From: Alkalicoccus halolimnae
GTDB taxonomy: Bacteria > Bacillota > Bacilli > Bacillales > Salisediminibacteriaceae
Assembly: GCF_008014775.2 (NCBI RefSeq)
Contig: NZ_CP144914.1
Span: 1,178,001-1,242,000 of the forward strand
DNA: 64,000 nt
Direction of reading: 5' to 3'
The position numbers were made by a program, and so were the translations under genes. Position 1 is the stretch's first letter, and every line of letters starts with the position of its first letter. Shown piece by piece: positions 1 through 64,000 of this stretch. Below the pieces are notes generated by a model. It made no database searches. It saw only the letters and a program-made list of their open reading frames with translations, and was not told the DNA's origin.

Positions 1-389
1 TAAAAGGGTATCTCAATCAGTTTCTGGAAGCCGATAAAGTTGTCATTGCATTTCCGCTGTGGAATTTCGCTGTACCCGCCGTCCTGCACACGTATTTTGA
101 TTACCTGTGCCAGGCTGGTACCACTTTCAAATATACAGAAGCAGGCCCGATTGGTTTAATGGCAGACAAAAAAGTAATGCTGTTGAATGCGCGTGGAGGA
201 GTTTACTCGGAAGGAGCAGCTTCTTCAATGGAAATGGCCGTCAACTATGTGGAAACCATTATGAACTTCTTCGGCATTGAAGACCGCCTGAGCGTTATCA
301 TAGAGGGACACAATCAATTTCCTGATAAAGCTGAGGAAATCATCCAGGAAGGACTCGAAAAAGCAGAGAAGCAGGCAGCAAGCTTCTAA
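1..389 (+). CDS. azoR: FMN-dependent NADH-azoreductase, C-terminal part (gene cut by window start)
   Basis: The reading frame is open from base 3, so the start lies outside the window. About 128 residues are visible. They include the flavodoxin-like segment [20 protein letters not shown] and the loop [10 protein letters not shown], both typical of the AzoR family, which reduces azo compounds and quinones using NADH and FMN as a cytosolic homodimer. The ATG at 159 is internal, because the frame upstream encodes conserved AzoR sequence. A strong terminator follows directly, so it is the last gene of its transcript. Confidence 0.9.
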
Positions 390-408
390 ATAACTGTTAA
401 ACAAATAC

Positions 409-449
409 AAAAAAACTGCTCCGGGGGGTGTATCCGGAGCAGTTTTTTG
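409..449 (+). terminator. Intrinsic terminator after azoR
   Basis: The inverted repeat AAAACTGCTCCGG / CCGGAGCAGTTTT with a short loop is followed by a T run. Because of the flanking A and T runs it could also end transcripts arriving on the minus strand, including that of the peptide gene whose stop codon lies about 10 bases away at 460. Confidence 0.85.
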
Positions 450-459
450 CTATAAATAT

Positions 460-570
460 TTATCCGTGACGGTAGGGAAGACCTCCTCCAAGAGTTTCCA
501 TCATTTCTAAAGCACCAACCGGGGAAGCGAACATCATTACTGCTAAAAAACATACGATAAAAATTTTCAT
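460..570 (-). CDS. 36-residue secreted peptide precursor, candidate pheromone of the adjacent PlcR-like regulator
   Basis: ATG at 570-568, stop at 462-460. An excellent ribosome site (AAGGAGGG) sits 7-8 bases upstream. The product begins MK, has an uninterrupted hydrophobic stretch (residues 3-15) and a signal-peptidase-like site PVGA at residues 17-20, leaving a roughly 16-residue tail that ends LGGGLPYRHG. Size, signal peptide and position beside a PlcR-type receptor gene all fit a pre-pheromone. PapR, the PlcR ligand, also ends in an LPF-containing peptide, so the LPY near this C-terminus is suggestive. The gene is divergent from the regulator, as with Rgg/SHP pairs. The peptide's secretion, processing and binding are inferred. 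A small secreted protein of other function is the alternative. Confidence 0.72.
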   Translation of the reverse strand: MKIFIVCFLAVMMFASPVGALEMMETLGGGLPYRHG

Positions 571-729
571 GTAAAGCCCTCCTTGATGGTATGATAAGAA
601 TACGTCCCAAAAGATCGTCTTCTAAGTAACAGTATGCCATATAAAAAAAGATAAGGAAAAAACTGTATCGCCTGAAAATATTGCAAACTTCACTATAATG
701 ATTGTTTTAGCTCCATTTTAATAAAAAAA

Positions 730-745
730 TATTCATATAAGAATA
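730..745. promoter_or_regulatory. Palindrome upstream of the PlcR-like gene, possible operator
   Basis: TATTC-ATATAA-GAATA is a perfect 5-bp-arm inverted repeat ending 22 bases before the regulator start codon, between the two divergent genes. A TATAAT hexamer at 694-699 could be the -10 box of the regulator, which would place the palindrome in its leader. An autoregulatory site is an inference; the sequence does not match the PlcR box TATGNA-N4-TNCATA. Confidence 0.35.
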
Positions 746-767
746 TAGAATATGGAGGGAAAGGTGT

Positions 768-1670
768 ATGGAAATCGATTTGGGTAGAAAAGTGAGAGAT
801 TTACGCAAGTTTTATGGCATTTCCCAGAAAGAAGTTTGTGAAAATATCTGTAACCAGAGCTACATAAGTAAACTGGAAAAAGGACTAGTCCATCCATCGG
901 CCAACATGCTCTCGATGCTTGCGGATCGTCTGGGGGTGAGCACCCAGTACTTCTTTGATTACTTTGTCGACGTGACCCAGGTTAATTACGTGTACCAGGT
1001 TATCGATTTTATTTCCAAAAACCTGGACCGTGCCAAGTATGAAGATGTACTAGCGATGGTGGAGGCAGAAGAAAAAAATCCTCTGTTTAGAGGTCACCAG
1101 CTCCAGCAGTTTTTACTCTGGCGAAAAGGAATTTGTATTTTCCATATCGATGAAAATAAATTCAAGGCAATATCATTTCTCGATAAAGCTATTGAACAAT
1201 CTGAAACCACTAATAAAAATAAATCAGAAATAGAATTAGATATTTTATTAAGTAAAGCTAATATTTATAGTATGGTAGATGAACATAATCATGCTGCAGC
1301 TCTTTATGAAGAACTTTTATCTGCAAGTCGAAAACATCCTTATCTGCAGAACGATAAATTAGTTTTGCGAATCTATTACAATTACAGTAAAAATCAATTT
1401 GATCAAAATCAATTTAAAAAATCTGTAGGACTAGCTAAGAGTGGAATTAAGCAATGTCTTAATACAGACTCTTTATATATGTTAGCTGATCTTTATTTCC
1501 AATGCGGTCAAAGTCTCTGGCACAGCAATAAGAAACAAATAGAAGAACCGCTTCTATATTTAGAAAAATCCCGAAATGTTTTTATGCTTCGTGAAAATGA
1601 AGAATTTGCAGGTTTCGTTGAAGAAGAGATTGAAGATATTAAGAATTATGTTAAACATACAGATCTTTAA
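768..1670 (+). CDS. PlcR-like peptide-sensing transcription regulator (HTH_XRE + TPR)
   Basis: 300 residues. An XRE-type helix-turn-helix spans roughly residues 6-60 (ISQKEVCENICNQSYISKLE), followed by TPR-like helical repeats to the end. Length (PlcR is 285) and local resemblance, including LQQFLLW where PlcR has FQQFLQW, place it in the RNPP family, whose members bind a re-imported peptide in the TPR groove and then activate target genes. The start is an ATG with AGGGAAAGG upstream. A divergent signal-peptide gene at 460-570 is the likely ligand source. The first ~380 bases have codon use like the neighbours, but from about 1150 the gene becomes markedly A/T-rich, so the sensor half may have a different history. 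The genes it controls are unknown. Confidence 0.85.
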   Translation: MEIDLGRKVRDLRKFYGISQKEVCENICNQSYISKLEKGLVHPSANMLSMLADRLGVSTQYFFDYFVDVTQVNYVYQVIDFISKNLDRAKYEDVLAMVEAEEKNPLFRGHQLQQFLLWRKGICIFHIDENKFKAISFLDKAIEQSETTNKNKSEIELDILLSKANIYSMVDEHNHAAALYEELLSASRKHPYLQNDKLVLRIYYNYSKNQFDQNQFKKSVGLAKSGIKQCLNTDSLYMLADLYFQCGQSLWHSNKKQIEEPLLYLEKSRNVFMLRENEEFAGFVEEEIEDIKNYVKHTDL

Positions 1671-1749
1671 TTTTAGTCCTAATTTGATAGTCTTACAAGC
1701 AGAACCAGAAAGGAGTATTTTCAACTTATTAAGAAATAAATTCTGAGTG

Positions 1750-1885
1750 ACAGGTCACCGGAGTAGGAATGGGTGACTCCGAAGCGATAAAGGACGAGCC
1801 GAAGATCCATTTCTTCCAACCTGTGGGAGGAAGAAATTAGCTGAGGCCGTCCCGCTCGGAAAGCATCCCCATGGAAACAAAGGTG
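1750..1885 (-). repeat. Dispersed GC-rich core repeat, minus orientation
   Basis: This holds the core shared by repeats across the window: on the minus strand CCATGGGGATGCTTTCCGAG, then CCTCAGCTAATT, GATCTTCGGCTCGTCC and a GGAGTC box. The ends seen in the longer elements are not recognisable, so it is a decayed copy. The rest of the gap 1671-1972 shows nothing clear beyond the leader of the next gene. Confidence 0.7.
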
Positions 1886-1972
1886 GTCTTTACTTTAATC
1901 GAATTGAACTTGAATTTAAATGTATATTATAGACAGCAATAAAACGGATTTAAAAATTGGAGGTTTGAGAAG

Positions 1973-2521
1973 ATGGAACTGGTCGTAAATGGTGTTACCC
2001 TGGAAATCGTGCGAGGAGATATTACCCGGCAGCCAGGATTAGACTGTATCGTAAGTTCAGCAAACGCTCAACTGAAGAAAGGGGAAGGTGTTTCGGGAGA
2101 TGTCCACCGGGCCGCTGGACCGACACTGGACGAAGCTGCCCGAAGGTACGCTCCTGTACGGCCGGGAGAAGTGAGGATCACAGAAGGCTATCACCTTCCG
2201 AATGACTATATTATCCACTGCCGGGGACCTGCTTATGGTAAAGATTATCCGGCTGATGTTCTGCTTTTTGCCTGTTACCGAAATATTTTTTCGCTGGCAG
2301 AAAAATATCGGTTGGAAAGCATTGCTATTCCTGCTATTGCTACAGGAGGATGCGGCTATCCAATGCAGGAGGCAGCTGAAGTTGCGCTGCAGGTTTTTAA
2401 AACAGAGTCCAAAGAGTTCAACTATTTGAAGAATGTACGTTTCGTACTTTATTCTGTGAGAGAGCTTGTATTATTTAAAACAGCTCTGCATGTTTTGGAT
2501 GCCGAAAAAGAACTGACGTAA
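1973..2521 (+). CDS. Macro domain protein (ADP-ribose-type ligand binding or hydrolysis)
   Basis: 182 residues forming a single macro domain. It begins with the strand LEIVRGDITR, followed by VSSANAQLKKGEGVSGDVHRAAG in the position of the usual NAAN..L..GGGV..AI..AAG motif, and later IAIPAIATGGCGYP for the conserved substrate loop. Macro domains bind ADP-ribose or O-acetyl-ADP-ribose, and many remove ADP-ribose from proteins. The family's usual first Asn-Ala-Ala-Asn is SSAN here, so catalytic class cannot be fixed. AATTGGAGGTTTGAGAAG precedes the ATG. It is a single gene followed by its own terminator. Confidence 0.85.
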   Translation: MELVVNGVTLEIVRGDITRQPGLDCIVSSANAQLKKGEGVSGDVHRAAGPTLDEAARRYAPVRPGEVRITEGYHLPNDYIIHCRGPAYGKDYPADVLLFACYRNIFSLAEKYRLESIAIPAIATGGCGYPMQEAAEVALQVFKTESKEFNYLKNVRFVLYSVRELVLFKTALHVLDAEKELT

Positions 2522-2614
2522 GCAGAGGAAGCCCCTTTTGAAAACGGGACGAGTTAGAAACAGTTAAAACTCCAGGTGGAGCCAAATGCGAATGTCCGCT
2601 TAATTTATACAAAA

Positions 2615-2648
2615 AACCCGTGCTGATAAAAATCGGCACGGGACTTTC
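2615..2648 (+). terminator. Intrinsic terminator after the macro domain gene
   Basis: CCCGTGCTGAT / ATCGGCACGGG with a four-A loop, preceded by A6 and followed by ACTTTCTTTT. Confidence 0.85.
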
Positions 2649-2713
2649 TTTTATAAATTACGTGCTGTTCTACGCCGGTCTATGATTAAGGATGCTTTCG
2701 AATGGGCTTGTAT

Positions 2714-2989
2714 TTAAACCTGCCAGGGACGGTTCAGCCTGTTTTTTTGACGGATCGGCTGTCCATGTAATTCTTCCTTTTTTACAATTCGGGGTGCCAT
2801 GCCGTTTTCTATCCTGCTTTTTACATTTCCATTCATCCGAAAGACGTGCGGTCTCTGATAAACCCTTGCAGATACCGCTTTACATTCCGGGCAGAAGGCT
2901 GTCTGCTTCTGTCCTCTGGTACTTGAATGCATCTCATGAAAAAATCCGCAACTGTCACAGCAAAAAGAGTATTCAATCAAAGAGGTCAC
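2714..2989 (-). CDS. Small zinc-ribbon protein, FmdB-like, downstream of formamidase
   Basis: About 91 residues. The N-terminal part IEYSFCCDSCG...FCPECK matches the FmdB/CxxC-CxxC zinc-ribbon pattern (usual start P-x-Y-E-Y-x-C-x-x-C-G). The rest is basic with no recognisable fold. The frame opens with GTG directly after the formamidase stop. A TTG at 2980-2978, with AGGTG six bases upstream, would give the family's usual N-terminus and is an equally good start. Such proteins often accompany amidase/formamidase genes and are thought to be regulatory or assembly partners; that role is inferred from context. Confidence 0.65.
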   Translation of the reverse strand: MTSLIEYSFCCDSCGFFHEMHSSTRGQKQTAFCPECKAVSARVYQRPHVFRMNGNVKSRIENGMAPRIVKKEELHGQPIRQKNRLNRPWQV

Positions 2990-4171
2990 CTACTTTTCAG
3001 GGAATGGGTCTTTATCAAAAATATCTTTCGGTATAGCAACAGTACAGCAGGCATTCGGAATATCGACGATGCCGCTGACCCTTCCTTCTACCGGCGCGGT
3101 GCTGAGAAGCATATAAGCCTGCTCACCGGTGTAACCGAGCGTTTTCATGTAATCTATAGCATTTAAACAAGCTCGTTTATAGGCTAAATGAGCATCAAGA
3201 TAATGCTGCTGGCCGCTATGTTCATTTACGGAAACACCTTCAAATACTATATAATCCGTAAAGTGAGGTTCCACTGGACTCGTCCTGAAAACTGGATTGG
3301 ATTTTATTTGATATTTCTCCATTCCGCCTTTAATCACATCTACTTTTAAATCAATCCATCCAGGTATTTCAATACCTCCACAAAAAGAAATTTCCCCGTC
3401 TCCCTGCGAAAAATGAAGATCTCCAACAGAAAGTTTTCCTCCTTCTACGAAAACCGGAAAATAAACGCGGGAGCCGCGGGTAAGGTTTTTAATGTCGCAG
3501 TTTCCTCCGTTTTCCCGCGGCGGGACGGTGCGGGCACCTTCCTTAGCGATTTTATCGAATTGCTCTCCCTTTACATTTCCAATCACAGCACTGTCTATGT
3601 CAGGCAGTTCTGCATAAGGTGGGACACGCTGAGGGTCATGGTCCACTAACTCTTTTTCCCGTTTATTCCATTCGTTCAGCAGCTCATGGGAGGGAGCCGT
3701 GCCGATAAGTCCCGGATGAATCAAACCGGGAAAAGAAACCCCGGGAACATGGCGGGAAGAGGCATAAATGCCGTTAAATTCCCATATGGATTTTGCTGCT
3801 TCCGGAAAGTGAGCTGTTAAAAAGCCTCCGCCGTTTTCATGTGCGAAAATACCGTTAAACCCCCACTCCGCTTCAGGAAATGTTCCAATATCCAAAATAT
3901 CAACGACAAGAAGATCCCCCGGACTGACGCCATTAACATGAACGGGACCGCTCAGTACATGTACCCGTTTTAAATTCACGTTTTTAATATCTGAAACGTC
4001 ATCATTATTAGCAATTTGACCGTCCGTCCAGTCAAGGCATTCCATCCGGAACGATTCTCCTGGATCTGCTGAAAAAACAGCGGGGATGTCCGGGTGCCAA
4101 CGGTTATGACCCGGCATTTCCTGTTGGTCCATCTTTTTATTGAGGTCAATTTTAAAGCGTGTTTTCGGCAT
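2990..4171 (-). CDS. fmdA: Formamidase / acetamidase (FmdA_AmdA family)
   Basis: 393 residues. It hydrolyses formamide or a related short amide to ammonia and the acid. The family signature is clear: MPKTRFKIDL, GHNRWHPDIP, VHVNGVSPGDLLVVDILDIG, the internal IHPGLIGTAPS and PRENGGNCDIKNLTRGSRVYFPVFVEGGKLSVGDLHFSQGDGE, which carries the conserved His/Asp/Glu residues of the active-site region. The start has AAGGAGTG seven bases upstream. The zinc-ribbon gene follows with no gap. The promoter carries a cre-like palindrome, suggesting carbon-source repression. A second family member lies at 33580-34884. Confidence 0.93.
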   Translation of the reverse strand: MPKTRFKIDLNKKMDQQEMPGHNRWHPDIPAVFSADPGESFRMECLDWTDGQIANNDDVSDIKNVNLKRVHVLSGPVHVNGVSPGDLLVVDILDIGTFPEAEWGFNGIFAHENGGGFLTAHFPEAAKSIWEFNGIYASSRHVPGVSFPGLIHPGLIGTAPSHELLNEWNKREKELVDHDPQRVPPYAELPDIDSAVIGNVKGEQFDKIAKEGARTVPPRENGGNCDIKNLTRGSRVYFPVFVEGGKLSVGDLHFSQGDGEISFCGGIEIPGWIDLKVDVIKGGMEKYQIKSNPVFRTSPVEPHFTDYIVFEGVSVNEHSGQQHYLDAHLAYKRACLNAIDYMKTLGYTGEQAYMLLSTAPVEGRVSGIVDIPNACCTVAIPKDIFDKDPFPEK

Positions 4172-4298
4172 TTAGAAGCACTCCTTTTTTTATTGTTTTC
4201 AAAAAAAGCGCACCTTCACAATGACAGCAGCCGGCTTATGTCACCTCCTTTATTCATATGAAAAACAGGAAATAATTACATCCTCTTACAATACAATT

Positions 4299-4328
4299 AT
4301 CATAATTGAGAGCGCTCTCATAAGTCAA
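4299..4328 (-). promoter_or_regulatory. fmdA promoter with an embedded cre-like palindrome
   Basis: On the minus strand TTGACT (4328-4323) and TATGAT (4304-4299) are spaced by 18 bases. The spacer contains TGAGAGCGCTCTCA (4320-4307), a perfect 14-bp palindrome that fits the Bacillus cre consensus TGWNANCGNTNWCA. A site between the -35 and -10 boxes would block polymerase when bound by CcpA or another LacI-family protein. The hexamers and palindrome are seen directly; the regulator is inferred. Confidence 0.7.
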
Positions 4329-4530
4329 TAAAAAAAGAAATTTAATCCAAAATTGTAAAATATATTAACTTGAAAGAACAAAATAGTCTGTAAATCACTT
4401 TAACGAAGGAGGGGATCTGATTCGGGAGACTTTAACTGGAATTAAGCAGGGGTCCTGGAGGTGTCCTTCGAATGGCCGAACTGAAGTTTTCCTGCATGGA
4501 AACGTACTTTCTCGGGCTGGGCTTATATGA
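4329..4530. other. Intergenic stretch with no gene
   Basis: Together with 4172-4298 (the fmdA leader) this is the 425-bp gap between fmdA and the SLH-CAP gene. Fragments such as GCATGGAAACGTACTTTCTC resemble the flank of the dispersed core repeat, but no full copy can be recognised. Confidence 0.4.
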
Positions 4531-4556
4531 AAAAATACCCTCACCAATGGCGAGGG
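4531..4556 (-). terminator. Terminator of the SLH-CAP gene
   Basis: On the minus strand CCCTCGCC-ATT-GGTGAGGG is followed by TATTTTTTC, about 40 bases beyond the stop codon of the upstream gene. Confidence 0.8.
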
Positions 4557-4596
4557 CATTCTCTGATTAACCAGGATAATTCCGGTTTTTATTCTT

Positions 4597-5721
4597 TTAT
4601 TCAGCATAACCTTGTGGATCATCTTCACGACCGTACCAGACGTGAGCATAATTTCCTTCAATTGCTACTCCCATAGTAGTAATCGTTGACCAGGAGTTTT
4701 GACCAGTCATTAAAGCGTTATGAGATTCACTGTTTTTCCAACCGTTCATAGCTTTTTCAACAGTAGCTTCCTCGTTATGCCAGTAGGAATTTTCAAAACC
4801 ATCCCCAGTGTAAACACCATCTGTAATTTCAGAAGGTTTGATTCTTGTTTTCACTCCGTCGTCATCTGAACCACCGTAGCAGACCGGTGTCCAGCTGCCG
4901 TTATCTGACCAGCTGTGCAGGTTACAATCTGTACTTGCTTTTTCCGGGCTGTACGCATTGGAATCCTCTACGTGGGCACGGGCAGTTTCTGTAAGTGAAA
5001 TGGAAACGGACAGAGGGGCAAGGCCCTGTTCTTCACGGTAAGCATTGATGTTTTGAGCTAGCTTCTGCTCATCGGAAGTGAGAGAGAACCCTTCTTCATT
5101 TTCATTATCTTCCAGAGAGGAAACTTTATCCTCTTCTTTAAGAATACGGGTTAAAAACGCAGCCGTTTCAGCGCGTGTACTCTGATTATCAGGATAATAA
5201 TTACCATCGCTGGCGCCCATTGCAATTCCTGCGTCTGCCAGAGATTGGATTTCATCGCTGTAAACGTGGTTTTCTGTATCAGCAAAAGAAGGCGCAGAAT
5301 CAGACCCTGAGAGTTCAAAAGCACGTTTAATTAATACAGCAAGTTCACCGCGGGTAATGTCCCGGGTTCCTTCAAAAGTTGTTTCAGAAGTACCGGTAAT
5401 TACGCCGGCTTCGTATAACGAAGCGACAGCCTGATGAGCGTAGCTGTCCTTATTCAAATCTTCAAATGGAGAAGTAACTTCTGCGTCTTCATCCATACCG
5501 AGAGCACGAAAAATCATGACTGCAGTGTCCTGGCGGCTGATGTTGCTGTCAGGTCGGAAATCCCCGTTTGGAAAGCCGGTGATAATATTCTTTTCCGACA
5601 GTTCTGTTACTTCATCGTAATACCAGCGGTCTTCGCTCACATCAGAATATGCAAGACCAGACGTTGGCAGGCATGTTAAAGCTGCCGCAAATAAACCGAG
5701 CGAAATCATCCAACGTTTCAT
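4597..5721 (-). CDS. Secreted surface protein: three SLH domains plus C-terminal CAP (SCP/PR1) domain
   Basis: From the ATG at 5721 (AGGCGAGG upstream) the protein is 374 residues. A 45-base upstream extension in frame (to 5766) lacks a ribosome site. A signal peptide (MKRWMISLGLFAAALTCLP, cleaved near GLA) leads into three S-layer-homology repeats (about 24-200): YSDVSEDRWYYDEV, FEDLNKDSYAHQAV and FADTENHVYSDEI. These bind pyruvylated secondary cell-wall polymer. After an acidic linker, a CAP domain (about 225-374) starts LTSDEQKLAQNINAYREEQG and includes the HNALMTGQNSWSTITTMGVA region. CAP domains in Bacillaceae occur in spore or wall proteins such as YkwD-type; the molecular activity is not established. 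Monocistronic. Confidence 0.9.
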   Translation of the reverse strand: MKRWMISLGLFAAALTCLPTSGLAYSDVSEDRWYYDEVTELSEKNIITGFPNGDFRPDSNISRQDTAVMIFRALGMDEDAEVTSPFEDLNKDSYAHQAVASLYEAGVITGTSETTFEGTRDITRGELAVLIKRAFELSGSDSAPSFADTENHVYSDEIQSLADAGIAMGASDGNYYPDNQSTRAETAAFLTRILKEEDKVSSLEDNENEEGFSLTSDEQKLAQNINAYREEQGLAPLSVSISLTETARAHVEDSNAYSPEKASTDCNLHSWSDNGSWTPVCYGGSDDDGVKTRIKPSEITDGVYTGDGFENSYWHNEEATVEKAMNGWKNSESHNALMTGQNSWSTITTMGVAIEGNYAHVWYGREDDPQGYAE

Positions 5722-5888
5722 AATACCTCGCCTCTTTCTCTTCTTAAATCGAATGGTTTTATCCATCCCTATAAAAACATATAAATGTTTACATCATCGA
5801 TAATACTCTGTTGGGATAAAAATACAATGTGTGTAATTAAATCGTAACCTAATTGAAATAATTTGTAACAATTATGAGGGAAGTCATT

Positions 5889-6671
5889 TTAAGGCTGCCG
5901 CAGGTCTTTTACTTCCTGCTGCTGCTCCTGCCTTTTAAAAGATTTCAGCCTGTCTTTATTAAATTTAATCATTTTTTCAAAACTTTCATGTTTAACAACA
6001 GGCATTTTGCTGCTTTCTTCCTTCATTAATTCTTCATTTTTCAGGAGCTGCAGGTAAAAAACCTGCTGTGCTTTGGTCAGCCTGTCCCATAGGCCGGCTT
6101 TTTTCATTTCTTCAATCCATTCTCTCAGGATAGGCGTATCTTTTGCCAGAGTATTAACTATTTCGTACTGCAGGACATCGAGCATTGCAGCTGTTTCTAT
6201 GGCATTATCAAGTTCCGTGCTCGTAATCGGCTGTTTGTTATCTTCGAGGTACTGAAGCGTATATTGAAAATCATCATATGTTTTTTTATATTTCAGCTGC
6301 ATATTAAGAACGGTTTTGATCGAGTCATAGCCTTTCTGCAAAGAAGGCTGAGGTTTTTCATCAATTAAATTTAACGGTTTTCTGAAGAAGTCAATGTTTA
6401 CTCCGGCTCTCATCTGTCCCTCGGTTTTTATTTTTTCAGTTAAACTGTAAAAAAGATGAAGTTTTTCATGCGCTTTATGAACGTCTGCACTATTTTCTGT
6501 CCCGTCAGATAAAACGGCACTGCCGGTGATCTGTTTTGCTTTTATGTAGTTGACTAAGTAGTAATCCTGCTCTTTGATTCGGACAGGATAGGGATAAACT
6601 AGTACTTTCTCGATCCAGTTTTTCCTGCGTTTTGCTTTTCGTTTTATTGTTGTTTTTTTAAAATTAATCAC
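5889..6671 (-). CDS. Uncharacterised basic protein
   Basis: 260 residues, GTG start with AGGAGG ten bases upstream. No family was recognised. The N-terminus is very basic (KRKAKRRKNW), followed by a short beta-like segment (VLVYPYPVRIKEQDYYLVNYIKA) and then a long, mostly helical charged body ending in a Gln/Lys-rich tail. The segment QDYYLVNYIKAKQITGSAVL resembles a small ligand or peptidase-propeptide-like strand pair, but this is not enough to name it. There is no signal peptide or membrane segment, so it is probably cytoplasmic. It stands alone between two minus-strand genes with gaps over 100 bp. Confidence 0.7.
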   Translation of the reverse strand: MINFKKTTIKRKAKRRKNWIEKVLVYPYPVRIKEQDYYLVNYIKAKQITGSAVLSDGTENSADVHKAHEKLHLFYSLTEKIKTEGQMRAGVNIDFFRKPLNLIDEKPQPSLQKGYDSIKTVLNMQLKYKKTYDDFQYTLQYLEDNKQPITSTELDNAIETAAMLDVLQYEIVNTLAKDTPILREWIEEMKKAGLWDRLTKAQQVFYLQLLKNEELMKEESSKMPVVKHESFEKMIKFNKDRLKSFKRQEQQQEVKDLRQP

Positions 6672-6768
6672 AAGTACAAGGCCTCCTAATGAATTAAGTA
6701 TGTAAATATAAGTTTATCATAGGAAACACATGTGGCGTCTTTTCTTTGGTTAAGAGATAAAATAAAGG

Positions 6769-6800
6769 GGGGAGGAATTCTCAGCAGAGAACTCCTCCCG
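6769..6800 (-). terminator. Terminator after the DUF1499 gene
   Basis: On the minus strand GGGAGGAGTTCTC-TGCT-GAGAATTCCTCCC is followed by CCCTTTATTTTATC, six bases beyond the stop codon. Confidence 0.75.
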
Positions 6801-6805
6801 TTTCG

Positions 6806-7279
6806 TTATTGAATCATCTGCAGAAAGTCTGCAGCCTCGGTGTATTCTTTTCGGAGCGCTTCCACACGTTTTCTATTTACATCCATATCGTAACAGCCGA
6901 CTCGAGCTCCCGAGCGGACATCGATGTGACCAGATGATTCATTCAGATAAAACTCCGTATCATCTTTAAATTTCATCACAGGAGAGTGGAATACCACGTG
7001 GGCATAATGATCTTCCGCTGCGACCATTTCAGTTCGATCCTGGTTGATAAGAGTTTCTATTAATAAATTCCAGCTGGCTTGGGGGTCGTTATTATAAATA
7101 GGAAAGGGAGCGGTGTACTTCCCCCCTGAAGCCTGGGAGGAGACCGCATTTGGAGTGGGAGGCATTTCTGCTAACATACCATTTTCAACGCCCAGGTCGG
7201 GCTCTTTATTGTTTTTAATTACGAGATAGGCAATGGAAGAGACGAGCAGGGCGGATATTGTTGAGAAAAGAAATTTCAC
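6806..7279 (-). CDS. DUF1499 domain protein, membrane anchored
   Basis: 157 residues. Residues 1-20 form one hydrophobic segment (MKFLFSTISALLVSSIAYLV), acting as an anchor or uncleaved signal. The rest matches DUF1499: HVVFHSPVMKFKDDTEFYLNESSGHIDVRSGARVGCYDMDVNRKRVEALRKEY, where family members have the pattern FRSPLMRFPDDVEF...IHVRSASRVG.SDLGVNR.RVE.LR. The function of DUF1499 is unknown. Start is GTG with GGAGGT nine bases upstream. Divergent from the ElaA gene. Confidence 0.85.
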   Translation of the reverse strand: MKFLFSTISALLVSSIAYLVIKNNKEPDLGVENGMLAEMPPTPNAVSSQASGGKYTAPFPIYNNDPQASWNLLIETLINQDRTEMVAAEDHYAHVVFHSPVMKFKDDTEFYLNESSGHIDVRSGARVGCYDMDVNRKRVEALRKEYTEAADFLQMIQ

Positions 7280-7433
7280 GGGACGATACCTCCAATTATA
7301 ATTTTTTATTACTTTTGTATACTATTTCTAAATACCCTCTCAAGTACAGGCTTAGTCATGATATAATAAATCAAATAAACCCTTTTACAATAAATTCCTT
7401 TTAATGGATATAAATACAGAAAGCAGGGCTGCT

Positions 7434-7901
7434 ATGAAATGGACAATAAAATCTTTTGAAGAATTGACAGCAGATGAGCTCTATCAAATATTGAAAATAA
7501 GAGTGGAAATCTTTGTGGTCGAACAGGAATGCCCTTACCCTGAAATTGACGGCATGGATAAGGCAGCAGAGCACTTATATGCTGTGGAAGATAATGAGGT
7601 GAAAGCTTATGCTAGACTTCTGCCGCCGGGAACGATGTATCAGGAAGCTTCCATTGGGCGAGTACTTGTCGCAGGTGACAAAAGAGGAACCGGGCTGGGG
7701 AAAGAATTAATGAAAAGAGCGGTAAAGAACCTGGATGAAAACTACAGTCAGACGCCTATACGTCTGCAGGCTCAGGAGTATGCGGAGGCGTTTTATGCTG
7801 CATTTTCATTTCAGAGAATCTCGGATACGTACCTTGAAGATAACATTCCTCATGTTGACATGAGAAGAAACAGCATATTTGGGGATGAATTTAAGAATTA
7901 A
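7434..7901 (+). CDS. ElaA-type GNAT acetyltransferase
   Basis: 155 residues from the ATG at 7434 (MKWTIKSFEEL), which has AGCAGGG upstream; an ATG at 7404 in frame has no ribosome site. ElaA features are the early LYQILKIRVEIFVVEQECPYPEIDGMD, the acetyl-CoA loop IGRVLVAGDKRGTGLGKELM (V-x4-R-G-x-G-x-G/L), LQAQEYAEAFYAAFSFQRIS and the end LEDNIPHVDMRR. The substrate of ElaA proteins is not settled. Confidence 0.9.
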   Translation: MKWTIKSFEELTADELYQILKIRVEIFVVEQECPYPEIDGMDKAAEHLYAVEDNEVKAYARLLPPGTMYQEASIGRVLVAGDKRGTGLGKELMKRAVKNLDENYSQTPIRLQAQEYAEAFYAAFSFQRISDTYLEDNIPHVDMRRNSIFGDEFKN

Positions 7902-8008
7902 ATTGTACCTTTCTGCAAACTGGTAATTTTATGGATAGTTAATCAGATAGCTATATTGAGTGAGAGAGGCTGGGCAGCCTCATTTAACAGATTATAGGAG
8001 CGAAGGGG

Positions 8009-10492
8009 GTGTACCCATTGAGTAACGGAATCGATAATAAAAAAGTGACAGGTTTTCCGGCAGGGTATGCTTATCAGCAGTTAATAGTGGAGGGTACAAA
8101 AGCTGTTGATTATGAAATATTGGACATGAATGAAACAATGAAAGAAATAATGAATAAAGTAAGGCTGGATGAGGTAACGGCAGCCAGAGCCGGGAATTCA
8201 AAAGAAAACGAAGAGGAAGCTGGATGGCTGGATATTTATGAACAGATTCTTCATTACAAGCAGACCACCCATTTTGAAAAATATTCGCCTGGCGCAGATT
8301 CCTGGTACAGAGTTCAGGTTATCCCGCATGATGAGACGCACTTTACTGTAATTTTTACTGACGTTACAGATTCACGGAGAAAACAAAATGGTCTGCAGGC
8401 CTTGTTTTCCGGCAGTCTGCACATTCAGCTTCTTTTGGACAAAGAGGGAGTGATCAGCGATGCGAATCCTGCCTGGGAGTCATTAACGAATCTTCAGAAG
8501 CATAAGACTAAGGGCACTTCACTGCTTTCTCATGTACATAAAGAAGATCGTTGTATGACTGCGAGGGCCCTTCAGCGCGCTGACGCCGGTGAAACGGTAA
8601 AAAACCTGGTCAGCCGGATTCAGACCGGTAATGGAGAATGGCGGTTTATGGAGTGGGGGATGCATGAGCATGAGAGAGTGATTTATGGCACGGCCCTGGA
8701 TGTGACCGACCGCTATAATAAGGAATTGGAACTGCAGAGGAGAGAAGCTTTTTTGCAGTATCATACGAGCCAGCTCCCAGGAGGCCTTTATCAGCTGGAA
8801 CTGGATGCAGAAGGTCATATGTCTTTCCCTTACTATTCAGAAAATTTCCGGGAAATATTTGATGTGACTGCAGAAGAATTTCATGATAATCATAACGTGA
8901 TCTTTAAAAGAGTGCATCCGGATGATAAGCAGCAGGTGCTCGATTTGATTCGTCATTCAAGAGCACACAATCAGCTCTGGTACCATGATTTTAGAATCGT
9001 GACAAGGAATAAAGAAATACGCTGGATGAGAGGCCGGGCAAAACCTTTGATTCTGCCTGATGGAGGCTGTATCTGGTACGGATATATATCGGATGTGTCC
9101 ACTGAAAAAAGAAATGAACTGAAAGCCCGGACGAGGGAAGATCAAATGAATATGCTCATTTCCCAGGTCCCCGGGCTGATTTATCAGTTCCATCTCACTG
9201 AATCAGGAGAGCATAAGCTGAAATTCACTTCAGAAGGAATGTATCATCTGATAAAAGTTACACCTGAAGAAGCTTATGAAGATATTAATAAAATGTTCGA
9301 CCGGATTCATCCGGGGGATTTTGATTTATTTAAAGAAACGATAGAAGAAAGCAGAATTAATGGGAATATATGGCACCTGGATTTCAGGTGTATTCATCCT
9401 GACAAAGGCTTACGCTGGTTAAGAGCTAATGCGAAACCGGCTTATTTAGATAACGGGATAACCTGTTTTTACGGCTATACGTACGATATTACCGAATTTA
9501 AAGAAAAAGAAATCGCGCTTGAAAAACGGGACCGGCTGATCTCGGACATCTCTGCGCAGGTTCCCGGAGTTATTTATAAGTTTGTCAGCAGCGGGGCAGG
9601 GGATTACCGCTTTATGATGGCAACGGGAAGTCTGGGGAATGTATTCGGGAAGGAACTTGAGCATAAACAAGTGACGGACCTCAAACTGGAAAGGTATGTT
9701 CATGAAGATGACATGAAGCCTCTTATAGAGAGAATTGATTATTCCAGGGAGGAGGAGACGGAATTCGATGAAACGTTTCGTATCGTGCAGTCATCCGGAA
9801 TAACAAAGTGGCTTCATGCCGCTTCTTTTCCGAAAAAAATGGAAAACGGCGAAACGATGTGGAACGGGTATTTGACGGACGTTACGGCAGATATGGAAAC
9901 AGAAAAAGCCTTAAAGGAAAGCGAAGAAAAGTATCGCATCCTGGCAGAAAAAATGGAAAAGATGGCTTATTACGATCCACTTACCGGCCTTCCGAACAGA
10001 AGACTCCTTTTTGAACGGCTGCAGCAGCAGTTTCTTCAGGCGAACCGAACGGGATCAAAAGTAGGTGTGCTTTTCATCGATCTGGATAATTTCAAGGCTA
10101 TCAACGATCGTTTCGGTCATAATGCAGGGGATGCACTTTTAAAAGGCGTAGCTGAAAATCTTAAGCAGGCAATTAGAGAATCGGATATAGTAGCACGTAT
10201 CGCTGGAGATGAATTTATGGTGGCATTTACGAACGTTTATAACCAATCGCAGCTGGAAAAAGCAGCAGAAAGTATCCAGCAGGTATTCCGTCAGCAGGTA
10301 GAAGTAGATGAACATAAAGTAAAAGTGGAAGCTTCTATCGGTGTTTCGATGTACCCTGATCACGGAAAGGACATAGAAGATCTTCTGCGCAAAGCTGATC
10401 AGGCTATGTATCAGAGAAAACGGGGGAACAAAAACGGGCTGGCGGTCTATCGGGAGGGCATGACGTTCGCTGATGAGAAGGAAAGCAGGTGA
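8009..10492 (+). CDS. Diguanylate cyclase with five tandem PAS modules
   Basis: 827 residues, cytoplasmic (no membrane segments). Five PAS or PAS-like modules lie at about 20-125, 130-235, 245-370, 385-505 and 515-635. The third and fourth each end in a W-x-G/DITE-type PAC motif (IWYGYISDVSTEKR; CFYGYTYDITEFKE). The GGDEF domain runs from about 650 (YDPLTGLPNRR) to 820. Its signature is A-G-D-E-F at 732-736, an active variant of GGDEF, and the allosteric I-site RESD at 723-726 is kept, so product inhibition by c-di-GMP is expected. There is no EAL domain. Start is GTG at 8009 (AGGAG eight bases upstream); TTG at 8018 behind AAGGGGGTG is also possible. Signal sensed is unknown. Confidence 0.92.
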   Translation: MYPLSNGIDNKKVTGFPAGYAYQQLIVEGTKAVDYEILDMNETMKEIMNKVRLDEVTAARAGNSKENEEEAGWLDIYEQILHYKQTTHFEKYSPGADSWYRVQVIPHDETHFTVIFTDVTDSRRKQNGLQALFSGSLHIQLLLDKEGVISDANPAWESLTNLQKHKTKGTSLLSHVHKEDRCMTARALQRADAGETVKNLVSRIQTGNGEWRFMEWGMHEHERVIYGTALDVTDRYNKELELQRREAFLQYHTSQLPGGLYQLELDAEGHMSFPYYSENFREIFDVTAEEFHDNHNVIFKRVHPDDKQQVLDLIRHSRAHNQLWYHDFRIVTRNKEIRWMRGRAKPLILPDGGCIWYGYISDVSTEKRNELKARTREDQMNMLISQVPGLIYQFHLTESGEHKLKFTSEGMYHLIKVTPEEAYEDINKMFDRIHPGDFDLFKETIEESRINGNIWHLDFRCIHPDKGLRWLRANAKPAYLDNGITCFYGYTYDITEFKEKEIALEKRDRLISDISAQVPGVIYKFVSSGAGDYRFMMATGSLGNVFGKELEHKQVTDLKLERYVHEDDMKPLIERIDYSREEETEFDETFRIVQSSGITKWLHAASFPKKMENGETMWNGYLTDVTADMETEKALKESEEKYRILAEKMEKMAYYDPLTGLPNRRLLFERLQQQFLQANRTGSKVGVLFIDLDNFKAINDRFGHNAGDALLKGVAENLKQAIRESDIVARIAGDEFMVAFTNVYNQSQLEKAAESIQQVFRQQVEVDEHKVKVEASIGVSMYPDHGKDIEDLLRKADQAMYQRKRGNKNGLAVYREGMTFADEKESR

Positions 10493-10583
10493 AATCCTCT
10501 ATTTTGAAAATTTACAGATCAGGTTGGATCCTCAGCATGCCTTTACCAAAATGCAGCAGGGCCTAACTCCTTCAGTCATAAAT

Positions 10584-10618
10584 AAAAACGGCACTGCTAA
10601 AAGTGCAGGGGCCGTTCT
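10584..10618 (+). terminator. Terminator-like hairpin, left copy of a duplicated hairpin flanking a repeat element
   Basis: AACGGCACTGC-TAAAA-GTGCAGGGGCCGTT. It is a slightly decayed copy of the hairpin at 11037-11071 (29 of 35 positions agree), with the 418-bp element between them. It lies about 90 bases past the cyclase stop codon. Confidence 0.7.
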
Positions 10619-11036
10619 AAGGCTGTTGAAAAAGTATTTTTTCTGTATTTTTATCCATGGGGCTGTTTCCGCCTTACATGGTCGCTTTCCGGAGGGAACT
10701 CTCTCAGCTAACCTGCCTTTGGCAGATGGATCTTCGAATCGTTCTACGTCCTCCAGGAGTCGACCATCCGGCTCCAACAGCCCGATGGATAAAGGATGGT
10801 CTTACGAAAGCAAAGGTAGAACACTGCTGTCGCTCCTGAAAACCCCTATTTTCTCCGAAGGGTCCGGCGGAGACGCCAGTGGGATATAAGCGCAGTCTGA
10901 AGATCATTTCCCCTGCCCTGGAGGCAGGGGAAATAGCTGAAGACAAGCCCCACGGCAAGCTTCCGCCGGTAAGCTAAGGAGAAAATACAAGGAATCGAAT
11001 ACATGTACTTTTTTCTTTACTTAATCAACACTCTGA
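10619..11036 (+). mobile_element. MITE-like element, family A, copy 1
   Basis: Non-coding, about 418 bp. The ends are imperfect inverted repeats: TAAGGCTGTTGAAAAAGTA on the left, and on the right the complement of TACTTAATCAACACTCTGA (15 of 21 positions pair). The interior is shared with 30910-31320: TTCCGGAGGGAACTCTCTCA near the left, then GCGCAGTCTGAAGATC, AATAGCTGAAGACAAGCCCC and CTTCCGCCGGTAAGC. The element sits between two copies of a 35-bp hairpin. Short frames in it are not conserved between copies as proteins. A transposase acting in trans is inferred; none is in the window. Confidence 0.75.
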
Positions 11037-11071
11037 AGAACGGCCCCTGCTAAAATTGCAGGGGCCGTTCT
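11037..11071 (-). terminator. Terminator hairpin of the alpha-glucosidase gene, right copy of a duplicated hairpin
   Basis: GAACGGCCCCTGC / GCAGGGGCCGTTC is a perfect 13-bp stem around TAAAATT, beginning 16 bases beyond the alpha-glucosidase stop. The same hairpin recurs at 10584-10618 on the other side of the repeat element. Confidence 0.75.
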
Positions 11072-11086
11072 TAATTTAGAGGAAGT

Positions 11087-12757
11087 TTACAGAATATATA
11101 CTCTCGTTTCAAACGGTCGAAGTTCCAAAGAAGATACGTGTTCGTGAGGTTTTACACTTTCATAGTTTTTAAGGGCAAGCTGACTTTCGGAAACAGCAGG
11201 AACATCATCTTCAGCTTCCCAGATGGCATGATCTTTTGTCAAATTGGAAATAACAATTGCTTTTTTACCATCTAATTCACGCAAATAAGCATAAACCTGT
11301 TTATCTTTTTCCATAAGGAGCTCATAGGAACCATAAACAAAGAGTTCATTTGTGCGTCGAAGCTGAATCAGATTTTTATAAAAGTTAAGAATGGAGAATG
11401 GATCTTTTTCCTGCGCTTCGACATTTACTTCTTTGTAATTCGGGTTCACTTTCAGCCATGGAGCACCTGCGCTGAATCCTGCATTCACGGAAGCAGACCA
11501 CTGCATCGGTGTACGGCTGTTATCACGGGAAGTAACTGCAAGAACGTCAATGGCTTCGGCAGCTTGGCCTTCCTCTGCCTTTTCTTCATAAAGATTAATC
11601 GCTGCCACATCATTATAGTCCTCAATTGAATCAAAATAAATATTCGTCATTCCAATTTCCTGCCCCTGGTAAATATAAGGGGTTCCCCGCATCAAAAAGT
11701 ACATCGCAGCCAGAGAGGTGGCACTTTCTCGCCAGTAAGATTCATCGTCTCCCCAGGTAGAAACAACACGTGCTTTGTCATGATTTTCAATGAACAAAGC
11801 GTTCCAGCCATCTGTTTCAAGACCTTTCTGCCAGCGTGTGAGAATTTTTTTCAAATTAACGATGTCGAGTCCTTCACCCGTTTCGTGGTCCCACAGATCT
11901 AAATGCTCAAACTGAAAGACCATATCCATTTTACCTTCCTCACCGACCCACATATGAGCTTCTTCAATGCCAACTCCGTTGGCTTCTCCTACGGTCATAG
12001 CATGAGGATAGTTGCTGTAGGTTTTTTCCTTAAATTCCTGAAGAAATTTATGAATACCCGGCTGATTCATATGATGATCGAAGGAGGAAACATATTTCCT
12101 GCCATCCGGATTAGGCATATCAGGGAATCCCTCTGTTTTTTTAATATGGCTGATTGCGTCAATACGGAAACCGTCCACTCCTTTATCAAGCCACCAGTTC
12201 ACCATATCAAACAGAGCGTCACGCACTTCCGGGTTTTCCCAATTAAGGTCAGGCTGGCGCCGGCTGAATACATGAAGAAAATACTGATCTGTTTTTTCGT
12301 CATATTCCCAGGCAGAGCCGCCAAAAATACTTTCCCAGTTGTTCGGTTCCTGCCCATTTTTACCATCGCGCCAAATGTACCAGTCCCTTTTCGGATGATT
12401 TTTATCAGACCGGGATTCGATAAACCACTGATGCTCATCGCTGGAATGATTTAAAACAAGATCGATGATTAGTTTCATTCCACGGCTGTGGCATTCCTCA
12501 AGAAGTTCATCAAAATCTTCCATTGTTCCAAAGTCCTCGAGAATATCCTGATAATCAGAAATATCATAACCGTTATCATCAAGAGGTGATTTATACATTG
12601 GACAAATCCAGATAAAATCTATTCCAAGCTCCTGCAGGTAATCCAGACGCTGTATCATTCCGCGCAGATCACCAAAACCATCACCGTTACTGTCCTGGAA
12701 ACTTCGCGGATATACTTGATATCCCACTGCTTCTTTCCACCATGTTTTATTTGTCAT
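11087..12757 (-). CDS. malL: GH13 alpha-glucosidase (oligo-1,6-glucosidase family)
   Basis: 556 residues, typical of the GH13 oligo-1,6-glucosidase subfamily, cytoplasmic. It starts TWWKEAVGYQVYPRSFQDSN. Catalytic residues are visible: nucleophile D200 in GFRIDAISH, acid/base E258 in TVGEANG and transition-state D327 in IENHDKAR. The residue after the nucleophile is Ala; in this family Val there goes with strict alpha-1,6 activity, so a broader or alpha-1,4 preference (maltose, maltotriose) is plausible. The start ATG has GAGGTGA upstream. The promoter overlaps a LacI-type operator, and a hairpin terminator follows. No sugar transporter gene is adjacent. Confidence 0.92.
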   Translation of the reverse strand: MTNKTWWKEAVGYQVYPRSFQDSNGDGFGDLRGMIQRLDYLQELGIDFIWICPMYKSPLDDNGYDISDYQDILEDFGTMEDFDELLEECHSRGMKLIIDLVLNHSSDEHQWFIESRSDKNHPKRDWYIWRDGKNGQEPNNWESIFGGSAWEYDEKTDQYFLHVFSRRQPDLNWENPEVRDALFDMVNWWLDKGVDGFRIDAISHIKKTEGFPDMPNPDGRKYVSSFDHHMNQPGIHKFLQEFKEKTYSNYPHAMTVGEANGVGIEEAHMWVGEEGKMDMVFQFEHLDLWDHETGEGLDIVNLKKILTRWQKGLETDGWNALFIENHDKARVVSTWGDDESYWRESATSLAAMYFLMRGTPYIYQGQEIGMTNIYFDSIEDYNDVAAINLYEEKAEEGQAAEAIDVLAVTSRDNSRTPMQWSASVNAGFSAGAPWLKVNPNYKEVNVEAQEKDPFSILNFYKNLIQLRRTNELFVYGSYELLMEKDKQVYAYLRELDGKKAIVISNLTKDHAIWEAEDDVPAVSESQLALKNYESVKPHEHVSSLELRPFETRVYIL

Positions 12758-12776
12758 CGTGTCACCTCATCCATTA

Positions 12777-12815
12777 ATTTTATATGTGTGCCTCAAGTTG
12801 TGCAAACGGTTTTCC
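12777..12815 (-). promoter_or_regulatory. malL promoter with LacI/cre-type operator over the -35 box
   Basis: On the minus strand TTGCAC (12805-12800), a 17-base spacer and TAAAAT (12782-12777). The plus-strand sequence TGCAAACGGTTTTCC (12801-12815) overlaps the -35 box and resembles MalR/cre sites (GCAAACG-centred), though it is not a perfect palindrome. Repression in the absence of maltose-type sugars is an inference. Confidence 0.6.
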
Positions 12816-12990
12816 AAAATGTAAAAAATAAAAAAGCTTTAAGCTCTGTCATTAGGGTACTTTACTATAATAACGAACTCTACAAAGAAATACAATGCAG
12901 CATCTGTCAGTCCGAAAGGCTTTTAAGAAAGGTTTCATACTTTTTAAATAAAGGAAAAGTATCAGTAAAGCCAGCCCGAAAGGAGTATTT

Positions 12991-13986
12991 ATGTTGAAAC
13001 AGAAAGTCATTTTTTTAATCGTGCTTTTCACCCTTCTGCCGGTGTCAGCTTCTGCCCACGTAAAATGGTTCACAGAAATTGAAGCAGAACGGGCAGCCAT
13101 CGAAACGATAATCAGCCCTTTCTTTGTTATTACTGCTTTGATTTGTGCAACACTTCTTGCTATGCTTCCACAGCTTATTCCACGTTTTCAACTGGATCAT
13201 GACCCTGAAAAAGTCGTCAAATGGGTGTCTGTGGTTCAGCCTTATACGTTTTTCATAATTCAATACGGTCTGGCCGTTACTTTAGTGATGCAGGTGTTAA
13301 CTCACGGCCTTTTTGCTCCGGAATTAATTGCTCCGGAAGGAATTCTCGGCTGGCTCGTATACGTAACAATTGTGCTGCTTCTCATACCACACCGGTTTAC
13401 AGCCAGGACAGCCGGAGTGCTGCTGCTCGTTCAGTTTGCTTTCACCACTTATGCACACAGCTTTCTTCACATGATGGATTATGTGTTTTATCTCGGCATG
13501 ATTTTCATGCTGCTTTTTCACAAAACGAAGCTGATGCCATTTAATCTGGGTATTCTATACTTAACAACGGGAGTTTCCTTATGCTGGGTAGCCGTGGAAA
13601 AGTGGGTGTACCCGGGAATGTCGGTAAGTGCAATTGTCAATAATGACGTTCCGACTTTTGGCATTATGCCGGACACGTTTGCTGTCATGGCCGGGTTCAT
13701 TGAATTTATGGTCGGCTATCTGCTTATCGTAGGGATTTTAAATCGGATATTAAGCCTCGTCCTTACGATGATATTTATTAGTACGACAATGCTTTTCGGC
13801 TGGCTGGAAATAGTCGGTCATTTCCCGATTCATCTGATTCTGTTCATTTTTATTATTGAAGGGAAATCTTTTTATAAGCCGCCGATTGAGCACCACAGTA
13901 CCCGGGTCGGAAGAATGGCATTTATTTTTTCAAACTTCCTATTCGCTGTTGCCTTTCTTCTGCTTATTTACTACCGCCTTGCTTAG
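12991..13986 (+). CDS. Polytopic membrane protein with HVKWF motif, DoxX-like
   Basis: 331 residues, ATG preceded by AAAGGAG. A cleavable signal-like N-terminus (residues 1-22, ending ASA) is followed directly by HVKWF, then about eight hydrophobic helices. It resembles the DoxX-like membrane proteins that carry HVKWF near the N-terminus; I cannot assign a biochemical role. His residues recur in the helices (HSFLHMMDYVFYLGM, EIVGHFPIHL), which could bind metal or heme, but that is only suggestive. Transcribed alone, ahead of the ABC exporter pair. Confidence 0.75.
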   Translation: MLKQKVIFLIVLFTLLPVSASAHVKWFTEIEAERAAIETIISPFFVITALICATLLAMLPQLIPRFQLDHDPEKVVKWVSVVQPYTFFIIQYGLAVTLVMQVLTHGLFAPELIAPEGILGWLVYVTIVLLLIPHRFTARTAGVLLLVQFAFTTYAHSFLHMMDYVFYLGMIFMLLFHKTKLMPFNLGILYLTTGVSLCWVAVEKWVYPGMSVSAIVNNDVPTFGIMPDTFAVMAGFIEFMVGYLLIVGILNRILSLVLTMIFISTTMLFGWLEIVGHFPIHLILFIFIIEGKSFYKPPIEHHSTRVGRMAFIFSNFLFAVAFLLLIYYRLA

Positions 13987-14059
13987 GTCAGTCGGTAGTA
14001 CTTCGAGAAACAAAATAATTATGGTAAAGTAAAAGCAGAGAAAAATAGAAAGGCAGCGA

Positions 14060-15787
14060 GTGGCAATGCGATTAATTTGGAACTATTTAATAAAATACAG
14101 ACTGGCTGTAGCGGCTGCGCTTTTCCTTACTCTGGTCGAACTTGGAGTGGAATTGATTCAGCCGCTTCTCATTGCAAAAATAATTGATGAGGGCATTATG
14201 GCTGAAGATACCGGCGTTGTACTCACCTGGGGAGGAATTATGCTTTTCCTTTCCCTGATTGCCTTTGCAGCAGGTATTATAAATTCTTTTTATGCAGCGC
14301 ATGCAAGTCAGAACACCGGCTTTGACCTGCGGACGGACCTCTACAAACGGATTCAGACATTTTCTTTTAAAAATTTTCAGCAGTTTCCAACCTCTTCCTT
14401 GTTAACAAGGATTACGAACGACATTCAGCAGCTGCAGAATACAATTTTCATGAGTCTGCGTATTATGCTGCGGGCACCTCTGCTCGTTGCAGGCTCTGTC
14501 ATTATGGCTCTATTTGTCAACTGGCAGCTGGCTATGGTTCTTGTTGCTGCCGTTCCGCTTTTGATTGCAGTGCTGCTAATAATTATGCGGACAGCCGGCC
14601 GCCTGTTTAAACAGGTGCAGGCAAGAGTCGATAAAGTTAATAACGTCGTTCAGGAAAATTTAACAGCCATCCGGCTGATTAAATCATTCACTCGCAGACC
14701 GTATGAGTCGGGGCGCTTCCACGACGCATCTGAAGATCTGCAGCATAAAACGGTCAGGACGATGAGAATCGTCGAGGTTTCCATGCCGCTCATACTCCTG
14801 GTTATGAACGGGTGCATTATGGCTGTTCTCTGGTTTGGTACAACGAGCATAAATACCGGAGCGGTTACGGTAGGTGAAGTGGTAGCGATCATCAATTACA
14901 TTACAAGGATGACAGGGGCCTTATCCATTTTTTCTATGATCATTATTATATTTTCAAGAGCTAAAGCATCCGCTGAACGTGTGTCGGATGTGCTGGGCAC
15001 TGAGGAAGACATGAAACAGGAAACTGCCGAAGCCCCATTATTCCGGGGGGATATTACTTACGAAAACGTCTCGTTTCACTATCCTCAGAAAAAAGAGAAA
15101 GTTCTCGAGAATATTGATTTTCACGTCAGGGCTGGTGAAAGAATCGCGATTCTCGGCGCTACAGGCTCCGGAAAGACGTCCATGTTTCAACTGCTTCCGA
15201 GATTATATGACGCCGGCTCAGGCAGTGTGAAAATAGACGGTTTGAGTGTGGAACAGTTTACATGGAAAAGTCTGCGCTCTCAGATCGGCTACGTGCCGCA
15301 GGAAGCGATGCTGTTCACTGGTTCTATTAAGGAAAATCTGCGCTGGGGAAAAGAAAAAGCCTCCAAATCAGAAATGATTGATGTTCTCCGGGATGCACAG
15401 ATATACGATACGGTCGCTGAGCTGCCTGATGGTCTCGATACGAGAATCGGTCAGCGCGGAGTGAATTTATCCGGGGGTCAGAAACAGCGTATTTCCATTG
15501 CGAGAGCCCTTATCCGCAGGCCGCGGATTTTACTGCTGGATGACAGTACGAGTGCCTTGGACGTAAAGACGGAGAAACGGCTTCTTCAGGCTTTGACGAA
15601 GTACCGCTGTACGACGCTCATGATTACTCAGAAGATGAGTACGACGATGGAGGCAGACAGAATCCTTCTCCTTGATGAAGGGAAACTGATTGCAGAAGGC
15701 ACACACGAAGAGCTTCTGACTTCGTCCCCATTATATAAAGCGATTTACGAATCCCAGTTTGGAGAGGAGGGAGGAGACTATGCGTAA
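14060..15787 (+). CDS. ABC exporter half-transporter, first subunit (YheI/BmrC type)
   Basis: 575 residues: a six-helix ABC transmembrane domain (about 1-300), then an ATPase domain with Walker A GATGSGKTS, Q-loop YVPQEAMLF, signature LSGGQKQRIS, Walker B ILLLDDSTSALD and the switch region MITQKMST. The residue after Walker B is Asp rather than Glu, and the switch His is Gln; these are the hallmarks of the non-catalytic site in heterodimeric exporters such as BmrCD/YheIH. The partner follows with an 8-base overlap. Start is GTG at 14060 or ATG at 14066. It exports drugs or other amphiphiles from the cytoplasm; the actual substrate is unknown. Confidence 0.9.
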   Translation: MAMRLIWNYLIKYRLAVAAALFLTLVELGVELIQPLLIAKIIDEGIMAEDTGVVLTWGGIMLFLSLIAFAAGIINSFYAAHASQNTGFDLRTDLYKRIQTFSFKNFQQFPTSSLLTRITNDIQQLQNTIFMSLRIMLRAPLLVAGSVIMALFVNWQLAMVLVAAVPLLIAVLLIIMRTAGRLFKQVQARVDKVNNVVQENLTAIRLIKSFTRRPYESGRFHDASEDLQHKTVRTMRIVEVSMPLILLVMNGCIMAVLWFGTTSINTGAVTVGEVVAIINYITRMTGALSIFSMIIIIFSRAKASAERVSDVLGTEEDMKQETAEAPLFRGDITYENVSFHYPQKKEKVLENIDFHVRAGERIAILGATGSGKTSMFQLLPRLYDAGSGSVKIDGLSVEQFTWKSLRSQIGYVPQEAMLFTGSIKENLRWGKEKASKSEMIDVLRDAQIYDTVAELPDGLDTRIGQRGVNLSGGQKQRISIARALIRRPRILLLDDSTSALDVKTEKRLLQALTKYRCTTLMITQKMSTTMEADRILLLDEGKLIAEGTHEELLTSSPLYKAIYESQFGEEGGDYA

Positions 15788-17588
15788 TGAATGGACGGAG
15801 CCGTTCCGTCAGCCTAAATTAAATACTGATCCGGATTCGACTGAGAAGAAAAAACGTGCGGAGGACTGGCAGGGCACATTGAAACGGATCTGGTCCTACT
15901 TAATGGCTCACCGGCGGATGCTGTTTATGGTCATCCTTATGATTACGCTGAGTTCTCTGCTTGCTCTCGCTGGTCCGCTTATTGTAGGTCTTTCCATCGA
16001 CAATTTTCTCGTCGATGGAAACATGGAAATGATTGTTTATGTTCTTCTGGCTCTAGGTGTCGTGTATATTCTCCACGCAGCGACTGTGTTTCTTCAGCAT
16101 TTCTGGATGGTAAGTATTTCGCAGAAAACGGTCTACACGATACGCACCGGGCTTTTCGATCACATGCAGAAACTTCCGATTCCTTTTTTCGACCGCAGAC
16201 AGCATGGAGAGTTGATGAGCAGACTCACAAATGACATAGAGAACATAAGCAATACGCTGAACAGCTCTGTGATTCAGATTTTTCAGAGTGTCCTCACTCT
16301 TGCAGGCATTCTTATCGTCATGCTTTACTTAAGCCCGCTGTTAACGCTTATTACTCTAATAATTGTCCCGTTGATGATTGCTGGAATGAAGTGGATTACG
16401 AAGCGTACAGGGCCGCTTTTTAAAGCTCAGCAGCAAAATCTCGGGGAGATGAACGGATACGTTCAGGAAACGATGAGCGGCCAGCGGATTATTAAATCCT
16501 TCTCTCAGGAGGAGCGGGTCATGCGGGAGTTTGACGAAAAAAATCAAAACCTGCGCCTCTCCGGCTTCTGGGCTCAGACGATCTCCGGCTTTATTCCAAA
16601 GCTGATGAATATGCTTAATAATGTCAGTTTTGCTGTCATTGCTGGGGTGGGAGGCCTGCTTGCTCTTCAAAACATGGTGACGATAGGTGTCATTGTCATA
16701 TTTGCTGAGTATGCCCGGCAGTTTACCAGGCCGCTGAACGACCTGGCTAACCAGTTCAATGTCCTGCTTTCCGCCATCGCAGGAGCGGAGCGCGTTTTTT
16801 CCATTATGGATGAAAAAGATGAACTGCATGAAGATGAAGGAACAGAAGAGCTTCCGATTTCCGAAGGGCGGATAGCATTCGAAAATGTGCGTTTCGGATA
16901 CGGAGAAGAAGTAACCATCAATAATGTTTCTTTTGCTGCGGATAAAGGGGAGACAGTAGCTTTCGTCGGTCCGACCGGAGCTGGGAAAACAACTATCATC
17001 AGCCTGCTTTCCCGCTTTTATGATCCGGATCAGGGAGCGATTTTAATCGATGGAAAAGATATCCGGCAGGTAAAAAAAGAATCGCTGCGCAGACATATGG
17101 CTTTTGTGCTGCAGGATTCTTTCCTGTTTGCAGGTACGATCCGGGAAAACATCCGCTACGGAAAACTGCAGGCAGCGGATAAAGAAGTTGAGCAAGCAGC
17201 TGAACTGGCGAATGCCTACTCGTTTATCGCGAAAATGCCGGATGGTTTTGATACGAAGATTGATGCAGAAGGGGGTGGGATCAGCCAGGGGCAGAAGCAG
17301 CTGCTGTCTATAGCAAGAGCTCTTCTGGCCGATCCGGCGATTCTCGTTCTTGATGAAGCCACGAGCAGTATTGATACGATTACGGAGTTGAAAATTCAGG
17401 AAGCGCTGCGCCGCCTGATGCATGGAAGGACAAGCATTGTCATTGCCCACCGACTGAATACGATCCGGGAGGCAGACCATATCATTGTCCTCCAGGAAGG
17501 AAGCGTAACGGAAGCAGGGAGCCACGAGCAGCTTCTTGAAACAAAAGGTTTTTATGCTGATCTGTTTTACAGCCAGAAGCTGTCTTAA
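15780..17588 (+). CDS. ABC exporter half-transporter, second subunit (YheH/BmrD type)
   Basis: 602 residues from the ATG at 15780, which has GGAGGAG just upstream and overlaps the preceding gene by 8 bases. After a charged N-terminal extension come six membrane helices (about 40-330) and an ATPase domain: Walker A GPTGAGKTT, Q-loop FVLQDSFLF, signature ISQGQKQLLS, Walker B ILVLDEATSSID and switch His in VIAHRLNT. This subunit has the catalytic Glu, while the partner has Asp, so the two should form a heterodimer with one consensus ATP site. The last codons also form one arm of the shared terminator. Confidence 0.92.
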   Translation: MRNEWTEPFRQPKLNTDPDSTEKKKRAEDWQGTLKRIWSYLMAHRRMLFMVILMITLSSLLALAGPLIVGLSIDNFLVDGNMEMIVYVLLALGVVYILHAATVFLQHFWMVSISQKTVYTIRTGLFDHMQKLPIPFFDRRQHGELMSRLTNDIENISNTLNSSVIQIFQSVLTLAGILIVMLYLSPLLTLITLIIVPLMIAGMKWITKRTGPLFKAQQQNLGEMNGYVQETMSGQRIIKSFSQEERVMREFDEKNQNLRLSGFWAQTISGFIPKLMNMLNNVSFAVIAGVGGLLALQNMVTIGVIVIFAEYARQFTRPLNDLANQFNVLLSAIAGAERVFSIMDEKDELHEDEGTEELPISEGRIAFENVRFGYGEEVTINNVSFAADKGETVAFVGPTGAGKTTIISLLSRFYDPDQGAILIDGKDIRQVKKESLRRHMAFVLQDSFLFAGTIRENIRYGKLQAADKEVEQAAELANAYSFIAKMPDGFDTKIDAEGGGISQGQKQLLSIARALLADPAILVLDEATSSIDTITELKIQEALRRLMHGRTSIVIAHRLNTIREADHIIVLQEGSVTEAGSHEQLLETKGFYADLFYSQKLS

Positions 17589-17606
17589 CAGATCAGCTTT
17601 TTTTCT
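17556..17606. terminator. Terminator built partly from the 3' end of the ABC gene, shared by convergent genes
   Basis: GCTGATCTGTT (17556-17566, coding) pairs with AACAGATCAGC (17587-17597, across the stop), followed by TTTTTTT on the plus strand. The MFS gene ends at 17593 on the other strand, so only 4 bases separate the two reading frames and both end inside the hairpin. Confidence 0.8.
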
Positions 17607-19014
17607 CCCGTTCATCCCATTCCTCGTCCGTCATCGGAGAAGTGTTTTTCAGGAAAAAGGCAAGAATAAAACCGATAAACGTCAGGATCGTGATGACGAG
17701 CATAGCTGTATTGAGACCGACGATGTCAGGCGTCGTTGAAGGCGAATCGACGTTTACGGTCTGAGCGGTTGTCGTCATGACCGTAACGAGAAGAGCGGTA
17801 CCGACAGAAGCGGCGATCTGACGCATCGTATTGTTCATGGCCGCTCCGTGAGGGATTAATTTTCTCGGCAGTTCATTTAATCCGGAAGTCGTAACGGGCA
17901 TCATGACCATCGAAAACCCGAACATTCTCAGCGCAAACAGAAAAGCCAGCAGAGTCATCGTCGCATAAATATCTATAAACACGAATCCGAGCGTTGCTAT
18001 AGTCATAATCGTCAACCCTGTGAAAGCAAGAGCCCTTGCCCCGTACTTATCGAATATCATGCCTGTAATTGGAGACATAAGACCGGAAATCAGAGCGCCG
18101 GGAAGAAGGACGAGCCCGGAATCAAGCGCGGTAAACTCTCTCATTTCCTGCATATAAAGAGGAATCAGTGTTTCCAGGCCGATGAGACCGAGAAAACCAA
18201 TCATTCCGATAATTGTTGCTAACGTGAACGTCCTCAGCTTAAACACGCGGAATTCAAGCATAGGATGGTGCATAGCGAGCTGCCTTTTAATAAATAAGAA
18301 GAGCGTAACGGCGCTGACGGCAAGCGTAATTAAAGTAATTCCTGCTGTCCATCCATTGTTTCCTGCACTCGTAAATCCGTAAAGAAGGCCGCCGAAACCG
18401 ACGGAGGAGAGGGTTATGGAAATCGGATCTACTTTAGGATTTTTCAGTTCAGTTACATTTTCAAGAATTTTGTAGGCGATGACTGTAATAATGATTATAA
18501 GTGGAAGAATGATCCAGAATAAAAATCGCCATTCCAATGTGTCTGTAATCCATCCCGAAAGAGCAGGACCGATTGCTGGAGCGAAAGAAATGGTCAGGCC
18601 CACGTAACCCATCACAGTTCCGCGTTTTTCCACCGGGAAAATGAGCAGAAAAACGGTCTGCATCAGCGGGAGCATAATACCTGCTCCGGCTGACTGAATG
18701 ACTCTTCCGGTAATGAGCATTTCAAAATTGGTGGAAAGGCCGCCCACAATGGTTCCCAGAGCAAAAGTAATCATTGCAGCCATAAAAAGCTGTCTGGTCG
18801 TGAATTTCTCGATGAGAAAAGCGGTAATTGGTATCATTATGCCGTTTACGAGCATAAAAACGGTTGTAAGCCATTGAGCTGTATTTGCCGTGACATTCAT
18901 TTCCTGCATAATAGGAGGAATAGCCGTTATCATGAGCGTCTGATTCAGTACGGTGACGAATGCACCGGTGAGCAGAATAGCGGCAATAAGTATATTGTTC
19001 GGTTTTTTAGGCAT
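17593..19014 (-). CDS. MFS drug:H+ antiporter, DHA2 (EmrB/QacA/LmrB) family
   Basis: 473 residues with about 14 predicted membrane helices. It carries the DHA2 N-terminal motif FVTVLNQTLMITAIPPIMQEMN, ANTAQWLTTVFMLVNGIMIPITAFLIEKFTTRQLF (motif A region), VIQSAGAGIMLPLMQTV and motif C-like GPALSGWITDTLEWRFLFWI. It closely resembles the LmrB-type exporters of Bacillus. Location is the cytoplasmic membrane and energy source the proton gradient. It is convergent with the ABC exporter, so this is a two-system efflux neighbourhood; no dedicated regulator is adjacent. Confidence 0.9.
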   Translation of the reverse strand: MPKKPNNILIAAILLTGAFVTVLNQTLMITAIPPIMQEMNVTANTAQWLTTVFMLVNGIMIPITAFLIEKFTTRQLFMAAMITFALGTIVGGLSTNFEMLITGRVIQSAGAGIMLPLMQTVFLLIFPVEKRGTVMGYVGLTISFAPAIGPALSGWITDTLEWRFLFWIILPLIIIITVIAYKILENVTELKNPKVDPISITLSSVGFGGLLYGFTSAGNNGWTAGITLITLAVSAVTLFLFIKRQLAMHHPMLEFRVFKLRTFTLATIIGMIGFLGLIGLETLIPLYMQEMREFTALDSGLVLLPGALISGLMSPITGMIFDKYGARALAFTGLTIMTIATLGFVFIDIYATMTLLAFLFALRMFGFSMVMMPVTTSGLNELPRKLIPHGAAMNNTMRQIAASVGTALLVTVMTTTAQTVNVDSPSTTPDIVGLNTAMLVITILTFIGFILAFFLKNTSPMTDEEWDEREKKS

Positions 19015-19266
19015 AAAATAAAATCCCTTCTGTATCTCTCTTATATCTTCTTTTCTGGACTCTTTTAAAGTCGTTCAAAAAGTTTTATAGAGTAAACATG
19101 GCTTTCGTAATAAAATCACATTCCGATTATTCTATCACTATTCCCCGTTAAAAACAAAACGCTGAGGGGAGAAGAAAAGACTTTTTCCTAAGTGCGATAG
19201 ACGTCAGACTTCTAATTCAGTATAATATAAAGACTAAAGACAAGTGGTAGAAGGAGCTGGGAAATA

Positions 19267-20988
19267 ATGAAGGACCGAAGCAGCAGCCGGTTGATCCGGG
19301 TGGCAGACCGAAAAGAGAAGGCGGATCTTGTGTTCAAACAGGCGAGAATAGTTAACGTTTTTTCCAGGGAGATAGAAACAGCAGATGTAGCAGTTGCAGA
19401 AGGGAAAATCGCCGGTATAGGCTCTTATGAAGGACTGGAAGAAATTCAGATGGATGGGAAGTATCTCGTTCCCGGTCTAATTGATGGACACGTGCATATT
19501 GAGTCTTCTATGGTCTCCCCGAGCCGGTTTGGAGAGGTAGTCGTTCCTCACGGAGTGACGACAGTTATTACCGATCCTCATGAAATTGCCAATGTATCGG
19601 GGAAGGAAGGCATCCGGTACATGCTGGATGATTCAGAGAAAAGCCCTTTGAACGCTTTATTTATGCTCCCTTCCTGTGTGCCGGCTACCCCGTTTGAAAA
19701 CTCCGGTGCAGAGCTTACTGCTGCAGATTTGAGAGAATTTTATGAGCATCCCCGCGTCATCGGACTGGCAGAAGTGATGGATTATCCTTCTGTAGCATCC
19801 GCCTCTCCGGATATGATGAAAAAAATTAAGGATGCCTACGATCATACCCGCAACGTGGATGGTCATGGCGCAGGATTTACTCCTCATCAGGTAAATCTTT
19901 ACCGGGCTGCAGGCATTCTGACGGACCATGAGTGTACGACGGCTGAAGAAGCAGAAGAACGTGTCCGGCGCGGAATGTATGTCATGATCCGGGAAGGCTC
20001 GGCGGCGAAAGATCTTCAAGCCCTCCTGCCGGCTGTAAAGGAAACAAATGGACATCGTTTCTTATTCTGCACAGATGATAAACACCTCGATGAGCTTCTG
20101 ACTGAAGGAAGTATTGATGCGAGCATCCGTATAGCTGTCGAGCGTGGATTGGACCCGCTGATGGCGGTGCAGATGGCGACGATAAATGCCGCCCAATGTT
20201 TCGGACTTCATGAAAAAGGAGCGGTTGCACCAGGATATGATGCCGATCTGCTCATCGTTGAAGATCTGCATGATTTTACTATTAAAGACGTTTATCAGGA
20301 CGGACACCGAACCGCTGCGGATGGGAAAATATTATCAGAAACACCTCAGCATCCAATTCCTCGTGCATTAACAGAATCTGTCCACGTACCGGAATTGACG
20401 GAAGATTCTTTTAAAATACGTGCCGAAAAAGACACAGCTCTCTGCATTGACTATGTACCGAACAGCATCGTAACTAAAAAAGCAGACATCCTTCTTCCAA
20501 AGCAGGCGGAAGAATTTCTTGCCTCCCCGGAAGATGACGTCATGAAACTTGCTGTAATAGAGCGGCATAAGAATACGGGGAATATCGGGCTGGGTTTTAT
20601 CCGCGGCCTGACGTTTAAAGAAGGAGCGTTTGCTCTGACTGTGGCACATGATTCCCACAATATTGTGACTGCCGGCTATACTGATAAAGATATGAAAAAA
20701 GCTGTGGAAACAGTTAAAGAAATGCAGGGGGGACTTGCGCTCGTGAAAAACGGAGAAGTGACAGCGAGTTTTTCATTAACCCTCGGAGGACTGATGTCTA
20801 CAGCAAAAGCTGAAGAAGCGGTAAAAGATCTGATTTCCGTTGAAAAAGGATTTCAATCCCTCGGGTTTACAGGGGATTTCAACCCGCTTTCTGCTTTGTC
20901 GTTTATGTGCCTGCCCGTCATTCCTTCACTGAAATTAACTGATATGGGATACTTCGACAGCGGGACGGGACGTCATACAACAGTATGA
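19267..20988 (+). CDS. ade: Adenine deaminase
   Basis: 573 residues, the usual length. It converts adenine to hypoxanthine and ammonia for purine salvage. The amidohydrolase metal motif is GLIDGHVHIESSM, with further ligand and active-site regions PHGVTTVITDPHEIANV, GHGAGFT and FCTDDKH; the C-terminal beta domain carries LGFIRG and AHDSHNIV. ATG is preceded by AGAAGGAG. A TATAAT hexamer lies about 40 bases upstream. No terminator is seen before the thiamine leader, though a separate promoter starts there. Confidence 0.95.
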   Translation: MKDRSSSRLIRVADRKEKADLVFKQARIVNVFSREIETADVAVAEGKIAGIGSYEGLEEIQMDGKYLVPGLIDGHVHIESSMVSPSRFGEVVVPHGVTTVITDPHEIANVSGKEGIRYMLDDSEKSPLNALFMLPSCVPATPFENSGAELTAADLREFYEHPRVIGLAEVMDYPSVASASPDMMKKIKDAYDHTRNVDGHGAGFTPHQVNLYRAAGILTDHECTTAEEAEERVRRGMYVMIREGSAAKDLQALLPAVKETNGHRFLFCTDDKHLDELLTEGSIDASIRIAVERGLDPLMAVQMATINAAQCFGLHEKGAVAPGYDADLLIVEDLHDFTIKDVYQDGHRTAADGKILSETPQHPIPRALTESVHVPELTEDSFKIRAEKDTALCIDYVPNSIVTKKADILLPKQAEEFLASPEDDVMKLAVIERHKNTGNIGLGFIRGLTFKEGAFALTVAHDSHNIVTAGYTDKDMKKAVETVKEMQGGLALVKNGEVTASFSLTLGGLMSTAKAEEAVKDLISVEKGFQSLGFTGDFNPLSALSFMCLPVIPSLKLTDMGYFDSGTGRHTTV

Positions 20989-20999
20989 ATGGTAATTGT

Positions 21000-21028
21000 T
21001 TGACAATAGACAGAGAACCGTATAAAGT
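21000..21028 (+). promoter_or_regulatory. Promoter of the tenI-thiF operon
   Basis: TTGACA at 21000-21005 and TAAAGT at 21023-21028 are 17 bases apart; the overlapping TATAAA at 21021 gives a 15-base spacer. It lies about 30 bases before the riboswitch. Confidence 0.5.
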
Positions 21029-21052
21029 AAACGTAACAAATTAAATAGTTGA

Positions 21053-21180
21053 TCACTGGAGGTGCCTTTCTTAAAGGCTGAGATCGAAGTGCTGCTTCGG
21101 GACTCCCAGAACCTGATCCAGTTTATACTGGCGTAGGGAAGTGACGCGAAAGCTGATAATGCACCACCCTATCGGTAACT
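21053..21180 (+). promoter_or_regulatory. TPP riboswitch (THI element) of the tenI-thiO-thiS-thiG-thiF operon
   Basis: The conserved THI-box features are in order: ACTGGAGGTGCC, CTGAGA, AACCTGATCCAGTTTATACTGG and CGTAGGGAAGTGACGC. These form the thiamine pyrophosphate-binding three-way junction. The terminator 3-4 bases downstream is the expression platform, so the operon should be shut off when TPP is plentiful. Confidence 0.95.
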
Positions 21181-21183
21181 AAC

Positions 21184-21216
21184 AGCCGCTTCCTGAAAAA
21201 GGAAGCGGCTTTTTTA
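21184..21216 (+). terminator. Riboswitch-controlled terminator
   Basis: AGCCGCTTCC / GGAAGCGGCT with loop TGAAAAA and a T6 tail, immediately 3' of the TPP aptamer. Confidence 0.9.
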
Positions 21217-21357
21217 ATGGTGGCAATCTTTTCTTAATAAAACGGATAAAAAAGCAGATGTTTTGGATAATGAGATTTAAATCCGCTCACAGGATTTAAA
21301 AACACTCTTCCAAAACGCCGACGAGTCTGCACGACATTTTACCAGAGGAGAATGTCT

Positions 21358-21933
21358 ATGAAACTTCATGCTCTGTCCCCGGGAAACATCAGTCACAGGC
21401 TCTGGGTAGAAAAGGCTCTGAAGATCAGCAGGCATGTTGATTTTCTGCATCTGAGAGAACCTGAATGGAAGAACGAGGATACAGAAAGAGCGTTATATTT
21501 ATTTACAGAAGCGGGAGGGGATCCCCGCCAAATTATTTTGAATACAAAAACAGCAGGATGGAAAAACTGGAACGGAAAAATTCACTATCCGGAGCACGAG
21601 CTTCCCAGGCTGGGACAACGTAAAGGAAGTGTCTCCGTGCACAGTTTGGAGAGCGCCGGAAAAGCAGACGAAGCAGGAGCGGAATATATTATATTTGGGC
21701 CGGTTTATGAGCCCCGCTCAAAAACCGGTGTCCAAGGAGTCGGATTAAAAAAACTTACAGAAGTTGTAAAAATGGTTTCCGTCCCGGTTATTGCCGTAGG
21801 AGGGATTACACCGGAGAGGGTGCGTGAAACTGCAGATGCCGGGGCAGCAGGAGCAGCTGTTATCTCAGGAATTTTTTATGCGAATGATCCACGGGGAGCC
21901 GCCGCTTCCTATAGAGAAAGGAGCAGATGGTAA
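21358..21933 (+). CDS. tenI: Thiazole tautomerase TenI
   Basis: 191 residues from the ATG at 21358, seven bases after AGAGGAG; the ATG two codons earlier is too close to it. It is a ThiE-like TIM barrel. FLHLREPEWKNED corresponds to the LR.K/E substrate strand, SVHSLESAGKADEAGAEYIIFGPVYEPRSKTGVQGVG is the phosphate and thiazole loop, and PVIAVGGITPERV closes the barrel. TenI aromatises the ThiG product. First gene of the thiazole operon, two bases ahead of thiO. Confidence 0.9.
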   Translation: MKLHALSPGNISHRLWVEKALKISRHVDFLHLREPEWKNEDTERALYLFTEAGGDPRQIILNTKTAGWKNWNGKIHYPEHELPRLGQRKGSVSVHSLESAGKADEAGAEYIIFGPVYEPRSKTGVQGVGLKKLTEVVKMVSVPVIAVGGITPERVRETADAGAAGAAVISGIFYANDPRGAAASYRERSRW

Positions 21934-21934
21934 T

Positions 21935-23077
21935 ATGTACGATGTTGTTATTGCAGGTGCAGGAGTGAACGGGCTTTCGGCAGCTTATCACCTCGCTTCC
22001 CGTGGAGCTGAGGTCCTTATTCTTGATGAAAGAGAAGCTGGCAAGGGAGCTTCTGATGCTGCTGCAGGTATGCTCGGTGCGCAGACAGAGAAACATCAGA
22101 CAAAAGAATTGTTTCACTTTGCTGTGGAAGGCAGAAATTATTTTGAATCATTTTCCACCCAGCTGGAAGAAGCTTCGCAGCAATCTGTTCACTACAGAAA
22201 GGAAGGAGCATGGAAGCTGGCATTTACGAGCGAAGAGAAAGGAGATCTTGAGGAACTGATGACTTTTCATCGGAAAGAAGGAGAAGAAGTAATAGCTGCA
22301 GATAGAAGTGATCTTGTCCACGCTGTCCCTGAAGCTGGAGCGTTCCATCTGGAAGGTGCTGCTTTTTTCCCACATGAAGCTCAGGTGGATGCACGAAGAT
22401 ATGTCTCCGCATTAAAAAAAGCGGCCCTTAATAATGGTGCTGTCCTTCTTGAATATACGTCTGTTAAAGATATAAAAAGAAGAGGAGAAAATTGGACAGT
22501 CGTTACAGAAGACAGGGAATTATCAGCGGGGAAAGTTATTCTTTCGCACGGGACCGGACGGAGTCTAGGGTATGCAATGCCGGATATGATTCCAGTCAAA
22601 GGTGAATGTGTTGCTGTAAAACCAAAGGTTCAGCCTTTCATATCAACAATCGTAGCTCCCCAGATATACATGGTCCCTAAAAAAGATGGACGAATTATTA
22701 TCGGAGCTACAGAAACGGAGGGGGATTACACAAAGACCGTTCGTGCGGGGGCTGTCAGCTGGCTCATTGAAGAAGCATGCCGAATTATTCCTTCGCTCCG
22801 GGAAGCCCCAGTCCAGGAGATATGGGCCGGGGTCAGGCCGAAAAGTCCGGATGGAATCCCCTTCGCTGGAGAGCTGGAAAAGAACTTATACGTTATTTCC
22901 GGTCACTATCGAAATGGGATTTTAATGTCCGGGTTGACAGGGAAAGAGATAAGCAGGAGCATATTCGGAGAAAATAATGAGCTTTATTTTATGTGTCCGA
23001 AAAGGAGGAACACTAATGCACATTCATATGAACGGGAAAGATTACGCACTGGGTCAAAATGTAAAGACGATACGTGA
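21935..23077 (+). CDS. thiO: Glycine oxidase ThiO
   Basis: 380 residues. The true start is ATG 21935 (MYDVVIAGAGVNGLSAAYHLA), two bases after the tenI stop, with GAAAGGAG upstream. It has the FAD Rossmann motif GAGVNG, GKGASDAAAGMLGAQ, the substrate-side IWAGVRPKSPDGIPFAG and GHYRNGILMSGLTG, all standard for ThiO, which oxidises glycine to the imine used by ThiG. The C-terminus runs about 20 residues past the usual end (after SIFGENNE) and overlaps thiS by 62 bases in another frame, so the tail may be a late stop rather than a functional extension. Confidence 0.93.
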   Translation: MYDVVIAGAGVNGLSAAYHLASRGAEVLILDEREAGKGASDAAAGMLGAQTEKHQTKELFHFAVEGRNYFESFSTQLEEASQQSVHYRKEGAWKLAFTSEEKGDLEELMTFHRKEGEEVIAADRSDLVHAVPEAGAFHLEGAAFFPHEAQVDARRYVSALKKAALNNGAVLLEYTSVKDIKRRGENWTVVTEDRELSAGKVILSHGTGRSLGYAMPDMIPVKGECVAVKPKVQPFISTIVAPQIYMVPKKDGRIIIGATETEGDYTKTVRAGAVSWLIEEACRIIPSLREAPVQEIWAGVRPKSPDGIPFAGELEKNLYVISGHYRNGILMSGLTGKEISRSIFGENNELYFMCPKRRNTNAHSYERERLRTGSKCKDDT

Positions 23078-23219
23078 TCTGCTTGAAGAATATAAAATTG
23101 ACCCGTTAAGAATAGCGGTCGAGAAAAATGGAGAGATTCTAGGGAGAAAAGAGTGGAACGAAGCATATTTAGAAGAAGGCGATCAAATTGAGATCGTACA
23201 TTTTGTAGGAGGCGGTTAA
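23016..23219 (+). CDS. thiS: Sulfur carrier protein ThiS
   Basis: 67 residues from the ATG at 23016, which follows AAAGGAGG. It is a ubiquitin-like small protein ([10 protein letters not shown]...[12 protein letters not shown]...[15 protein letters not shown]). The C-terminal Gly-Gly is adenylated by ThiF and turned into the thiocarboxylate that donates sulfur to ThiG. It overlaps the thiO 3' end and is followed by thiG two bases later. Confidence 0.93.
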
Positions 23220-23221
23220 TC

Positions 23222-23989
23222 GTGCTTAACATTGGTTCGTTTGAATTATCTTCAAGATTGATGCTGGGTACAGGAAAATATGAAAACAGTCAGGTGCAGA
23301 AGGAAGCTGTGGAAGCTTCTGCAACAGAAGTACTGACGTTTGCTGTACGCCGGATGTCGATTGAAGAAGGCAGCACCGATGCATTTGAAGGAATTGATCT
23401 CAGCAGGTATAAGCTGCTTCCAAATACAGCGGGCGCTAAAAATGCAGCAGAGGCAGTAAGAACTGCAAAACTCGCGCAGGCAACGGGACTGTGTGATATG
23501 GTAAAAGTTGAAGTGATAGGCTGTGAAAAAACACTGCTGCCAGACCCGGTGGAAACGTTAAAAGCATCAGAAGAGCTGCTCGCAGAAGGTTTTACAGTTC
23601 TTACCTATACCTCTGACGATGTCGTTCTTGCACGAAAACTGCAGGAAGCAGGCTGTCATGCTGTAATGCCTGCAGCTTCACCAATCGGCTCCGGACTGGG
23701 GATCATCAATCCTTATAATCTGCGGAAGATTATTGAACAGGCCGAGGTGCCAATCATTGTCGATGCAGGGCTTGGCAGTCCGAAAGATGCTACAGAAGCG
23801 ATGGAGTTTGGAGCAGACGGAATTCTGCTCAACTCCGCTGTCGCAAAAGCCGGGAGGCCGGTACAGATGGCAGAAGCGATGAAACTTGCTGTTCAGGCAG
23901 GCAGAGCAGGGTATGAAGCCGGCAGAATTCCTAAAGCGGAGCTGGCTTCTCCGAGCAGTCCAGTAGAAGGAGTGAGTCCAAGTAAATGA
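23222..23989 (+). CDS. thiG: Thiazole synthase ThiG
   Basis: 255 residues, GTG start behind GGAGG. TIM-barrel thiazole synthase: [45 protein letters not shown] (Schiff-base Lys in this strand), PIGSGLGI and [32 protein letters not shown] are all family motifs. It combines deoxyxylulose phosphate, dehydroglycine from ThiO and sulfur from ThiS-COSH. It overlaps thiF by four bases (ATGA). Confidence 0.96.
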
Positions 23990-24993
23990 ATGACCGCTAT
24001 TCAAGACAGGAATTATTTTACGGCATCAAAAAAGAAGGGCAGCAGAAACTTGCGGAAGCGCACGTATTAATTATAGGTGCCGGAGCTCTCGGCAGTGCTT
24101 CGGCCGAAATGCTTGTCCGAGCAGGGGTAGGAAATATTACGATCTTTGACCGTGACTATGTTGAATATTCAAACCTGCAGCGCCAGCAGCTCTATACTGA
24201 AGCCGACGCGGACGAGAGGATGCCGAAAGCAGCAGCTGCAGAAAAACGTTTGAGACAGGTAAATGGAGACGTTAAAATAAGGGGCATTATTGAAGATGTC
24301 ACTCCAAAAACGTTTGAGCAGTTCCAGAACGCAGATCTCATTATTGATGCCCTTGATAATTTTGCTACCCGGATGGTCATAAATGATGCCTCGCAAAAAT
24401 ACGGTATTCCCTGGATCTACGGGGCCTGCGTTTCCAGCTACGGCCTCTCCTATACGGTTCTCCCGGGGAAAAAACCTTGCCTTTCCTGCATCATGGGAGC
24501 GGTGCCTTCCGGGGGAGATACGTGTGATACAGCAGGGGTTATTTCCCCGGCTGTGCAGATTGTTGCTTCCTATCAGACGACAGAAGCTCTGAAGTACCTT
24601 TCCGGAAGCAGGGAGGCAATGAGAGATGAGCTGATTCAGTTCGATGTGTGGACAAATGAAACGAGAAAGATCGGCGTAAACAGGCTTAAGGATGAAAGCT
24701 GTCCATCCTGCGGCAAGGAACCTGAATACCCTTATCTGCAGGCCGGTAATCAGACGAGAACGGCGGTGCTCTGCGGACGTGATACCGTTCAGATACGCCC
24801 TGTCCATTCAGTGAGTTTCGAAACACTTAAGCGGACACTAGCTCCTTTTCATCCAAAAACAAACAGCTATCTGATGCAGGTCGTAATTGAAAACAAGAGG
24901 ATCGTACTGTTTCAGGACGGGAGAGCATTAATTCACGATACGAATGAAGAAACAGAAGCGCTGGGACTCTATCAGCGTTATATAAGCGGATGA
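23986..24993 (+). CDS. thiF: ThiS adenylyltransferase ThiF (E1-like)
   Basis: 335 residues. The E1/MoeB fold shows the nucleotide motif GAGALGS (31-37), the arginine-rich YSNLQRQ, D121-ALDN, and a zinc site C165-x2-C168 and C239-x2-C242. C180 in GGDTCDTAG is in the position of the ThiF sulfur-relay Cys. It adenylates the ThiS C-terminus. Last gene of the operon. Its probable terminator (25673-25714) lies 680 bases away, beyond an inserted repeat element. Confidence 0.93.
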
Positions 24994-25007
24994 GTTTTAA
25001 TAATAAA

Positions 25008-25668
25008 AGGCTGCCTTGAAAATAAAGTATTGAAGCGATGAAAGTGCGCTTTCGTTTCCATGGGGACGCTTTCCGGGCGGGCCGGCCTCAGCTAATTCCG
25101 ACCTCCCTGCGGTCGTGCGGAATGGATCTTCGGCTCGTCCTTGATCGCCCCGGAGCCGCCCCATGTCCACTCCAGCTTACGGTAAGAAATACAGATCAGG
25201 ATCTGCCTTCTAATAACGAAGATCCCGTTTGATCATTATTCATTCTACTTGTATAAAGAGAAAGCTCCATTCTCATAGAAGGACATTTTCATCCCTCATG
25301 GTGCAAGGATTTTGCATGAGTGTCTCTGTTAAAGCTCCGTGTTGTTATTGGATTCCGCCTGCCACGGAGAAAGCATGCGGCTTCTCTTGCGTCCGGGAGG
25401 ATCTTCCCGCTTTCTTTTTCCGCAGGCGTCTTGAAACATCACCTTGGCACTGTTTCTATCTTGATCCCTTCTTGATTCAACCAGCGGGCTTCCTGTATTG
25501 GAAAATTACAACGAAACGGAAACCGGCGGACGCCTGTGGAAGAAGGAGATTGGAAGATCCCGCAGGGCGTAAGCCTGAGGAAGCTGGAAATCTCCTCCAC
25601 GACAAGCCTGCCGAGTTGAAGCGGAGTTTTCTGTATTTATTAACAACAGAATGCTTTAACACAGCTTA
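25008..25668 (+). mobile_element. Composite non-coding repeat, family B, longest copy
   Basis: About 660 bp. It starts AGGCTGCCTTGAAAATAAAG and ends GCTTTAACACAGCTTAA. The left half holds the GC-rich core (CCATGGGGACGCTTTCCGGG to GCCCCGGAGCCGCCCC) and a conserved stretch to CATGAGTGTCTCTGTTAAAG. The right half (from about 25331) has its own inverted ends, CTCTGTTAAAGC and GCTTTAACACAG, and exists alone in reverse at 48391-48733. Further copies or deletion derivatives lie at 30142, 30280, 41417 and 60241. No protein is conserved between copies. Confidence 0.75.
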
Positions 25669-25672
25669 ATTA

Positions 25673-25714
25673 AAAAAGAGGCTGCCCAAAAAATCAGGAG
25701 GGCAGCCTCTTTTT
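25673..25714. terminator. Strong hairpin terminator, probably the displaced thiF terminator
   Basis: AAAGAGGCTGCCC / GGGCAGCCTCTTT with a 12-base loop and flanking A and T runs. It is bidirectional in form, directly right of the 660-bp repeat that separates it from thiF. Confidence 0.8.
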
Positions 25715-25811
25715 ATATGATCTTATATCTATTGAATCAATTTCATAATATACTTTTTAAGTTATTTTAACGGACAGTTTATCAATTAATAATGTAACTA
25801 TTCCTATATAA

Positions 25812-25925
25812 ATCCGGATGATTGAAGCGGCAGACGGCGGCTCCGTCGGGATGACGACAAGCCCCGTGGAAAGCGTCCGTCTGAAGTGAAAATCATTTAC
25901 AACGTTCGGAAATCCCTTTTTTACA
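25812..25925 (-). repeat. Short dispersed repeat, family F, copy 1
   Basis: On the minus strand AATGATTTTCACTTCAGACG, then GACGCTTTCCACGGGGCTTG. The same start and GGGGCTT block recur at 53786-53905. Non-coding. Confidence 0.5.
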
Positions 25926-25949
25926 GTGGCTAATGAAATAGATTCTATT

Positions 25950-26070
25950 CTATCCATGGGAACATTTTCGGAGCAGAACGTCCTCAGCTAATTCCTTCCT
26001 TAGGTGGAGCAGAATGGATCTTCGGATCGTGCCCGGGAGTCGAACCATTTCTTCTCCGGCTGCAGAGTGT
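25950..26070 (+). repeat. GC-rich core repeat, decayed copy
   Basis: Contains CCATGGGAACATTTTCGGAG, CCTCAGCTAATTCC, ATGGATCTTCGGATCGT and a GGGAGTCG block, the shared core in plus orientation without recognisable element ends. The gap 24994-26187 is thus mostly repeats; 26071-26187 shows nothing clear. Confidence 0.6.
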
Positions 26071-26187
26071 GCTTTTCCTGTGATGAGTTATTAAATGCTC
26101 TGCTTCTGCAGTATTTCCTTTTAAAACTACGATATCACATCTTCATTTAGAGAAATAAGCACGCTTGGCCAGTTCATTTGTTTTAAC

Positions 26188-26841
26188 CTACATAGCAGCT
26201 TTTTGTATTTCCGCAAGGAATGCTGCGGCTGCTTTTTCCGGGGACTCGGCAGCGGTAATAGCTGAAATAACGGATACTCCTTCAGCTCCGGAGGAAATAA
26301 TTGTTTTTACGTGTTCCGCAGCTATGCCTCCGATTGCTGTAATAGGAATAGTAATTCCATTTCTGCGCATTTCTTCAATTCGCTCCGGGCCAACGACGGC
26401 CTTGGCATCTTCCTTGGACCTCGTTGCATACATAGGGCCTACACCGATATAATCTGCGCCATCCCTCACTGCCTGTTCTGCTTCCTCTGACGTGTAAGCG
26501 GAAACGCCCAAGATGAGGCTGCTGCCTATTTTCGACCGTGCGTCTGCCGCCTGAAGGTCCTCCTGGCCGACATGAAGTCCGTCGGCGCCGCTGGCTAAAG
26601 CCAGCTCCACATCGTCATTTACAATGAACGGAATGCCGTATTCATGGCATACCTGCTTTAATTCAAGAGCCAAAGCTAGTCTTTTATCTTCCTCCTGTAT
26701 ACTGCCGGATCCTTTCTCACGGAGCTGAAACATCGTAATGCCACCGATGGCAGCCTCAACAAGCACCTCTCTCAGCGGCCGTGAAACATCCTGGGTGCCC
26801 GCTATAAAATATACAGAGAGCTGAGGGGGAGTAAATTTCAT
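26188..26841 (-). CDS. thiE: Thiamine phosphate synthase ThiE
   Basis: 217 residues, standard length. It joins HMP-PP and thiazole phosphate to thiamine phosphate. Motifs: FQLREKGSGS (pyrophosphate Arg/Lys), PFIVNDDVELALASGADGLHVGQED (Mg-binding Asp), GVSAYTSEEAEQA, GADYIGVGPMYATRSKEDA and ITAIGGIAAEHV. Its ATG overlaps the thiD stop by four bases. Last gene of the thiM-thiD-thiE operon. Confidence 0.96.
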   Translation of the reverse strand: MKFTPPQLSVYFIAGTQDVSRPLREVLVEAAIGGITMFQLREKGSGSIQEEDKRLALALELKQVCHEYGIPFIVNDDVELALASGADGLHVGQEDLQAADARSKIGSSLILGVSAYTSEEAEQAVRDGADYIGVGPMYATRSKEDAKAVVGPERIEEMRRNGITIPITAIGGIAAEHVKTIISSGAEGVSVISAITAAESPEKAAAAFLAEIQKAAM

Positions 26842-27671
26842 TCCCTTTCAACCTCCATTTTCACAGGAGCTCCTTCAGCCGTCCGGTGGGCTGCATGGTA
26901 AACTGGACCGGCTCCTGAACCGATAGTTTCCGCTCTGGAAAGAGCCTGATAAACAAAAATCTTTGCTGCACGCACAGCATCATGCATGGATTTCCCCATG
27001 GCAGTATAAGCCGTTATTGCAGCAGCGAACGTGCATCCCGTACCGTGGGTGTGGGAAGTAGAAATCTTCGGTGAAGTAAAGTAGTGAAATTCAGCCCCGT
27101 CGAACAAAATATCCGTAATTTCGTCTGCGTCCTCTTCATGGCCTCCTTTAATAAGCACCGCTTCGGAACCGAAAGTAAGCAGTTCTCTTGCTATATCTTT
27201 TCTGGCTTTTAAAGACGAAGCGGATATATTTGTCATCGCTTCCGCTTCTGGAATATTTGGAGTGATTAAAACTGCATGTGGAAACAGCTTTTCCATCATT
27301 GCTTGTTTCGCCTCTTCCTTCAGGAGAGGGGTGCCGGACGTGGAAATCATGACCGGGTCTACAATCAACGGAGGGAAATTGCTTTTTTTCGCAAAAGAAG
27401 CCACGATATCGATTCGTTCTTCATCATACAGCATACCGGTTTTAATGGCGTCAGCCCCTATGTCCGACAAAACAGATTCAATCTGGGCATGCAGCGCTTC
27501 CGTAGAAGCAGGATAAACCCCCTGAACACCAACCGTATTCTGCGCAGTCAGAGCAGTAATAGCGCTCATTCCGTATACCTCAAGCTCCTGAAAAGTTTTT
27601 AGATCGGCCTGGATTCCTGCTCCGCCTCCGCTGTCAGACCCTGCAATGGTTAAAGCTTTAGTATAAGTCAT
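26838..27671 (-). CDS. thiD: Hydroxymethylpyrimidine / HMP-phosphate kinase ThiD
   Basis: 277 residues from the ATG at 27671, which has GGAGGAG nine bases upstream; a 51-base in-frame extension overlaps thiM and lacks a ribosome site. Ribokinase-fold motifs: TIAGSDSGGGAGIQADLKTF, VYGMSAITALTAQNT, IKTGMLYDEE, VDPVMISTSG, VLIKGGHE and the C-terminal THGTGCTFAAAITAY anion hole. It phosphorylates HMP twice to HMP-PP for ThiE. Confidence 0.95.
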   Translation of the reverse strand: MTYTKALTIAGSDSGGGAGIQADLKTFQELEVYGMSAITALTAQNTVGVQGVYPASTEALHAQIESVLSDIGADAIKTGMLYDEERIDIVASFAKKSNFPPLIVDPVMISTSGTPLLKEEAKQAMMEKLFPHAVLITPNIPEAEAMTNISASSLKARKDIARELLTFGSEAVLIKGGHEEDADEITDILFDGAEFHYFTSPKISTSHTHGTGCTFAAAITAYTAMGKSMHDAVRAAKIFVYQALSRAETIGSGAGPVYHAAHRTAEGAPVKMEVERE

Positions 27672-27675
27672 CGTT

Positions 27676-28482
27676 TTACTCCTCCTCTTTATGAATCTGG
27701 ATTCTGTTCTGTAAATCCTCATCGGAAATCTGATCTATCATGTCGAGCAGGTGCACCTGGAAATGTCCCGGACCTGAAAAAGATTGTCTCTCGGCAGCGG
27801 CTTCTGCTGATGCTCCGTAAAACGCACAGGCGGCAGTCACTGCTTCCAGGGCATTCTTTTCCACACTCGAGAAAGCTGCGGCGACAGAAGTCAAGAGACA
27901 GCCGGCACCAGTAATTTTCGTAAGCATTTCCGTTCCATTGGAAACAATAAAAGTCGAGCGGCCATCTGTTATGATGTCCTGTTCTCCTGTCATACATACG
28001 ATGGTCTGCCATTCCAGAGCTGTCGATTCTGCGGTTTTTTTCGCATCTTTCAGTTCAGCAGTCGAATCTACTCCGCGCATCGCCACAGGAGAAGAAGAAA
28101 GGTTTGCAATTTCACCTGCGTTGCCGCGGATAACCGAAATATTTAGTTCCTTGAGCAGTGTTTTCGCAGACTCCGTCCGGAAAGGAGTTGCGCCTGCACC
28201 GACAGGATCCAGAAAAACAGGGATGCCCTGCTCGTTTGCTGAATGTCCTGCAGCAAGCATTGCTTCGTTTGTCTGTTTGGAAAGCGTACCTATATTCAGG
28301 ACGAGAGCCCCGGCAATTTTGGCCATATCTTTCACTTCTTCCAGGGCATAAGCCATGACAGGACTTGCTCCGAGAGCGTAGAGTCCGTTGGCGGTAAAAT
28401 TAGTTACGACCACATTGGTAATGTTGTGAATGAGCGGGGAAGTTTCGCGGATTTTTTTTCTTAATAAAATTGGATCAGGCAT
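27676..28482 (-). CDS. thiM: Hydroxyethylthiazole kinase ThiM
   Basis: 268 residues from the ATG at 28482 (AAAGGA upstream; an ATG three codons earlier is right on the ribosome site). Motifs: SPLIHNITNVVVTNFTANGLYALGASPVMA, LVLNIGTL, PVFLDPVGAGATPFR, VIRGNAGEIA and the ATP site KITGAGCLLTSV. It salvages thiazole alcohol into the phosphate used by ThiE. First gene of the operon, behind a TPP riboswitch and an unusually long leader. Confidence 0.95.
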   Translation of the reverse strand: MPDPILLRKKIRETSPLIHNITNVVVTNFTANGLYALGASPVMAYALEEVKDMAKIAGALVLNIGTLSKQTNEAMLAAGHSANEQGIPVFLDPVGAGATPFRTESAKTLLKELNISVIRGNAGEIANLSSSPVAMRGVDSTAELKDAKKTAESTALEWQTIVCMTGEQDIITDGRSTFIVSNGTEMLTKITGAGCLLTSVAAAFSSVEKNALEAVTAACAFYGASAEAAAERQSFSGPGHFQVHLLDMIDQISDEDLQNRIQIHKEEE

Positions 28483-28499
28483 GAAAAACATCCTTTCTG

Positions 28500-28770
28500 C
28501 GTAGTAGATCGGTTTTTGAATTGGGCCCGGTTTCCATTAACAATCTTTTTAGAGTAAAGCGATTCTAAAATATTCGTTTTTGATTATTACAGGAAACTTA
28601 CCTGCAACTCTGCTCTGCTGGAGATCTTAGGAGGACCTGCGTACCTCTGGATCCTGTGACTTTCTTTTTCGACTGGACTCCAAAGTGTTTTCGAGTCGTC
28701 CTAAAACAAATTCAAAAACAGACTGCTAATGATTAGACTATTCAGTTATTTCTTAAGCTGCGGATTAAAA
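28500..28770 (-). other. Long leader between riboswitch terminator and thiM
   Basis: About 270 bases without a gene. A GGATCC-containing stretch around 28612-28710 may be a decayed repeat, but no family could be assigned. Nothing here looks like a second aptamer. Confidence 0.4.
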
Positions 28771-28771
28771 T

Positions 28772-28808
28772 AAAAAATACCGTTCCTGGCTCGAGAGGCA
28801 GGGAACGG
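28772..28808 (-). terminator. Riboswitch-controlled terminator of the thiM operon
   Basis: On the minus strand CCGTTCCCTGCC / GGAACGG around a CTCGAG loop, then TATTTTTTA, just 3' of the TPP aptamer. Confidence 0.85.
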
Positions 28809-28814
28809 CTCGAT

Positions 28815-28908
28815 AAGTCGTTCCACTTTCCTACGCTGGTATAAACCAGATCAGGTTCAAAGGGATCAGGCGTAAACCTGTCTCAGCTTGAAGCACCCCT
28901 AGTGGTAA
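28815..28908 (-). promoter_or_regulatory. TPP riboswitch of the thiM-thiD-thiE operon
   Basis: Read on the minus strand: ACTAGGGGTGC, CTGAGA, GAACCTGATCTGGTTTATACCAG and CGTAGGAAAGTGG, the THI-box order. With the one at 21053 it places both convergent thiamine operons under TPP repression. Confidence 0.95.
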
Positions 28909-28941
28909 ACATGATGAATTTGTGAACAAAGGAAAGAACTC

Positions 28942-28969
28942 TTGCTCTTTTCTCTATTCCTTCTATACT
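28942..28969 (+). promoter_or_regulatory. Probable promoter of the nitric oxide synthase gene
   Basis: TTGCTC (28942-28947), 16-base spacer, TATACT (28964-28969), 42 bases before the chosen GTG start. It lies just upstream of, and divergent from, the thiM riboswitch. Confidence 0.5.
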
Positions 28970-29011
28970 ATCATATTAAACAGGGAAGCAACAGAAGGGA
29001 AGGTACGTACA

Positions 29012-30136
29012 GTGAATCAGCTGGAAATGAAGGCAGCATCTTTTATCAAACAATGCTATGAAGAACTGGAAGATTACGAAAAAGGGCAGCGAAGGATGAA
29101 GGAAATATACACGGAAATTGCTGTTTCCGGGACTTATGAACATACGTATGAAGAACTCGCCTATGGAGTGAGAACAGCGTGGAGAAACTCCAATAAATGT
29201 GTAGGACGGCTGTTTTGGGAAAGCCTTCACGTTTTTGATGCCAGGGAGACAAAAACTTTTGAAGAAATGGCTGATGCCGCCCGGAGACATCTTCAATTTG
29301 CGTGGAATAAAGGGAAAATTCGACCTGCTGTTACCATTTTCCCCCAGAGGAACGCAGAAGAGGAAGATCCGTTTCGATTCTTGAATCACCAGCTCGTCCG
29401 CTATGCAGGATACGAGAGCGGGGTGGGAGATCCAGCTTCCTTGGAACTGACAAAAACTGCGGAAACTTTAGGATGGAAAGGGGAAGGTACTGACTTTGAC
29501 GTTCTGCCATTAATGTTGAAAAATAATCGTGGGGAAGTAAGTCTGTTTGAACTCGATAAAAATGAAGACGTGCAGGAAATAGTTTTTACGCATCCGGAGG
29601 TCGAAGCATTCTCCTCGCTCGGTTTAAAATGGTATGCGATACCGGTTATAAGTGACATGGAATTGGAGATTGGAGGAATAATATATGGTGCTGCCCCATT
29701 CAACGGATGGTACATGGGAACGGAAATCGGGGCCAGGAACCTTGCCGATCCATTCCGCTATAATAAACTGAAGGAGACAGCGGAAGTTTTCGGACTTGAT
29801 ACACAGAAGGCGGCAGGACTTTGGAAGGACCGGGCGCTGGTGGAACTAAACAGAGCGGTGCTTCATTCTTTTTCGGAAGCAGAGGTCAGCATAGTAGACC
29901 ATCACACCGCCGCTGAACAGTTTCGCATTTTCTGCGAAAGGGAAAAAAGAAGCGGCAGAGAAGTTACGGGAGAGTGGACGTGGCTGATTCCGCCTCTGTC
30001 CCCGGCTTCTGTTTCCATATTTCATAACGAATACGATAACACAGTAAAAACGCCGAATTTTTTCTATAGAAATAGGAAAACAGGAGGCTGTCCTTTTCAT
30101 GCGTCTACCGGGACCGGGAAGGCATCACTGAATTAA
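29012..30136 (+). CDS. nos: Bacterial nitric oxide synthase (oxygenase domain only)
   Basis: 374 residues from GTG 29012, which has GGGAAGG eight bases upstream and yields the usual bacterial length (about 360); a longer in-frame ATG at 28922 would overlap the promoter. The proximal heme ligand is C63 in WRNSNKCVGRLFW and the substrate Glu is E238 in GWYMGTEIGARN. Further signatures are RPAVTIFPQR, LKWYAIPVISDMELEIGG and the biopterin-side GEWTWLIPPLSPASVSIFHNEY. It oxidises arginine to citrulline and NO using external reductases; in Bacillus, NO protects against oxidants and antibiotics. Monocistronic. Confidence 0.95.
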   Translation: MNQLEMKAASFIKQCYEELEDYEKGQRRMKEIYTEIAVSGTYEHTYEELAYGVRTAWRNSNKCVGRLFWESLHVFDARETKTFEEMADAARRHLQFAWNKGKIRPAVTIFPQRNAEEEDPFRFLNHQLVRYAGYESGVGDPASLELTKTAETLGWKGEGTDFDVLPLMLKNNRGEVSLFELDKNEDVQEIVFTHPEVEAFSSLGLKWYAIPVISDMELEIGGIIYGAAPFNGWYMGTEIGARNLADPFRYNKLKETAEVFGLDTQKAAGLWKDRALVELNRAVLHSFSEAEVSIVDHHTAAEQFRIFCEREKRSGREVTGEWTWLIPPLSPASVSIFHNEYDNTVKTPNFFYRNRKTGGCPFHASTGTGKASLN

Positions 30137-30141
30137 AAAAG

Positions 30142-30266
30142 AGGCTGCCTTGAAAACAAAAGAGATAAGCGATAGACGTACGCTTTCGTTTCCATGGGGC
30201 CACTTCCCGGTCGGGCCGGAGCGGAGTTTTCTGTATGTATCAATACGAGACTTTAACACAGCTAAC
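30142..30266 (+). repeat. Family B repeat, internally deleted copy
   Basis: About 125 bp: the family B left end AGGCTGCCTTGAAAACAAA and the start of the core (CCATGGGGCC) jump directly to the right end (GAGCGGAGTTTTCTGTA ... CTTTAACACAGCTAA). It keeps both ends of the 660-bp copy, which shows that the composite behaves as one unit. It begins five bases after the nos stop codon. Confidence 0.65.
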
Positions 30267-30279
30267 CGTTAATAAACGA

Positions 30280-30870
30280 AGGCTACTTTGAAAATAGAGT
30301 AGTGAAGCGATAAGCGTACGCCTTCGTTTCCATGGGGACGCTTTCCGGGCGGGCCGGCCTCAGCTAATTCCGTCCTCCCCTGCGGTCGGGCGGAGTGGGG
30401 CTCGTCCTTGATCGCCCCGGAGTCGCCCCATCTCCACTACAGCTTACGGTAAAAAAGACCGAGCAGCATCTGCTATCTAATAAAGAAAACCTCTTCTGGA
30501 TATCATTGATTCCAAATGTATAGATGGGGTATCCATTCCTATAGAAGGCCATTTTCATGCCTCATGGCGCAAAGCTTTTGCATGAGTGTCTCTGTTAAAG
30601 GTCCGTGATGTTTTTAGAGGGCCTGCGGCTCTTCCGCCACGGCAAGCCTGCCGGGTTGAAGCGAAGTTTTTTTATATCAACAACAGACTTAACTCTTACG
30701 CAAAAAGGGGAACTAGGCTTTCCGACTTACGGTTACAGAAGGTAACTTCACATTAAAAGTTGGTGGGCCGGGCTTAAATGAAAGAAGTTTTAAGGGTTAA
30801 ATTAGCTTTTTATGTCAGATATAATTTGTTTTCCCAAAACGTGCGTAAGAACCACAGAATTTAAAACAGC
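30280..30870 (+). mobile_element. Family B repeat interrupted by a family D element
   Basis: Left end AGGCTACTTTGAAAATAGAG, full core, the CATGAGTGTCTCTGTTAAAG junction and a shortened right half to CAACAACAGACTTAA (about 30693). The right end resumes as AATTTAAAACAGCTAA after 30857, so the D element was inserted into it. Confidence 0.6.
30692..30857 (+). mobile_element. Short inverted-end element, family D, copy 1
   Basis: About 166 bp with ends CTCTTACGCAAAAAGGGG and AACGTGCGTAAGAACCACAG (core of the inverted end TTCTTACGC). The interior GGCTTTCCGACTTACGGTTA and TGTCAGATATAATTTGTTTT is shared with 60071-60240. No gene inside. Confidence 0.65.
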
Positions 30871-30878
30871 TAAAAAAT

Positions 30879-30909
30879 AGAAGCCACCTGTCTGCGGCAG
30901 GTGGCTTCT
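30879..30909. terminator. Hairpin, left copy of a 31-bp duplication flanking a repeat element
   Basis: AGAAGCCACCTG / CAGGTGGCTTCT around TCTGCGG. Identical at 30 of 31 positions to 31321-31351. Confidence 0.8.
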
Positions 30910-31320
30910 TAGGCTGTTTACAAAGTAATTCTTCCTGTATAAGTATATAGTTGGCTGTTTCCACTTTCGAAGAGTCGATTTCCGGAGGGAACTCTCTCAG
31001 CTGACCTCCTTTTCATAAAACAAAGAATCATTCTTCCGGAGTCACCTTCTACAGCTCCAGCATCTGAACAAAAAGAAAGACTTTGCTGCGAAAACAAGCG
31101 TACTTCATACAGGTTTTTCCTATAAAAAAAGTGATTTTCTCTGCAGTGTCCGGCGGGGACGCCAGTGGGATTAAAGCGCAGTCTGAAGATCCTTTCCAAT
31201 GCAGCCAGGCATTGGAAATAGCTGAAGACAAGCCCCACGGCAGGCTTCCGCCGGTAAGCGTAGGAGAAAATGCAAGGAATAGAATAAATAAACTTCTTTC
31301 TTTACTTAATCAACACTCTG
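30910..31320 (+). mobile_element. MITE-like element, family A, copy 2
   Basis: 411 bp, homologous to 10619-11036 and in the same orientation. Left end TAGGCTGTTTACAAAGT, right end TTTACTTAATCAACACTCTG. It is flanked on both sides by copies of one 31-bp hairpin. No coding content conserved. Confidence 0.75.
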
Positions 31321-31351
31321 AGAAGCCACCTGTCTGCGGCAGGTCGCTTCT
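31321..31351 (-). terminator. Hairpin, right copy; likely recQ terminator
   Basis: AGAAGCCACCTG / CAGGTCGCTTCT, about 57 bases beyond the recQ stop codon. One base differs from the left copy at 30879. Confidence 0.7.
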
Positions 31352-31408
31352 ATCTTATCTTTATCAAAGAAAAGCATTTTTTCAGGCAGTCGTGAAACTT
31401 CCACTTTC

Positions 31409-33499
31409 TCAAATGTATTCATTTGCGACAAGTTTTATCGTGAAATAATCGACTTCTTCTGATACGGCTTCTTTTAAAGGCTTTAAACCGTTCTCGAGGC
31501 CAATGCGGTCGATTGCCTCCTGAATTTCGTCTTTATGATTTTTGTTGATAAGCGGAGTCAAATCCAGTTCGACTCCATCTTCCACAGCTTCAAAAAGGTG
31601 GCTTTTTACAGTTACTTCTTTTATACTCCGTCTGGCACAAATGTCATCGACTGTGAAACCTTCTTTATATAAGGCGGCTGTTTCCTCGTAGCTTTTTGAT
31701 TTAGAGCGGGGAGTGTCCGTTTCGGAACTTGTCCCGGGGGCATAGGACTGCACAGCCCGCAGAAAGTAAGAACCATAAGTATCCATTTTGTTTTGACCGA
31801 CGCCCCGTACGTCGAGCATTTCTGCTTCTGTCTGCGGGAGCCTGCGGCACATATCGTGAAGCGTCTGATCGGAAAAGACCATATAAGGAGCCACACCGTG
31901 TTCTTTTGCCAGGGAGGTCCGAAGTTCGCGGAGGACTGTAAAGAGCGGATGATCAGCAGATACTTTCTCCGGCCGTTTCACCATTTTACGTGTGACCGGT
32001 GTATCTCCTTTCAGAACCGGGAGGACGCGGTCTGTCAGCTGAAGAACCGGATAATTTCCCCCGCTTAAACGAAGATAGTCTGAGGCTGCGAGAAAGTCGA
32101 TTAGCTGAGCGACATCTTTTTGGGTGCGTGTTTTCATCAGTCCGAAGGTAGACAGCTGGTGAAAACGAAGGTCCTTTACTTTTTTGTTCATGGAACCGGT
32201 AAGCACCTGAGCTACCATCGTCTTTCCGAATCTTTCTCCCATTCGTTTAATACAGGAAAAAACCATCTGTGCTTCTTTAGTAATGTCTTCCAGTTCCCTG
32301 TCATCGACGCACTCAGAGCAGCGCCCGCAGTCTTCAGTGTCTGTTTCTCCAAAGTACTGGAGCATATATCGCTGCAGACAGCTTTCAGCGTGGCAGTAAT
32401 GCGTCATAATCTGTAATTTTTCGTATTCCTGAGTCTTGCGTTCTTCGGACATCTGGGATTGATCAATTAAAAACTGTTGAATCTGCACGTCCTGCGGCGA
32501 AAAGAGAAGCACACAGTCACTCGGGACACCATCGCGGCCTGCCCGGCCTGCCTCCTGATAATAGCTTTCAATATTACGTGGCATGTTGCGGTGAAAAACA
32601 AAACGGACGTTGGATTTGTTAATACCCATACCGAAAGCATTAGTTGCGACCATCACTTTCGTGACATCATAAACAAATTGTTCCTGCATATTACGTCGTT
32701 CGTCCTGCGACATTCCTCCGTGATATTTTCCGCAGGAAGCTCCCTTTTTGCGGAGAGATTCGTACATCCGCTCAACTTCCTTGCGGGTGGCGCAGTAAAT
32801 TATTCCTGAGGCTTCCGGGTTTCTTTGTACATAATCTGCTACGTAGTGGTCGCGGTCAGCCCCTTTTATGACATGGAACGAAAGATTTTTCCGGGCAAAG
32901 CCGGTTTTCACGACGTTTTCCTTGTTAATTTCAAGCGCCCTGCATATGTCGTCGGAGACTTCGGGGGTGGCAGTGGCTGTAAGAGCCAGAACGACCGGTT
33001 TCTGGGGCAGCGACTGTACAAGCTCGGGAATTCTCATATAACTCGGCCTGAAGTCGTGTCCCCATTGGGAAAGACAATGAGCTTCATCGACGGCAATCAT
33101 CGAAACCGGGAGACGCTGAAGCATCCGCAGAAAGCTGGGAGCTTCGAGGCGTTCAGGAGCTACATAGATGAGTTTCTGCAGGCCGAGACGAATTTCGTCC
33201 ATGGCAGCTGACGTTTCTTCGGCGGAGAGGCTGCTGTTAATAAAAGTAGCATCAATTCCTGCTTCTTTCAGTTCATCGACCTGGTCTTTCATTAAGGAAA
33301 TCAGGGGAGAAATAACGACGGTGATTCCAGGCATAAGAAGCGACGGGATCTGGTAACAAACTGATTTCCCGCCGCCTGTAGGCATCATGCCCATTGTATT
33401 TTTATTTTCAAACAGCCGTTCGAGGACAGCGGACTGGCCCGGACGGAATGTTTCATGTCCGTAATGCTGTTTTAGTTTATCCTGAGCTTCAGCTAACAT
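31409..33499 (-). CDS. recQ: ATP-dependent DNA helicase RecQ
   Basis: About 696 residues from the ATG at 33499 (MLAEAQDKLKQHYGHETFRPGQ); the frame continues 66 bases further to a TTG without a ribosome site. Helicase motifs: MMPTGGGKSVCYQIP (Walker A), VDEAHCLSQWGHDFRPSY (DEAH), LTATAT, FGMGINKSNVRFVFHRNMPRNIESYYQEAGRAGRDG. A zinc site (CHAESC ... CGRCSEC) and the RQC winged helix follow, then an HRDC domain (HPLFTVLRELRTSLAKEHGVAPYMVFSDQTL) and a C-terminal HTH_40-type tail (YKEGFTVDDICARRSIKEVTVKSHL). It unwinds 3' to 5' in recombination repair. Confidence 0.94.
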   Translation of the reverse strand: MLAEAQDKLKQHYGHETFRPGQSAVLERLFENKNTMGMMPTGGGKSVCYQIPSLLMPGITVVISPLISLMKDQVDELKEAGIDATFINSSLSAEETSAAMDEIRLGLQKLIYVAPERLEAPSFLRMLQRLPVSMIAVDEAHCLSQWGHDFRPSYMRIPELVQSLPQKPVVLALTATATPEVSDDICRALEINKENVVKTGFARKNLSFHVIKGADRDHYVADYVQRNPEASGIIYCATRKEVERMYESLRKKGASCGKYHGGMSQDERRNMQEQFVYDVTKVMVATNAFGMGINKSNVRFVFHRNMPRNIESYYQEAGRAGRDGVPSDCVLLFSPQDVQIQQFLIDQSQMSEERKTQEYEKLQIMTHYCHAESCLQRYMLQYFGETDTEDCGRCSECVDDRELEDITKEAQMVFSCIKRMGERFGKTMVAQVLTGSMNKKVKDLRFHQLSTFGLMKTRTQKDVAQLIDFLAASDYLRLSGGNYPVLQLTDRVLPVLKGDTPVTRKMVKRPEKVSADHPLFTVLRELRTSLAKEHGVAPYMVFSDQTLHDMCRRLPQTEAEMLDVRGVGQNKMDTYGSYFLRAVQSYAPGTSSETDTPRSKSKSYEETAALYKEGFTVDDICARRSIKEVTVKSHLFEAVEDGVELDLTPLINKNHKDEIQEAIDRIGLENGLKPLKEAVSEEVDYFTIKLVANEYI

Positions 33500-33579
33500 A
33501 AGGCGCCACCAATCTTTGTTGAGAATATCTGTTCTCAGTTTACATGACAGACAAAGCGGTGGCAATGTGAGAAAAGGAG

Positions 33580-34884
33580 CTATTCTTTATAAGTGTACTG
33601 TCTTCGTGCAAGGTCCAGAAGGTTCAGATTTTTTAAATGAGTTTCCGGAACGAGGAAGGTTACTGTGACAACGCCGGGATGCCTGCCTATTTCAATGGAT
33701 CCTGTAATTGTGGATCTGTTCATCACTTCAGGAACACTTATTCCGAGCAGAGCTGCTGCACGTTCCATTCCGTTCGTAGTAGCTTCGTTTAACGTCGCAC
33801 CCGTTCCTACAAAGGAGAGAGGAAGAGAGCTTTCTAAATTACTCTTCATATTCCACGTTTCAGCCAGATTTTCTGCACGCTTTAATTCTTCATTGGAAAA
33901 CGGGCGTGCAAGGTAGGGAAGATCTTCTTTCACCGGCAGCAGTACAGGTCCTTCTGCACCAACTCCTTTAATAACACTTACCTGCAGGGTGACTATACCG
34001 GATACATCGGTTGTGTGGCCGGCAATTTCGCCGTCACCCTGCATCGCATGCATATCGCCGAGGTAAATACCGCCGCCGGGAACTTTTACGGGGCAGAGAA
34101 CCACCGCGCCTTCACGGACACGGTTAATATCCATGTGTCCGTCGGTGCGGTCTTCGAGTTCTTCGCTTGTCAACGTGTATTCATGAGGAGCACCAATTAA
34201 AAAGGATCCAAAATCCCCGGCATTATGGGAGTCCGGGATAGCACGTGACGGTGTTGTACCAAGCTGACCGAGAAACGGGCGCAGTCTGCCTATAACTCCT
34301 TGAAGGTCATGCGGGGCAAAAGTGACGATCGGATTCTGGATTGAATTTTCCGGGGTGGCCATGTAGTAATGTCCGCTGTGTGCCGTTTTTTCGGCACCGT
34401 CTTTATCGAGAGTAATGCCGACTTTTTTATCATCATCAAAAGCAATTGTGTAGGCATTCGTAAATCGAAAAGGAGTTACATCGGCTCCGCACTCGGCACA
34501 GCGGATCGATTCCTGGCCAATTCCTTTAATTACCGTCTGTGGATTCATCGTTCCGCAGTCGGGACATTTTCCTGCAACGAAAGGATCTCCGTGAAATCTT
34601 CCTTCGACAGGAGCGTCATTTCCTGAAGCCGTGGCGATCGAGGTGACACGGATCGATTTTATATGCACGGCTATCATGTCCCCGACTTCGGCCCCTTCGA
34701 CGTAAACTGGTTTTGTTACTTCGTGTCCGCCTTTTAAACAAGGGGTAATCATAGGACCCCAGCATCCGGGAGTCGTATTGGCGATAATATGTCCGCCGTT
34801 CTTTACGGGTCCCAGCATTTCTTTCTGCGGGTCGAGTATGCCATCTGTAAATTCATTTACCATAAGTGATTCTACTGCTTTCAT
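33580..34884 (-). CDS. Acetamidase/formamidase family protein with an inserted zinc ribbon
   Basis: 434 residues from the ATG at 34884 (AAGGAGG upstream). FmdA_AmdA family hallmarks are GHIIANTTPGCWGPM, VYVEGAEVGDMIAVHIKSIRV, VPGGGIYLGDMHAMQGDGEIAGHT and the PCCTVA-equivalent end region. Unlike fmdA it carries an insert at about 108-140 with two Cys pairs, CPDC and CAEC, i.e. a zinc ribbon in cis, whereas fmdA has a separate zinc-ribbon partner. Substrate is not predictable. A cre-like box lies 40 bases upstream. Confidence 0.88.
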   Translation of the reverse strand: MKAVESLMVNEFTDGILDPQKEMLGPVKNGGHIIANTTPGCWGPMITPCLKGGHEVTKPVYVEGAEVGDMIAVHIKSIRVTSIATASGNDAPVEGRFHGDPFVAGKCPDCGTMNPQTVIKGIGQESIRCAECGADVTPFRFTNAYTIAFDDDKKVGITLDKDGAEKTAHSGHYYMATPENSIQNPIVTFAPHDLQGVIGRLRPFLGQLGTTPSRAIPDSHNAGDFGSFLIGAPHEYTLTSEELEDRTDGHMDINRVREGAVVLCPVKVPGGGIYLGDMHAMQGDGEIAGHTTDVSGIVTLQVSVIKGVGAEGPVLLPVKEDLPYLARPFSNEELKRAENLAETWNMKSNLESSLPLSFVGTGATLNEATTNGMERAAALLGISVPEVMNRSTITGSIEIGRHPGVVTVTFLVPETHLKNLNLLDLARRQYTYKE

Positions 34885-34923
34885 CAATGATTCCTCCTTT
34901 TTTTACTAGGTGTCTCTAAATTT

Positions 34924-34937
34924 TGAGAGCGTTTTCA
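34924..34937. promoter_or_regulatory. cre-like box upstream of the second formamidase-family gene
   Basis: TGAGAGCGTTTTCA fits the consensus TGWNANCGNTNWCA. It differs from the perfect palindrome at fmdA only in the right half. Convincing -35/-10 hexamers around it were not found. Confidence 0.55.
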
Positions 34938-35084
34938 AATATATGATATCCTATTATCTTATTCAGAACAATAAAACCGATTTTGAAAAGAAAAGGAATT
35001 TCATGTTTGCCGAAAAGGGAGAAAAGGGCATATACTGGATAGGTAACTTACTTTTTTATAGTGAAATAGAGAGGAGAATGAACA

Positions 35085-35696
35085 ATGAAGCATATTTATC
35101 ATGAACCGAAAAACGGGAGTCAGGAAGTTCTTTTATTACTGCATGGGACAGGAGGAAATGAGGAAGACCTGCTGCCGCTTGCAGAAATGATCGACCCGGA
35201 CGCTGCCGTCCTGGGCGTAAGAGGAAACGTGGATGAAAACGGAATGAACCGATTTTTCCGCCGACTGCAGGAGGGCGTTTTCGATGAAGCGGATCTGATA
35301 TTCCGCACAGGAGAACTTCATAACTTTATTGATCAGGCATCTCAGGATTACGGATTTGAACGGGAGAACGTAACGGCAGTTGGTTATTCCAATGGAGCCA
35401 ACATTGCAGCGAGCCTGCTTTATCACTACGAAAATCCGCTTAAACAAGCTTATTTGTTTCACCCTATGGTTCCAAGAAGAGGAATAGACCTGCCGGATAT
35501 GAAAGGGCTGCCGGTCTTTATTGGCGCCGGTTCCAATGATCCAATCTGTGCTCCGGAAGAAACGGAAGAATTGCACAAGCATCTGCAGGAAGCCGGAGCT
35601 GACGTGAAGCTTTACTGGGCAGATCAGGGACATCAGTTAACACGTGAGGAAGTAGAAGAAGCCCGATCTTTTTATGTTAAAAAGAAGGGAGAATAG
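35085..35696 (+). CDS. Alpha/beta-hydrolase, phospholipase/carboxylesterase family (MhqD-like)
   Basis: 203 residues, ATG after AGGAG. Catalytic features: oxyanion region LLLLHGTGGNEEDLLPLAEMI, nucleophile Ser in GYSNGAN, Asp in GSNDPIC and His in DQGHQLT. Family members such as MhqD accompany quinone or aromatic stress genes. A flavin reductase-like gene follows five bases later, which supports a shared role in handling aromatic or electrophilic compounds; this is inferred. Confidence 0.88.
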   Translation: MKHIYHEPKNGSQEVLLLLHGTGGNEEDLLPLAEMIDPDAAVLGVRGNVDENGMNRFFRRLQEGVFDEADLIFRTGELHNFIDQASQDYGFERENVTAVGYSNGANIAASLLYHYENPLKQAYLFHPMVPRRGIDLPDMKGLPVFIGAGSNDPICAPEETEELHKHLQEAGADVKLYWADQGHQLTREEVEEARSFYVKKKGE

Positions 35697-35701
35697 TTTT
35701 T

Positions 35702-36307
35702 ATGACCGTCATCGATCCTAAAGATCTTAACAAAAAAGAAAATTACCGCCTGCTGACTTCGATCGTAACACCTAGACCGATTGCTTTTATTACTTCAATG
35801 TCGGAAAAAGGAATTATCAACGCTGCTCCATTCAGCTATTTTAATATTATTTCTGCAGACCCACCGCTTATTTCCGTGTCTATAGGAAGAAAACAGGGAA
35901 TACAGAAGGACACTTCACGAAATATTCTGCAGACTGAAGAATTTGTAGTGCATGTAACAGACGAAGATAATGTAAAGCAGGTAAACGAAACGTCTGCAAA
36001 CTTGAAGCCTGAAGAAAGTGAAGTCAAAAAAACGGGTCTTACACCAACTGTGAGCAGTAAGGTAGGAGTGCCATCGATCAAAGAAACGGCGGTTCGGATG
36101 GAATGCCGGCTGGAGAAACATCTCGTATTTGAAGGGGAGGATTCCGCCACGGACGTTATTATCGGCAGGATCGTAAGCTATTACGCAGAAGACAAGCTTT
36201 TAAGCGAGGGCAGGGTTCGTACAGATAAACTGCAGCCTGTCTCGCGCCTCGGTGGAAAGCAGTATGCAAAACTGGGGAAAATCTTTGAACTCGAACGTCC
36301 GGAATAG
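35702..36307 (+). CDS. Flavin reductase-like FMN-binding protein
   Basis: 201 residues. Flavin-reductase-like split-barrel domain: YRLLTSIVTPRPIAFITSMSEKGIINAAPFSYFNIISADPPLISVSIG is characteristic, followed by DTSRNILQTEEFVVHVTDED. Such proteins bind FMN and may supply reduced flavin or act as reductases. Second gene of a two-gene operon with the esterase; a perfect terminator follows. Confidence 0.9.
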   Translation: MTVIDPKDLNKKENYRLLTSIVTPRPIAFITSMSEKGIINAAPFSYFNIISADPPLISVSIGRKQGIQKDTSRNILQTEEFVVHVTDEDNVKQVNETSANLKPEESEVKKTGLTPTVSSKVGVPSIKETAVRMECRLEKHLVFEGEDSATDVIIGRIVSYYAEDKLLSEGRVRTDKLQPVSRLGGKQYAKLGKIFELERPE

Positions 36308-36346
36308 CCGGGTTCTGCCATACGATTACAGGTGCTGAAGTAAGGA

Positions 36347-36383
36347 AAAGCCTGCATGACAACCACTGTCATGCAGGCTTTTC
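36347..36383 (+). terminator. Terminator of the esterase-flavin reductase operon
   Basis: AAAAGCCTGCATGACA / TGTCATGCAGGCTTTT, a perfect 16-bp stem with loop ACCAC. Confidence 0.9.
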
Positions 36384-36491
36384 CATCGATCCTAAACTTT
36401 TCCATTCTATCACTGTATCTATATGATCATTTTTATTTCAATCGTACCTGGCTTTCCAAGCAGTTTTAAGCATTTTTTTATAAATACGCAG

Positions 36492-37730
36492 TTAATCGTG
36501 CCGCTGTACTTTAAAACCCTCCTCTTCGAGCAATGAAGGAATACTGTTCTCTCCAGCCAGATGCAGCGAACCTACGACGACAAAGGTCGTGAAACTGCCA
36601 TTCTCGTTCAACAGATTTGCAAGTTTTTCGGCCATCATTTCGTCCCGCTCGTCCATTCCGAGATGTTCCGTCTGCTCGTCGAATGTTCTCAGAAAACGGA
36701 AGAAATCGATATCTCCTTTTTTCCAGGCTTCGCTCAGTATGTTTAAATCTTCTTCATAAGTATCGAGCGTTTCGATCTGTTTCTCAAGGTCGGTGAGCTG
36801 TTCATCGAAAGGCTGCTCGTCCATATAACGAAGCTGATCGGAAGGCGTTTCAAGACTGATTACAGACAGGTTTCTCGTGTGGCTTTTTTCCAGGAAATAA
36901 AGATCCACCCCGTATTCAGGAGTGAAAGAGCTTTTCTCCAAAGCGAGGTCGGAAATGATGAGAGAAACGAGCCAGGGATCTGCATTTGCAAGCACCGAGC
37001 TGTCTATGTGATTCCTGCTGAGGAGGTTTTTCAACTCTTTGGCTGAATCCTCCTCCATTTCCTCATATAAAGAAAATTCTCCGTCGTATAATGACTCCAT
37101 CCAGGCTTCTTCCAACTCAGGAGGTTCTTCCACAGTTATATCATATTCCACGGCCAGCTGGTCTGCCTCTTTATATGCATTTTCCACTTTTGAGCGGAGA
37201 GGGTAAAAGTCTTCGGTCCCGGCATGAATAGAGCCGAATAAATACATTGTATTTCCATCGTGTGTAATTTCATAGAGAATTCCTTCCGAAGGACCTTCAT
37301 GGAGATTGTCCGAATAATGAAAAGAAGGGACGGCTGTATTAACGCCTTTGTTTTTAAGTTCCAGCAGAACTTCTATGGAGGAGTCCTGTTGCGCCTGATC
37401 CAACATTACGGATCCGATATTTATTTCATTAATATGTTCCAGTTCAAGAAGGGCGGAAGCATTTTCAATTTCGGCCTCAGGAAGGTGGAGTTTTTCCAAA
37501 GCTGAAAAAGATTCAATTCCATTGAGGGAAGTAACAGGATATTCACTGGAAAGGACAGTGAGAGAATTCATACTTTCCTGAGAAATATTTTCAGGATTTT
37601 CTGCAGGTACATTCTCAAGAACCGCTTTTTCAAGAGCGGCATCTTCAAAAACAGGCGGTTCATCACTGCAGCCGCTGATAAGCAGCAGAAGCAAACTAAT
37701 ACAATAAAAGCTGGAGCGTATCGTTAACAT
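36492..37730 (-). CDS. TraB/GumN-type lipoprotein
   Basis: 412 residues, ATG with AAAGGGG upstream. Signal peptide with lipobox LISGC (Cys 21), so anchored on the outer face of the membrane. Residues about 28-130 resemble leucine-rich-repeat-like strands (LTVLSSEYPVTSLNGIESFSALEKLHLPEAEIENASALLELEHINEINIG). The remainder is a TraB/GumN domain: GNTMYLFGSIHAGTEDFYPL near its start, DERDEMMAEKLANLL and FVVVGSLHLAGENSIPSLLEEEGFKV at the end, containing the GxxH motifs thought to bind metal in this EreA/ChaN-related fold. Substrate unknown. Confidence 0.85.
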   Translation of the reverse strand: MLTIRSSFYCISLLLLLISGCSDEPPVFEDAALEKAVLENVPAENPENISQESMNSLTVLSSEYPVTSLNGIESFSALEKLHLPEAEIENASALLELEHINEINIGSVMLDQAQQDSSIEVLLELKNKGVNTAVPSFHYSDNLHEGPSEGILYEITHDGNTMYLFGSIHAGTEDFYPLRSKVENAYKEADQLAVEYDITVEEPPELEEAWMESLYDGEFSLYEEMEEDSAKELKNLLSRNHIDSSVLANADPWLVSLIISDLALEKSSFTPEYGVDLYFLEKSHTRNLSVISLETPSDQLRYMDEQPFDEQLTDLEKQIETLDTYEEDLNILSEAWKKGDIDFFRFLRTFDEQTEHLGMDERDEMMAEKLANLLNENGSFTTFVVVGSLHLAGENSIPSLLEEEGFKVQRHD

Positions 37731-37869
37731 GTGGTGTCCCCTTTACACAGGTGATTTATGTGTTTAAAGCATACCATATACTCACTTTCTGCTTCTCTGA
37801 TTCGTGCTTTGCAGGAAATTTTGGTATGATGGAGGATAGACGATTTGTACGCTGAAGGGGGAATTTTTT

Positions 37870-40800
37870 GTGCGTCTTGATGAATTGAGTGAGGAAGATT
37901 TAAAGCATGAACAGCATGTTTCGGAGCAGTTGAAGATTGCCCGTGTATATAAAGATGAAAAAAGTGTAAAGGAAATTTTTTGGGACTATGAGAAAAAACA
38001 TTTCCGGATCAATGTGGAAAGGTACAGACAGACGTTTACTGTGGACATTAAGCCGGATCATCAGTTGAATATTACGTCGGTTTCCTGTTCCTGTGGAAGA
38101 GGCAGCAGACTATGTGTGCATGTACTCACCGCCTTTCTGCAGATGAATGAGTACGATACAGCTTCCTGGTTAACAAACAGGGAAGCGGAATATAAGAAAC
38201 CTGTAACGGGAGGCCTTTCCCGAAGAGAAACAGAGCAGACGGCCAGAGTACTCCAGTCATTTGAATCCCTTTTTATTCCCGGACAGGAATACGAAACGAC
38301 AGAAGGCAGAGAAGAGCTTACCGTGCAGTATGCGGTGAAGCTTTACCCTTCCTACTATGAACATGTTCCTGGAACAATTGAAGTGGAGCTTAAAATCGGT
38401 GTCGGAAAACTCTATATTGTTAAAGATATTAGAGAACTGCTTGAAGCCATAGATAATGGAGATGCACTCCGGTTTACCAAGCTGTTTACTTATCACCCTG
38501 CAGATCATACATTCAAGGAAAGAGATGCTGCGATGCTCGACAGAATCAGAGAGTTAATGGATGTTCAAACGATGCACAGCACTTTTTATGAAAGAAATAA
38601 AGAGTCGAGGCGGTCGTTTGAAATTCCTTCGCCTTATGCCCTCGAATTCCTGAAGGATCTTTCTGAAATGAATACTATCGTGGATGACCAGGTGCGCGAG
38701 TATGCCAGTTTACACATGGAAGAACTGCCGAAGCCATTTGAATTCAGCGTCCGAAAAGCAGAAAATGAAGATGGGCTTTATCAGCTTTACTGGTCTAAAG
38801 CTCACGAACTGCTTTATTTTGGAGCTGCAGCTAAACTCTGTTTTTATAAAGGAGTATTTTATTACACTTCGGGAGAGAAACTGCGGATCCTGCACACCCT
38901 CTACTATACGCTGGCGCTGGAAGATGCAGCAAAGCTGTCCTTTACCGACGACCATCTGGAACAGCTCGCTTCCGTCCTGCTTCCCCAGCTGCGGGAAGTA
39001 GGGAGAGTGGAAATGGATGAGGCAATCGAAGCGGGTATTGATATGCCGCCGCTTAAACCTAAGTTAAAGCTTCAGCATGAAGACCGCAAAATGACGGCTT
39101 CTGTTGTTTTTCAGTACGGTGAGAAAACGATCGATCCTTTTAAAGAAGAGCCTTTAAAGACGGAGACGGTGCTGGTCAGGGATATGAAACAGGAGTACCG
39201 GCTGCTCGCTCTGATTGAGGAAGCACCGTTTAAGTATAATGGGGAAGATCTGTTCCTCGACTCGTTAGCTGATATTCTCTACTTTATGTCCTCGTGGCTT
39301 CCTGTTCTGTCGGAATCATTTGAAGTATATGCACCGAAGTCTCTTCAAAAGCTCCTTTATGAACCGGATATGGAACCGCAGCTCGAAGCGAGCGTTGCTC
39401 CGGAAGGCGGATGGATGGACATCTCGTTTGATTTTGAAGGAATATCCGACTCTGAAGTCACAGAAGTGATGAAAGCACTCGTCCGAAGAGAAAACTTCTA
39501 TCAGCTTGACTCCGGTGCCTATGTACCGCTGCAGGGAGAAGCTTTTCAGGGAGTCCGATCCCTTGTTGAAGATCTCGATATGAAAGAAAGTGACATGAAA
39601 GAAGAGATGCAGATCCCTCTTTACAAAGCTTTTCAGCTGGACGATGCTGATTTTGTTCCAGTTAAAAAAAGTGCAGAGTTCAAACAGCTGCTGACACGTC
39701 TTCTGGAACCAGAAGAGCACGATTTTGAACTCCCCGATGACATCGACGCTTCCCTGCGTGACTATCAAAAGCGTGGGTATCAGTGGATGACTTCTTTAGA
39801 TTACTACGGATTCGGCGGAATACTGGCTGACGACATGGGTTTAGGAAAAACGCTGCAGACAATCACGTTTTTAGCCGGTAAAAAAGCGCGGCAGTCAGTT
39901 AAAGATCCGGTGCTGATTATCTGCCCGTCGAGCGTCATCTACAACTGGCAGAAGGAAATAGAACGATTTGCACCAAATCTTTCCTCTGTGATAGTCACCG
40001 GTTCGAAAGCCGAGCGTGATGCTCAGTTTGCGGGAATTGATCAATACGACATCTGTATTACTTCTTATCCGGTGCTGCGCAGAGACGAAGAGATGTATGC
40101 AGCGAAGCGGTTTTCCACGCTTATCCTTGATGAAGCACAATATGTGAAGAATTCGATCACAAAAACGGCGAAAGCAGTCCGGTCAATTGAAAGCGGAACG
40201 AGTTTTGCCCTGAGCGGTACCCCGATAGAAAATTCACTCGAAGAGCTGTATTCTATCTTCCGCATCGTCCTTCCCGGAGTCTTCCCGAAGCGGGAAATCT
40301 TCCGGAATATGCAGGAAGATTCGATTGCAAAGCGGATTCGTCCGTTTATTCTCCGGAGACAAAAGCAGGAAGTGCTTAAAGAGCTTCCGGAAAAATTGGA
40401 AACGGTCGAATATACGAATATGACGCAGGAACAAAAAACACTCTATTTAGGCCAGTTGAAACTGCTTCAGAAGGAAGCATCGGATGCTATTGCGAGAAAC
40501 TCCTGGCAGGAAAACCGTATGCAGATACTCGCAGGGCTGACGAGACTGCGCCAGATCTGCTGCCATCCAGGCATGTTTGTTCCTTCTTATGATGGCGGAT
40601 CAGATAAACTCGAGAGGTTGATGGAGTATACTGCTGAGGCCAGAAAAAATGGTCATCGAATTGTGGTGTTCAGTCAGTTCACAAAAATGCTCGCTATCAT
40701 GAAGGAACGTTTTGATGAAGCCGGGGCAGATTACTTTTATCTGGACGGAAACACCCCGGCTAAAGACCGGCTTACGATGGCAGATCGATTCAACGATGGA

Positions 40801-41112
40801 GAGAAAGAGATGTTTTTAGTTTCTCTGAAAGCCGGAGGAACAGGATTGAATCTGACGGGAGGCGACACGGTCATCCTCTTTGATTCGTGGTGGAACCCGG
40901 CAGTAGAGGATCAGGCGGCTGACCGCGTGTACCGGTTCGGTCAAAAGCGGGTCGTGCAGGTGACGAAAATGGTAACGACCGGTACTATTGAAGAAAAAAT
41001 TCATGAACTGCAGGAGAAAAAGCGCAACCTGCTCGACCGCGTAGTTCATTCTGGGGAGACGATGATTTCCTCTTTAGGCAAAGAAGAAATCGAAGAACTT
41101 CTCGAAATATAA
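37870..41112 (+). CDS. SWI2/SNF2 helicase with N-terminal SWIM zinc finger
   Basis: 1080 residues, GTG start behind AAGGGGGAA. A SWIM finger lies near residue 75 (CSCGRGSRLCVH), then a long bacterial SNF2-associated region (about 110-600), and the SNF2 ATPase at about 625-1070. Motifs: DYQKRGYQWM, ADDMGLGKTLQTI (Walker A), ILDEAQYVKN (DEAQ), LSGTPIENSLEEL, then the helicase C half VVFSQFTKML, LKAGGTGLNLTGGDTVILFDSWWNPAVEDQAADRVYRFGQ. These ATP-driven translocases remodel DNA-protein or polymerase complexes. Single gene, long hairpin after it. Confidence 0.93.
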   Translation: MRLDELSEEDLKHEQHVSEQLKIARVYKDEKSVKEIFWDYEKKHFRINVERYRQTFTVDIKPDHQLNITSVSCSCGRGSRLCVHVLTAFLQMNEYDTASWLTNREAEYKKPVTGGLSRRETEQTARVLQSFESLFIPGQEYETTEGREELTVQYAVKLYPSYYEHVPGTIEVELKIGVGKLYIVKDIRELLEAIDNGDALRFTKLFTYHPADHTFKERDAAMLDRIRELMDVQTMHSTFYERNKESRRSFEIPSPYALEFLKDLSEMNTIVDDQVREYASLHMEELPKPFEFSVRKAENEDGLYQLYWSKAHELLYFGAAAKLCFYKGVFYYTSGEKLRILHTLYYTLALEDAAKLSFTDDHLEQLASVLLPQLREVGRVEMDEAIEAGIDMPPLKPKLKLQHEDRKMTASVVFQYGEKTIDPFKEEPLKTETVLVRDMKQEYRLLALIEEAPFKYNGEDLFLDSLADILYFMSSWLPVLSESFEVYAPKSLQKLLYEPDMEPQLEASVAPEGGWMDISFDFEGISDSEVTEVMKALVRRENFYQLDSGAYVPLQGEAFQGVRSLVEDLDMKESDMKEEMQIPLYKAFQLDDADFVPVKKSAEFKQLLTRLLEPEEHDFELPDDIDASLRDYQKRGYQWMTSLDYYGFGGILADDMGLGKTLQTITFLAGKKARQSVKDPVLIICPSSVIYNWQKEIERFAPNLSSVIVTGSKAERDAQFAGIDQYDICITSYPVLRRDEEMYAAKRFSTLILDEAQYVKNSITKTAKAVRSIESGTSFALSGTPIENSLEELYSIFRIVLPGVFPKREIFRNMQEDSIAKRIRPFILRRQKQEVLKELPEKLETVEYTNMTQEQKTLYLGQLKLLQKEASDAIARNSWQENRMQILAGLTRLRQICCHPGMFVPSYDGGSDKLERLMEYTAEARKNGHRIVVFSQFTKMLAIMKERFDEAGADYFYLDGNTPAKDRLTMADRFNDGEKEMFLVSLKAGGTGLNLTGGDTVILFDSWWNPAVEDQAADRVYRFGQKRVVQVTKMVTTGTIEEKIHELQEKKRNLLDRVVHSGETMISSLGKEEIEELLEI

Positions 41113-41127
41113 AAGATCTTATTAAAA

Positions 41128-41155
41128 AACGGCCCGGGGAGATCCCCGGGCCGTT
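41128..41155. terminator. GC-rich hairpin after the SNF2 gene
   Basis: AACGGCCCGGGG / CCCCGGGCCGTT around AGAT. The T run lies on the minus-strand side (from the A6 before it), so it may work best for minus-strand transcripts or in both directions. Confidence 0.7.
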
Positions 41156-41169
41156 AATGTATAAAATGT

Positions 41170-41670
41170 GCTTCTTGTCTGCCTGCGCTCCGTGGCGGAA
41201 GCTATCCGAGGGGCTTGTCTTCGGCTGGTATTATCGAAGCTCAGCTTCTTCAAAAAGCATCTGCAGCCTTCGCTTAATCCCTCCAGAGTATGTGCCGTCT
41301 GCTTTCTCCCTTAATAAGCGGCCGTAACAGGAATGAGCAGTTTGAGATAATGAGTTCATTTTTGATTTAGTGGAAAATATAGCTTCATACCACCAAGTTT
41401 GTGTAAGAGCCCGGAGCTTTAACAGAAACACTTATGCAGGAGATATGATTGATGGTCAAACGGGATCTTCGTTATTAGAAGGAGCTTCTGCTTTATAATT
41501 TAACTAAGCGCTGCAGGGCACACGGAGCCACTACTGGGCGATCAAGGACGAGCCGAAGATCCACTCCGCCCGACCAAAGGGAGGACGGAATCAGCTGAGG
41601 GCGGCCCTGCGCCCCCATGGAAACGAAAGCGCACGTTCATCGTTTCCATACTTTATTTTCAAGGCAGCCT
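41170..41670 (-). mobile_element. Family B repeat, minus orientation, with a decayed right half
   Basis: 41417-41670 is a clear copy: CTTTAACAGAAACACTTATG, GATCAAGGACGAGCCGAAGA, CCCCATGGAAACGAAAGCGC and the end ACTTTATTTTCAAGGCAGCC. 41170-41416 holds only fragments of the right half (GCTCCGTGGCGGAAG). A 66-codon frame on the minus strand here has no coding support. Confidence 0.6.
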
Positions 41671-41675
41671 TCTTT

Positions 41676-43379
41676 TTACTGGGAAACATCAAACTCCAGC
41701 TCTTCAATCGGCTGCACCGTTTCGTTGTTATCCATATAAGAAATGGTAATTTCATCTCCGGGTTCAATGAATACAGCAGTTGGATGAGAAGAGGCATTCA
41801 ACGTAAAAATACGTTCTTTTTCTACCATCCAGAGACGTACTGTGACATTTTCTTCCCGGTCCCAATGATAAACGCGTTGCACGATGACCGTTTCTTCTTC
41901 CATATCACTGAATTCTCCCGGAACGACCTCGTCATCGACTTCAGAAGAAAGTTCCAGCTGATAAGCATTAAACGCTTCCTGCTTCGTTTCTCCATAACCA
42001 TAGACATTTTCATCCTGCCCGTTAACGAGCATGATTTCGCGAAGAACATTGTTACGGTCCATCAGTGGAACAACCCAGGTATACTGGCCGTATATATTAT
42101 AAAGCGAAGGCGTTCCGGCGACGTAGTCGTCTCTTCTAAACGTCCGCTCGGCAAGGTCCATAGCTGTACGTCCGTTTAAGGACCCGCTGGCATCCCGGAA
42201 ATAGCGGAGATCCCCGGTGCGTGCGTCAAACATAGTGAATCCAACCATAGAACGGGAAGCTTCCTGCCCTTCACTTTGAAGCCTCATATGATCGGTAAAC
42301 CAGCTGAGCTGCAGGTCTTCATTGACGACTCCGGTGACTGTGTCGTCGGATCCCCAGCCCGTGGGTTCCGTTAATCCTTCTCTGCCGAAAAAGCGGTTTA
42401 TAAGACCCTGCTTATAAATGCCGAACCAGTCATTTCTTTCTTGCGCTATGTGCGGAGGATAGATACGATTCACCCATTCCGGTGCTTCTTCTGCTTCATA
42501 CTGTTCCATATCCCCGGTAGCAGGATCGACAATGATGACTCCGTCGACATCAGCCACGCGGCGGAACTCTGTGAAATGACCATAATTAACAATGTAGCGG
42601 GGGTTCCCGTCACCATCCACTTCGAAAGTGGTGTCAAGCATGACAACATCCGGGTAAGCCATGCGGACGTGACGTTCCAGGTTTTCATGAAAGAAACCGG
42701 ATGGAACGTAATTCATGTCTGTTTCAATCAGCTGAGGATCTTCCCGCGGATTATCAGCGCTGACAATTATAAACCCCGGGACAGCATCTGAACGCATCCA
42801 ACGGAAAAAACCGTCATATTCTATAGGAGTAACCCAGTAAAGAGCATCATCAATACGCTGAATTCTCGTATTTCCCAAATTATAAAAAGCGGGATTATCA
42901 AGCTGGCCCATCATTATGTCCGATCGATACTGGGCGTAGCTTCTTGGAACGACAGGAATACTCTCCTCATTAACCGGGTCGAGATCCTCGGCTGTCACCT
43001 CTTCTCCATCTGCGATGTCGAATTTGTTATCTGCCAGAAACAGCGGCTGCAGAGTGAAAAATACAATAAAAAGCAGAAGCACGGCTATTCCTGCTCCAGC
43101 ACCTCTCAAAGCCTGGTCGCGTTTAAAAGTGCGGATCATCATATAGATAATGCTGTTGTCAATAATCAGCCATACAGCAAGGGCTGGTAGGTAGGCTGAA
43201 ACGAGCAGCGTCCACGTCTGGTCGAGCAGTCCCATATAAAACAGGAAAACGCCGTAGACAAGACCGAGAACGTAGCGCATCGGAATCCAGATGCGGAATT
43301 CACGGCGCTGCCACCACACTCTCTGGAGCGGTAAAAATACGAGCGCTCCGATAAGAATAATAATAATCATTTGTAGCAT
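41676..43379 (-). CDS. Uncharacterised membrane-anchored protein
   Basis: 567 residues from the ATG at 43379, which has GAGGGGG upstream. Four hydrophobic segments in the first 125 residues (MLQMIIIILIGALVFL; RYVLGLVYGVFLFYMGL; LLVSAYLPALAVWLII; AGIAVLLLFIVFFTL) precede a large domain of about 440 residues, probably extracytoplasmic and rich in Asp/Glu. Within it, two similar strand motifs, DGVIIVDPATGDMEQY and VGFTMFDARTGDLRYF, recall PepSY-like repeats. No named family was recognised. It stands alone. Confidence 0.75.
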   Translation of the reverse strand: MLQMIIIILIGALVFLPLQRVWWQRREFRIWIPMRYVLGLVYGVFLFYMGLLDQTWTLLVSAYLPALAVWLIIDNSIIYMMIRTFKRDQALRGAGAGIAVLLLFIVFFTLQPLFLADNKFDIADGEEVTAEDLDPVNEESIPVVPRSYAQYRSDIMMGQLDNPAFYNLGNTRIQRIDDALYWVTPIEYDGFFRWMRSDAVPGFIIVSADNPREDPQLIETDMNYVPSGFFHENLERHVRMAYPDVVMLDTTFEVDGDGNPRYIVNYGHFTEFRRVADVDGVIIVDPATGDMEQYEAEEAPEWVNRIYPPHIAQERNDWFGIYKQGLINRFFGREGLTEPTGWGSDDTVTGVVNEDLQLSWFTDHMRLQSEGQEASRSMVGFTMFDARTGDLRYFRDASGSLNGRTAMDLAERTFRRDDYVAGTPSLYNIYGQYTWVVPLMDRNNVLREIMLVNGQDENVYGYGETKQEAFNAYQLELSSEVDDEVVPGEFSDMEEETVIVQRVYHWDREENVTVRLWMVEKERIFTLNASSHPTAVFIEPGDEITISYMDNNETVQPIEELEFDVSQ

Positions 43380-43499
43380 AAAGCAATTCCCCCTCAAATT
43401 TCTCCATACTTTTCTACGCAGCAGCAGCTAAAATGTTTCAGGACAAGCCTATTAACGTTACAATAGAGTAGAATGTCCAAAATGCGAAGGATGATGACA

Positions 43500-45377
43500 A
43501 TGAGTTTGCTGCGCGCAGAAAATTTAGTAAAGACTTATGGAGATAAAGTCCTTTTTAATCGTATCTCATTTACGGTAGAGAAAAAAGAACGAATTGGTTT
43601 AGTAGGTATAAATGGAACAGGTAAATCTTCGCTGTTGAAAGCAGTTGCCGGAATCGATGGTCTCGAAGGGGGCGACATTATTCACGCGAACGATTTCCGC
43701 ATGGAATATGTTCCGCAGGATCCTTTCCTTGAAGAAGAGCTGACTGTTCTGGAAACTGTATTTTACGGTGATGCCCCGAGCATGGTTGCAATGAGAGAAT
43801 ATGAAAAAACACTTGCTGACCTGACAGAAGCAAGTGCAGATGCAAAAATGCAGGACCGTTTTTCCAGAGCACAGGCGAAAATGGATCAACAGAATGCCTG
43901 GGAAGCCAATACACAGGCTAAAGTGATTTTAACGAAGCTCGGGATTCAGGAGTTTCAAAAACCGGTTGGTGAGCTGTCAGGCGGTCAGCGGAGGCGTGTT
44001 TCTCTTGCGAGAGCCTTGATTCAGCCGGCGGATCTTCTCCTGCTTGATGAGCCGACGAACCATCTGGATAACGTCACGATAGAATGGCTGGAAGGATTTT
44101 TAAAACAGTACAGCGGTGCTTTAATTGTAATCACGCACGACCGCTACTTTTTAAATAGAGTGACACAGAAAATCTTTGAAATGCACGAAGGAAATATGTA
44201 TGAATTCGTTGGAAACTATGAACGTTTTCTCGAGCAGAAAGCGGAGCGGGAAAGAACAGAAATCCAGCAGGAGTCAAAAAGGCAGAACATTTTGCGAAGA
44301 GAGCTTGCATGGCTGAAAAGAGGTGCGAAAGCCCGTTCAACCAAGCAGAAAGCACGAAAACAGAGGGTCGAAGCTCTTCAGGACGAAGAAGGTCCTTCTG
44401 AAAAAAGAGAACTGGATTTTGCCATTGGTTCCAAGAGACTGGGCAAAAATGTTATTGAACTCGAGGACGTTTCTGTTTCGAGGGGAGGAGAAAAAGTCAT
44501 AAGCGGTCTCAGTTATTTAATTAATCGAAGAGACCGACTGGGCATTATCGGTCCGAACGGTACCGGGAAAACGACGCTTCTTCATCTTCTCGCGGGAAAA
44601 ATAGTGCAGGACAGCGGTTCAGTTCATATCGGAGAAACCGTCAAAATAGGTTATTATACGCAGGAACATGAACCGCTGGACGAAAACCTGCGGATGATCG
44701 ATTACATCAAAGAGACGGCAGAAGCTGTCAAAACAGCAGACGGGGCTCTGATTACAGCTGAACAGATGCTGGAGCGGTTTTTATTTTCCCGTGCCAAGCA
44801 GTGGACGCACATCCGCAGACTTTCGGGCGGGGAAAGAAAACGTTTATATCTTTTGAAAGTGTTAATGGAAGAACCGAACGTTCTGTTTCTCGATGAGCCG
44901 ACAAACGATCTGGATACAGAAACGCTTTCTATACTGGAAGATTACCTGGATCAGTTTCCTGGAGTCGTAATTACCGTTTCCCACGACCGGTATTTCCTGG
45001 ATAGAGCCGTAAGTCAGCTGCTTGTATTCCGCGAAAAAGGTGGAAATATTGAGCGGTATTACGGCAGTTACAGCGAATGGCTGGAAGAAGAGGCATATCA
45101 GCCGTATATACAGGAAGAGAATACAGAAGAAAAGCCGGTAAAAGACAAAACTAAACGTAAAAAGCTTTCCTACAAAGATCAGCAGGAATGGAATTCCATT
45201 GAAGAAGATATTTCCAAGCTGGAAGAAAAGATCGAACAGCTTGATGAAAAGATTGAAGCTACCGGTGCTGATTTCGATAAAGCTAAGGAATTTTATGAGG
45301 AAAAGCAGGAAACGGAAAAAAGTCTCGAAAAAAAGATGGAAAGATGGGAGGAACTCTCTCTGCTTGTTGAAGAATAA
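43500..45377 (+). CDS. yfmR: ABC-F ATPase, YfmR/Uup type
   Basis: 625 residues from ATG 43500 (MSLLRAENLVKTYGDKVLF), with AAGGATG eight bases upstream. There are two ABC domains and no membrane domain. Domain 1 has GINGTGKSS, LSGGQRRRVS and LLLLDEPTNHLD. The linker at about 240-310 is basic and helical (ILRRELAWLKRGAKARSTKQKARKQR). Domain 2 has GPNGTGKTT, LSGGERKRLY and VLFLDEPTNDLD. A C-terminal coiled coil (about 540-625, SIEEDISKLEEKIEQLDEKIEA) is typical of Uup. YfmR/Uup proteins act on the ribosome to relieve stalling. Confidence 0.93.
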   Translation: MSLLRAENLVKTYGDKVLFNRISFTVEKKERIGLVGINGTGKSSLLKAVAGIDGLEGGDIIHANDFRMEYVPQDPFLEEELTVLETVFYGDAPSMVAMREYEKTLADLTEASADAKMQDRFSRAQAKMDQQNAWEANTQAKVILTKLGIQEFQKPVGELSGGQRRRVSLARALIQPADLLLLDEPTNHLDNVTIEWLEGFLKQYSGALIVITHDRYFLNRVTQKIFEMHEGNMYEFVGNYERFLEQKAERERTEIQQESKRQNILRRELAWLKRGAKARSTKQKARKQRVEALQDEEGPSEKRELDFAIGSKRLGKNVIELEDVSVSRGGEKVISGLSYLINRRDRLGIIGPNGTGKTTLLHLLAGKIVQDSGSVHIGETVKIGYYTQEHEPLDENLRMIDYIKETAEAVKTADGALITAEQMLERFLFSRAKQWTHIRRLSGGERKRLYLLKVLMEEPNVLFLDEPTNDLDTETLSILEDYLDQFPGVVITVSHDRYFLDRAVSQLLVFREKGGNIERYYGSYSEWLEEEAYQPYIQEENTEEKPVKDKTKRKKLSYKDQQEWNSIEEDISKLEEKIEQLDEKIEATGADFDKAKEFYEEKQETEKSLEKKMERWEELSLLVEE

Positions 45378-45469
45378 ATGATAGCAGGAGGGGGTCACCT
45401 TCTCGAATACTGAAGAAGAATAAAGAGAATAAGCAGAAAACACGTTAAATTTAATATGAGCTATGAATG

Positions 45470-45503
45470 CCTTCATGATGAACTCCAGTCATGAAGGTTT
45501 TTC
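45470..45503 (+). terminator. Terminator of the ABC-F gene
   Basis: CCTTCATGA / TCATGAAGG, loop TGAACTCCAG, tail TTTTT. Confidence 0.85.
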
Positions 45504-45526
45504 AGCATAATGCCGGTTCCTTGTTC

Positions 45527-45650
45527 AAAGCTGTTTATAAAGTTTTTTATGTACAGGTCTACGGTTCTCTGTTTCCACCGGGAAGGGGAGTAGAGACATA
45601 GACAATAAATAGAATAATCAGGCTGAAAGGGTGACTTAATTAACACTCTG
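45527..45650 (+). repeat. Family A element, internally deleted relic
   Basis: The left end AAAGCTGTTTATAAAGTTTT and the block CTGTTTCCACC, and the right end GACTTAATTAACACTCTG, match copies 1 and 2, with about 290 bp missing between. A hairpin terminator begins directly at its right end, as in the full copies; a matching left hairpin is not evident. Confidence 0.55.
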
Positions 45651-45651
45651 C

Positions 45652-45686
45652 AAAGCTGTTCCAATTATTTTTTGGAACAGCTTTTT
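45652..45686 (+). terminator. Hairpin next to the family A relic
   Basis: AAAGCTGTTCC / GGAACAGCTTT with an 11-base loop and a T5 tail. No gene immediately upstream needs it, so it may be the target hairpin left by the insertion. Confidence 0.7.
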
Positions 45687-45809
45687 CATTAATGCGGTTT
45701 GGTAACTTCTTCTATTTAATTGCTATTCATTAATGTATACAGAGTCATTTCAAAATTATTGTGTATAATAAGTATGTAAACGCTTTAATTTCGAGGGGGA
45801 TAAAAAAGT

Positions 45810-46997
45810 ATGAAGAAAAAGGATTTAGAAACAAGACTTATTCACGGAAATTTTGAGAGAAGCCGGCATTATGGGAGTCTGGCTCCACCTATTTATCAAA
45901 CATCGACATTCGTTTTTGACAATGCCCGGCAGGGAGAAGCAAGGTTTTCCGGTGAAGAAGAAGGCTATATGTATTCAAGACTTGGTAATCCAACGGTAAC
46001 GGAATTCGAGAAAAAATTGGCTGACCTGGAAGAAGGGCAGGAGGGTATCGCTTTCGCCTCGGGCATGGGGGCAGTCTCAGCAGTTTTAATGCATCTGATG
46101 AAATCCGGTGATCATGTGCTTGTATCTGAAGGAGTATACGGATGTACATACAGCTTTCTTAAAATGATGAAAGAGAAGTACAATCTTCACTATGATTTAA
46201 TCAGCATGTCCAGTGAAGAGGTCATTCAGCGTGAGATTCGTCCGGAAACAAAAATCCTCTATGTCGAAACGCCGATTAATCCGACAATGAAACTTGTTGA
46301 TTTGGAAATGGTTATAAAAACTGCCCGTAAAAACGGTCTGACAGTTGTAATAGATAATACATTCTGTTCTCCTTATCTGCAGCAGCCGCTGAAGCTTGGC
46401 GCTGATTTTGTTATACACAGCGCGACAAAATATATCAGCGGGCACGGAGATGTAATTGCGGGAGCAGCTGTGGGACCTGCTGAGCATATGCAGGAAATCC
46501 GTATGACAACCCAGAAAGATATCGGAGCTGTACTTGGTCCTTTTGATGCGTGGCTGCTTCTAAGAGGACTGAAAACGCTCGCAGTAAGAATGGATCGTCA
46601 TTGTGAAAATGCCGCAGCGATTTTTAAGGAATTGAAGGACCATTCTAAAGTGAAAAATGTTATTTATCCAGGAGATCCTGCTTTTGAAGATTTTGAGCTT
46701 GCGAAACGCCAGATGAAAAAGTTCGGAGGTTTGATTAGTTTTGAAATTGACGGCGGGAAAGAAGCTGCCCAGGATTTTATGGATCAATTAAAAATAGTAA
46801 AGACAGCTGTCAGTCTTGGTGATGCAGAATCGCTTATTCAGCACCCGGCCAGCATGACCCACGCGATCGTGCCGGAGGAAGAACGAATAGAAATGGGTAT
46901 AAATGATTCTCTCGTACGTCTTTCACTTGGGCTGGAAAGTTCTGATGATATTTGGGAGGATATAGAACAGGCACTTAACAGCACTTTTTCCAATTAA
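45810..46997 (+). CDS. mdeA: Methionine gamma-lyase (PLP enzyme)
   Basis: 395 residues. Cys/Met metabolism PLP family: YSRLGNPT, FASGMGAVSAVL, NPTMKLVD, DNTFCSPYLQQPLKLGADFVIHSATKYISGHGD with the PLP Lys at 207. C112 in GVYGCTYSF occupies the place of the Cys that marks methionine gamma-lyases over cystathionine lyases (usually Gly). It would cleave Met to methanethiol, 2-oxobutyrate and ammonia. The ATG follows GAGGGGG. It is convergent with kynU through a shared hairpin. Cystathionine gamma-lyase is the alternative. Confidence 0.88.
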   Translation: MKKKDLETRLIHGNFERSRHYGSLAPPIYQTSTFVFDNARQGEARFSGEEEGYMYSRLGNPTVTEFEKKLADLEEGQEGIAFASGMGAVSAVLMHLMKSGDHVLVSEGVYGCTYSFLKMMKEKYNLHYDLISMSSEEVIQREIRPETKILYVETPINPTMKLVDLEMVIKTARKNGLTVVIDNTFCSPYLQQPLKLGADFVIHSATKYISGHGDVIAGAAVGPAEHMQEIRMTTQKDIGAVLGPFDAWLLLRGLKTLAVRMDRHCENAAAIFKELKDHSKVKNVIYPGDPAFEDFELAKRQMKKFGGLISFEIDGGKEAAQDFMDQLKIVKTAVSLGDAESLIQHPASMTHAIVPEEERIEMGINDSLVRLSLGLESSDDIWEDIEQALNSTFSN

Positions 46998-47032
46998 GCG
47001 GTCTCCATTGTTTTTATTTTCAGGGCAGACAA

Positions 47033-47077
47033 AAAAAGAACAAACGGGAAAAGTTTCCTTAACCGTTTGTTCTTTTT
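47033..47077. terminator. Bidirectional terminator between mdeA and kynU
   Basis: AAAGAACAAACGG / CCGTTTGTTCTTT with a 15-base loop and A and T runs on both sides, between two convergent stop codons. Confidence 0.85.
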
Positions 47078-47100
47078 CAAAGCTGGCTTTAAAAAGGGGG

Positions 47101-48369
47101 CTAAGCAATAATATCCCGTTCGTTTTTATATTTTTTATAAGATTTCGTTTCCAGCAGTTTTTCAAAAATGATCAGTGTCTCAGCCAGGTCATCAAAGCTT
47201 GAATAAAGCGGGGAGGGAGCGAGGCGGATAATGTCCGGTGAACGAAAATCCGGAATGACTCCTGCCTCTTTCAAACCTTTACATAGGCGGGCGGCATCGG
47301 GATGTGTCAATGCAATGTGTCCTCCGCGATCAAGCTCCGGGGTTACAATTTTCAGCGTATCGTCCAGAGCAGTCAGCTCCTGCAGACCTTCACGAATAAA
47401 AGAAGTCAGCTTCAAGGATCTGCTGCGCAGACTGTCGATGCCTGCTTCAAGAATCATTTCAAGTGAGCCCTTCAGTGGAGCCATGCTCAAAACGTTCGGT
47501 GTACCCAGCTGAAAGGCCGACGCATCTTCAGCTGGAGAAAATACGGCTTCCATATCAAACTGTTTCTGTTTGTCTGAACCAAACCAGCCTGCAAGTCCTG
47601 GAGTTTGACCGTGATGCTTTTTGTGCACGAAAAGTCCTGCTGTACCACCGGGACCGCTGTTAGCATACTTATACGTACACCAGACAGCAAAGTCGACGCC
47701 ACTTTCATGAAGGTCATGCGGCACAGCGCCGAATGAATGGGCAAGATCCCAGCCGATAAGAGCACCATAACTATGGGCTTTTTCTGTTATACGCTTCCAG
47801 TCTAGCAGCTGACCGCTTCGGTACAGGACGGAAGGGAGGAGCACAAGGGCGGTATTTTCCGTGATGGATTTAAAGATATCCTCTTCTTCCAAATTAGCCC
47901 CATCCCTGCTCGGAATAAATGTCAGGTGTTTATCAGGATCGAGGCCGTGCAGCTGAAGCTGACTTTTAACGGCATAGACATCTGTAGGAAAAGCAAGACT
48001 GTCCATTACAATTGTATTTTTATTTTTTTGAGGCTCAAAAAAAGTAGTCAGCAGCTGATGAAGATTGACAGTAATGGAGCCTGTGACCGCAACTTCCTCA
48101 GGATAAGCACCTATGAGCTCAGCACTCTGGGCAGCCAGTTCATCTGCAAAGTAAAACCATGGGTCAGGACCTTCAGACCACCCATTAATCCCTCTGTGCT
48201 TCCAGTCATCTATACAGGCATGTACAGCTGCTTCCGCCCTGGTTGAGAGCAGGCCGAGAGAATTACCGTCCAGATAAATTCCTGTAGGAAGGTAGAATTC
48301 TTTCTTATAACCGCGGAGATCATCTTCTTTATCAAGCTCGAAAGCCTGGTTTTTCCAATCAGAACGCAT
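47101..48369 (-). CDS. kynU: Kynureninase
   Basis: 422 residues, ATG after AAAGGAAG. PLP fold type I: YLDGNSLGLLSTRAEAAV, INGWSEGPDPWF, VTGSITVNLHQLL, IGWDLAHSFGAVPHDLHESGVDFAVWCTYKYANSGPGG (PLP Lys in TYKY), FQLGTPNVLSMAPLKGSL and IRLAPSPLYSSFDDL. It converts kynurenine to anthranilate and alanine in tryptophan catabolism. No kynA/kynB genes are adjacent, so the rest of the pathway must lie elsewhere or be absent. Confidence 0.94.
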   Translation of the reverse strand: MRSDWKNQAFELDKEDDLRGYKKEFYLPTGIYLDGNSLGLLSTRAEAAVHACIDDWKHRGINGWSEGPDPWFYFADELAAQSAELIGAYPEEVAVTGSITVNLHQLLTTFFEPQKNKNTIVMDSLAFPTDVYAVKSQLQLHGLDPDKHLTFIPSRDGANLEEEDIFKSITENTALVLLPSVLYRSGQLLDWKRITEKAHSYGALIGWDLAHSFGAVPHDLHESGVDFAVWCTYKYANSGPGGTAGLFVHKKHHGQTPGLAGWFGSDKQKQFDMEAVFSPAEDASAFQLGTPNVLSMAPLKGSLEMILEAGIDSLRSRSLKLTSFIREGLQELTALDDTLKIVTPELDRGGHIALTHPDAARLCKGLKEAGVIPDFRSPDIIRLAPSPLYSSFDDLAETLIIFEKLLETKSYKKYKNERDIIA

Positions 48370-48390
48370 ACGTCTCTTCCTTTCTTTATA

Positions 48391-48733
48391 GCTCTGTTAA
48401 AGCCTGTTGTTGATGTATAAGAAACTTTGCTTCGGCCCTCCGTGGAGGAGGTTTCCAGCTTCCTCAGGCTTACGCCCTGCGGGATCTTCCAATCTCCTTC
48501 TTCCACGGGCGTGTTTCCGCTTCGTTGTAATTTTCTAATACAGAAAGCCCGCTGGTTGAATCAAGAAGGTACCAAAGTAGAAGCCAGTCCCAAGATGATT
48601 TTTCAAGACTCCTGAGGAAATAAAAAGCAGGAAGATCCTCCCGGACGCAAGGGAAGCCGCATGCTTTCTCCGCGGCAGGCGAAGAAAAAGGAGCCGCAGG
48701 TAATCCAATAACAACACGGAGCTTTAACAGAGC
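48391..48733 (-). mobile_element. Right-half module of family B as an independent inverted-end element
   Basis: About 343 bp bounded by perfect 13-bp inverted ends, GCTCTGTTAAAGC and GCTTTAACAGAGC, extended by CCTGTTGTT and AACAACACG. The interior (GGATCTTCCAATCTCCTTCT, CAGAAAGCCCGCTGGTTGAA, GGAAGATCCTCCCGGACGCA) is the reverse complement of 25331-25668. Non-coding; upstream of kynU. Confidence 0.7.
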
Positions 48734-48947
48734 CTTCTTTATAAAAACTGCTTTTCGCGGAACACATTATAAATACAGTGGTGATGCCTGGCAGCTTTCT
48801 GAGGCTTTCCCTGGCTGGATAAAGCTGTAGAAACGAAAAGGCTTACTAATTATTTTTCCAATTGTACCATATGAGACTTTCAGATTAATTTAATCTGTAT
48901 TAGGGTAGAGAAAGAAATAATTACACAAATAAAGGAAGGTGTTAAAC

Positions 48948-49706
48948 ATGATCCGCCAATTCGCTGTAATAAACCTTGCCGTACTGCTGGTCGTTATTAC
49001 AATAAATGTACTAGCAAACACACTGCCATTAAATAACTTAACAACTGGCCAGCTTTCTGAAAGAGTTAATGTTTTGTTTACACCTGCCGGATATGTTTTC
49101 AGCATATGGAGTCTTATTTATCTCACGCTGTTTTTATGGGCAGTCAGAGGACTTTATACCCGCAGGGGGGCAGACCTTGAAGCAATAAGCCGCATAGGAT
49201 TTCTTTTTGCATGGAGCGGTCTTTTTAACGTGCTCTGGCTGTTTTTGTTCCATTTTGAATTTTACGTTTTAACACTGTTTCCTATGGTAGCTCTGCTTAC
49301 GACGATTATATTTATGTATTACCATGTGGACCGGACAGAAGGTGTGACAATATGGACGAAACTGCCTTTTTCTATTTATCTGGGATGGGTCTCAGTAGCT
49401 ACAATAGTAAATATCGGAATATTTTTTAATTCCATCGGACTAAATGAAGGATTCATATTTTCCAATATTACATGGACGGTACTTGTCCTTTTTGTTGGAG
49501 GAGGAATAGCCTACGCTTTTACACGTATTTTCAGAGATGCAGTTTATGGTCTCGTGTTTGTCTGGGCTTTTCTGGGAATTGCAGTCGAAAGAACAGGAGA
49601 ATCCATCGTTATTGCTTTTTTCGCTGCCCTTGTTGGTACGGCACTTTTAGCGTATATCGTATACTATGTGTACACAACGAAAAAAATGCTCGAATTTGAA
49701 GCATAA
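48948..49706 (+). CDS. TspO/MBR-related tryptophan-rich membrane protein
   Basis: 252 residues from the ATG at 48948, eight bases after AAAGGAAGG; a GTG three codons earlier overlaps the ribosome site. About seven hydrophobic helices. FTPAGYVFSIWSLIYLTLFLWAV is the hallmark of the Bacillus TspO-like sensory protein group. Ligand (porphyrin or other) is not known. A 50-codon gene follows. Confidence 0.8.
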   Translation: MIRQFAVINLAVLLVVITINVLANTLPLNNLTTGQLSERVNVLFTPAGYVFSIWSLIYLTLFLWAVRGLYTRRGADLEAISRIGFLFAWSGLFNVLWLFLFHFEFYVLTLFPMVALLTTIIFMYYHVDRTEGVTIWTKLPFSIYLGWVSVATIVNIGIFFNSIGLNEGFIFSNITWTVLVLFVGGGIAYAFTRIFRDAVYGLVFVWAFLGIAVERTGESIVIAFFAALVGTALLAYIVYYVYTTKKMLEFEA

Positions 49707-49761
49707 AAAGAACGTAGAGGGGGTAAAGAAAAGTAGTATTAAAAAGAAGGAGGGAGCTTCC

Positions 49762-49914
49762 GTGAATATTAACAAACAAGATGTCCTTCGTCTGGTTGAA
49801 AGATTATCGGAAGATGAACTTAGAATTGTATATACGTTTATTGAAGAATATCGTATCGCTGCGGGGGAGGAGGAACGAAAAAAACGTTCTCTTTCAGCCT
49901 CCGAAAATAATTAG
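49762..49914 (+). CDS. Small 50-residue protein
   Basis: GTG at 49762 with AAGGAGGGAG upstream. The product NINKQDVLRLVERLSEDELRIVYTFIEEYRIAAGEEERK is a single amphipathic helical hairpin with a charged tail. The strong ribosome site and position 55 bases after the TspO-like gene support translation. No function assigned. The segment RLVERLSEDELRIVYTFIEEY resembles short helical antitoxin or DUF tails, without a toxin partner. Confidence 0.6.
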   Translation: MNINKQDVLRLVERLSEDELRIVYTFIEEYRIAAGEEERKKRSLSASENN

Positions 49915-50119
49915 TGAATTCTCCCTCCTTCTAAACAATATATCTTTTAAATGAAGCTGGTAAGCTTTCACGCATTATACAGTCATTTATATTCCGGGTT
50001 TTAAACCCATTAAACGAAACAGCTTTCTTTAATAATTGTTCAGTTTACCGAATTTTCTCTAAAGAATTATATGTAAAAAATGATCTTCACCTATGCAGCA
50101 TTACGATGTTAGGAGAAGT

Positions 50120-50208
50120 TTATAAAATAGCAGGAGCAGAAAGTCCCCGTGAAGACGTCTTCCTCCGGGCCCTCGGCAAATGAGGGTATGTCAACAAATC
50201 AACACGAT
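50120..50208 (+). repeat. Probable decayed repeat remnant
   Basis: AAGTCCCCGTGAAGACGTCT, then TCAACAAATCAACAC just before a hairpin, like the right end of family A elements. Too decayed to delimit. The rest of 49915-50378 shows no gene. Confidence 0.35.
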
Positions 50209-50258
50209 AATATAAGAAAAGACCCTTACCTAAAATTGGCAGGGTCTTTTCTTATATT
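50209..50258. terminator. Long hairpin terminator
   Basis: AATATAAGAAAAGACCCT / AGGGTCTTTTCTTATATT with a short loop, suited to both strands. It lies 120 bases beyond the ytvI stop codon on the minus strand and follows a family A-like end. Confidence 0.75.
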
Positions 50259-50378
50259 ATTGAATCTGTCCCGGTGTTTTTTCATTGATTTCCTCTGTAT
50301 GTTGAATGCCGCCAGAGCCGTGTAACCGTGAGGCACATTGAAAGGGAGCATCCGTATACAGGATAGAGAAAACAGCAC

Positions 50379-51524
50379 TTATTTATTACGATCCACTTTT
50401 TCATCTTCTTCTTTGAACCCACTTTTGATAAAATGCAGCAGGTTATCAAGAATTCCAATATCTTTAAAAATAACAGCAATAACTAGAATGAACGGGCCAA
50501 GGAAAAAACCGACAACACCAAAAAGCTGGAATCCGACAAATAATGAAACAAGAACGGCAAGTGCATTTAAATTCATGCTTGTCGATAGAATTTTCGGTTC
50601 AATAGCCTGGCGGACTACCATCGTTATTCCATAGACAATAGCCAGCCCTACTCCCATACTGATACTTCCAGTAAAAAACATATATAAGGACCACGGAATT
50701 AAAATTGTGCCGGAACCAAGATATGGAAGAACTTCAGCCAAGCCGATAATGAGCGCAATAGTAAGGGCATTGTCCACTCTTAAAATGAATAAACCAATAA
50801 GGACGAGCAGAGAAGCGATAAACATTAAAATAATCTGGGCTCGGAGAAAACCCAGTACTCTGTATTGAAACATTTTTTTGAATTCTTTTGATTTTTTCAT
50901 GAATGCATCAGGAATTCTTGAGTATATATAAGAAAAAATCCGATCCCAGTCTTTACCAATAAAATAGAATGCGAGAAAAATAATAAGGAGTACAAGCAGG
51001 GACGCAGGGACGAATATGAGTACCTGCGTAAGCCTTTCAGTAAGTCCCTGGCCACCTTCTGTTAACGACGCAGCCAGGCGTGTTCCGAGTGTAGCTATCC
51101 CATTATTAAAAGCATCCTGCTGTTCGGGCGTTAAAGAGTCCATAGCTCCTGTAATCTGCTGCCAGATAGGAAAGATGGACTGATTGAAAAAGTTTTGAAT
51201 ATCTCTTGAGGTGGACTCTATCCACTGCGGCAGAAAATCAGAAATTCTCCTTACTCCGAATATGATCAGAAAAACGAGCCCGGTTACCGCTCCGCCAAGA
51301 GCACTTATTCCTAATAATAAAGCAGAGATTACAGCCAGTGTATTTGGAAATCTTAATTTATTGCGCAGCCATCTTATAAGTGGATAAAACATCCATACTA
51401 GTAAAGCAGCAATCCAAAAAGGATATCCAATGCGGAAAAACCATGTTACAACCAGGGCGATGGCTGTTATAAATATAAGTACAAACAGCAGGCGCAGCAT
51501 GATCCATGCATGAGATCTTGTCAC
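50379..51524 (-). CDS. ytvI: AI-2E family permease, YtvI-like sporulation membrane protein
   Basis: 381 residues, GTG start with AGGAGG upstream. About eight membrane helices in the AI-2E/PerM pattern: two N-terminal helices (FWIAALLVWMFYPLIRWLRNKL), a soluble segment (about 100-165), then FYFIGKDWDRIFSYIYSRIP and IALIIGLAEVLPYLGSGTILIPW...GVVGFFLGPFI. Proteins of this group are found in sporulation clusters, but the transported substrate is unknown. Confidence 0.85.
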   Translation of the reverse strand: MTRSHAWIMLRLLFVLIFITAIALVVTWFFRIGYPFWIAALLVWMFYPLIRWLRNKLRFPNTLAVISALLLGISALGGAVTGLVFLIIFGVRRISDFLPQWIESTSRDIQNFFNQSIFPIWQQITGAMDSLTPEQQDAFNNGIATLGTRLAASLTEGGQGLTERLTQVLIFVPASLLVLLIIFLAFYFIGKDWDRIFSYIYSRIPDAFMKKSKEFKKMFQYRVLGFLRAQIILMFIASLLVLIGLFILRVDNALTIALIIGLAEVLPYLGSGTILIPWSLYMFFTGSISMGVGLAIVYGITMVVRQAIEPKILSTSMNLNALAVLVSLFVGFQLFGVVGFFLGPFILVIAVIFKDIGILDNLLHFIKSGFKEEDEKVDRNK

Positions 51525-51604
51525 AAGTAATTCCTCCTCTCCGGACTATTGCAATTTCAACAGCAGCATTTTCTTTATTTTACCAGAAATACCTTTAGGA
51601 AAGT

Positions 51605-52726
51605 TTATTTTTTCTTCCGGAGTTCTTTTAAAGGATAGAGTGTTCCGCGCCAGACGACCCCTCCACGTTTCAATGTCATAAACATGGAACGGAGCAGACA
51701 AAAAATAAAAAGAAGAGCACAGAAAGGCATGGTTAAAATCAATATTGGATTTTCACCAGTGAAACGTTGATTATAGGCATACATCCCCGTATATAATGCA
51801 ATAATCAAAAAGAAAATAAAAAAAACAGAAGCCTGCGTGAAGAATAATGCAGCAAAAGGAAAGACATGCAGCATAAAAATCAGTGCGGAAAAGAAAATGG
51901 AAGCAAAAATACTATAACGCATAAAGGCAAATAAATTTTTCTCCAGGCCGTTTACTACTTGGGGGATGTTTTCATACCATTGGACATATACAAGGTCTTT
52001 TCCAAATCCGAGTTTTTGTCTGAAACCCTGGTTAACAATACGCTTCCCAAGTTTTAAATCATCATCAGGATCGGTTCGCAGAGACCGGTGTTCACCTGCT
52101 GAGATGTAAACTTTCCGATTGATAAAATTAAAAGCTCCGATACCTGCGTGTTTCAATTGAATGAAATTCCACATTCCAAGAATGCTCCAGTAATTATGAA
52201 AAGCACGGTAGGCAGACGTTCCACCTTCATTATCGGGAACTAACGCGAGATGGTCCAGCTTTTCTTTCCGGATAAGAGAGACGGCTCTGGAAAGAGCGGA
52301 AGAATCAAAAATAATATCGGCATCGGTAAATAAAATCCAGCTGCCTGAACTTAAGTCAGCCCCTGTTTGAAGGGCATGATTTTTACCAAGCCATCCATCA
52401 GGCAGGGAAGTAACAGTGTGCACCATCAGTCTGCTGCTTTGAGGGTGTTCCTTCTGAAGCCGGAGCAGCAGGTCGAGCGTTGCATCGTCAGACCGGTCGT
52501 TAACGACGACTACTTCTAAATTGGGATAATCGAGATTCAGCATGGAGATTACGGCTTCCTTTATTCGCTTTTCTTCATTTTTCGCTGCAACGACGATGCT
52601 TACTGAAGGAAAGCTGTTTTCTTCAGGAGAATAATTTTTCAGCATGGGAAGTTTGCTAATTCCAAAAAACCACTGCATACTAATAATCAGTATGGTTATA
52701 AGTATAAATAACCCAATCCACAGCAC
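51605..52726 (-). CDS. Membrane glycosyltransferase family 2, CrtQ-like
   Basis: 373 residues, GTG start behind AAGGTGG. An N-terminal membrane helix is followed by a GT2 domain (PSVSIVVAAKNEEKRIKEAVISML, VVVNDRSDDATLDLL, GKNHALQTGADLSSGSWILFTDADI with the DAD metal motif, TDPDDDLKLGKRIVNQGFRQKLGFGKDLVYVQWYEN) and three or four C-terminal helices. It resembles 4,4'-diaponeurosporenoate glycosyltransferases, but no other carotenoid gene is here, so a lipid acceptor of unknown type is the safer reading. Confidence 0.82.
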   Translation of the reverse strand: MLWIGLFILITILIISMQWFFGISKLPMLKNYSPEENSFPSVSIVVAAKNEEKRIKEAVISMLNLDYPNLEVVVVNDRSDDATLDLLLRLQKEHPQSSRLMVHTVTSLPDGWLGKNHALQTGADLSSGSWILFTDADIIFDSSALSRAVSLIRKEKLDHLALVPDNEGGTSAYRAFHNYWSILGMWNFIQLKHAGIGAFNFINRKVYISAGEHRSLRTDPDDDLKLGKRIVNQGFRQKLGFGKDLVYVQWYENIPQVVNGLEKNLFAFMRYSIFASIFFSALIFMLHVFPFAALFFTQASVFFIFFLIIALYTGMYAYNQRFTGENPILILTMPFCALLFIFCLLRSMFMTLKRGGVVWRGTLYPLKELRKKK

Positions 52727-52851
52727 TCTGCTTCACCACCTTATGATGATAAACATTTTACACATGTCACAAAGTAAAATCCATGAACTGCTATGGTTTA
52801 AAAACAGATAATTTTAATATACTTATTAGAATTTTAAGCGAGGTGCCTATA

Positions 52852-53742
52852 ATGATAAAACGAGGAGCCGTCGTTTATAACGACAAGGCAGGCAACGAGG
52901 ATCATGAAAAACTTCTGGAAGATATTAAAGAAATACTGGATCCGGAAGTCGAAGAACTGCATTTCATTGCAAGAGAACATCCTGGTAAAATTCAGGAATA
53001 TCTTCAGGACGAAGAAAATCAATGGGATCAAGTCTGGATAATGGGCGGAGACGGAACCGTCCACACGTGTATTGACGGCCTCAGGAAAAGGGGAAATAAA
53101 CCTGTGACGGCCATCATTCCTGCTGGAACATGTAATGACTTTGCGAGATCGTTGAATCTCCCTATGGATCCTCTGGCAGCAGTGCGTGCTTCCTTGGAAG
53201 GCACAGTGTACTGGACAGATATAGGTGTATGTAACGGCCATGCATTTACGAATTTTGCGGGTATGGGTATCATTGCCGACACTTCAGAAAATATTGACGA
53301 GGAAGTAAAGGAAAGAATGGGGCGGTTCAGCTATTTTATGAGCGCCTGGAAAACGATGAAAGATGCAGAAACATTTTCTTATTCAATGACCATTGACGGC
53401 CATCAGCGTGAAGGAGAAGCTGTTATGATACTTGTCTGTAATGGAGGATCGATCGGTACTACAAAAATCCCTTTTCCTACGATAAAAATGGATGACGGGA
53501 TGCTTGATCTAATCATTATGAAGGGGACAGGGGGAGAGCTGTTCAGAGAGTGGCTTCATCGAAGCAGCAAAAACGGACAGGTCGAAAATACTCAAGGTGT
53601 TACTCATATGCAGGTGAAAACTGTGAACCTGAAAACCAATCCTGTTAAAAAAGTGGATGCAGATGGTGAAGTTGAAACAGAAACTCCAGCAGAAATAGGC
53701 ATTATCCCGAAAGCGGTTCCTTTTATATATGCTAATGAATGA
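52852..53742 (+). CDS. Diacylglycerol kinase-like lipid kinase (YegS/BmrU family)
   Basis: 296 residues from ATG 52852 (GCGAGGTG upstream; the earlier in-frame ATG has none). Motifs: GAVVYNDKAGNED, VWIMGGDGTVHTCIDGL (catalytic GGDGT), IIPAGTCNDFARSLNLP, AVMILVCNGGSIG and the C-terminal DGEVETETPAEI. The family phosphorylates diacylglycerol or related lipids, or acts on sphingosine-like bases. Divergent from the glycosyltransferase. Confidence 0.88.
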   Translation: MIKRGAVVYNDKAGNEDHEKLLEDIKEILDPEVEELHFIAREHPGKIQEYLQDEENQWDQVWIMGGDGTVHTCIDGLRKRGNKPVTAIIPAGTCNDFARSLNLPMDPLAAVRASLEGTVYWTDIGVCNGHAFTNFAGMGIIADTSENIDEEVKERMGRFSYFMSAWKTMKDAETFSYSMTIDGHQREGEAVMILVCNGGSIGTTKIPFPTIKMDDGMLDLIIMKGTGGELFREWLHRSSKNGQVENTQGVTHMQVKTVNLKTNPVKKVDADGEVETETPAEIGIIPKAVPFIYANE

Positions 53743-53785
53743 ATTTCATAGGAGATATCAATCCTGTAAAGTCTCAGAACAATGG

Positions 53786-53905
53786 AAATGATCTTCACTT
53801 CAGACGAATACTTTCACGGGGCTTATCTTCCGCTGTTTTCGTCGGTGGCTGTCCTGTGAAAACAGCAGCAGACCAGCCACTCGAAATACGTGCCCCGTGA
53901 AACAA
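53786..53905 (+). repeat. Short dispersed repeat, family F, copy 2
   Basis: AATGATCTTCACTTCAGACG then TTTCACGGGGCTTATC, matching 25812-25925. The right side GTGCCCCGTGAAACAAAG is the inverted GGGGC block, so it can fold into a long hairpin. Confidence 0.5.
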
Positions 53906-54022
53906 AGACAGCATACAGAAGAGAAAGTTATGCATCATAAGTTCAGCATATCTAATACTCAAGTTTCAAAGTATTATATTAAGGAAATAAATAGATATCA
54001 TGGAACTTAAGGAGGAACAGGG

Positions 54023-54160
54023 ATGCTTTGGACCATTATTGCCATTCTGCTTATTATCTGGATTGCAGGTTTACTGCTTGATCTTGCAGGCGGCTTAATT
54101 CATCTTATTTTGATTATTGTTGTTGTTGTAGTTATTATCCGTATTGTTCGAGGGAAGTAG
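54023..54160 (+). CDS. 45-residue membrane peptide, lmo0937/DUF5670-like
   Basis: ATG at 54023, with AAGGAGGAACAGGG directly upstream. The product is almost entirely hydrophobic: MLWTIIAILLIIWIAGLLLD, GGLIHLILIIVVVVVIIRIV and a basic end RGK, the pattern of the lmo0937 family of single- or double-span stress peptides. A GTTTCA / GGAAAT pair at 53963-53988 (14-base spacer) loosely resembles a sigma-B promoter, which fits that family's general-stress expression but is weak. Confidence 0.75.
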   Translation: MLWTIIAILLIIWIAGLLLDLAGGLIHLILIIVVVVVIIRIVRGK

Positions 54161-54244
54161 CTGGATAAACCAAGTTGTAAACTTGACTGCTTCATGAGAA
54201 ACTATTCAAAATAACCTTTTTTAATGATACGAAGGAGGATATCA

Positions 54245-54811
54245 GTGAATAGAAAAGAATTGGAAACAGCCCAGCAAAAATTTAAAGACAGACAGCTGAG
54301 CGAAAATAAAGAATACTTTGAGAGTTTAGCGAAAGGTCAGACTCCTTCTTTTTTTGTGCTTGCCTGCTGTGACTCACGTACAGACCCATCTACCGTGACA
54401 GGACAGCCCCTCGGTGAACTTTTCATTCATCGAAATATTGCGAATCAGGCATCTCAGGAAGATGAAGGATTTCAGGCGAGTCTTTATTACGCACTTCACG
54501 TGTTAAAGGTTGATTACGTACTCGTACTAGGCCACACACATTGTGGAGGGGTTCAAGGAACAAAAACAGCTTCCCATCCCGAACCGCTTGAAAATTGGAT
54601 TAGTCCTATACGTGACACACTCTCACTGTTTGAAGGGAAGGCACCTGAAGATGGGGAAACTCTGGAAAGATTTAATGTAGTAAAACAGGTGGAAAACATA
54701 AAACACCAGAACGTGTTCACGTCTGCCGAGAGAGAAGTTCCAGTACTAGGAGCACTTTTTCATATTGAAAATGGAACGATGGAATGGGTCGATATCCCTC
54801 CAGAAAGTTAA
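54245..54811 (+). CDS. Beta-class carbonic anhydrase
   Basis: 188 residues from GTG 54245, seven bases after AAGGAGG. It interconverts CO2 and bicarbonate. Zinc ligands are C41 in ACCDSR, H97 and C100 in GHTHCGG, with the D43-R45 dyad. Further family motifs are FIHRNIANQA and YALHVLKVDYVLVLGH. Cytoplasmic. A perfect terminator follows. Confidence 0.92.
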   Translation: MNRKELETAQQKFKDRQLSENKEYFESLAKGQTPSFFVLACCDSRTDPSTVTGQPLGELFIHRNIANQASQEDEGFQASLYYALHVLKVDYVLVLGHTHCGGVQGTKTASHPEPLENWISPIRDTLSLFEGKAPEDGETLERFNVVKQVENIKHQNVFTSAEREVPVLGALFHIENGTMEWVDIPPES

Positions 54812-54812
54812 T

Positions 54813-54852
54813 AAAAAGAGGCTGTCCAACAATGTTGGACAGCCTCTTTTTT
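54813..54852. terminator. Terminator after carbonic anhydrase, shared with the convergent MreB-like gene
   Basis: AAAAGAGGCTGTCCAACA / TGTTGGACAGCCTCTTTT, an almost loop-free stem flanked by A and T runs. Confidence 0.88.
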
Positions 54853-54906
54853 TTCATGTGCCGGTTCCCAGAGATTATCCAAAGCACAGGGAAGCTCATT
54901 ATAAAA

Positions 54907-55905
54907 TTATTCGTTCGACTCATTAAATAAATTAAATGCAGCCCCCGTGCCGCGTGCCGCTGTTTCGAAAGGATCTTGAGTGGAATGGACAGGGAGATTT
55001 AAAGACTGGGAAAACCATTCTGCAAGCCCGGGCAGAAGAGAAGTGCCGCCACTGAGCAGAAGTCCCCGGTCAATAAGATCTCCGCTTAGTTCGGGAGGAC
55101 AGGAAGCTATCGTATTTTCTATATTTTCCAGCACTTGATGAAGTGGTTTTTCCAAAACTTTTTGAATCTCCCGGCTCGAAACAGCAATAGATCGGGGGAG
55201 GCCTGATTTTCTATCCAATCCCCGGATAACAGATTGTTTGTAATTATGATATCCTGGAGAACTTCCTATATCTATTTTCAAATTTTCGGCAGCTGATCTG
55301 GTGACGATTACAGAGTAAGTGTGATAGAGGTAGTCAGTAATTGCTCTGTCCAGGTCAGATCCTCCAGCTCGTATAGAACTTGAGGCAGCTGATCTGCCTG
55401 AACAAATTACTGCTGATGAAGCAGTCCCTCCACCAATAGAAGCAATAAAATGGGCGGAAGCGGATTCTGCTTTTATGTCTGTACCTAAAGCACAGGCAGC
55501 TGGTTCTTCAATTAACCGGATTGTTGAGGCTCCGCTTAACAAAACTGCTTTTTTAACAGCCCTTTTCTCTACCGAAGTCAGATTCGGGGCGACACATAGT
55601 ACGACATTCGGTTTTCTAAGAGAACCTCCAACTTTTTTCAGTGACGATTTTATTAAAAAAGTCAGCATTTCTAATGTAACTGCATCGTCGGCCATTACTC
55701 CATTCTCGAGCGGCCGGCTACCTCTGAAAGCATCGGGCTGTTCTTTAAGGAGCAGCTCAGCTTTGTATCCGAAAGCTTCACATTCTCCCGTCTCCTCTCT
55801 TATAGCAGCTATAGTCGGCTCATTATAAAGCAGTCCTTTTTTCTTTGTATAAGTTTGCACATTGGAAGTTCCTAAATCAATTCCGAGTTGTACAGGTTTG
55901 AACAT
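54907..55905 (-). CDS. MreB-family actin-like protein with altered phosphate-2 motif
   Basis: 332 residues, ATG after GGAGGGA. The MreB/Mbl pattern is followed throughout: GIDLGTSNVQTYTKKKG (phosphate 1), NEPTIAAIREETGECEAFGYKA, VVLCVAPNLTSVEKRAVKKA, LIEEPAACALG with the catalytic-type Glu, and LLLSGGTSLLPGLAEWFSQSL. In phosphate 2, MreB has D-I-G-G-G-T, but here it is S-I-G-G-G-T (IASIGGGTASSAV), so the metal-coordinating Asp is missing. It is therefore a divergent paralogue whose ATPase may be weak or lost. No mreC/mreD nearby. Confidence 0.85.
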   Translation of the reverse strand: MFKPVQLGIDLGTSNVQTYTKKKGLLYNEPTIAAIREETGECEAFGYKAELLLKEQPDAFRGSRPLENGVMADDAVTLEMLTFLIKSSLKKVGGSLRKPNVVLCVAPNLTSVEKRAVKKAVLLSGASTIRLIEEPAACALGTDIKAESASAHFIASIGGGTASSAVICSGRSAASSSIRAGGSDLDRAITDYLYHTYSVIVTRSAAENLKIDIGSSPGYHNYKQSVIRGLDRKSGLPRSIAVSSREIQKVLEKPLHQVLENIENTIASCPPELSGDLIDRGLLLSGGTSLLPGLAEWFSQSLNLPVHSTQDPFETAARGTGAAFNLFNESNE

Positions 55906-56197
55906 GTTGTCCCTCCGTTATTAAATAAACCCACATTAGAAAATGATAGATAAAGTTATAAACCTACTATGTAACATATATTTAGATTACCTTTCTTTCC
56001 TCCAGGAGACAACAAATCTTAAAAAAAGACTGAACAAAATCCTTCGCAGCATTGGATCTTCAGCCGGCACTGGACCCTCCTCCGGGAGCTCGTATCTTTT
56101 CCTGCGTTCCTCTCCATGCGTGGAACTCGTATTGTAATGCTTTATGAATATCCGCATTTTCATTTAGGAAAAGGGTGTATGAAATCCGTTCAATAGA

Positions 56198-56510
56198 TAT
56201 ATATGTTGAACTTAATAATTAGTCTCCACTTCTGTAACCAGCCGCTATCGTTTCCATGGGGACGCTTTCCGGGCGGGCCGGCCTCAGCTGATCCCTTCCT
56301 CCCTGCGGTCGGGCGGGATGGATCTTCGGCTCGTCCTGATTCGCCCTGGAGTCGCCCCATGTGCCCTGCAGCGGCCTGTTCTCCATCTTTGTTCTTCCTG
56401 CAGGTATGGTCGACCGTTAAAAATTATAACACCCTTCTTTCTTTCGATAGGGAAGACCGCTTTCGAGGTCATACATTCTGTCTTTATAAATATTAAGTTC
56501 AATTTATATA
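56198..56510 (+). mobile_element. Short inverted-end element, family C, copy 1
   Basis: About 313 bp. Inverted ends TATATATGTTGAACTTAATA and TATTAAGTTCAATTTATATA (18 of 20 pair). It encloses the GC-rich core (CCATGGGGACGCTTTCCGGG, CGGATCTTCGGCTCGTCC-like) and a unique right part (CCGCTTTCGAGGTCATACAT). Nearly identical to 58210-58521, same orientation, the two flanking the HTH-TPR gene. The gap 55906-56197 holds only a decayed GGATCTTCAGCC-type fragment. Confidence 0.72.
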
Positions 56511-56726
56511 GACAAAAAAAGGTGTTGAAATAAATAAAAAATTGATATACTGATCATTATGTTATTAAATACATCGATTTAGTCGGTTTAATGGAATATG
56601 AATCCTATTATGAAAATTACAGGATGCTTTACGTGATGTACTTTTTACGGATATACTTAAGTTATAATAATAAAGTCACAAGCTCCATTTCAGATAAAAT
56701 CGGGACCGAAGCAGAGGTGTGATTTA

Positions 56727-58010
56727 ATGTTAGGGAAACTGTTAAAATACAATAGAATAAAACAAGGAAAGAAACAGGAAGATATATGCAGGGATATCTG
56801 TTCCGTTTCTTACTATAGTAAAATTGAAAATAATAGAATTAATCCTGCAGATGAAGTTTTTGAACAACTGCTGAACAGGTTGAATTTAACTTCGTCTGAC
56901 CTCGAAAAACTGGATTACGAAGAAATGAAACGGAAACTCATAAACTGGCATTCGCTCATCATACGCAAACAGACAAGTGAAGCAGAAAGAGTAAGAAATG
57001 AACTGGCTGAAGAAATAGAATATTTTCATGATAGCCACATACAATTAATGTATCTGCTTTTTGCAGCCAGATTTGCTGTATTTAAGGAAGATATTCACTA
57101 CCTTGAAGAACTGAGGCAAGCAATAAGCGAATTTTCACTCGAAGAAGTACCCGAAGATATCAAATTTTATTACGAAAAAATACACACAATTATCTATATA
57201 TTCTTTGAAAGATACGACCAGTCCCGCAATCATGCCTGCCTGGCCAGTGACTACAGCAAAGAAGTGGTGCTGCCGGAAGAAGAGTTGATCGATCACTTTG
57301 CTCTTTTAGGAAGAGTCGGTCTGGAAACCGGTGACTATTCAATCAGCATCGATTTCACCCAAAGAGCAATTAACGTCTATGACAGAGATTACAATCTTCA
57401 TTTGAGCGGTGCCTGCAGAGTGCTGCTGGCAAGGGCCTACCGTAAAGTTCTGAAATTCGAAAAAGCGATTGAAGAACTGGATAAAGTAGCTGCTATAAGC
57501 GAGCAGACTCAAAATACCCGATTGGAGGCAGAAGTTCTCCAGATGAGAGGAGAAATATATGCCCAGTCAAACAAACAGATGGATGCCATTCACTGCTTCC
57601 AGCAGAGTTACCGGATGCGTTCGGGCAGAGAGAGGCTCGTAACGATACATTCCATTCTGCAGGAATTCGAAAAGCTGGATTCTGGACAGGATATTCTAAG
57701 CTGGGTAGCTCATGGAATGGAAACGATATCGAAATTAAAAAATAAGCGGATGCTGATTCCTTTCGATGAGAAATACGAATTAAAATTTCTCTACTATTTA
57801 GTTTCTTATGATAGAGTTCATGAAAAAGATTTTGAAGCTACGGTTAAAGAAAAAATCCTTCCTTTTTTTGAAGATCTGCAGGATTGGGTCTCCATTGCAT
57901 TTTATTCTGAAAAACTCGGAAGCTATTACGAAAAGAGAAAAGAATTTGATGAAAGCCTTATATGGTATAAAAAGTCGATTCAGTCTTTATGGGCGAGAGC
58001 CCGGTACTGA
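56727..58010 (+). CDS. NprR-like HTH-TPR transcription regulator
   Basis: 427 residues (NprR is about 423). XRE-type helix-turn-helix at about 4-60 (QGKKQEDICRDICSVSYYSKIENNRINP), then roughly nine TPR-like helical hairpins, e.g. LLGRVGLETGDYSISIDFTQRAINVYDRD and LRRAYRK-like LLARAYRKVLKFEKAIEELDKVA, ending YEKRKEFDESLIWYKKSIQ. ATG follows GAGGTGTG. Family members are peptide-gated activators of the RNPP group. No gene with a clear signal peptide lies within a few hundred bases, unlike the system at 460-1670. It sits between two direct copies of the family C repeat. Confidence 0.85.
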   Translation: MLGKLLKYNRIKQGKKQEDICRDICSVSYYSKIENNRINPADEVFEQLLNRLNLTSSDLEKLDYEEMKRKLINWHSLIIRKQTSEAERVRNELAEEIEYFHDSHIQLMYLLFAARFAVFKEDIHYLEELRQAISEFSLEEVPEDIKFYYEKIHTIIYIFFERYDQSRNHACLASDYSKEVVLPEEELIDHFALLGRVGLETGDYSISIDFTQRAINVYDRDYNLHLSGACRVLLARAYRKVLKFEKAIEELDKVAAISEQTQNTRLEAEVLQMRGEIYAQSNKQMDAIHCFQQSYRMRSGRERLVTIHSILQEFEKLDSGQDILSWVAHGMETISKLKNKRMLIPFDEKYELKFLYYLVSYDRVHEKDFEATVKEKILPFFEDLQDWVSIAFYSEKLGSYYEKRKEFDESLIWYKKSIQSLWARARY

Positions 58011-58209
58011 CAACGGGACATGGGCAGAATCAAAGAGATTTTTTATGAATCACCTTTCCGTACAAACAGTAAAATGTTGTCCTCCGCGATCTATTTGAAA
58101 TGCTGAAGGTTACTTTGATTGAAATAATAAATCTGTTTCAAGGTCTGAGTTTTTACTTGAGCCCGGGGCATGAGAGTAAAAAGTGTCTATATATTTTAAA
58201 CTTAATATC

Positions 58210-58521
58210 TATATATGTTGAACTTAATAATTAGTCTCCCCCTACTGTAACCAGCCGCTTACGTTTCCGTGGGGACGCTTTCCGGGCGGGCCGGCCTCAG
58301 CTAACCCCTTCCTCCCTGCGGTCGGGCGGGTTGGATCTTCGGCTGTCCTGATTCGCCCTGGAGTCGCGCCATGTGCCCTGCAGCGGCCTGTTCTCCATTT
58401 CTGTTCTTCCTGCAGGTACGATCTGCAGTTAAAAATAATACCACCCTTCTTTTTTTCGATAAAGAAGACCGCTTTCGAGGTCATACATTCTATTCTTATA
58501 AATATTAAGTTCAATTTATAT
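58210..58521 (+). mobile_element. Short inverted-end element, family C, copy 2
   Basis: About 312 bp, same ends and orientation as 56198-56510. The flanks carry further partial copies of the inverted end (TTTTAAACTTAATATCTATA on the left, TTAAGTTCAACATATTTA at about 58577), suggesting insertion into an older copy. Non-coding. Confidence 0.7.
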
Positions 58522-58612
58522 ATGTATAGAAGGCATGTTTTTGAAGCGGTTGTTTTCAGAAGCGGAAACTTCTCATTAAGTTCAACATATTTAACTGAAA
58601 AAGTGTCGTTAG

Positions 58613-58672
58613 AAAAAAGCACTCCCGTCGAGGTCAGTCAATCCTGATCGACTTATTGGGCGTGCTTTTACT
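58613..58672. terminator. Large imperfect hairpin
   Basis: AAAAGCAC / GTGCTTTT outer arms and GTCGAGGTCAG / CTGATCGAC inner arms. It could terminate minus-strand transcription from the small exporter gene about 200 bases upstream of it. The rest of 58011-58876 shows no gene with coding support. Confidence 0.5.
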
Positions 58673-58876
58673 GCTTAATAAGACTTTTTCCAGGGGGTAT
58701 CTGAATCTTATTATTTTCAATCGCTTTTTTTGAGTGCGGTGTTTATCAGCGTGAACAACTCTTTAGAACAGAAGGCCGGCTGTGCAGGAACTCTGTGGAA
58801 CGCTGCCTTCTTTGACGATAGAACCTTTGTACAAATTGTATGAATGAACAGAAAGTTTATAAATATTTTCCTTTTA

Positions 58877-59359
58877 TCAGGAAAACAGACTTTGTATCCA
58901 CTCAAGGCTGTAAATGCTGGCTATTGTTAAGAAGATAGTCCATGCTGCCAGGCTGATCGCCATCCACCAGGCAGTTTCGTGCTTGCCAGCTTTTAAGGAA
59001 AGAGCAATAACAGCGGCAAGGTGGATGCCTGTTAAGGCGGGTCCAAGCACAGCTAATCCGGGAAGTCCGTATTTAATAAAAAGGGCTTCTGCTTTCTTTC
59101 CACGGCCGGTCGTGCGTTTTCTGCGCTTCTTTTTAAGTCTTCCTGCCTTCCAGTTACGAACCCGCTGAGTATTTTCCACATAATGAAGCAGATAAACAAT
59201 AAAAAGAACCGGGAGAAAATTCCCGATAAATGAAACGAAGCCGACTAAAAGAGGTTCCAGTCCCATCCCCACTCCTATAGGAATGACGATTAATATTTCC
59301 AGCCAGGGAGTTGCGGCCATCAAAAATATCAATATATACTGCCACAGCAGATCAAGCAT
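58877..59359 (-). CDS. Small multidrug export protein family (PF06695) membrane protein
   Basis: 160 residues from the ATG at 59359, which has GGAGGTAA upstream and overlaps the TetR gene by 8 bases. Five or so hydrophobic segments: LLWQYILIFLMAATPWLEILIVIPIGVGMGLEP is the family signature, then GFVSFIGNFLPVLFIVYLL, a basic cytoplasmic loop (KAGRLKKKRRKRTTGRGKKAE) and KYGLPGLAVLGPALTGIHLAAVIALSLKAGKHETAWW. The transport role of the family is not proven. Co-transcribed with and probably controlled by the TetR protein. Confidence 0.85.
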   Translation of the reverse strand: MLDLLWQYILIFLMAATPWLEILIVIPIGVGMGLEPLLVGFVSFIGNFLPVLFIVYLLHYVENTQRVRNWKAGRLKKKRRKRTTGRGKKAEALFIKYGLPGLAVLGPALTGIHLAAVIALSLKAGKHETAWWMAISLAAWTIFLTIASIYSLEWIQSLFS

Positions 59360-59933
59360 ACGGCTTACCTCCAATACCATTCCAAAAAACATCCCATGCA
59401 GCTTTGTATTTCCTGTTCCAGAGCTTTTCATCATAATATAACCTTTGCACACAAATTCCATCCATCAAGCAGTAAAAACTATCTAAAAGCGGCTCTATAG
59501 GCTGCTCCCGTATTATTCCTTCATGAATCATCGCTTCAAAACGAGGTCGGAAAATTTTGCTGCAATCCTCCTCAAAAGACAAAAACCTGCTCCGTATTTC
59601 CTGTTGAAGAGCAGGAGGGGGAAATAGAACGAAATGCAGATAAAAACGTCCGTTTTCTTCGTTTGCAAGATAAACAGCCGTTTTTTCTAAAATCTCTTTC
59701 AAAGTCATAGAGGAGCCGGGTCCGGCTGCAGCTTTAAGATGTTCAATATAGGCATCGTAAACTGTGTCTACTACTCCAAGGAACAACGTTTGTTTATTGG
59801 AAAAATGATTATAGATGGACGACTTTTTGATCCCCGTTGAGGCGGCAATAGAGGATAATGAGGCTCCATCGTAACCGTGCAGTGAGAACTCCCGCATTGA
59901 GACTCTTATAAGATCAGTAACAGTAGTCTTCAT
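59352..59933 (-). CDS. TetR/AcrR-family repressor
   Basis: 193 residues from the ATG at 59933, after GGGAGG. N-terminal HTH (about 8-52): IRVSMREFSLHGYDGASLSSIAASTGIKKSSIYNHFSNKQTLF. The C-terminal ligand domain is unremarkable (FRPRFEAMIHEGIIREQPIEPLLDSFYCLMDGICVQ). First gene of a two-gene operon with the small exporter; a palindrome upstream is the likely autoregulatory operator. Confidence 0.9.
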   Translation of the reverse strand: MKTTVTDLIRVSMREFSLHGYDGASLSSIAASTGIKKSSIYNHFSNKQTLFLGVVDTVYDAYIEHLKAAAGPGSSMTLKEILEKTAVYLANEENGRFYLHFVLFPPPALQQEIRSRFLSFEEDCSKIFRPRFEAMIHEGIIREQPIEPLLDSFYCLMDGICVQRLYYDEKLWNRKYKAAWDVFWNGIGGKPYA

Positions 59934-59949
59934 AAATATCCTCCCTTTA

Positions 59950-59969
59950 CTAACGACCGTTCGTATGTA
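59950..59969. promoter_or_regulatory. Candidate TetR operator
   Basis: ACTAACGACC-GTTCGTATGT is an imperfect 20-bp palindrome (7 of 10 pairs, ACGA / TCGT at the centre) 17 bases ahead of the TetR start codon. Confidence 0.6.
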
Positions 59970-60070
59970 CACTTTATCATATGACCTGTCTTTTATCAAA
60001 ACCCTGCTTGAATTTATGAGAAATTTATTAATGAAAGTCAGGTTTTAAAATGAGAGCGCTGTAAAAGTCT

Positions 60071-60240
60071 GCTGTTCTTACGCAAAAAAAGGGGCATTGG
60101 CTTTCCGACTTACGATTACAGAAGATATCTTCACCTAAAAAGCTGGTGCGCCGGGCTGAAACGAGAGAAGTTTTAGAGGTGAAATTAGTTTTTTGTCAGA
60201 TATAGTTTGTTTTCCCCCCAAACGTGTGCAAGAACCACAG
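60071..60240 (+). mobile_element. Short inverted-end element, family D, copy 2
   Basis: About 170 bp: ends CTGTTCTTACGCAAAAAAAG and CGTGTGCAAGAACCACAG, interior GGCTTTCCGACTTACGATTA and TGTCAGATATAGTTTGTTTT as in 30692-30857. It directly abuts the family B element at 60241. Confidence 0.65.
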
Positions 60241-60558
60241 CTTTAACAGAGACACTTATGCAGGATGGCTGCACCATGAGGCATGAAAATGACTTTCTGT
60301 AGGAATGGAGTTCCCCCTCTATACAGGTAGAATGAAGGATAGTCAGAAGAGGGCTTCTTTAATTTAGAAGGCCGATCGATCCTGCTCCGTATTTTTACCG
60401 GGAGCTGGAGTGGAGATGGGGCGACTCCGGGGCGATCAAGGCCGAGCCCCGTCCGCCCCGACGGAAGGGAGGACGGAATTAGCTGAGGCCGGCCCTGCGA
60501 CCCCATGGAAACGAAAGCGCACGTTCATCGATTATCTACTTTATTTTCAAGGCAGCCT
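60241..60558 (-). mobile_element. Family B repeat, minus orientation, left half
   Basis: From CTTTAACAGAGACACTTATG to CTTTATTTTCAAGGCAGCCT, with the core between (GGCGATCAAGGCCGAGCCCC; CCCCATGGAAACGAAAGCGC). The right half is missing, its place taken by the family D copy. Confidence 0.65.
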
Positions 60559-60733
60559 AAATTAAGAAGATGCGGCCTTAACAAAGCAAACTGAAAAAAG
60601 GAATAGCTTGCCGTGATGGATGCAGTTTCCTGTGTTATGATTTATAGAATACTACGCATCCATTATGAATAAAGAAAACCAATTATAAGCCTTCTGTCGA
60701 AAGTTTTGACGGCGGCTGCAGGGAGAAAGTCAT

Positions 60734-60762
60734 TGACAGATCTTTACTGATTCGATTATTTA
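60734..60762 (+). promoter_or_regulatory. Probable aldehyde dehydrogenase promoter
   Basis: TTGACA (60734-60739), 17-base spacer, TATTTA (60757-60762), 74 bases before the start codon. Confidence 0.45.
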
Positions 60763-60836
60763 ACCACTTGTCAGTACATCCGCTGTTATAAACAGCAGGA
60801 AATACAAGCAGAAGCCAGCAGAGGACGTGATTTGGA

Positions 60837-62210
60837 ATGGAAGAAATGGTACAGGCACTGGTGAAGAGCCAGAAAGACTTTTTTTACGCAGGGCATACAC
60901 GCAGTATCTCATTCAGAAAAAAACAGCTTAAACTGCTTAGAGAAACAGTGAAAAAAAGAGAAAGCGAAGTTATGGATGCTTTAAAAAAAGATCTGAATAA
61001 AGGAGAATTCGAAGCATACTTAACAGAAGTAGGATATTTTTACAGTGAGTTGAAAGATATAGAAAAAAATATGGATTACTGGGCTTCTCCGCAGAAACAG
61101 AAAACGCCGTTGACCCATACAGGAAGTACGAGCTATGTATATAAAGATCCGTACGGCGTAACACTGATTATCAGTCCGTGGAATTTCCCTTTTCAGATTG
61201 CTATGGTGCCTCTAATTGGTGCTATTGCAGCAGGAAATACTGCTATTATCAAACCGTCAGAATTCACACCGAATACGAGCATGGTCATTCGTGACATAAT
61301 TGCTTCTACATTTCCAGAAGAATATATCGCTGTAGTAGAAGGAGATTCAGAAGTTTCACAGGCCCTGCTAGCACAAAAAGTCGACTATATCTTTTTTACA
61401 GGAAGCAAGACAACAGGTAGAAAAGTGATGGAACAGGCAGCAAAAAATTTAACTCCTCTCACGCTGGAACTTGGGGGGAAAAATCCTGTGATTATTACGG
61501 AAGATGCTGATTTAAAGCTGGCAGCAAAGCGCATCGTCTGGGGAAAGTTTATGAATGCAGGACAGAACTGTGTGGCTCCGGATTATGTTTTAATTCAGGA
61601 TTCCTGCAGAAGGAAGTTCCTAAAGCTTGTTATTCAATATACAAAAAAATATTTTGGACCCGAAGTACGCGGTAAAAGAAGCTTTCCTCGAATCGTCTCG
61701 GAGGAGCATGTAGACCGGCTGGCGAAAATGCTGGATAAAAACAAAATTTCCTACGGCGGTGGATACGACAGAGACAGCAGGAAAATGGAACCGACTATTA
61801 TGATGGATGTACAGATGGATGACAGGGTAATGGAAGAAGAGATTTTTGGTCCTATACTGCCGATTGTATCCTATCAATATGAAAATGAAGTGCTGAATAT
61901 TGTTAGAGAGCGGCCAAATCCTTTAGCCTTATATCTTTTTACAGAGAGTAAAGACACTGAAGATCTGATTATTAATAATCTCTCTTTCGGCGGAGGCTGT
62001 GTGAACGATACAATTATGCACATTACTACGCCTTATCTGCCTTTTGGAGGTGTCGGAGCAAGTGGTCATGGAGCCTATCACGGCAAAGATAGTTTCGATA
62101 CGTTCACCCATAAAAAGAGTATTTTAAAACAGACAACTAAGTTTGACCTTCCGGTGCGCTATACTCCGTCACAGAGTACATTAAAGACGCTCAGAAGGCT
62201 CTGGGAGTAA
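60837..62210 (+). CDS. Aldehyde dehydrogenase, class 3 type (YwdH-like)
   Basis: 457 residues, the short ALDH3 length. It oxidises aldehydes, probably medium or long chain, with NAD(P). Motifs: LIISPWNFPFQIAMVPLIGAIAAGNTAIIKPSE, FTGSKTTGRKVMEQAA, LELGGKNPVII (general base Glu), GKFMNAGQNCVAPDYVL (catalytic Cys), EEEIFGPILPI and LPFGGVGASGHGAYHGKDSFDTFTHKKS, the ALDH3 C-terminal signature. Start ATG has only a weak ribosome site (GAGGACGTG). Single gene. Confidence 0.93.
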   Translation: MEEMVQALVKSQKDFFYAGHTRSISFRKKQLKLLRETVKKRESEVMDALKKDLNKGEFEAYLTEVGYFYSELKDIEKNMDYWASPQKQKTPLTHTGSTSYVYKDPYGVTLIISPWNFPFQIAMVPLIGAIAAGNTAIIKPSEFTPNTSMVIRDIIASTFPEEYIAVVEGDSEVSQALLAQKVDYIFFTGSKTTGRKVMEQAAKNLTPLTLELGGKNPVIITEDADLKLAAKRIVWGKFMNAGQNCVAPDYVLIQDSCRRKFLKLVIQYTKKYFGPEVRGKRSFPRIVSEEHVDRLAKMLDKNKISYGGGYDRDSRKMEPTIMMDVQMDDRVMEEEIFGPILPIVSYQYENEVLNIVRERPNPLALYLFTESKDTEDLIINNLSFGGGCVNDTIMHITTPYLPFGGVGASGHGAYHGKDSFDTFTHKKSILKQTTKFDLPVRYTPSQSTLKTLRRLWE

Positions 62211-62398
62211 TAGAAGCTTTCTTTTACTCATCAGACAAGACTGTTTGCAGAAGTTAGGAAGTTCGTCTTTATAGACGGGAGAACGAAGCAGGTTTAATTA
62301 AAAGCCTGAAGTAAATACACTTTTTATAATATAAATGAGGTGAGTCCTCGTTTTACCCTAAGCTTTATAACCTGTCCTTTTCAATTTTATACTGCAAA

Positions 62399-62437
62399 GA
62401 AGGCTGTTCCCGAATACTCGGAGACAGCCTTTTTTTA
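62399..62437. terminator. Terminator between aldehyde dehydrogenase and the convergent small membrane protein
   Basis: AAGGCTGTTCCCGA / TCGGAGACAGCCTT, imperfect in the middle, with a T7 tail on the plus strand. Confidence 0.7.
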
Positions 62438-62719
62438 TTATGAGTGATCCTGAGAATTATAGAACAGCCTGAAAATTTTCATCAGTGCACGTAATAAAAG
62501 AGGAAGGACAACCCAGACTACAAAAAGCATAATTAATCCATAAGTAAAAGCATATACTGCCCCGTTCAGCTGCCAGTAACCAATGAAAAACAGAGGAGAG
62601 ACAGCAGCCGGCATGAAAAAAATAACTGCAGTCGTCCAGTAAATGGACTGAAGGGCTTGATCAACAGGGATTTTACCATATAAAAATTGAAATAAAGGAG
62701 AAAAAATTGATTTCAACAC
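62438..62719 (-). CDS. Small membrane protein of unknown function
   Basis: 93 residues, GTG start with AAAGGAG upstream. Two hydrophobic segments (YWTTAVIFFMPAAVSPLFFIGYW; FTYGLIMLFVVWVVLPLLLRAL) and a charged tail ending NSQDHS. No family recognised. It follows the Eis-type gene by 17 bases on the same strand and is probably co-transcribed. Confidence 0.7.
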   Translation of the reverse strand: MLKSIFSPLFQFLYGKIPVDQALQSIYWTTAVIFFMPAAVSPLFFIGYWQLNGAVYAFTYGLIMLFVVWVVLPLLLRALMKIFRLFYNSQDHS

Positions 62720-62736
62720 TGCGGCTCCTTTCGTGT

Positions 62737-63930
62737 TTAGAAAAAGTCGTAAATGAACGGCAGGCGTTTAGGAAGGGACTGTTCAAGTATCCATGCTGCC
62801 TCTTCATCACCTGTGATTTTTTCTTCCTCCCACAGTCTAATAGGGGTCTGGGCCCCCATTATAATAGCTGTAAGCATATTTATGTCCATTTCGAGACCAC
62901 GCTTCGGGAGCTGACGCGAAATTTTATCATCTTCAAAATCAGATCTGAAAAATTTCACCCTGGAAGGGGGGCCGGATGCGGCAGCAATGATATACGTGCC
63001 TTCATTCCACGGGCAGAGCGTATCTTTTAAATGAATAATGATATTTTCGTTCTCTTGCAGCTGAAAAGGCACAAGAGAGAGGAGCATGGGACAATCGACT
63101 ATTCTCGCCATAAAATAAGAAGTGACTTCCCGTTTCACTTTTGGATCAGGAAGAAGAAATGCAAATATATCGTGGGCTCCTGTTTTAATGGAAAATGTTT
63201 CTGCCATGGAATCGTGATTTCGGATGAAGGTAAATAATCCTTTTCTTGCATCCGCATCGAGCCAGATCAGTTCTTCTATATGCATTTTTCTTTCTTTTAC
63301 TTCATAAATGATATAGCCTCTGGCCTTACCATGGCGGTAGTATACTGTTATTGAACCGGGCTTTCTCTTAAATACAGATTTTCTCCACCATTCAGGAGAG
63401 CGGGAGAGAGAACCATTATACTTTTCCGCCCAAACTCTATAAATGGGGTCGAGAATTTCTGCATCTCGTTCGATTCTTGTGCAGTGTCCGTCGTGCTCCT
63501 CCCGGAGAGGGAGCTGCTCTCTTGATAATGTGAGGGTTTCCTGGTCAGCAAACAGTTCATAGCCAAACCGTCTGTAAAAAGGGACGGAAAACGGATAAAG
63601 CATCGACAGCAGCTGGCCTCTTTCTTTCATATCCTCAAGCGCATGCTTCAGCATGAGGGCAACTATCCCTTTCCGGCGGTGTTCAGGCCACGTTGCTACA
63701 CCGGAAACACCACCAACTGGAACTGGAAGACCGTACAAATGAGCATGGAGAGGCAGAACAGTAACTTTGGAGAGGATTTCTCCGTCTTCTTCAGCAATCC
63801 ACGTATCTTCCGGATTCATATCAGTAAGTCTTGAACGTCTTTCTTCATCCGTCATCTGATATTGAAAAGCAAATTCTGACATGCGTATCGACTGGTCAGC
63901 TTCTGCAGGTTTTAAACGGCGAATAATCAT
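62737..63930 (-). CDS. Eis-type GNAT N-acetyltransferase
   Basis: 397 residues. The first GNAT domain (about 1-150) has MIIRRLKPAEADQSIRMSEFAFQYQ and the acetyl-CoA loop VGGVSGVATWPEHRRKGIVALMLKHAL (V-x-TxPxxRRKG), then LYPFSVPFYRRFGYEL, all diagnostic of the Eis/EF1021 family. A second GNAT-like and a C-terminal SCP2-like domain follow, ending with the free carboxylate expected for catalysis (IYDFF). Mycobacterial Eis acetylates aminoglycosides and many amines; the Bacillus substrates are not established. Its ATG overlaps the stop of the upstream photolyase gene. Confidence 0.9.
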   Translation of the reverse strand: MIIRRLKPAEADQSIRMSEFAFQYQMTDEERRSRLTDMNPEDTWIAEEDGEILSKVTVLPLHAHLYGLPVPVGGVSGVATWPEHRRKGIVALMLKHALEDMKERGQLLSMLYPFSVPFYRRFGYELFADQETLTLSREQLPLREEHDGHCTRIERDAEILDPIYRVWAEKYNGSLSRSPEWWRKSVFKRKPGSITVYYRHGKARGYIIYEVKERKMHIEELIWLDADARKGLFTFIRNHDSMAETFSIKTGAHDIFAFLLPDPKVKREVTSYFMARIVDCPMLLSLVPFQLQENENIIIHLKDTLCPWNEGTYIIAAASGPPSRVKFFRSDFEDDKISRQLPKRGLEMDINMLTAIIMGAQTPIRLWEEEKITGDEEAAWILEQSLPKRLPFIYDFF

Positions 63931-64000
63931 AACAGTTCCCCCTCCTCTTTGAACATAGCAATAGCGCGCTTTCTTTCCTGCTTATGATCAACGATTGGTT
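63927..64000 (-). CDS. phr: C-terminus of a deoxyribodipyrimidine photolyase (gene cut by window end)
   Basis: The minus-strand frame encodes PIVDHKQERKRAIAMFKEEG followed by ELL and a TGA that overlaps the next ATG (ATGA). P-x-PIVDHK-x-x-R-x-x-A is the usual end of class I photolyase/cryptochrome proteins. Only 23 residues are visible, so the call rests on this tail motif. Confidence 0.65.
   Translation of the reverse strand, partial: PIVDHKQERKRAIAMFKEEGELL

Follow-up and report, generated by a model that had tools for sequence, protein, structure and literature searches.

The window analysed here, a stretch of 64,000 nucleotides from Alkalicoccus halolimnae, covers positions 1178001-1242000 of a single-contig 3.69-Mb genome. 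Close to its start lies a short gene on the minus strand (460..570, 36 codons with an ATG start), a candidate pheromone precursor gene whose 36-aa product reads MKIFIVCFLAVMMFASPVGALEMMETLGGGLPYRHG. Its ribosome-binding site, AAGGAGGG (577..584, minus strand), was recognized in the sequence 6 nt from the ATG. Judged by eye, the product starts with a Sec-like N-terminus, that is a signal peptide with a V-G-A cleavage site, and placing the cleavage point in the same way splits it into MKIFIVCFLAVMMFASPVGA-LEMMETLGGGLPYRHG. The tail of the product, GGGLPYRHG, is encoded at 463-489 (minus strand). RNA folding revealed a hairpin terminator (409..448, minus strand) between the peptide gene and a convergent gene, the A. 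saliphilus orthologue of which is an FMN-dependent NADH-azoreductase. The fold of positions 400-470 of the minus strand has an energy of -25.4 kcal/mol (z -6.3), and the hairpin is absent from the list produced by a generic terminator scan. On the other side, the ORF coordinates leave an intergenic region of 197 nt (571-767) between the peptide gene and the gene that faces it.

This second gene (768..1670, plus strand) encodes a PlcR-like XRE-TPR receptor of 300 aa, an assignment based on Pfam, a PDB sequence match, an AlphaFold2 model, fold matches and a tree. The Pfam matches are RNPP_C (3.2e-17) and HTH_3 (2.1e-10). The top PDB sequence match is PlcR (2qfc, 1.2e-15), with which the receptor shares 20-23% identity, and there is no Rgg among the 16 PDB sequence matches. 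The AlphaFold2 model consists of helical repeats (pLDDT 90), and Foldseek searched with this model returned PlcR with an E value of 2.2e-11, versus 3.4e-6 for the best Rgg2. The protein has an N-terminal HTH followed by a TPR domain, its length falls within the 250-500 aa given for RNPP/RRNPP receptors in excerpts of PMC10075063, and a small, conserved propeptide with a Sec signal (by eye) is encoded next to it. A protein-database search with the receptor gave 13 homologues, which carry generic names only, where they are named. In the tree, PlcR is placed outside the 54-row receptor family and beside the second Alkalicoccus receptors described below, on a long branch whose position is marked as unsure.

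The receptor branch is spread across many Bacillales genera. We surveyed the loci of the best 80 of 346 receptor relatives, a set that includes near-copies (for example about 10 Peribacillus-type loci) and partly coincides with the G-numbered genomes compared below, for frames of 25-75 aa with a hydrophobic N-terminus and a ribosome site, located within 600 nt of the receptor. Among these best 80 of 346, the raw filter gave matches in the divergent upstream position at 52 loci, upstream on the same strand at 3, downstream on the same strand at 10 and downstream convergent at 18, a divergent excess larger than chance would give. Implausible matches were removed upon reading (all 3 of those upstream on the same strand, 3 of the 10 downstream on the same strand, and 7 of the 18 convergent), and three loci (L056, L060 and L063) left the divergent group because a better candidate was found elsewhere. 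This resulted in 49 divergent, 7 same-strand downstream and 11 convergent peptide genes, with none at 13 loci, for the same best 80 of 346. By our own sorting, a credible peptide frame thus adjoins the receptor in 67 of the best 80 of 346 loci, with 49 of the 67 in divergent order, which is the commonest layout of this PlcR-like branch. The seven same-strand downstream peptides come from Priestia, Metabacillus and two Bacillus sp. and have LPxQH tails, nine of the 11 convergent ones end in LP[YW]CH, and in six of the 49 divergent loci (L051, L057, L071, L084, L090 and L095) the tail is outside the LP/IP/PP kind. A looser rescan of the 13 receptors without a credible peptide neighbour among the best 80 of 346 (L053, L064, L066, L070, L074, L076, L093, L099, L100, L101, L104, L106 and L107) gave nothing convincing; these are either orphans, or their peptides escape the filter. 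Elsewhere, the receptor homologue matches at L027, L028 and L032 were seen to contain one in-frame stop codon each.

Two Alkalicoccus genomes, G002 and G003 (both 99% complete), have neither receptor nor peptide at the spot beside the azoreductase gene, and the receptor search in them matches only second-system receptors. The receptor and the peptide gene are thus gained or lost as a pair. A codon test on 16 overlapping pairs, drawn from 24 related short ORFs, counted 85, 42 and 191 substitutions at codon positions 1, 2 and 3, respectively, with a pooled pN of 0.110 against a pS of 0.411; selection on these related short frames is purifying. The sequence-only reading had described two divergent genes at 460-1670, a pheromone precursor facing a PlcR-like receptor, and had asked whether the short frame would lack conservation or codon-position bias. 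Neither was found: the frame is conserved near receptors, and third positions are favoured. The ORFs, the codon test, the loci of relatives and the joint absence confirm that the 36-codon frame and the 300-aa regulator are divergent and both gene-like, and the conserved frame, together with the PDB and fold matches, also supports the proposed roles of the two products.

The tails of the peptides differ between clades. Alkalicoccus and Evansella have LPYRHG, LPYKHG, LP[YF]RHR and IPFKHG, Salipaludibacillus and E. clarkii have PPxYTHG, and further relatives have LPFEH, LPYQH, ELPPLY and ELPSVH. PapR classes include LPFE(F/Y) and LPFEH, according to excerpts of PMC5007282. At one locus (L083, Bacillus sp. 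P14.5), a propeptide encoded 220 nt 5' of the receptor contains ELPPVY five times, likely a signal amplification inside one precursor. Tandem tails were also found at L067 (ELPGLY twice) and at L201 and L209 (LPYED twice), and excerpts of PMC9765709 describe tail repeats as known among RRNPPA propeptides.

The PapR glutamate is contacted by PlcR residues K87, K89 and Y275 (PMC5007282, in excerpt). With the register set by us, the peptide of the window has an arginine at this place, and its receptor has D87 and A89. In a comparison of 51 receptor-peptide pairs (50 plus PlcR), D or E was found at the PlcR K87 position in 7 of the 8 pairs whose peptide has K or R at the PapR-Glu place, versus 1 of the 43 others; the exception, L065 (peptide R), has N87. 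A blind column scan gave a correlation of -0.63 at residue 158 versus -0.45 at residue 87, which is therefore not singled out. Since the pattern comes mostly from one clade, with the L065 exception and stronger columns elsewhere, the apparent charge swap at residue 87 supports a peptide-receptor match but is not decisive. In the alignment, PlcR N201 and K204 correspond to residues N205 and K208 of the receptor. N205 is invariant across the 16 sequences of one alignment (A1), and falls outside the columns of at least 90% in another (A2), which holds 54 sequences: the window's receptor and 53 of the 80, with L090 omitted for its in-frame stop.

Could the short frame be a chance ORF next to an ordinary regulator? 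Short frames are common, and our filter also fires in the other three positions, at 3, 10 and 18 loci of the best 80 of 346. Against this stand pN/pS ratios below 1 in 16 of 16 pairs (0.07-0.65), the good ribosome site before the frame, and its absence together with the receptor; with the codon test and the joint absence both contradicting it, we dropped this explanation, to which we give practically no credence. A different objection is that the receptor is a real RNPP regulator whose ligand comes from elsewhere, while the 36-aa frame is a leader/attenuator or a small membrane protein. One such source would be a second system in the window's genome, a paralogous divergent pair (L002, 1305-1427 on the minus and 1486-2379 on the plus strand; G000:C1, about 651300-652370) in which the tail is LPYER and a 281-aa frame that matches nothing in Pfam comes after the peptide gene. 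The existence of this second receptor with its own divergent peptide and PapR-like tail speaks for such an arrangement, as do the 13 of the best 80 of 346 receptors that have no adjacent peptide. It is countered by the presence and absence of the receptor and peptide genes together, by the conservation of the tail and its tandem copies, unlike a leader-like run, and by the charge at the gatekeeper position, which tracks the neighbouring peptide in this clade. We therefore consider a ligand from elsewhere improbable, and retain the 36-aa product as the candidate pheromone precursor.

Upstream of the receptor gene, 22 nt 5' of its start, lies a putative operator, the palindrome TATTCATATAAGAATA (730..745), which is retained in all five of the Alkalicoccus loci that were compared. 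In six loci, the five of Alkalicoccus plus Evansella, the palindrome precedes the receptor start by about 19-26 nt, with the form TATTCATATA[AGC]GAATA in the former and TATGAATATAGGAATA in the latter. Salipaludibacillus-type loci have TATTAACATATTAATA or near forms, and the Peribacillus-type sites, TATAACTCTAGGCATA, are imperfect palindromes. The palindrome thus varies between receptor clades, and the clean sites from a best-palindrome scan were mostly those of the Alkalicoccus and Salipaludibacillus-type clades. At L033, L034, L036 and L037, the receptor-gene site starts 1-3 nt after a TAAAAT-like hexamer; the hexamer is TAAACT at L035 and less clear in the window, and a generic promoter scan gave nothing above shuffles. 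Because the site is just 3' of a likely -10 box, negative autoregulation of the receptor gene is predicted. Sites with at most one mismatch number 5, 3, 0, 0, 3, 2, 3 and 2 in Alkalicoccus genomes G000-G007, counts for which a reversed-pattern control says little, the motif being a palindrome. The other near-matches in the window's genome (L115-L117) and in single relatives (L136, L138-L140) have no common target by eye.

One of the additional sites is located before the stress-chaperone gene htpG (NCBIfam HtpG, 6.7e-177; Pfam HSP90). In Alkalicoccus genomes, a palindrome-type site lies 19-22 nt 5' of the htpG TTGACA (-35) box, and it is present in 6 of 6 genomes with the receptor versus 0 of 2 without, counting G007, in which the receptor is seen only as a 3' end on a broken contig. 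The placement 5' of a good -35 box suits activation, and the system probably controls htpG, as judged from site position and distribution. The htpG regions of other genera (n=15) contain nothing within three mismatches of the three operator types tried; in this survey 3 of 26 loci were unanchored, and at E 1e-50 a search for htpG came back empty in 4 of 30 genomes. Because the genus is not resolved in the htpG tree, the link to htpG may be one event.

In some sister loci, a gene for a secreted-looking subtilase is found downstream of the receptor (Peptidase_S8, 6.7e-66 in L043). Within the fetched flanks, which reach at most 2.5 kb on each side, such a gene accompanies 10 receptors of the best 80 of 346. 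The receptor's own palindrome recurs with 0-1 mismatch between receptor and subtilase in 5 of 8 loci, in each case with 0 of 300 shuffles as good. At L033 and L034 there are 2-mismatch sites (0 of 300 shuffles) that overlap the receptor coding sequence, and at L042 the subtilase is present with no matching operator (best 4 mismatches; 27 of 300 shuffles as good). As for Salipaludibacillus-type genomes, G026 has a 1-mismatch copy, G016 and G030 only 3-mismatch sites. In related bacteria the system probably controls a protein-digesting enzyme, the subtilase. In the second Alkalicoccus system, the peptide and subtilase genes are arranged in tandem and point away from the receptor gene in four genomes (L201, L209, L213 and L214). 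In the window's genome no subtilase adjoins either receptor; a macro-domain gene directly follows the window's receptor, and in A. saliphilus this gene (60% identical) comes after the subtilase. Since subtilisin-type proteases are reported to mature a B. subtilis pheromone (in a work cited by PMC11343458), the subtilases linked to these receptors may act in pheromone maturation in addition to being outputs.

The palindrome might also belong to an unrelated regulator that acts on the receptor gene and on htpG, which would leave the receptor itself without a predicted target. That htpG already has other control argues for this, because it carries a CIRCE-like inverted repeat, which we take to be the HrcA site CIRCE. 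Three observations weigh on the other side: the htpG site is absent exactly where the receptor is absent (2 of 2), E. clarkii has its receptor-side variant GATTAACATATTAATC again, without any change, ahead of the subtilase, and the palindrome differs among receptor clades. We regard an unrelated regulator as unlikely, and continue with the palindrome as the candidate operator of the receptor itself.

Other features of the window include a further XRE-TPR regulator of 427 aa (56727-58010, plus strand), with an RNPP/NprR-Rap-like build (HTH_3 and TPR_12 above the cut-off, RapH_N just below), for which no peptide gene was evident by eye in the ORF list. Two TPP riboswitches lie at 21048-21156 (plus strand) and 28811-28910 (minus strand). 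A dispersed hairpin repeat of the form GAAGATCCAT-(stem-loop)-TTAGCTGAG, seen in an alignment to lie inside a longer conserved unit, occurs at 1801-1845 (plus strand), 10703-10735, 25087-25131 and 25983-26023 (all minus strand). These four copies in the window compare with 0 expected; genome-wide there are 74 copies, whereas the reversed pattern occurs 0 times. The repeat has no Rfam match in the window. A sequence resembling it by eye is located upstream of htpG in G009 and G019.

Comparison between genomes established that both frames are genes, that they occur and are missing together, that the palindrome is conserved, and that copies of it lie at htpG and at subtilase genes. We propose that the two genes very probably form a one-component peptide quorum-sensing system working like PlcR-PapR, and from this likeness we infer its export, trimming, import, peptide and DNA binding and sign of regulation. 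The 36-aa propeptide, transcribed as a unit of its own, would leave the cell through Sec and be cut down extracellularly to roughly the final 6-8 residues ((G)GLPYRHG). An oligopeptide permease would take the tail up again; the genome encodes six SBP_bac_5 proteins, possible import components. The tail would then occupy the groove formed by the TPRs of the divergently encoded receptor, and the loaded receptor would bind 16-bp TATTC-type palindromes, activating at htpG and acting as a negative autoregulator at its own gene. In sister clades the same wiring would lead to the secreted subtilase, possibly both output and pheromone-maturing protease. It is tempting to extend this speculatively to a large PlcR-like Bacillales branch in which the genes diverge around one operator, with the receptor turned down and targets up, htpG having been captured in Alkalicoccus and the sister-clade subtilase, as output and maturase, closing a protease-pheromone loop; this wider scheme we hold to be possible rather than probable.

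A survey excerpted from PMC9765709 places the Bacillales pheromone gene immediately downstream of the receptor, although both sides were searched. Two others, PMC10075063 and PMC12700828, of which we had excerpts, show receptor-propeptide orientation in figures, and such divergent loci may therefore be in their tables. Searches of the open-licence literature turned up neither a divergent system of the PlcR-PapR type in Alkalicoccus and its kin, nor a link between a PlcR-like regulator and a protease in alkaliphiles, nor control of htpG by a receptor of this kind. What is new here is the palindrome shared by the receptor gene and htpG, the copying of the receptor palindrome before subtilases and, as an indecisive pattern from one clade, the peptide charge change that goes with an acidic residue at the PlcR K87 position. 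If the proposal is true, cell density governs a general chaperone (Hsp90) and secreted subtilases in these bacilli via a peptide code. The branch contains natural pairs that differ by clade in peptide residue, receptor residue and DNA operator, so that signal-receptor and receptor-operator coevolution becomes testable with synthetic peptides, and it could yield orthogonal PlcR-type signalling parts.

Among known systems, NprR-NprX resembles the present one in its RNPP receptor, Sec-exported peptide and link to a secreted protease, and in the streptococcal Rgg-SHP systems the peptide gene may be divergent to an XRE-TPR-like receptor, as it is here. The sequence-only reading had suggested that the locus could mix the PlcR and Rgg/SHP layouts. 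This was not supported: SHP is exported by PptAB, not Sec (PMC9765709, in excerpt), whereas the peptide here is Sec-like by eye, the receptor is nearer PlcR than Rgg, with Rgg2 ranking lower than PlcR among the fold matches, and the branch most often has the divergent order. A hybrid with Rgg was dropped on the sequence and fold matches. PlcRa-PapRa of B. cereus, as described in excerpts of PMC3519770, pairs a PlcR-like receptor with a secreted peptide whose gene lies upstream (strand not stated), and PapRa7, CSIPYEY, resembles the tails found here. It differs in that PapRa has 93 aa with an internal active stretch; in addition, plcRa does not regulate itself, and no palindrome was identified in that system. 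The closest match, by both sequence and fold, is PlcR-PapR of the B. cereus group, with its XRE receptor of five TPRs and about 300 aa, its secreted propeptide with an LP(F/Y)-type C-terminus, and its 16-bp palindromic site of 6-4-6 form (PMC2464732, in excerpt); the same excerpts list proteases, one of them a subtilase, in the PlcR regulon. Apart from the identity of 20-23%, the differences are that the peptide gene is divergent here, not downstream on the same strand as that of PlcR, and that the receptor's own promoter has TATTCATATAAGAATA and no PlcR box TATGnAnnnnTnCATA, the half-site being TATTCA or TATTAA instead of TATGNA. Compared with the LP(F/Y)E type, the tail GLPYRHG retains LPY, has one additional residue, and has R where PapR has E; R or K takes that place in 8 of the 51 pairs compared. 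The site is placed for predicted negative autoregulation, whereas plcR is autoinduced (PMC2464732, in excerpt), and the predicted target is htpG. Taken together, the receptor most likely acts in a PlcR-PapR-like manner, from a separate branch of the RRNPP family.
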